Shown: in pieces, positions 1-20,149 of the stretch
Layout: each line of letters opens with the position of its first letter
Numbering within the stretch: the first letter of the stretch is position 1
DNA from: a virus
IMG/VR virus record: IMGVR_UViG_3300042516_001581
Span: 1 to 20,149 of that record
Length of the DNA stretch: 20,149 nucleotides
Reading direction: 5' to 3' (one strand)
Translations under genes and position numbers: made by a program
Notes under the pieces: model-generated
Databases searched by the model: none
Told to the model about the DNA's origin: nothing
The model's input: the letters and a program-made list of their open reading frames with translations, nothing else

Positions 1-395
<395 letters not shown>

Positions 396-396
<1 letters not shown>

Positions 397-1388
397 TGTC
401 CACCTACATTGACAAGAAATACATCAACATGGTGTCTCCCCAACTTGAGCGATTCAAGTGGAAGACCCAAGCACTTGCAAACTGCCGTTGTCCCCTCTGC
501 GGAGACTCACAGCGGAACAAGAGCAAGGCGCGTGGTTTCTTCTTCCCCAAGAAGAACGATTATTTCTACAAGTGCCACAACTGCGGGATAGGGCATTCCG
601 TATACCGATTTTTGGAAGTGGTGGCTCCTGCTCTGGCACAGGAATACGCGCTTGAGCGGTGGCGGAACGGGGAGAACGGCAAGAGCAACTATGTGAAGCC
701 CGTGGAGGCTGCTGTAGCCCTTCCACAGGCGCAGATGCGGCTTCCTGCGGTGTCTACGCTTCCCGAAACGCACCCTGCGCGGCAATATTTGGAAACCCGC
801 AAGGTTCCCCACCTTGATCGGTTCTATTTTTCAAAAGCATTCGGGGATTGGGTGCGCTCCATTGACCCTACATACACTACCGTTCCGAATGACGAGCGTA
901 TCGTCATCCCTTTCGTGAACAAAGCAGGGGAACTCCTCGCGGCGCAAGGACGCTGCTTGAGCGGTTCCAAAAATTCAATCCGATACATTACCGTGAAGTT
1001 CACCAAGGACGGACGAGCGGTCTACGGCGAAGATCGGTTGGATTATTCAAAGAAGGTGTACGCCGTTGAAGGTCCGATTGACTCTGTATTTCTCCGTAAC
1101 TCTATTGCTCTTGCTGGCAGCGAACTCGCTCACGCCACGAAACTGTTTCGTGATTGTGTTGTTGTTTACGACAATGAACCACGCAATCCCGAGATTGTAC
1201 GCAAGGTGGAGGACGCGATCCGCAGCGGATACACCGTCTGTGTGTGGAACAGCAGCATCGGGGAGAAGGACATCAACGACATGGTGCTTGCAGGAAGAAC
1301 CCCCGAAGAGGTTCAGGGAATCATTGACGAGTGTTCGTGCAGCGGTCTGACTGCACTGGCGCGGTTTTCACAATGGAGAGTGCGATGA
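396..1388 (+). CDS. 61: DNA primase, T4 gp61 type
   Basis: This 330-residue protein has the layout of the T4 gp61 primase (about 340 residues). An N-terminal zinc ribbon is formed by C32-x2-C35 (CPLCGDSQ) and C60-x2-C63 (CHNCG), separated by a basic stretch KSKARGFFFPKK. A TOPRIM-like catalytic domain follows, with YAVEGPIDS (E225), VVVYDNE (D259) and the closing acidic motif EKDINDM (D292, D295). The enzyme makes RNA primers for lagging-strand synthesis together with the replicative helicase. Its ATG overlaps the preceding stop by one base and its stop overlaps the thyX start (ATGA), so the three genes look co-transcribed and translationally coupled. No strong Shine-Dalgarno is visible before its start, which fits coupling. 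Zinc and metal roles come from family knowledge. Confidence 0.92.
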
Positions 1389-2110
1389 TTGAAAATGTTT
1401 TGGTTCTTGACAAGGGTTTCGTGCAGTATGTTGACCATATGGGCAACGATCTCACGGTGGTCAACTCTGCGCGTGTTTCGTTCAACAAGGAGAGCGATTG
1501 GGAATCCGAACCTGATTGGCGAGGCTACCATCCGCGCACACTCTCCGAAAAGGACAAGAAACTCATCGGATATCTTGCAAAGCACAAGCACTGGACTCCG
1601 TTCGCGCATCCACAGATCACCCTGCGGATCAAGGCTCCCATCTTTATCCGCACCCAACTGTTCAAGCACAAGGTGGGCTTTACCGAGAACGAGGTGAGCC
1701 GCCGCTATGTGAGCGATCCGCCAAGCGTCTATATGCCACGGTGGAGAGGTAAGCCCACGAACGGTGCGAAGCAGGGGTCGGAAGACTTCATGCCTATTGA
1801 TGACGGCTACAACACCGTGAACCGCCACTACGAAATGAGCGTTCGGGACGCGCTACAGACCTACGAAGAACTTCTGAAGCGTGGCGTGGCTCCTGAACAG
1901 GCACGGGCTGTGCTGCCGCAGGGAACCTATACCGAATGGTGGTGGACGGGTTCGCTTGCAGCATTTGCGCGGGTGTATGCACAGCGCAGCGATCCTCATG
2001 CCCAATGGGAATGCCAGCAGTATGCAGCGGCAATCGGTGAGATCATAGCACCGCTTTTCCCCCATTCGTGGGCTGCTCTGACGCAGAAAGCACCCGCCCC
2101 TGAAGCCTAA
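1385..2110 (+). CDS. thyX: Flavin-dependent thymidylate synthase
   Basis: I chose the ATG at 1385, giving 241 residues, because it overlaps the primase stop as ATGA and has GGAG six bases upstream; in-frame ATGs at 1331 and 1373 lie inside primase. ThyX converts dUMP to dTMP using FAD, NADPH and methylenetetrahydrofolate. Supporting blocks are VVNSARVSF near residue 25, HKHWTPFAHPQITL (67-80), the signature region KHKVGFTENEVSRRYV (94-109), EQARAVLPQGTYTEWWWTGS (171-190) and AQWEC (206-210). The classic ThyX motif RHR-x7-S is altered: K-H-K replaces R-H-R and there is one extra residue before NEVSRRY. This looks like a variant phage subfamily rather than a damaged enzyme, because the other conserved blocks are intact. 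The TAA stop lies inside a CTAAATA motif. Confidence 0.93.
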   Translation: MIENVLVLDKGFVQYVDHMGNDLTVVNSARVSFNKESDWESEPDWRGYHPRTLSEKDKKLIGYLAKHKHWTPFAHPQITLRIKAPIFIRTQLFKHKVGFTENEVSRRYVSDPPSVYMPRWRGKPTNGAKQGSEDFMPIDDGYNTVNRHYEMSVRDALQTYEELLKRGVAPEQARAVLPQGTYTEWWWTGSLAAFARVYAQRSDPHAQWECQQYAAAIGEIIAPLFPHSWAALTQKAPAPEA

Positions 2111-2113
2111 ATA
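2107..2113 (+). promoter_or_regulatory. T4-like late promoter core CTAAATA before the collagen-like fibre gene
   Basis: CTAAATA resembles the T4 late promoter core TATAAATA. It contains the thyX stop codon (TAA, 2108-2110) and is followed by exactly five bases (CAGGG) and then the fibre ATG at 2119. In T4 the core spans about -13 to -6, so transcription would start on the A of that ATG. The GGG directly touching the ATG is too close to act as a normal ribosome binding site. Confidence 0.6.
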
Positions 2114-2118
2114 CAGGG

Positions 2119-4695
2119 ATGACCTACTTCAACGATTCTCCCAAGCCCACAGAGCCACGCCGAACTGCTGCTGTTTCCAGTGGTCAGTTTGAGTCGGGTT
2201 CCGTATTTCGTTTAGTGCGCGAAATCCGTGGTTCCGCGTACTCTGTGGGCGATCAGTTCATGCTGGTGGAGAGTGAAGACTGCCATGATCCCAACACGCT
2301 TGTACTGGGCGGCGTAGGCGAAAACTACTTTATAGACCCCCGTGGCAAGCCGCTAAAGATAGAGGCAGGGGACACACAGATTGACTCTATTTTTGAGTTG
2401 GTTCGGGAACCGCAGCGCGAGGTGGTTGAGGAGATTGGAGCCGAGGACGCTCCACCCCGTCATGTCACAGCCGAGCAGTTCAAGACTTTCCGCGAGGGTC
2501 TTGCTGGCGTTCTGAACGAGATTGCCACTGTTCGTTCCACTGGCGGAGAGCGTGGAGAGCGCGGTCCGCGTGGCTACACAGGGGTTCAGGGCGACAAGGG
2601 TGATGTCGGACTGCAAGGACCGCAGGGTGAAAGGGGTGAGCGCGGTGAAAAGGGAGAACAGGGCGAACAGGGCGAACGGGGAGAGAAGGGCGATACGGGT
2701 GAGCGCGGACCGCAAGGCGAGCGTGGCGAACCTGGTCCGCAAGGTGATCGTGGCGAGCAGGGCGAGCGCGGTCTGCAAGGTGAACGGGGAGAACAGGGCG
2801 AACGGGGACAGCGCGGCGAAAAGGGCGAGCGTGGTGAAGCAGGGGCGGTCGGTTCACAAGGACCGCAAGGTGAACGCGGTGCTGATGGTGCTGCGGGTGC
2901 TGACGGTCGTGATGGTACTATTGGTCCGCGTGGCGAACGGGGCGAGAAGGGCGAACGCGGTGCTGAAGGCAAGGCGGGCAAGGCTGGCGCAAAGGGTGCA
3001 AAGGGCGAGAAAGGCGATAAGGGAGATGCTGGCGAGTCTGGAGTTGTAACCGCCAAGTTCCCGCTTGTCTACGATCCGCAGGAGAAGTCCATCGCCATTG
3101 ACGAAGAGCGGTTGGACAAGATCCTGAAGCGGATCATGGGTGGCGGAAAAGTTTCCGCGCAAGACATGGGCTGGCTTGCGTCCACTGGCGGTGGTGGCAA
3201 GGTTGCTGTGTACCACAACGGTACAAAGATCACTCCTGATGTTCGCGGTATAGACTTTACTGGCTCGGGTGTGGCTTCCGTCACGAAAGTGGGCGGCAAG
3301 ATCACCGTGAACATCAGCGGCGGTGGAGGTGTTGGGGCAACGGGCGCGACTGGTCCCACTGGTCCTGCGGGAGCAGGTGTTGCAGGCAACAATGATGTGG
3401 GCGTGATGTACCTGAAGAACAACGCCACACCCACGGACATTCCTGCAATCAACGCCCGTGCAGTTGTTGCGGGTGGAATGACCACGGGAAAACTGTTCAA
3501 CTTTGAGAAGGACTCGGGAACAAACTCCCTGAAGTACTTGGGAGCGGGTGGGCGGTTCCATGTGGTTGCGTCTTTCAACTTCTCGACAGAAGCCAGCAAC
3601 AACACCTGCGGATTCTATATCGGTCACAGTAAAAACATACTGAACGGATTGAGTGCGGACGGTGATCGTATATCGGAATCGGAAGTGTATATTGACTGCC
3701 CTTCTTCCTCCAAGCCTGTTGCAGGAACCATTCAGACCGTAGTTGACCTGAACACGAATGACCGCCTCTTCTTCATCGTTCAGAACAAGGACGCTGCGAA
3801 AGACATCACCGTTGAGTTCCTGAAGTTCGTTGCGGTTACGCTTACATCAGAGCGAGGCGCAACAGGAGCCACTGGTGCTACTCCCACCGACTATGTGTCC
3901 TCGTTTAACGGAGTGACGGGTGCTGTGGGCATCAGCGCAGGCTACAGCAAGGGCGAAGGCATCACATGGAGCATGGTGGGCAACACCTATGCCTTCGGTG
4001 TTCACTACACCACGGGAGTCGGAGCAACATATGCCACGGTAAATGATTTTGATGTGCTGATGCTTGAGCGCAAGACGAGCGGACAGATGTTCCGTATTTT
4101 TGCAAAGGACTTTGCTGCTAACCTTCCGTACCCACCAACCACGGATGCTGGTGAACCTACTAGCGGAACGAATTTCTTGATTTCAGGAAATCAGTTTGTT
4201 ACATACACCGAACTAACTGATGCGATTCTTGCGGGAGCAGTCACCTCATACAACGGACGGACGGGTGCGGTTCAGGGAGTTTCGTCCGCGAACGGACTCA
4301 CGGGTGCGGTGAGTTTCCGTGCAGGGGCAGGAATCACCGTTTCCAACAGCAGCAACGGCATCTCGTTTGCCGTGGACTATCAGTTCGGTGGTCAGACCTT
4401 CCCCACATACGGAGTAGGCGGAATCTCCGCAGCGGGTGTTGACTTTCTCCTTTTGCAGAGAAAGAGCGGAACAGGCACTCCCGCAAATCAGATGTATTTG
4501 CACAATATTGCAAATCTGTTCAATCAGTTTGTTCCGCTTGTTTCGTATCCCAAATACGGTGTTCTAGACGAGGGGCTTGAGGCTCCCCTGATGGTACAGG
4601 TGGACGGTTCTGCGCCAGTAGCCGTAGATTTTGATGCTCAAGTGGATGTGATTTCAAGAAATCTGACCACCGTGGATGGTGGAACATTTGCTTGA
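2119..4695 (+). CDS. Collagen-like tail fibre protein with C1q-like domain
   Basis: This 858-residue protein is modular. Residues 1-142 are a globular head of unknown family. Residues 143-307 are 55 uninterrupted G-X-Y triplets rich in GER, GEK, GEQ and GPQ, as in a collagen triple helix. Residues of about 308-400 form a linker with a glycine-rich segment and a second short collagen-like stretch (GATGATGPTGPAGAG). Residues of about 455-578 (FHVVASFNFS, IQTVVDLNTNDRLFFIVQN, ITVEFLKFVAVTL) resemble a C1q/TNF-type jelly roll. The C-terminal third has NG[VRL]TGAV motifs and a duplicated module (GEGITWS..FDVLMLERK and GAGITVS..VDFLLLQRK). It ends in VDGGTFA. Together this suggests a trimeric virion fibre or adhesin; which fibre position it occupies is unknown. 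It starts five bases after a CTAAATA motif and has no spaced Shine-Dalgarno. Confidence 0.85.
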   Translation: MTYFNDSPKPTEPRRTAAVSSGQFESGSVFRLVREIRGSAYSVGDQFMLVESEDCHDPNTLVLGGVGENYFIDPRGKPLKIEAGDTQIDSIFELVREPQREVVEEIGAEDAPPRHVTAEQFKTFREGLAGVLNEIATVRSTGGERGERGPRGYTGVQGDKGDVGLQGPQGERGERGEKGEQGEQGERGEKGDTGERGPQGERGEPGPQGDRGEQGERGLQGERGEQGERGQRGEKGERGEAGAVGSQGPQGERGADGAAGADGRDGTIGPRGERGEKGERGAEGKAGKAGAKGAKGEKGDKGDAGESGVVTAKFPLVYDPQEKSIAIDEERLDKILKRIMGGGKVSAQDMGWLASTGGGGKVAVYHNGTKITPDVRGIDFTGSGVASVTKVGGKITVNISGGGGVGATGATGPTGPAGAGVAGNNDVGVMYLKNNATPTDIPAINARAVVAGGMTTGKLFNFEKDSGTNSLKYLGAGGRFHVVASFNFSTEASNNTCGFYIGHSKNILNGLSADGDRISESEVYIDCPSSSKPVAGTIQTVVDLNTNDRLFFIVQNKDAAKDITVEFLKFVAVTLTSERGATGATGATPTDYVSSFNGVTGAVGISAGYSKGEGITWSMVGNTYAFGVHYTTGVGATYATVNDFDVLMLERKTSGQMFRIFAKDFAANLPYPPTTDAGEPTSGTNFLISGNQFVTYTELTDAILAGAVTSYNGRTGAVQGVSSANGLTGAVSFRAGAGITVSNSSNGISFAVDYQFGGQTFPTYGVGGISAAGVDFLLLQRKSGTGTPANQMYLHNIANLFNQFVPLVSYPKYGVLDEGLEAPLMVQVDGSAPVAVDFDAQVDVISRNLTTVDGGTFA
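2545..3039 (+). repeat. Collagen-like G-X-Y coding repeat (55 triplets)
   Basis: Every third codon encodes glycine without interruption for 55 triplets (fibre residues 143-307). X and Y positions are mostly E, R, K, Q, D and P, giving a highly charged rod. The DNA is an imperfect 9-base-periodic repeat of ggc/ggt-gag/gaa-cgt/cgc units. It produces long open frames on the other strand and in other frames that are not genes. Confidence 0.95.
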
Positions 4696-4712
4696 TGACA
4701 GGGTTCGGATGA

Positions 4713-4719
4713 CTAAATA
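4713..4719 (+). promoter_or_regulatory. T4-like late promoter core CTAAATA before second fibre gene
   Basis: CTAAATA lies in the 67-base gap between two fibre genes, 43 bases before the next ATG (4763). This leaves a leader that includes a strong AAGGAGAT ribosome binding site, so this copy has the ordinary leadered arrangement. Confidence 0.6.
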
Positions 4720-4762
4720 GTTTGTAAGACACTCGATTATTTTACACTAGAAGGAGATCAGT

Positions 4763-6907
4763 ATGCCTACCACGATTACATTCCGCAGAGGCGCATCCGC
4801 CCCCACGCAGGGGTCGGGTATTACCCTCGGTGAACCAGCATTCGAAACCACGCTGAAGCGGCTGTACATCGGTCAGGGAGCAGGCGTGACTGCCGTGTGG
4901 GTGGGAGCGCAGATCAGCGGTCTGTCCGCAGACATTGCTGCGGGTCTGACATATCAGATTCCCACCATGAGCGCGGTGAAGGACTATGTGGCAAGCGCAA
5001 CATCGGGTGTGTCCACGCTGAACTCTCTTAGTGGCGCGCTGACGATTGTTGGTGGAACAAACATCGGTGTCACGGCAAGCGGAAGCAGCATCACCATCAC
5101 CGATTTCGGCGTGTCTGCGGCACAGGCGAACACATTCACCGCCGTGCAGACATTCAACAGCGGCGTGACCCTTGCCTCTACCCTTGATGTTACGGGTGCC
5201 GCCAAGTTCAACGGAAATGTCACGGTTGGAGATGCCGCAGGGGATGTCCTCACGGTCACCGCTGGATCTACTTTTGGAATCACTGACCACTCGGGGGTTG
5301 CGAGATTTGCGTCTGGCGTAACCGTATCTGGTCGTCTTGATGTTGGTGGTGTGCTTGATGTTGTGAGCGGAGTTACATTTGAGTCCACATCAGATCACGC
5401 GGGTGCCGCACGATTCAGCGGTGGCTTGACTGCCTCTCGAATCGACATCACAGGAAACTTCAAGGTTGTCGGTGATGCACAGGTTGGCGATGCAAGCACA
5501 GATGCACTCACCGTGTTCGCGGGAACCACTTTCAACAACCGCACTGACTTTGCAGGCAACAACAACTTTGCCACAGGACTCACCAGTTCTGGAGACATAC
5601 GGTTCAGCGGCACAACCATCAAAAACATAGTCAGCAGGACAGCAACGCTGAATATCACTGGTGTCACCAGTAGTGGTATTGCTCAAGCATACAACAACAT
5701 ATCTCTTGGTGTTCAGATAACAGATCCCCTAGCACTGTCCTCCGCGACAGGTCTAGTGAACATCACAAGCAACAATCCGCTTGCGGCAGTTGTTCCAGGA
5801 TTCAGAATCGTAACAGACGATCAGGATGTGATTGGTTCAAACTCCATCACGATCCAACCCACCACATTCCTGACTGCTGGAAGAACACTGAGCATTCAAG
5901 ACGCTTCTGGTACGATTGCGCTTACAAGCCAGTTGATGGGCGCAGTGAACGGATCAACGGCAGCAACCACAGCCGTCACCTCGTTCAACGGACTTACAGG
6001 CGCGGTTGGCGGCGTTTGCGCTGCTCAAACCAACACATTCACCGCAGTGCAGACATTCAACAGCGGCGTGACTTTCGCTTCTACGACCGATCACACAGGT
6101 GCTGCACGATTCGCTTCCACAGTAACTGCAACAGGTGCAGTCACAGCCAACGGTGGATTGACGGCTTCCACGCTTGATGTCAGTGGTGCAGTCCGTACCA
6201 CAGGAGACATGACCGTTGGTGCAACCCTCACGGTACAGGGCAACTTCTTCGTGAGTGGAACTGTCACCACCGTCAACCGCACCGACCTGAACATTGACGA
6301 CAAGACCATCACGATGGGTCGCACCCTTGCAAGCGACACGCTTGCAGACGGCGGCGGTCTGGTTCTCAAGGGAACATCAGACAGAACTTGGACATGGAGT
6401 CAGACTCGCGGTTGGGAAAGCAGCCAGGGCATCAATGTTGCAAGCGGCAGCGGATACGCAGTCAACGGAACATCGGTACTGAATGCGACCACACTTGGAA
6501 GCGGCGTTGTATCGTCAAGCCTGACATCAGTCGGAACCATCGGAACAGGAGTATGGCAAGCCACCGCTGTTGGTGCCACCTATGGTGGTACAGGACGAAC
6601 CTCCTATACAATCGGTGATGTGCTGTTTGCAAACGGCACAAGTTCTCTTACTGTGCTTGGAGCATCCACAGCAGGACGGCTGCTGTCGTCTACTGGTGCG
6701 GGTGCCGCTCCTGAATACAAGCAACTGCTGATTCGTGATGCAGACGCAGTAAGTGTCGCTACGGAATCGGCTGGAACAGGAACTCTAGTAATGACTATTC
6801 AAAATGCAAGCACCTCGGTGAAGGGACTTGCAAAATTCGATCCTGCAAACTTCACGGTAAGCGGTTTGAGTGCTTCGGTCACCGCAATAGACGGTGGATC
6901 ATACTGA
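4763..6907 (+). CDS. Tail fibre protein with Mtd-like N-terminus
   Basis: This 714-residue protein starts after an AAGGAGAT ribosome binding site. Residues 1-50 (MPTTITFRRGASAP, LGEPAFETTLKRLYIG, VWVGA) match the style of the N-terminal domain of phage major tropism determinant proteins and many fibres, which probably anchors the fibre to the tail. The body is a chain of short beta-rich repeats: DH[TSA]G[AV]ARF units, two VGDA..D.LTV.AG[ST]TF units and two NTFTAVQTFNSGVT units. Residues of about 500-680 (NRTDLNIDDKTITMGRTLAS, DGGGLVLKGTSDRTW, GTGVWQATAVGATYGGTGRT, YTIGDVLFANG) are a module widely seen in T4-like marine phage fibres. No peptidase S74 chaperone domain is visible. It ends in IDGGSY, related to the ends of the flanking genes. 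A virion fibre role is well supported; the receptor is unknown. Confidence 0.85.
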   Translation: MPTTITFRRGASAPTQGSGITLGEPAFETTLKRLYIGQGAGVTAVWVGAQISGLSADIAAGLTYQIPTMSAVKDYVASATSGVSTLNSLSGALTIVGGTNIGVTASGSSITITDFGVSAAQANTFTAVQTFNSGVTLASTLDVTGAAKFNGNVTVGDAAGDVLTVTAGSTFGITDHSGVARFASGVTVSGRLDVGGVLDVVSGVTFESTSDHAGAARFSGGLTASRIDITGNFKVVGDAQVGDASTDALTVFAGTTFNNRTDFAGNNNFATGLTSSGDIRFSGTTIKNIVSRTATLNITGVTSSGIAQAYNNISLGVQITDPLALSSATGLVNITSNNPLAAVVPGFRIVTDDQDVIGSNSITIQPTTFLTAGRTLSIQDASGTIALTSQLMGAVNGSTAATTAVTSFNGLTGAVGGVCAAQTNTFTAVQTFNSGVTFASTTDHTGAARFASTVTATGAVTANGGLTASTLDVSGAVRTTGDMTVGATLTVQGNFFVSGTVTTVNRTDLNIDDKTITMGRTLASDTLADGGGLVLKGTSDRTWTWSQTRGWESSQGINVASGSGYAVNGTSVLNATTLGSGVVSSSLTSVGTIGTGVWQATAVGATYGGTGRTSYTIGDVLFANGTSSLTVLGASTAGRLLSSTGAGAAPEYKQLLIRDADAVSVATESAGTGTLVMTIQNASTSVKGLAKFDPANFTVSGLSASVTAIDGGSY
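5129..5169 (+). repeat. 41-bp direct repeat, copy 1 (encodes NTFTAVQTFNSGV)
   Basis: This stretch recurs at 6032-6072 with a single mismatch (gcc versus gca, silent). Both copies lie in the same fibre gene and encode the same shaft unit. More diverged copies occur in the next fibre gene near 7786 and 8220. It could be a recombination substrate within the gene. Confidence 0.9.
6032..6072 (+). repeat. 41-bp direct repeat, copy 2
   Basis: This is the second copy of the 5129-5169 repeat, in the same gene about 900 bases downstream, identical except for one silent base. It directly follows the SFNGLTGAVGGVCAA module. Confidence 0.9.
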
Positions 6908-6928
6908 TCCAAATAATATCCTGAACAC

Positions 6929-6954
6929 AAAGGGGAGCCGAAAGGCTCCCCTTT
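6929..6954 (+). terminator. Hairpin terminator with GAAA loop
   Basis: A perfect 11-bp stem (AAAGGGGAGCC / GGCTCCCCTTT) closes on a GAAA tetraloop, 21 bases after the fibre stop. The stem ends in TTT, but no long T-run follows, so termination may be partial. The A/T ends of the stem would also allow function on the other strand. Confidence 0.8.
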
Positions 6955-6993
6955 CTACCTACATACTATTAGCCTCTTGAAAGGAGATACACT

Positions 6994-7473
6994 ATGGAAG
7001 GCAAGAACCCTAACGAAACTATTCTTATTCCACTTCTCAACAAGCGCGTGAGCGAACTGACCACAACTAATATTTTGATTGAAGCCAAACTGCTGTACGC
7101 AGAAGAAGAAAAGAAGGAACTTCAAGACGCACTTGAAGCAGAAAAGGCGCGGTTCGCTGCTGCGATTGAGGGCGAAAAGGCGCAAATGGCGCAGTCCGTG
7201 CAGGAGCAGACAGGAATCGTCCGTGAAGCCTGTGAACGCGACAAGCAGACGATTGCACAGAACTGGCAGAACGAACTGTCTGTTCAGACAGGAAACCTGA
7301 AAGGTCAGATTGCGGGACTGAGTGATCAACTGGCTGCGGCAAACGCACAGATTTCTGCTCTACAGGCAGAACTCGCTCATATCAAGCCTGTTCCTGCTCC
7401 CGTAGAGGAAAAGCCATCTCCAAAGCGTAGGAACAAAGCAGACGCAGCGATGATGGGTGGTGGAACCTTCTAA
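6994..7473 (+). CDS. Small coiled-coil protein of the fibre cluster
   Basis: This 159-residue protein has a strong AAGGAGAT site six bases before its ATG. Residues of about 10-130 are almost entirely heptad-like and rich in A, E, K, Q and L (EEEKKELQDALEAEKARFAA, QIAGLSDQLAAANAQISALQ), indicating a long alpha-helical coiled coil. A proline-rich hinge (PVPAPVEEKPSP) leads to a basic stretch KRRNK, and the protein ends in GGGTF, echoing the ends of the two upstream fibres. There is no signal peptide or membrane segment. It sits between fibre genes and downstream of a terminator, so it is probably a virion or fibre-assembly component, such as a whisker-like or chaperone protein. That role is inferred; I do not recognise a named family. 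Its stop codon lies in a CTAAATA motif. Confidence 0.8.
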   Translation: MEGKNPNETILIPLLNKRVSELTTTNILIEAKLLYAEEEKKELQDALEAEKARFAAAIEGEKAQMAQSVQEQTGIVREACERDKQTIAQNWQNELSVQTGNLKGQIAGLSDQLAAANAQISALQAELAHIKPVPAPVEEKPSPKRRNKADAAMMGGGTF

Positions 7474-7476
7474 ATA
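7470..7476 (+). promoter_or_regulatory. T4-like late promoter core CTAAATA before third fibre gene
   Basis: The motif overlaps the stop codon of the coiled-coil gene (TAA, 7471-7473). It is followed by GGAG and GGGAG ribosome-binding candidates and then the TTG start at 7496. A start six bases past the motif would leave a leader of about 14 bases containing GGGAG. Confidence 0.6.
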
Positions 7477-7495
7477 GGAGTGGGAGACTACACCA

Positions 7496-9220
7496 TTGCC
7501 TACACAGATTCAAATTAAACGAGGTTCCACTACACCATCTGGACTCACAGTTGGTGAGCAGGCTGTCAACACCAGCACGAACCAAATCTACATTGGTGGT
7601 ACTGGCGGCACGGTTTGGGTGGGTGGCGAGGTCACTGCTGGTGTGGATATGGGTGCTGGTTCGGCTGTTTCCGCCACCCGTGTTCCCACGCAGAGCGGCG
7701 TGTACAACTATGTACGCAACAACTTCGTGACTTCGTTCAATGGTTTGACTGGTGCGGTCGGTGGTGTGTGTGCGGCATCGGCAAACACATTCACCGCACT
7801 ACAGTCATTCAACTCGGGTATCAGTGCAAATGGCGGAACCTTCTCGGTTCAATTGAATGCCCAAAATCTGCGAATGCTTGCGGTTGGTGGTGATGAAGGC
7901 GGTCAGATTGATTTTGCCTTGCCTGCCACAAACACCACTTTGACAGGTGGTGTAGCAATTGATGTGTTCCAAGACAGATTGCGTATCTTTGAAAGCGGCG
8001 GAACCAATCGTGGTGTGTTTATTGATCTGTCTGGTGTCAGTGCGGGTGTGGGTACGAATCTGATTGGTGGCGGTGGCGGCGCAGTATCGTCTGTTTCGGG
8101 TTCAGGAGATGGAATATCCGTATCTCCAACCACTGGTTCTGTAGTTGTTAGGAATACAGGCGTTCACAGTTTCAACGGACTCACGGGTGCAGTCACGGGT
8201 GTCACGGTTGGTGGAGCAAATGTTTTCACCGCACTGAACTCGTTCAACGCAGGCATCAGTGCAGCAGGAGGAGTAACCCTCAGCGGAACTCTTTCAGGAG
8301 CAACCGCCACATTCTCCAATCTTGTGACAGGCAACGGCGGCTTCAGCGGCAATGTAAACATCTCGTCCACGAACGCTACGGGGAATATGTATCCCGTCTT
8401 GTCGCGTGGTGCGGGTGTGACTGCTCTGTTCGTGGACAGTGCCACCACTCCGCTGGTATATCAGCCATTGCAAGGAAATCTCGGACTGAAGGGAATCACT
8501 CTGGCGAGCGGAACAGATGTGCTGTATGCTACGCCTACTCAGATCACTGCAACCAGCACTTCCGCTCCAGAGAGTGCGTACTTCTACTTCGTGTCGCCCA
8601 CGATCTATTTCCAATCAGGGAACACGGCAGCGGCGACTGCATCAGGAAGCACCCGCCAACTCACATGGGGTGATATCCTCAACAGCACCGACAACTGCTA
8701 TTTCGGTGTGAATCGTGCTGAGGGAGGAATGTGCGGCGACTACGCGGTGGAGATCAACCACAGCACTGGCAAGGCACTGCAACTCATCTACAACGATTAC
8801 ACAGGGGCTGCGTCCAACTGGGTGAACATGAATGTCACCAGCGGCGGTGACCTCACGATCACTCCGAGCGGCGGCGATGCCACGGTTTCGGGAAACCTGT
8901 CCGCCGACTCATTCATCTTGTCTTCTGGCGGCATCAAGGCACTCACAGGCACCACATACTCGTTCCTTGCAGCAGACAACGGCAAGATCATCACCATGAG
9001 CAATGCAGGCGGAATCACCGCCGCGATTCCCACAGGGCTTCCTGTTGGATTTAGCGTCACAGTGATACAGTTGGGGGCAGGACAAGTAGGCTTCAGTGCA
9101 GACGCAGGAGTCACGCTGAACTCGTACAACAGCCTGAAGAAGATCATTGGGCAGCACGGCTCTGCATCTGTGGTGATATACAGCAGCAACACCGCGAACT
9201 TGGCAGGTAGCCTGACATGA
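7496..9220 (+). CDS. Tail fibre protein with Mtd-like N-terminus, TTG start
   Basis: This 574-residue protein starts at TTG. The frame opens only at 7478 and contains no earlier ATG or GTG. The N-terminus MPTQIQIKRGSTTPSGLTVG aligns with MPTTITFRRG of the fibre gene at 4763, so the rare start is credible; GGGAG lies nine bases before it. The first 50 residues (with NQIYIG and VWVGGE) are the Mtd-like attachment domain. Then come two SFNGLTGAV modules followed by NTFTALQSFNSGIS and NVFTALNSFNAGIS shaft units. The C-terminal part (TTYSFLAADNGKIITMSNAG, IPTGLPVGFSVTVIQLGAGQ, SADAGVTLNS) resembles a beta-rich receptor-proximal domain seen in many phage fibres. The stop overlaps the next start (ATGA). 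It is probably the fibre that carries the glycine-rich protein encoded next. Confidence 0.85.
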   Translation: MPTQIQIKRGSTTPSGLTVGEQAVNTSTNQIYIGGTGGTVWVGGEVTAGVDMGAGSAVSATRVPTQSGVYNYVRNNFVTSFNGLTGAVGGVCAASANTFTALQSFNSGISANGGTFSVQLNAQNLRMLAVGGDEGGQIDFALPATNTTLTGGVAIDVFQDRLRIFESGGTNRGVFIDLSGVSAGVGTNLIGGGGGAVSSVSGSGDGISVSPTTGSVVVRNTGVHSFNGLTGAVTGVTVGGANVFTALNSFNAGISAAGGVTLSGTLSGATATFSNLVTGNGGFSGNVNISSTNATGNMYPVLSRGAGVTALFVDSATTPLVYQPLQGNLGLKGITLASGTDVLYATPTQITATSTSAPESAYFYFVSPTIYFQSGNTAAATASGSTRQLTWGDILNSTDNCYFGVNRAEGGMCGDYAVEINHSTGKALQLIYNDYTGAASNWVNMNVTSGGDLTITPSGGDATVSGNLSADSFILSSGGIKALTGTTYSFLAADNGKIITMSNAGGITAAIPTGLPVGFSVTVIQLGAGQVGFSADAGVTLNSYNSLKKIIGQHGSASVVIYSSNTANLAGSLT

Positions 9221-10020
9221 GGCATATACAGTCTGTTCGTGGTGCAACGAACAGGACGGCTGTTCTGTTGTCTACCACAACCATCACCACACCAGGCGCA
9301 ACCACATACACCCTCCCCACTGGCACCCAATACCTCGACATTGAGTTGCGGGGAGGCGGTGGTGGTGGTGGATCAGGAAGAACAGCGACAAGCGGAAGAG
9401 CCACTGTTGGTTATGGAGGCGGTGGTGCAGGCGGTGGGGAGTATGTGCGTGACCTATTCTACGGAAACGGACTCATGCAGGGCGGTGATGTGCTGAACTT
9501 GGTGGTTGGAAGAGGCGGAACCGCAGGAATAAACACCGTAAGCGGACGGACAGGAGCGGCGGGTATTGCATCACAGGTTGTATCACACACGCGAAACGGT
9601 TCTACTCTTGCAAACAACGGGCTTACACACGATACGGGAATTTATGGAGCCTCATACGGAGTGTTCTATTCCATATCCGCAGCAGGAGGATTTGCTGGAA
9701 AACCAGCCAGTGCAATTCCAGCGGGAGCAGGTCAGAATTTTGTTGTATCGTGGGATGTGGATCAAGCAACTGCCAGAGTGATTGGAAGCGATGGTCAAAA
9801 CAACAGCGGAACAACAACCACTTCACCAGGCGGGTCAGGAGGAGCAGGAGCATCAGGAGGAGGAATTGGTGGGCGTGGTGCAACGGCAGCAACTGGTCTT
9901 GGAACAACAGGAAGCGCGCCTGGCGGTGGTGGAGGAGGCGGATTCGGTTCAGCAGCGGGAGCAGCAGTCCAAGGAACCACTGGTGCAGACGGTCAAATCG
10001 TAATCAAGGCATACGGATGA
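9217..10020 (+). CDS. Glycine-rich adhesin-like fibre-tip protein
   Basis: This 267-residue protein is coupled to the fibre gene by an ATGA overlap. The N-terminal part has the pattern TPGATTYTLPTGTQYLDIEL followed by a run of seven glycines, typical of glycine-rich phage domains with the form 'T.P.G...LDIELRGGGGGGG'. Further glycine-rich segments (GYGGGGAGGGEYV, GGSGGAGASGGGIGGRG, APGGGGGGGFGSAAG) alternate with variable loops, and it ends in GQIVIKAYG. Size, position just after a fibre gene and glycine-rich segments parallel the gp38 adhesins of T2 and S16-type phages, where polyglycine helices display receptor-binding loops. I claim analogy, not homology. There is no signal peptide. Confidence is high that it is a fibre-associated protein and moderate that it binds the receptor. 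Confidence 0.75.
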   Translation: MRHIQSVRGATNRTAVLLSTTTITTPGATTYTLPTGTQYLDIELRGGGGGGGSGRTATSGRATVGYGGGGAGGGEYVRDLFYGNGLMQGGDVLNLVVGRGGTAGINTVSGRTGAAGIASQVVSHTRNGSTLANNGLTHDTGIYGASYGVFYSISAAGGFAGKPASAIPAGAGQNFVVSWDVDQATARVIGSDGQNNSGTTTTSPGGSGGAGASGGGIGGRGATAATGLGTTGSAPGGGGGGGFGSAAGAAVQGTTGADGQIVIKAYG

Positions 10021-10583
10021 ACAGAATCACAGTAAACATTCCTACAGGTGTGTGCGGCTCTTTTGAAATACGCAAAGGCACTGGCACATTTCAAGAAGCA
10101 CAGGTTCAAATCTATCAATCGGAGCATCACGGACGATGGGAAACGGAACCTTTTGGAACCTATACCGCTCTGTGGTGGGAAGGTTTTGGCTCGGTAATGC
10201 AGGACAGCGCACAGGAATACTTTGAGCATCAGCCACTATGGAACAATGCGCGAGGCGACATCCTGATTGGTGGACTTGGAATTGGTTTGGTGAATGAATA
10301 CCTCGTCACGAAGCCAGAGGTCACATCAGTCACCATCATAGAAAAGTATTCTGAAGTGATTGATCTTGTATGGACGCATTGTGCAAAAGACTCGCGCTTT
10401 ACTTTGGTGCAAGCCGATGCGGAAACATGGACTCCTCCTGCGGGATCACATTGGGATTACGCATGGTTTGATACATGGCTCGGAAACAATCCTATGAACT
10501 GTGAGCAATACGAAGCGTATATGATTGGAAAATACTCTCCGTTCTGTGATAAGGTTGAAGTGTGGAAAAACCTGTTTCCGTGA
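10017..10583 (+). CDS. Small Rossmann-fold protein, methyltransferase / spermidine-synthase-like
   Basis: The ATG at 10017 overlaps the previous stop as ATGA and gives 188 residues; the frame is open further upstream only as a shadow of the glycine-rich gene. Residues 82-91 (ILIGGLGIGL) form a glycine loop like motif I of class I SAM-dependent methyltransferases. E109 (VTIIEK) is placed as the acidic residue that binds the ribose. VQADAETW (131-138) and WDYAWFDTW (146-154) match the later motifs, a layout also shared with spermidine synthases. The N-terminal 75 residues (FQEAQVQIYQSEHHGRWETE, ALWWEGFGSVMQDS) form a beta-rich lead-in. The substrate is unknown. Linkage to the fibre and glycine-rich genes suggests either modification of the adhesin or host surface, or simple co-transcription. 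A terminator follows 42 bases later. Confidence 0.7.
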   Translation: MNRITVNIPTGVCGSFEIRKGTGTFQEAQVQIYQSEHHGRWETEPFGTYTALWWEGFGSVMQDSAQEYFEHQPLWNNARGDILIGGLGIGLVNEYLVTKPEVTSVTIIEKYSEVIDLVWTHCAKDSRFTLVQADAETWTPPAGSHWDYAWFDTWLGNNPMNCEQYEAYMIGKYSPFCDKVEVWKNLFP

Positions 10584-10625
10584 ATGACACAGACGCAGTA
10601 ATCCAAATACTCATCCGATTACTTT

Positions 10626-10645
10626 AGAGGGGCGAAAGCCCCTCT
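10626..10645 (+). terminator. Hairpin terminator with GAAA loop
   Basis: An 8-bp stem AGAGGGGC / GCCCCTCT closes on a GAAA tetraloop and is followed by TTG. It closes the fibre-adhesin-methyltransferase unit and separates it from nrdJ, whose ATG is 52 bases further on. Confidence 0.8.
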
Positions 10646-10697
10646 TTGTGCTATGATTGGCTCTACATACTCTACCCAATAACCAAGGAGTAAAAAC

Positions 10698-12617
10698 ATG
10701 AAGCGATTGCCTACCCTCTATCAGGATTTCATCCACCTTTCCCGCTACAGCCGTTGGATTGAATCCGAGAAACGCCGCGAGTCTTGGGAAGAAACGGTTG
10801 ACCGTTACTTCCGCTTCTTTGATGAGCATTTTGCCGACAAGGGCGTGAAGATAAATAAGGCAGTCCGCGAAGAACTCCGTGAAGCCGTCCTGAATCTTGA
10901 AGTGATGCCGTCCATGCGGTCGCTGATGACCGCAGGGGAAGCACTCAAGCGGGACAACACCGCAGGCTACAACTGCTCCTATGTCGCGGTCAACAAGGTT
11001 CGCGCATTCGATGAGATCCTGTATGTTCTCATGTGCGGAACTGGTGTAGGCTTCAGCGTGGAGAGGCAGTATGTTGAAAAACTTCCTACAATCGCTGAAG
11101 AGTTTACTAACAGCGATACTCTCATTGTGGTCAAGGACTCCAAGGAAGGTTGGGCAAAAGCCTACCGAGAACTGGTATCCCTACTTATTGGAGGTCAAAT
11201 CCCCCGATGGGACTTGTCTCACATTCGTCCTGCTGGTGCGCGCCTCAAGACTTTCGGTGGACGCGCAAGTGGACCGCAGCCACTGGAAGACCTCTTCCGA
11301 TTTACCGTCAGTACTTTTAAGAAGAGTGCTGGTCGCAAACTCACCTCTATTGAATGCCACGACATTATCTGTAAGATTGCAGAGATTGTCGTTGTCGGTG
11401 GAGTGCGTAGATCGGCTCTTATCTCGCTTTCCAACCTCACGGACGAGCGGATGCGTGATGCTAAGGTGGGGCAGTGGTGGTTGGACAACCCGCAGCGGGC
11501 ATTAGCAAACAACTCCGTAGCCTTCAAGGAGAAGCCAGAGATCGGCACATTCATGGAGGAGTGGCTGTCGCTCTACAAGAGCAAGAGCGGTGAGCGCGGC
11601 ATCTTCAACCGTCAAGCCGCACAGAAGACGGTGGAGAAACTTGGTGATCGCCGTGATGCCTCCTACGAGTTCGGCACGAACCCCTGCTCTGAGATCATTC
11701 TCCGCGACAAGGAGTTCTGCAATCTGTCCGAGGTGATTGTTCGCGCAGAGGACACTCCTGATACGCTGAAGCGCAAGGTGCGTCTTGCTGCCATTCTTGG
11801 AACTTGGCAAGCCTCGCTCACCCACTTCCCGTATCTCAGCAGTGATTGGAAGCGCAACTGCGAAGAGGAGTGCCTGCTTGGTGTTTCTCTCACAGGCATT
11901 CTTGACAACCACTTCATGCGGACACAGGGCGACAATCTCAATGTGCTGCTTGAACTGCTCAAGGCTGACGCGGTTGCCACGAACAAGGAGTGGGCGAAGC
12001 GGATCGGCATCAATCCTGCGGCTGCAATCACTTGTGTGAAGCCAAGCGGCACGGTGTCGCAGTTGACTGATGCGGCTAGCGGTATTCACGCTCGTCACAA
12101 CGAGTACTACATCCGCACTGTTCGTGCCGACCGCAAGGATCCTATGTGTCAGTTTATGATTGACAAGGGATTCCCTGCGGAGCCGTGTGTGATGCGTCCT
12201 GACCACACGATGGTGTTCTCGTTCCCGCAGAAGGCTGTGGGATCGGTGACGCGCAACGACATGACTGCGATTGAACACTTGGAGTTGTGGCTCACCTATC
12301 AGCGTCACTGGTGCGAACACAAGCCAAGCATCACGGTCACCGTTCGTGAGCATGAGTGGATGGAGGTTGGTGCGTGGGTGTACGCGCACTTTGACGAGAT
12401 CAGCGGCATCTCGTTCCTGCCCCACTCGGATCACACCTATCAGCAGGCTCCGTATCAGGACTGCACAGCAGAGCAGTATGAAGCCGCTCTTGCGAAACTG
12501 CCGCAGTCTATTGATTGGAGTGAACTCACACAGTACGAGAAGTCTGACACCACGAAGGGAACGCAGACCTTTGCGTGTTCAGGCGACAAGTGCGAAGTGG
12601 TTGACCTGACTACATAA
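10698..12617 (+). CDS. nrdJ: Class II (adenosylcobalamin-dependent) ribonucleotide reductase, monomeric type
   Basis: This 639-residue protein reduces ribonucleotides to deoxyribonucleotides, probably triphosphates as in the monomeric Lactobacillus-type enzyme, using adenosylcobalamin to make the thiyl radical. C93 (YNCSY) and C341 (FCNLSE) fit the reducing cysteine pair, and NPCSEI places the radical cysteine at C330 and the glutamate at E332. CGTGVGFSVE (113-122) and CVKPSGTVSQL (446-456) are further family blocks. The C-terminal C627-x4-C632 fits the swivelling thiol pair that is reduced by thioredoxin. No intein or frameshift is apparent, and the length is somewhat below the roughly 740 of the Lactobacillus enzyme. 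The start has AAGGAG eight bases upstream. The gene stands alone between two hairpin terminators. No cobalamin riboswitch fits in the 52 bases between the upstream terminator and the ATG. Confidence 0.95.
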   Translation: MKRLPTLYQDFIHLSRYSRWIESEKRRESWEETVDRYFRFFDEHFADKGVKINKAVREELREAVLNLEVMPSMRSLMTAGEALKRDNTAGYNCSYVAVNKVRAFDEILYVLMCGTGVGFSVERQYVEKLPTIAEEFTNSDTLIVVKDSKEGWAKAYRELVSLLIGGQIPRWDLSHIRPAGARLKTFGGRASGPQPLEDLFRFTVSTFKKSAGRKLTSIECHDIICKIAEIVVVGGVRRSALISLSNLTDERMRDAKVGQWWLDNPQRALANNSVAFKEKPEIGTFMEEWLSLYKSKSGERGIFNRQAAQKTVEKLGDRRDASYEFGTNPCSEIILRDKEFCNLSEVIVRAEDTPDTLKRKVRLAAILGTWQASLTHFPYLSSDWKRNCEEECLLGVSLTGILDNHFMRTQGDNLNVLLELLKADAVATNKEWAKRIGINPAAAITCVKPSGTVSQLTDAASGIHARHNEYYIRTVRADRKDPMCQFMIDKGFPAEPCVMRPDHTMVFSFPQKAVGSVTRNDMTAIEHLELWLTYQRHWCEHKPSITVTVREHEWMEVGAWVYAHFDEISGISFLPHSDHTYQQAPYQDCTAEQYEAALAKLPQSIDWSELTQYEKSDTTKGTQTFACSGDKCEVVDLTT

Positions 12618-12629
12618 AACAGCCCCACA

Positions 12630-12644
12630 GGAGATAGCATCTCC
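12630..12644 (+). other. Small hairpin upstream of the nrdJ terminator
   Basis: GGAGAT / ATCTCC forms a 6-bp stem with a three-base AGC loop, 12 bases after the nrdJ stop and six bases before the terminator stem. It may protect the mRNA 3' end or help termination; no T-run follows it directly. Confidence 0.45.
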
Positions 12645-12650
12645 CGTCCG

Positions 12651-12680
12651 ACAACCCCCGCAAGGGGGTTGTTTCTTTTT
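12651..12680 (+). terminator. Rho-independent terminator after nrdJ
   Basis: A perfect 9-bp stem ACAACCCCC / GGGGGTTGT with a GCAA tetraloop is followed by TTCTTTTT. This is the most canonical intrinsic terminator in the window. Confidence 0.92.
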
Positions 12681-12713
12681 GCAAATCCAGACATTTTTGT
12701 TCCGCCGAGTCCT

Positions 12714-12720
12714 CTAAATA
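12714..12720 (+). promoter_or_regulatory. T4-like late promoter core CTAAATA before the protease gene
   Basis: CTAAATA is followed by five bases (TTTAC) and then the ATG at 12726. There is no Shine-Dalgarno sequence between the terminator and the ATG. By T4 geometry the transcript would begin on the A of ATG. Confidence 0.65.
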
Positions 12721-12725
12721 TTTAC

Positions 12726-13487
12726 ATGAAGAGAGGAGCGGTACATTCTCTTCTGCTGGCTCTTGCACTCGTCTTGCTGCAAGCCTGTGCGACAGATATC
12801 ACTGCCAACGCGCCGAAGAGCGCACCCCCGCCGAAGTGCGGGGAGATTGAACCAATACGAGAAGCCCCCGTGGAGATGCCGTTCTTCATGCGGGGCTTCT
12901 CGCTATTGGACGGGTACACGGATCCTGCGGTCGGATATTTGCAACGAGAAGACGGGGAGATGATCGGCAGCGCAATACTGATTTCTCCCACCGCCATACT
13001 CACCGCAGGGCATTGCATGGACGGCACGGGAGCAGCGTGGTTCGTGACGCAGGAATCGTGTTATCGAATCAAAAAATCCATCCTGCATCCATATTACAAA
13101 ACAGGAGACACCATCTTGGTGGACTTGGCGGTGGCGGTCTTGGAAACGCCCTGCGCTGCCCCGCCGCTGCCTCTGGTGAAGTCGGGATACGAGTACCACC
13201 GTCAGCAGCCTCTCACGGTGATCGGCTACGGAGGAGGGTTTAAACGGCGTTCTAATCCTGATCTGTTCCATTATTTTGGAACCATCGTGGAGGAACCCGC
13301 AGTATTCAAATTTCTCCCATTGGACGGCACGGTGTGGTTCGGTGACTCTGGCGGTGCGGTGCTTGACGAGAGCGGAACCGTGATCGGCGTGGTTTCATCT
13401 CTTGGAATATTCAACGGACACCTGTACGAAAACTCTGCGACTCGTCTTGAATCGTTTACCAAATGGATACAGGAGGCAAGCCAATGA
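12726..13487 (+). CDS. Trypsin-like serine protease, predicted lipoprotein
   Basis: I chose the ATG at 12726, giving 253 residues, because it opens directly on a signal sequence; the frame extends up to 12669, but that part runs through the nrdJ terminator. Residues 1-21 are a lipoprotein signal: basic KR, a hydrophobic core (LLLALALVLL) and the lipobox LQAC with C21. The chymotrypsin-fold catalytic triad is visible as TAGHC (H96), DLAV (D133) and GDSGG (S208), with GSAILISPTAILTAGHC before the histidine and VIGYGGG between. C97 and C112 could form the disulphide near the histidine. Substrate specificity is unknown. The protein should be anchored on the periplasmic or outer face of a membrane of the infected cell. 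It is coupled by ATGA to a 30-residue membrane peptide. A lipoprotein protease in a lytic phage is unusual. Confidence 0.88.
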   Translation: MKRGAVHSLLLALALVLLQACATDITANAPKSAPPPKCGEIEPIREAPVEMPFFMRGFSLLDGYTDPAVGYLQREDGEMIGSAILISPTAILTAGHCMDGTGAAWFVTQESCYRIKKSILHPYYKTGDTILVDLAVAVLETPCAAPPLPLVKSGYEYHRQQPLTVIGYGGGFKRRSNPDLFHYFGTIVEEPAVFKFLPLDGTVWFGDSGGAVLDESGTVIGVVSSLGIFNGHLYENSATRLESFTKWIQEASQ

Positions 13488-13576
13488 AACACGAACTAAA
13501 CCAAACTCAACGAGTTCTGCTTGGCGCAATCTCTTTCTGTGTTGGAGTATTGCTTGCGAGGGCTGTGGGGCTGTGA
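13484..13576 (+). CDS. Small membrane peptide of 30 residues, coupled to the protease
   Basis: This short gene is easily missed. Its ATG overlaps the protease stop as ATGA, and a perfect AGGAGG lies eight bases before it (13470-13475). The product begins MKHELNQTQRVLLGA and continues as a single hydrophobic helix (VLLGAISFCVGVLLARAV), so it is a short polar N-terminus plus one predicted transmembrane segment with an arginine near its end. It stops at TGA, one base before the next CTAAATA motif. I recognise no family. Its position suggests a partner or regulator of the lipoprotein protease, or a small lysis or membrane peptide; both are inference. Confidence 0.7.
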   Translation: MKHELNQTQRVLLGAISFCVGVLLARAVGL

Positions 13577-13577
13577 C

Positions 13578-13584
13578 CTAAATA
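13578..13584 (+). promoter_or_regulatory. T4-like late promoter core CTAAATA before the RuvC-like gene
   Basis: CTAAATA lies one base after the stop of the 30-residue peptide and is followed by five bases (TGATC) and the ATG at 13590. No spaced Shine-Dalgarno is present. This is the third copy with exactly five bases to an ATG. Confidence 0.62.
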
Positions 13585-13589
13585 TGATC

Positions 13590-14168
13590 ATGGTGATAGC
13601 AGGTATTGATTATTCTCTCTGTGGTCCAGCCGTGTGCCTGTTCCGCGCAAACTCTACGGGCAAGTTCTCGTACAGCGGTTGTTCGTTTTATTTTCTGACG
13701 GACAACAAGCGGCAGAGCGAGATTCGCACGCTAAACATATTCGGTGAGCGGTTGAGCGATTGGGACAATGATCAGCACCGCTACGAAACGATTGCGGATT
13801 GGGCAATGGACATCGTGATGGGCTGCACCCATGTGGCACTTGAGGGATACGCCTACTCTGCCAGCGGCAAGGTGTTTCATATCGCAGAGAACACAGGCAT
13901 CCTGAAGTACAAACTGTATCAGTTGAGCATTCCCGTCACGATCATTCCGCCCACTGAGGTGAAGAAGTACGCCACAGGCAAGGGCAACGCAGACAAGAAC
14001 GCCATGTACGATTCGTGGCTGAAGGAAACAGGAGTGGACCTGAAAGGACTCTTGACACCGAAGCGTCAAGAGTCCGTGAGTCCTGTTTCAGATATTGTTG
14101 ACTCGTACTACATCTGCAAGAAGATGTATGAATCACTGCCCGAAGATGTCCGCGTGGCGGACGATTAA
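13590..14168 (+). CDS. RuvC-like Holliday junction resolvase / RNase H-fold nuclease
   Basis: Starting at the ATG at 13590 gives 192 residues beginning MVIAGIDYS; the in-frame ATG at 13584 would add two residues, and 13521 would overlap the small peptide gene. RuvC-type features are the first acidic motif GIDYS (D7), VALEGYAYSASG (E85), the helix block FHIAENTGILKYKL, PPTEVKKYATGKGNADKNAM (120-139) and the closing pair SDIVDSYYIC (D168, D171). The family cuts branched DNA, resolving recombination junctions before packaging. T4 itself uses endonuclease VII (gp49) for this, so the RuvC type would replace it, if no gp49 exists elsewhere. Its stop overlaps the stop of the convergent lipoprotein gene within TTAA. 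Confidence 0.82.
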   Translation: MVIAGIDYSLCGPAVCLFRANSTGKFSYSGCSFYFLTDNKRQSEIRTLNIFGERLSDWDNDQHRYETIADWAMDIVMGCTHVALEGYAYSASGKVFHIAENTGILKYKLYQLSIPVTIIPPTEVKKYATGKGNADKNAMYDSWLKETGVDLKGLLTPKRQESVSPVSDIVDSYYICKKMYESLPEDVRVADD

Positions 14169-14464
14169 GGAACCGTTGTGGTGTTGTCCTGCGGGGCGGG
14201 CTGCGTCTTCTCTTCAGCCTTTTCCTCTTCGCAGTCTTCCCGCTTCTTGATGAATTCCTTCCACGCCCAAGCCACAACCAAGAACAGTACAGGCAGATAC
14301 CAAAGAATCCATCCCCAGTTCTGACTGATCTGATCGCCATTGAGGATTTCGTGCTTCAGTTTCATCATAATGACGCTATCCGAAGTGTTGTCAGGAATCA
14401 CTTCAGGACTAGTGCCGCAGGCAGCGAGAAACGAGGTGGCTAGCAGTAGCAGTGTTTTCTTCAT
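14165..14464 (-). CDS. Small lipoprotein with one transmembrane segment, possible u-spanin
   Basis: I chose the ATG at 14464, giving 99 residues, because it opens a clear lipoprotein signal (MKKTLLLLATSFLAACG, lipobox LAAC with C16) and has AAAGGAGC just upstream; the longer frame to 14500 runs into the previous gene. After C16 there is a polar stretch of about 34 residues, then a predicted transmembrane helix (WGWILWYLPVLFLVVAWAW, about 50-68) and a charged tail (KKREDCEEEKAEEK). A lipid anchor plus a transmembrane helix is the topology of unimolecular spanins such as T1 gp11, which link the outer and inner membranes at lysis. The periplasmic part looks short for that role and the cytoplasmic tail is long, so this remains tentative. 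It lies 10 bases downstream of the holin-like gene. Confidence 0.75.
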   Translation of the reverse strand: MKKTLLLLATSFLAACGTSPEVIPDNTSDSVIMMKLKHEILNGDQISQNWGWILWYLPVLFLVVAWAWKEFIKKREDCEEEKAEEKTQPAPQDNTTTVP

Positions 14465-14474
14465 GGCTGCTCCT

Positions 14475-14912
14475 TTACGACTTGTTTGCAGCAGCGGCAC
14501 TACCGAAGTAGAAGCCCACGATGCTTACGAGAATCTGACGGGTTTCGGATGTGAACAGGAATCCGTTCACCTCCACGAAATACTTCTTCGTCGTCTCGGG
14601 AATCAGACCGAACAAGCCTTCGGGATTCTTTGCGTCAACCTCAACAAAGGTGGGTAGACCAAAGAACGGCAGGATGAAAGGAGCCAGCAGGGTGGCGAAC
14701 AGCACGGACAGCACGATGATCTGCCGAATGCCTTTGCCTACATCAAGCGGGACGCGCTCCGCTGCCTTGTCTTGATTCTCGGTGGTCTGCTTGTTCTGCG
14801 CCATCAGGCGTTCGAACATTTCCTTTTGGTCTTGACGCTTCTCTGCCATGAAGCGAAACAGGAATCCAGTCGCAGAGCCTCCAACCAACGAAATGAGTTC
14901 AGGACTAATCAT
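14475..14912 (-). CDS. Holin-like protein with three membrane segments
   Basis: This 145-residue protein starts at 14912 with AAAGGAAG about seven bases upstream. The N-terminus (ISLVGGSATGFLFRFM, about 7-22) is a weak first membrane segment. A polar, charged helix follows (AEKRQDQKEMFERLMAQNKQ), then a strong segment (IIVLSVLFATLLAPFILPFF, about 65-84). A loop of about 40 residues leads to a last segment (ILVSIVGFYFGSAAA, about 127-141) ending in NKS. The FYFGS ending and three-segment layout resemble the GTA_holin_3TM-type family. A holin would time inner-membrane permeabilisation at lysis. No endolysin is visible in the window, so the lysis role rests on topology and on the lipoprotein encoded next to it. 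Confidence 0.7.
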   Translation of the reverse strand: MISPELISLVGGSATGFLFRFMAEKRQDQKEMFERLMAQNKQTTENQDKAAERVPLDVGKGIRQIIVLSVLFATLLAPFILPFFGLPTFVEVDAKNPEGLFGLIPETTKKYFVEVNGFLFTSETRQILVSIVGFYFGSAAAANKS

Positions 14913-14944
14913 GTAGTCACTTCCTTTCTAAAGCGGTTACCCCC

Positions 14945-14951
14945 TATTTAG
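14945..14951 (-). promoter_or_regulatory. T4-like late promoter core CTAAATA (minus strand) before the holin-like gene
   Basis: The minus strand reads CCTAAATAGGGGG. The motif overlaps the TAA stop (14950-14948) of the 57-residue gene and lies 32 bases before the holin-like ATG, leaving a leader with the AAAGGAAG site. It is the only copy seen on the minus strand. Confidence 0.6.
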
Positions 14952-15121
14952 GTCTTGGGGGCTTTCCGTCTTCCTATTTTTGATTTTCTGCGCGGTGGCA
15001 CAGGAGGAAGATCGGGTGGGAGTCCCGCTATCTTGGTGCCGTCTGCCACATTCGTGGGTGGCTGTGTGACGATTGGCGGGGGGAACTCTTCAAGGAATTG
15101 CGTGAATTTTTTGATTCTCAT
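14948..15121 (-). CDS. Small basic, proline-rich protein (57 residues) with capsid-targeting-like N-terminus
   Basis: This gene is too short for usual ORF lists. On the minus strand the ATG lies one base after the stop of the giant gene, with GAGGT about eight bases upstream. The product starts MRIKKFTQFLEEFPPP, has two more proline-rich patches (TQPPTN, LPPDLPPVPP) and ends in a very basic tail (RRKSKIGRRKAPKT). The first 12 residues resemble the capsid targeting sequence of T4 internal proteins (MKTYQEFIAE), and LEE fits the [L/I]-x-E site of the prohead protease gp21. If so, the peptide would be packaged with the DNA and trimmed after residue 12. The coding frame is clear; the packaged-protein role is inference from a short match. 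Confidence 0.65.
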   Translation of the reverse strand: MRIKKFTQFLEEFPPPIVTQPPTNVADGTKIAGLPPDLPPVPPRRKSKIGRRKAPKT

Positions 15122-15122
15122 G

Positions 15123-18100
15123 TTAGTTTACCTCGTTGGTGCCGCCAAGAGACAGACCCAGTGCTGCTCCAATGGTGTTTCGGCTGTAGTAGTCAAACGG
15201 ATATGTGGCTCCTGCCCACCCCTGTGCCGTTGCAAACGCTGGTGCGGCTGTTGCGCTGAATGTGGACAACATGGTGATGAAATCATTGAAATTTGAGGTC
15301 ATTACATTGTTCTGCCAGAACTGCTTACCATTCGCCGTCCAGAACTTTGTTTGGTGGTCAGTTGCGTATGTTCGTGGATTGGCATCAAAAGACGCTCCAT
15401 TAAACACATCGGTATCTTTCCATACTGGCCAGGCAGTGGGGTGAATGTCGCTATACCGTGCGTACTTTGTCTCATTCGTACCCTGCGCCTCAACCAGTCT
15501 TTCCCCATCCTTCTTGAATTCGCTCAGAGCGAAACCAATAGAGTTGAAGTTTGCAAAGCACACGCCCTTCAATGCCGAGTTTCCGTTCTTCAGGTTCGTG
15601 TAGTGTCTGTAGTGGTCGGACAGCGCATACAGATGGGCTACAGCCGCGATGGGCGTGTACTGTGTTCTGTCTCCGTCTGCGGTGAATCCGCCAGCACCAA
15701 GCGATGCATCACCTCTCCAGAAGTTGAGGAAACTGTTTCCCCGTGCTATGGTGTGATATATTCCGAAAGGATCGCTGCTTGCTCCCCGCACCACGATGTC
15801 CGACAGACGGAATCCCTGTGGATTCATGCGGTGCAGATGGCGGATCTCTGACTGTTTGATGGATTCGGGATAGTTCTGCGGATTTGTTGATCCCCAGAAC
15901 CACGGCTCGTCCGATGTGACGAACTCGCCCTGCCAACCAGTGGAAGCCGTTACACCAACCGCACCAGATATTCCAGTCGCGGTGGGGGAGATCAAAACTT
16001 GATTCATTCGGTTGAATGGTCTTGATTCTATGAAGACGGGTATTCCTGCCGCCTCTAGTTTCCGTTTCACATACCAGTCGCTCAACTCCAACGCATCAGT
16101 CAGATATGCACCCGAGAAGGAAGCAGATGGTGCAGTTGAATCACCAACGGTGCGATACAGGTAAACACTTTCGGGAGTAGCGGTTGAACGAGCCACATCA
16201 AGATTCACCGACAGTTTTCCCTTTCCTGTGGGACTAGACGGCTTCATGCTCTTGATCACATCAACCATAGAATCAAGTTTCGCGTAGAAAGCAGCGTCCT
16301 TTTCCGCAGTGGTTCCAGGTAGACCTCTCCATATCGCACAAGAGTGACGGCGATAGTTTGACCATCCCATCAAGCCAGGAAGGTACAGATACACATTGCA
16401 CGGCTCGGTGATAGGAGTCCTCTGCGTGTTGGGAGGAACCATTGTTCCCGTGAGCAGGGCGTTTATAGCCTGCGGGAATCCCTTCCATCGCGCTGGCTGT
16501 TGGTGCGTTAATCCTGCGGGAGACGGCAGCGTGTATCCGTCCTTGAACTGCTGATAAAGGAGGAAGTTTCCTCCTGCCGATGCTCCGTAAGTGGACGCAT
16601 ACACATCCCGTGCGTAGCCACCATACGGCAGGTACAGGTGGAAACTTCTTGCGCCCCACTTGTATGCATCAATCACCTGTTCGTAGACAAGATTGTGCCA
16701 AGGCGTGTTGTTCAGGTCAGACGGGTTGGCATTCCACGGATACGCACGACTTTCCGATGCCGAGAGCGGATCGCCTTGGAAGCAAGCCACGCTTGTTCCC
16801 GTCCAGTTTGCCCATGTAGCACCCGCAACATCGTTTGCATAACCTCCCTCATTGTAGAAGAATATGATGGGGTAGTACTGATCCTTTGCCAGTGCAATGG
16901 AATCAAAGGCATCGGGAGATGCAGGGGCAATGGTGTATTCTGGCTTCACCGAGGACTTCGTGATGAGCCACACACCACGGGTTCCGTGAGGATAGTCTGC
17001 TGCTGTTCCGCCAGGTATCGTGAGTGTGGCAGGCAGATCGGGGCGAGTGTTCTGCGTGAGCGTGACGGTTTCATCAAGCGGTCCAGGTCTAGCAGTAAGT
17101 CTCCACAGGTATCTTCCGCCGTTTGGTCCGCTCTCAATTCTTCCTCCAGACACGATCACATCGGCATTGAGCGGATCGTAATCCGTGACAGCGGGTTCGC
17201 CTATTTTGCTGTTTCCGCTGATCTTGCGGCAATTGTTCAGTACTTTCTGAACATAGACAAGTCCGTGATCCACGCGGTCGCCTACAACAACCTCTGCACC
17301 ACCAGACCAGAACATGAAGTACTTTGCACCAGCCAAGTACAGGTGGTACATGAGTTCCCACCACCAACGGCTGTCGGATCGGTTTACTCCGTACAGGTCT
17401 GTCGGTCCGTTGTTCCACGGCGTGAAGTGCTTCCACAGATCAGGATCGGTTCTCTGAATGGCGCGGAGGTGTCGCATCCGCTGCAAGAAGCCAACGAATG
17501 CCGTGTTGTTGTACGCGGTTTCATACAACAGCGTGTCGCCCGTGGTTCCCGTGAAACCTATTGCGGTATTGAACTGAAGAGTCACGCCGCCGCCGACTCC
17601 GAGATTTCCGCCAGTCACATAGTTGAACACCGTGGTGCTGTAGTTTCCGAACCGCACGATGTCGCCAGGAATAAATGTGTTTCCTGAACTTACACGAACA
17701 GCGGTTGCGCCCGCAGAGAACGATCCGTATACGGTTATTCCCTTGACGAAAGCAGGATCCCCTGCTGTGATTCCGAACCAAGACGAGGTGCGAATGCCGC
17801 CAAGATAGTCGGCAGCAGATGCAAAGCGTTGTCCGCTTCGGTGGTAGAACCTGATCGCTCCGTTTCTTGGCAAGTTTCCGTATCCGCTTGTGTGGTCATC
17901 GTGAGAGAACACATTCTCTCCCATCCGCCTTCGTGATCCGCGAGTGGTGGGAATACCGTTGAACAGGTATTTCTTTCCGAAGTTATTGCCTGGATTCGGG
18001 AAATAGCAAGCAGCGGCTGCGGGATTTGATGAAGTAGTGGTTGCGCCAGACTGAATATAGAAACTCGGAGCGCAGTCAAATTCAGCAGGGATGGTGGGAG

Positions 18101-20149
18101 CAATAAGCGGTTCCATGTTTCCGCCCTGATAGAACAGTGCTTCACTTGGCTTGCATGGTCCCACTTGCAGATAGTTTCCGCAGCAGATTCCTCTGTCAAT
18201 TGCGGGTTTCCACATGATTGCTCGGTAGTGTCCCTCGCACAGTTCACGCAGAATGTATGTGTACGCCATCGAGGGATAGTTCTGTGCCAGGTTCAGGTAA
18301 CTGATAGAGCCAGAATCAGCACCATTGATCCTAGTGGGGCGACCGTACAGGTTGAATTCTGCTACGCTTGGGTTCCATTGTCCGCCTGGATATGTGTTGC
18401 CTCCGAGATATTCCGTGCTAGAAAGCGGGTAATTCTTCCTGATTCCGCCGTATCCCACATCATAGCCTGTCCATGCGTTGTACAGCCATCCAGTAAGACC
18501 TGCAATGCTGCCGAGCGTAACCGCAGCAACAGTCATCGGTGTGTACGCATCGTCAGGGATGAATCCGTTGATGCCTGGCTCAAACACTCCACGATAGTAC
18601 TTGCCGTGATACTTGCACAACTCGTTGTAGAGTTCCACGAAAAGCGAGTTCACGGTGGGTGAAGAGTCCGTGGTGACACCAGTGGGAGAGAACTTGTATG
18701 TGGTAACGCGAGAGTCACCCTGAAGTTGCGCCCATACCTGTTCAGGATCCTTTGGATTCACGCTTGCGGTGTTTCCTGCCGAAACGCCGAGATCATCATA
18801 CAAGAAGTCTGCGGTTATTCCGTTGAACTTGCTGCTGTTTGCGTATGTTCTGTAGATGTAGTTGTTGCCACCACTCCATGTGATACCGTCATTCTGACCA
18901 AGATAGAACAGTCCCGCATATGAAATGGTTTCGGCATCATCATTCAGATAGTCAAATCGCGTGTTCGGTACGGTCTGTTGTCCGACCAGTCGATCTTCAA
19001 CAAATCCTGAATGCACGCCAGCCAGATACTTCTCAAGAATGCTTGCACCAAACTGCGCTTGGGAATCGGCAAACAAAGTACTCATCATGGTTCTTCCCGC
19101 AGCGAATGTCGCTCCGAGAACGAGTACACTTTGCGCCACATTGCAAGCAGAGTTTCCTGCCCCGACAACTCCAGTAAACGAGGTGGCAGATACGATTATA
19201 TCTCTACTCTGTCCTGCCGCAGCCGTCCAGACACCAAGACCAAGACTGTTGTATGCAGGCGGACTAACCAATACCGACCCACCAGCAAACCACAACCTGT
19301 CGTTATGGAAAAGAGTGAGTCCGTTCGGTCCTGCCCACAGTCGTATCGTGGTTGCTCCAGATGCATATCCCGCTGCTATGGTCAGACCATTGTATGAAGT
19401 GATTCCCCATATTTCTGGAGCGGTTATTGGATCGTAGACATACCACTGCCTTTTTGTGCCAGATGGCAGTCTGAATCCAGCACTCGTAATTCCGTTTAGT
19501 CCGCCCGACCATGTGAATCCATCACGATTCTTGAAGTACTGCTCCTGTCGGTGGTACATACCGCTTCTGTAGTTCGGGAAGATGCTCATTTTTCCAATGG
19601 AAACAGGATAGAAATGCCGTCTTCCTTGGGGAACGGTCTTCAAACGATCTATGGTTCTCCATATGATCTGCTTTGTCGGTGTATCCATCCCGAATGCAGG
19701 ATCGTTTGACCCTTCTATTCCGCCAGAACCTCCTGACTGATAGTTCTGTATGAGGGGAACACAGCCGTATAGTCCAGACTGAAGCGAATTCAATCCGTTC
19801 TGACCCGCTGGTGCCTCCGTGTATGTGTCGGAAAAGTCTGGATCGGTGGGATCCCGAGGAACAATGGTATATGTGACTCCACCGCTAGTGCTTGTGTAGT
19901 ACGGAGCGTAGTTTCTTGATTCAACATCCCACACAGCGGCAGACACATTTCGCGGAAGTCCGCCCCCCGTAGTGACACCGTAGTCAGGATCAATCCAAGA
20001 ACTGCACCACACGGCATAATCAAGAGGACCAGCAGGATCGGACAGCAGATTCAGATAGGGATTCGTTATCCACGCCTGTTCGGTGCTGGTGAAAGAAGCG
20101 ATGCGCTCGTCTGTGCCGCCGAACACCATGAAGTGGATCTTCTCTCCGA
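15123..20149 (-). CDS. Giant protein of at least 1,674 residues, unknown function (N-terminus outside window)
   Basis: The frame is open to the right edge (GEKIHF precedes the first visible methionine at 20129), so the true start probably lies outside. No frameshift is apparent over 5 kb. The protein is rich in aromatic residues, glycine, asparagine and serine, with few charged runs and no long hydrophobic segment, which suits an extracellular or virion protein. Two beta-rich inserts share a pattern of [SA]GAT followed by alternating hydrophobics and a G/ND.[VL].F turn: one near 19150-19395 (ASGATTIRLW) and one near 17510-17740 (SAGATAVRVS, GDIVRFGNY). Phrases such as WWELMYHLYLAGAKYFMFWS, VIDAYKWGARSFHLYLPYGG and KLSVNLDVARS are reminiscent of TIM-barrel glycoside hydrolases, but I cannot assign a family or catalytic residues. 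It may be a virion-associated carbohydrate-binding or depolymerising protein. Confidence 0.8.
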   Translation of the reverse strand, partial: GEKIHFMVFGGTDERIASFTSTEQAWITNPYLNLLSDPAGPLDYAVWCSSWIDPDYGVTTGGGLPRNVSAAVWDVESRNYAPYYTSTSGGVTYTIVPRDPTDPDFSDTYTEAPAGQNGLNSLQSGLYGCVPLIQNYQSGGSGGIEGSNDPAFGMDTPTKQIIWRTIDRLKTVPQGRRHFYPVSIGKMSIFPNYRSGMYHRQEQYFKNRDGFTWSGGLNGITSAGFRLPSGTKRQWYVYDPITAPEIWGITSYNGLTIAAGYASGATTIRLWAGPNGLTLFHNDRLWFAGGSVLVSPPAYNSLGLGVWTAAAGQSRDIIVSATSFTGVVGAGNSACNVAQSVLVLGATFAAGRTMMSTLFADSQAQFGASILEKYLAGVHSGFVEDRLVGQQTVPNTRFDYLNDDAETISYAGLFYLGQNDGITWSGGNNYIYRTYANSSKFNGITADFLYDDLGVSAGNTASVNPKDPEQVWAQLQGDSRVTTYKFSPTGVTTDSSPTVNSLFVELYNELCKYHGKYYRGVFEPGINGFIPDDAYTPMTVAAVTLGSIAGLTGWLYNAWTGYDVGYGGIRKNYPLSSTEYLGGNTYPGGQWNPSVAEFNLYGRPTRINGADSGSISYLNLAQNYPSMAYTYILRELCEGHYRAIMWKPAIDRGICCGNYLQVGPCKPSEALFYQGGNMEPLIAPTIPAEFDCAPSFYIQSGATTTSSNPAAAACYFPNPGNNFGKKYLFNGIPTTRGSRRRMGENVFSHDDHTSGYGNLPRNGAIRFYHRSGQRFASAADYLGGIRTSSWFGITAGDPAFVKGITVYGSFSAGATAVRVSSGNTFIPGDIVRFGNYSTTVFNYVTGGNLGVGGGVTLQFNTAIGFTGTTGDTLLYETAYNNTAFVGFLQRMRHLRAIQRTDPDLWKHFTPWNNGPTDLYGVNRSDSRWWWELMYHLYLAGAKYFMFWSGGAEVVVGDRVDHGLVYVQKVLNNCRKISGNSKIGEPAVTDYDPLNADVIVSGGRIESGPNGGRYLWRLTARPGPLDETVTLTQNTRPDLPATLTIPGGTAADYPHGTRGVWLITKSSVKPEYTIAPASPDAFDSIALAKDQYYPIIFFYNEGGYANDVAGATWANWTGTSVACFQGDPLSASESRAYPWNANPSDLNNTPWHNLVYEQVIDAYKWGARSFHLYLPYGGYARDVYASTYGASAGGNFLLYQQFKDGYTLPSPAGLTHQQPARWKGFPQAINALLTGTMVPPNTQRTPITEPCNVYLYLPGLMGWSNYRRHSCAIWRGLPGTTAEKDAAFYAKLDSMVDVIKSMKPSSPTGKGKLSVNLDVARSTATPESVYLYRTVGDSTAPSASFSGAYLTDALELSDWYVKRKLEAAGIPVFIESRPFNRMNQVLISPTATGISGAVGVTASTGWQGEFVTSDEPWFWGSTNPQNYPESIKQSEIRHLHRMNPQGFRLSDIVVRGASSDPFGIYHTIARGNSFLNFWRGDASLGAGGFTADGDRTQYTPIAAVAHLYALSDHYRHYTNLKNGNSALKGVCFANFNSIGFALSEFKKDGERLVEAQGTNETKYARYSDIHPTAWPVWKDTDVFNGASFDANPRTYATDHQTKFWTANGKQFWQNNVMTSNFNDFITMLSTFSATAAPAFATAQGWAGATYPFDYYSRNTIGAALGLSLGGTNEVN

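Follow-up and report, generated by a model that had tools for sequence, protein, structure and literature searches.

Why would a phage encode a trypsin-like serine protease that carries a lipoprotein signal? The DNA analysed here (hereafter the window) is a 20-kb IMG/VR record, 20,149 nt of IMGVR_UViG_3300042516_001581, and an earlier note on it had predicted an active, membrane-anchored protease encoded by the phage and preceded by a late-type motif. In answer, we describe a protease whose anatomy is firm and for which we infer a target in the host envelope and a role at the end of infection. Beyond what the note had described, the locus presents an exact promoter-ATG spacing, a coupled micro-gene and an exchange of the cassette between phages with near-identical flanks. 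Its features are as follows.

10698..12617, plus strand: adenosylcobalamin-dependent ribonucleotide reductase (nrdJ type), the conserved left flank of the cassette
12650..12673, plus strand: intrinsic-terminator-like hairpin after nrdJ (10 pairs, then TCTTTTTGCA), separating nrdJ from the protease unit
12714..12720, plus strand: T4-type late-promoter motif CTAAATA, 5 nt before the protease ATG
12726..13487, plus strand: lipoprotein S1-type serine protease, 253 aa (from ORF, Pfam, alignment and model)
12900..13575, plus strand: exchanged cassette (catalytic domain and micro-gene), about 50-57% DNA identity to L018, L043 and L046, with flanks at about 93-95%
13484..13576, plus strand: micro-gene MKHELNQTQRVLLGAISFCVGVLLARAVGL, 30 aa, one hydrophobic segment, overlapping the protease stop (ATGA), with AGGAGG upstream
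13578..13584, plus strand: second late-promoter motif CTAAATA, 5 nt before the ruvC ATG (13590)
13590..14168, plus strand: RuvC-like Holliday junction resolvase, the conserved right flank of the cassette
14165-14464, minus strand: 99-aa protein with a lipobox (LAAC) and a transmembrane segment, one of a conserved pair beyond ruvC
14475-14912, minus strand: 145-aa membrane protein (PHROG 38283, unknown function), the other member of that pair

Anatomy and phage setting of the protease

The protein consists of a signal peptide (residues 1-20), a lipobox cysteine (C21), a linker (about 22-55) and a catalytic domain (about 56-253). Its N-terminus, MKRGAVHSLLLALALVLLQAC, is followed by a Pro-rich linker and then by the S1-type domain. 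As assessed by sequence pattern, the lipoprotein signal comprises a charged MKR start, a hydrophobic stretch and the lipobox LLQAC. H96, D133 and S208 form a complete catalytic triad at the positions given in the earlier note, S208 lying within GDSGG and the His-Asp-Ser order being that of the S1 / PA-clan. Both Trypsin (E=1.7e-13) and Trypsin_2 (E=2.7e-13) of Pfam match above their curated cut-offs. An AlphaFold2 model made from a 29-sequence alignment, with pLDDT mostly about 90 in the catalytic part, predicts a chymotrypsin-like double barrel. Its Foldseek matches in the PDB are S1 proteases (probability 1.00, E about 1e-10), with granzyme M, matriptase, trypsins and other S1 enzymes as the best, and a profile search of PDB sequences with the protease returned trypsins, granzymes and DegP/DegS. 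Structure prediction, proposed in the earlier note as a check, therefore agrees with its reading of the fold. The name "trypsin-like" needs to be narrowed: when residues are counted backwards from S208, the position of trypsin Asp189 is taken by an invariant Thr (T202), so that cleavage after Lys/Arg cannot be assumed. The term should apply to the predicted fold only and not to specificity.

The note had also held that homologues lacking triad residues or the lipobox would count against it. Across 81 copies (55 distinct proteins), neither the triad nor the N-terminal cysteine is missing in any, and every full-length homologue has a cysteine where its signal peptide ends. The lipoboxes themselves vary (LQAC, FGAC and LAAC among them), and the residue after the cysteine may be Ala, Val, Asp, Ile, Lys or others; because this last residue varies, a single membrane location is not indicated. 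Within the catalytic domain, T202, F205, E235 and N236 of the pocket region are invariant, and the N-terminal half varies.

Is such a protein new among phages? In the earlier note, phage proteases were described as usually cytoplasmic prohead enzymes. This has to be corrected, as secreted trypsin-like proteases already exist in cultured phages: lipobox-like signals are found on the trypsin-like proteases of the Vibrio phages VPMCC14 and 1.121.O (PHROG 9683), and signal-peptide-like N-termini on trypsins of the Rhizobium phages 16-3 and RHph_TM3_3_14B. Secreted trypsins thus have precedents among phages. The vibriophage proteins (UUW39711.1 and AUR89074.1) share with ours the trypsin fold and lipobox-like N-termini (LGGC, LLGC), and the PHROG 9683 profile matches the window protein at 8.2e-6 and the family at best at 6.9e-12 (L066), over 140-200 positions; its matches to the vibriophage proteins are far stronger (2.5e-45 and 6e-35). 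They differ in sequence, being only 26-28% identical to L066 in tblastn (E 0.04-0.09) and giving no match to the window protein, and in neighbourhood; no overlapping micro-gene of the window family was seen behind their genes. The PHROG 9683 proteases of cultured vibriophages are distant uncharacterised relatives. In VPMCC14 (L077 3947-4910) the lipobox trypsin is directly followed by a second lipobox-bearing protein (MKILKLTALLLLLQGCSTHPSN), and the two are a candidate envelope pair. Among periplasmic proteases, DegP/DegQ/HtrA also have a chymotrypsin-fold domain and appear among the profile matches to solved structures, but the window protein has a lipoprotein anchor and no PDZ domain (only Trypsin models match, and 253 aa leave no room). 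Similarity to the MarP family (NF033740) extends weakly across the protease domain, with a score of 22.7 against a cut-off of 250, and the multi-pass membrane part of that family is absent from the window protein. In the open-access literature searched, we found no account of a phage lipoprotein trypsin or of the combined architecture, and no function for a membrane-anchored chymotrypsin-fold phage protease; PHROG 9683 is annotated only "protease".

The phage origin of the gene, claimed in the earlier note, is borne out by its surroundings. The window encodes a primase, ThyX, collagen-type and other fibres, an adenosylcobalamin-dependent ribonucleotide reductase (RNR), RuvC and a 1668-aa protein, with fibre genes upstream of the protease and the 1668-aa protein downstream. 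A 149,886-base relative (G001) carries the same protease locus, with a protease 89% identical, and also encodes gp23, a gp55-type late sigma factor and a gp45 clamp, all three seen in G001 and not in the 20-kb window. The nearest proteins to its gp23 are those of Synechococcus myoviruses (58%), and the lineage is an uncultured T4-like phage. A bacterial origin of the segment, which the note had named as a refutation, is rejected on the grounds of the fibre, RuvC and RNR genes, of gp23 in the relative and of finding no prokaryote relative with two sets of short patterns, which reach only proteins that share them. A cyanobacterial host is without support, a psbA-family gene being absent from the five large relatives.

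Two further observations concern the relatives of the window. PEP-CTERM-like C-terminal tails (VPAPGAISLLAIGGLIGTTRRRR and others) occur on phage proteins, one at 87606-88238 of G001 (in L071), a second in L071 and one in G008 (L138); TIGR02595 scores 16.1 bits against a cut-off of 16, and Pfam stays below its own cut-off. These tails possibly hint at an exosortase system in the host. G001 also contains, at 107273-119999, a run of genes whose products have similar N-termini (MKPFRQYITERL, MKSFTQHLREAV, MKRFVQHMDEKW, MIDFRSYLTELF), reminiscent of the sequences that target T4 internal head proteins to the capsid.

Bacteria commonly encode S1-type proteases, and the gene might be accidental cargo or a decaying bacterial gene with no role for the phage. 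We consider this extremely improbable. By pattern and tblastn searches, relatives are encoded in at least 105 viral contigs, and in most contigs that are long enough the gene lies between nrdJ and ruvC, down to about 40% protein identity; each of the five large contigs has one copy. The triad is invariant, the late motif is present, and dN/dS is well below 1 (dN 0.083 and dS 0.399 for the catalytic domain against L005), which indicates that change in this domain is constrained. No relatives appeared in 84,980 prokaryote genomes scanned with two sets of short conserved peptide patterns, a scan limited to such patterns, by which close bacterial relatives were not found and distant ones may be missed. 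By tblastn, the window protein had no match in 50,697 phage records.

A late-promoter motif at the start codon

The late-type motif reported in the earlier note is CTAAATA at 12714-12720. The window contains 6 copies of CTAAATA where 0.47 would be expected from shuffling. The distance to the protease start is largely constant: of 82 contigs, 73 have TA[AG]ATA at exactly 5 nt from the ATG and 7 at 6-9 nt, and 2 lack it. These contigs are related and not independent, and the 5-nt arrangement persists at about 40-45% protein identity. In phage Aeh1 the CTAAATA motif starts at -12, and in T4 TATAAATA covers -13 to -6 (PMC1524935). From these positions and the 5-nt spacing, the predicted +1 is the A of the protease ATG. 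No Shine-Dalgarno sequence precedes this ATG. The same spacing is found in the window at a collagen fibre (motif to ATG, 2107-2119) and at ruvC (13578-13590); in two large relatives it occurs at 3 of 27 and 3 of 29 CTAAATA sites, against about 0.16 expected, and in a third at 0 of 22. An ATG at the predicted +1 suggests that these genes would give leaderless late mRNAs. Compared with the T4-type late promoters of T4, Aeh1 and S-PM2, the locus has the same equipment, that is, a box of the TATAAATA/CTAAATA kind, in the form known from Aeh1, together with gp55 and gp45 genes in the lineage (in G001). The difference is that here the ATG falls exactly at the predicted +1, with no 5′ leader.

Spacings of 4, 6, 7 or 8 nt between CTAAATA and an ATG were absent from the window, G001 and G007. 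The 5-nt arrangement marks a discrete class of genes that includes the protease, RuvC, the collagen-type fibre and some other genes. The hairpin after nrdJ has a similar counterpart at the same place in aligned relatives.

The timing that such a motif predicts bears on one possible role, superinfection exclusion or protection, in which the anchored protease would act in the periplasm during infection and cut receptors or the proteins of arriving phages. Exclusion is usually set up early, and late expression would be awkward for it; a consensus scan recognised no early promoter close upstream of the protease. The lipoprotein anchor, the predicted periplasm-facing topology and the diversification of the protein fit this role, which also has a precedent in the lipoproteins Llp and Cor (PMC9586334). 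Like the window protein, these are phage lipoproteins encoded near host-recognition genes and expected to face the periplasm; Llp of T5 is a periplasmic lipoprotein encoded beside the receptor-binding protein gene, and it disables FhuA by binding (PMC9586334). However, known exclusion lipoproteins are small binders and not enzymes, whereas the window protein has 253 aa, a full protease domain with its triad, and a late-type motif. On balance we regard exclusion as quite unlikely.

The micro-gene and the exchanged cassette

Behind the protease, and overlapping its stop codon, lies an ORF of 26-30 aa with the pattern xQ[RK]VLLxAxSFxxGxLLARxxG[LF]. It is present at 68 of 82 loci (36 distinct sequences), and its pN/pS of 0.39, with a pS of 0.78 over 20 diverse copies, indicates a real gene under purifying selection. 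At two loci, L065 and L066, the same place is taken by short membrane ORFs of unlike sequence, and a few members (L038, L118, L123-L126) have none. No match to the peptide was obtained by tblastn against cultured phages.

For four of these peptides the best match is phrog_198, "holin", at weak E values (0.0023 to 0.15), and we take it as a lead only. It bears on the main rival of a role in envelope cleavage, namely that the protease is a lysis factor that breaks outer-membrane or wall-linked proteins, the micro-gene peptide acting like a holin at the inner membrane. The late motif would suit this reading, as would the membrane-protein and lipoprotein genes just past ruvC, which lie on the opposite strand under their own CTAAATA (14951-14945) and are possible lysis genes. 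Yet the holin match covers one hydrophobic segment of a kind common to many peptides, neither an endolysin nor a spanin was identified adjoining the protease, and for a general lysis enzyme there is no particular reason to expect a conserved pocket together with exchange of the cassette. We judge help in lysis a possible but doubtful explanation.

The catalytic half of the protease and the micro-gene are exchanged between phages. In comparisons with L018, L043 and L046, identity in nrdJ and ruvC is 98-99% for the proteins and about 93-95% for the DNA, with dS of about 0.26-0.33, whereas in the catalytic domain it is down to 52%, with dS >2 or saturated. The edges are sharp: DNA identity drops to about 0.5 near 12900 and is back to 0.95 at 13576. 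Against L005 another change of identity is seen near 13200. These profiles are most simply read as homologous replacement, one junction lying near the leader and the other ahead of ruvC. In other pairs (with L054, L055 and L059) the DNA of the signal peptide is better conserved, with dS of 0.2-0.3 over only about 30 codons, and the flanks are more diverged.

Within the signal-peptide coding sequence (12726-12815 and its relatives), about 30 nt (TTTGCACTCGTCTTGCTGCAAGCCTGTGC) are nearly invariant in 19 diverse copies, synonymous sites included, and the flanking genes of phages that share this stretch are much more diverged. RNA folds of the leader from four representatives gave small hairpins and no clear common structure. 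The leader does not appear to be a reusable export cassette: the leader peptide, sought in a set of the protease loci, and the promoter-leader DNA, sought in viral contigs, occur only on protease genes, save for a few chance DNA matches. Between protease and ruvC, L008 (8774-9048), L012 (8523-8669) and L054 (3400-3540) carry on the opposite strand a gene for a small coiled-coil protein; this insert is related to 6994-7473 of the window, which has no insert at that place.

Comparison of alleles also bears on whether the protease processes fibres or other proteins of the virion. The fibre genes upstream and the 1668-aa protein downstream might suggest such a task, but the signal peptide and lipobox would place the protease outside the cytoplasm, the site of fibre assembly. 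Moreover, the L018 protease is 58% identical to that of the window while the on-contig part of the 1668-aa protein is 95% identical. Processing of this adjacent protein can be rejected, as protease allele types do not track it where the two are comparable, and processing of virion proteins in general seems to us very unlikely.

A possible role at the end of infection

What would the phage gain from such a protease? Tentatively, we favour a late, envelope-anchored enzyme that, as infection ends, cuts proteins of the host envelope, a proposal built on sequence features. Late RNA polymerase of the gp55/gp45 type would act at CTAAATA and start at the ATG, giving a leaderless mRNA. The signal peptide would export the protease, and signal peptidase II would leave it tethered through C21 to a periplasm-facing membrane, where the linker of about 30 residues may free the catalytic domain. 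From the micro-gene would come a membrane peptide with one helix, which probably serves as a partner, anchor or regulator. In the final stage of infection the protease might then cut envelope proteins, most likely a receptor or another outer-envelope protein, so that progeny would not stick to the remains of their host and other phages would be excluded. In this respect it would parallel T5 Llp, which disables its receptor by binding; here cleavage would do so. The invariant pocket residues amid a varying domain, the fibre genes upstream and the late machinery are consistent with this role. Variable host targets or inhibitors would drive the exchange of the cassette, the promoter, leader and flanking genes being kept, although rapid exchange is compatible with any role directed at the host or at rival phages. 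A more specific proposal, which we consider unlikely, is that of a receptor-destroying system, in which a leaderless, late, anchored S1 protease would work with a dedicated microprotein and homologous exchange of the cassette, within a conserved leader and conserved flanks, would shift its targets with variation of the host surface.

The family is widespread, its locus is fixed, and it combines a late-promoter signature with a coupled microprotein and exchange of alleles, which makes the role and the partner of the protease directly testable. In addition, with the ATG at the predicted +1 here and at other genes of the same genomes, it becomes possible to test whether T4-like phages translate late mRNAs that lack a leader.
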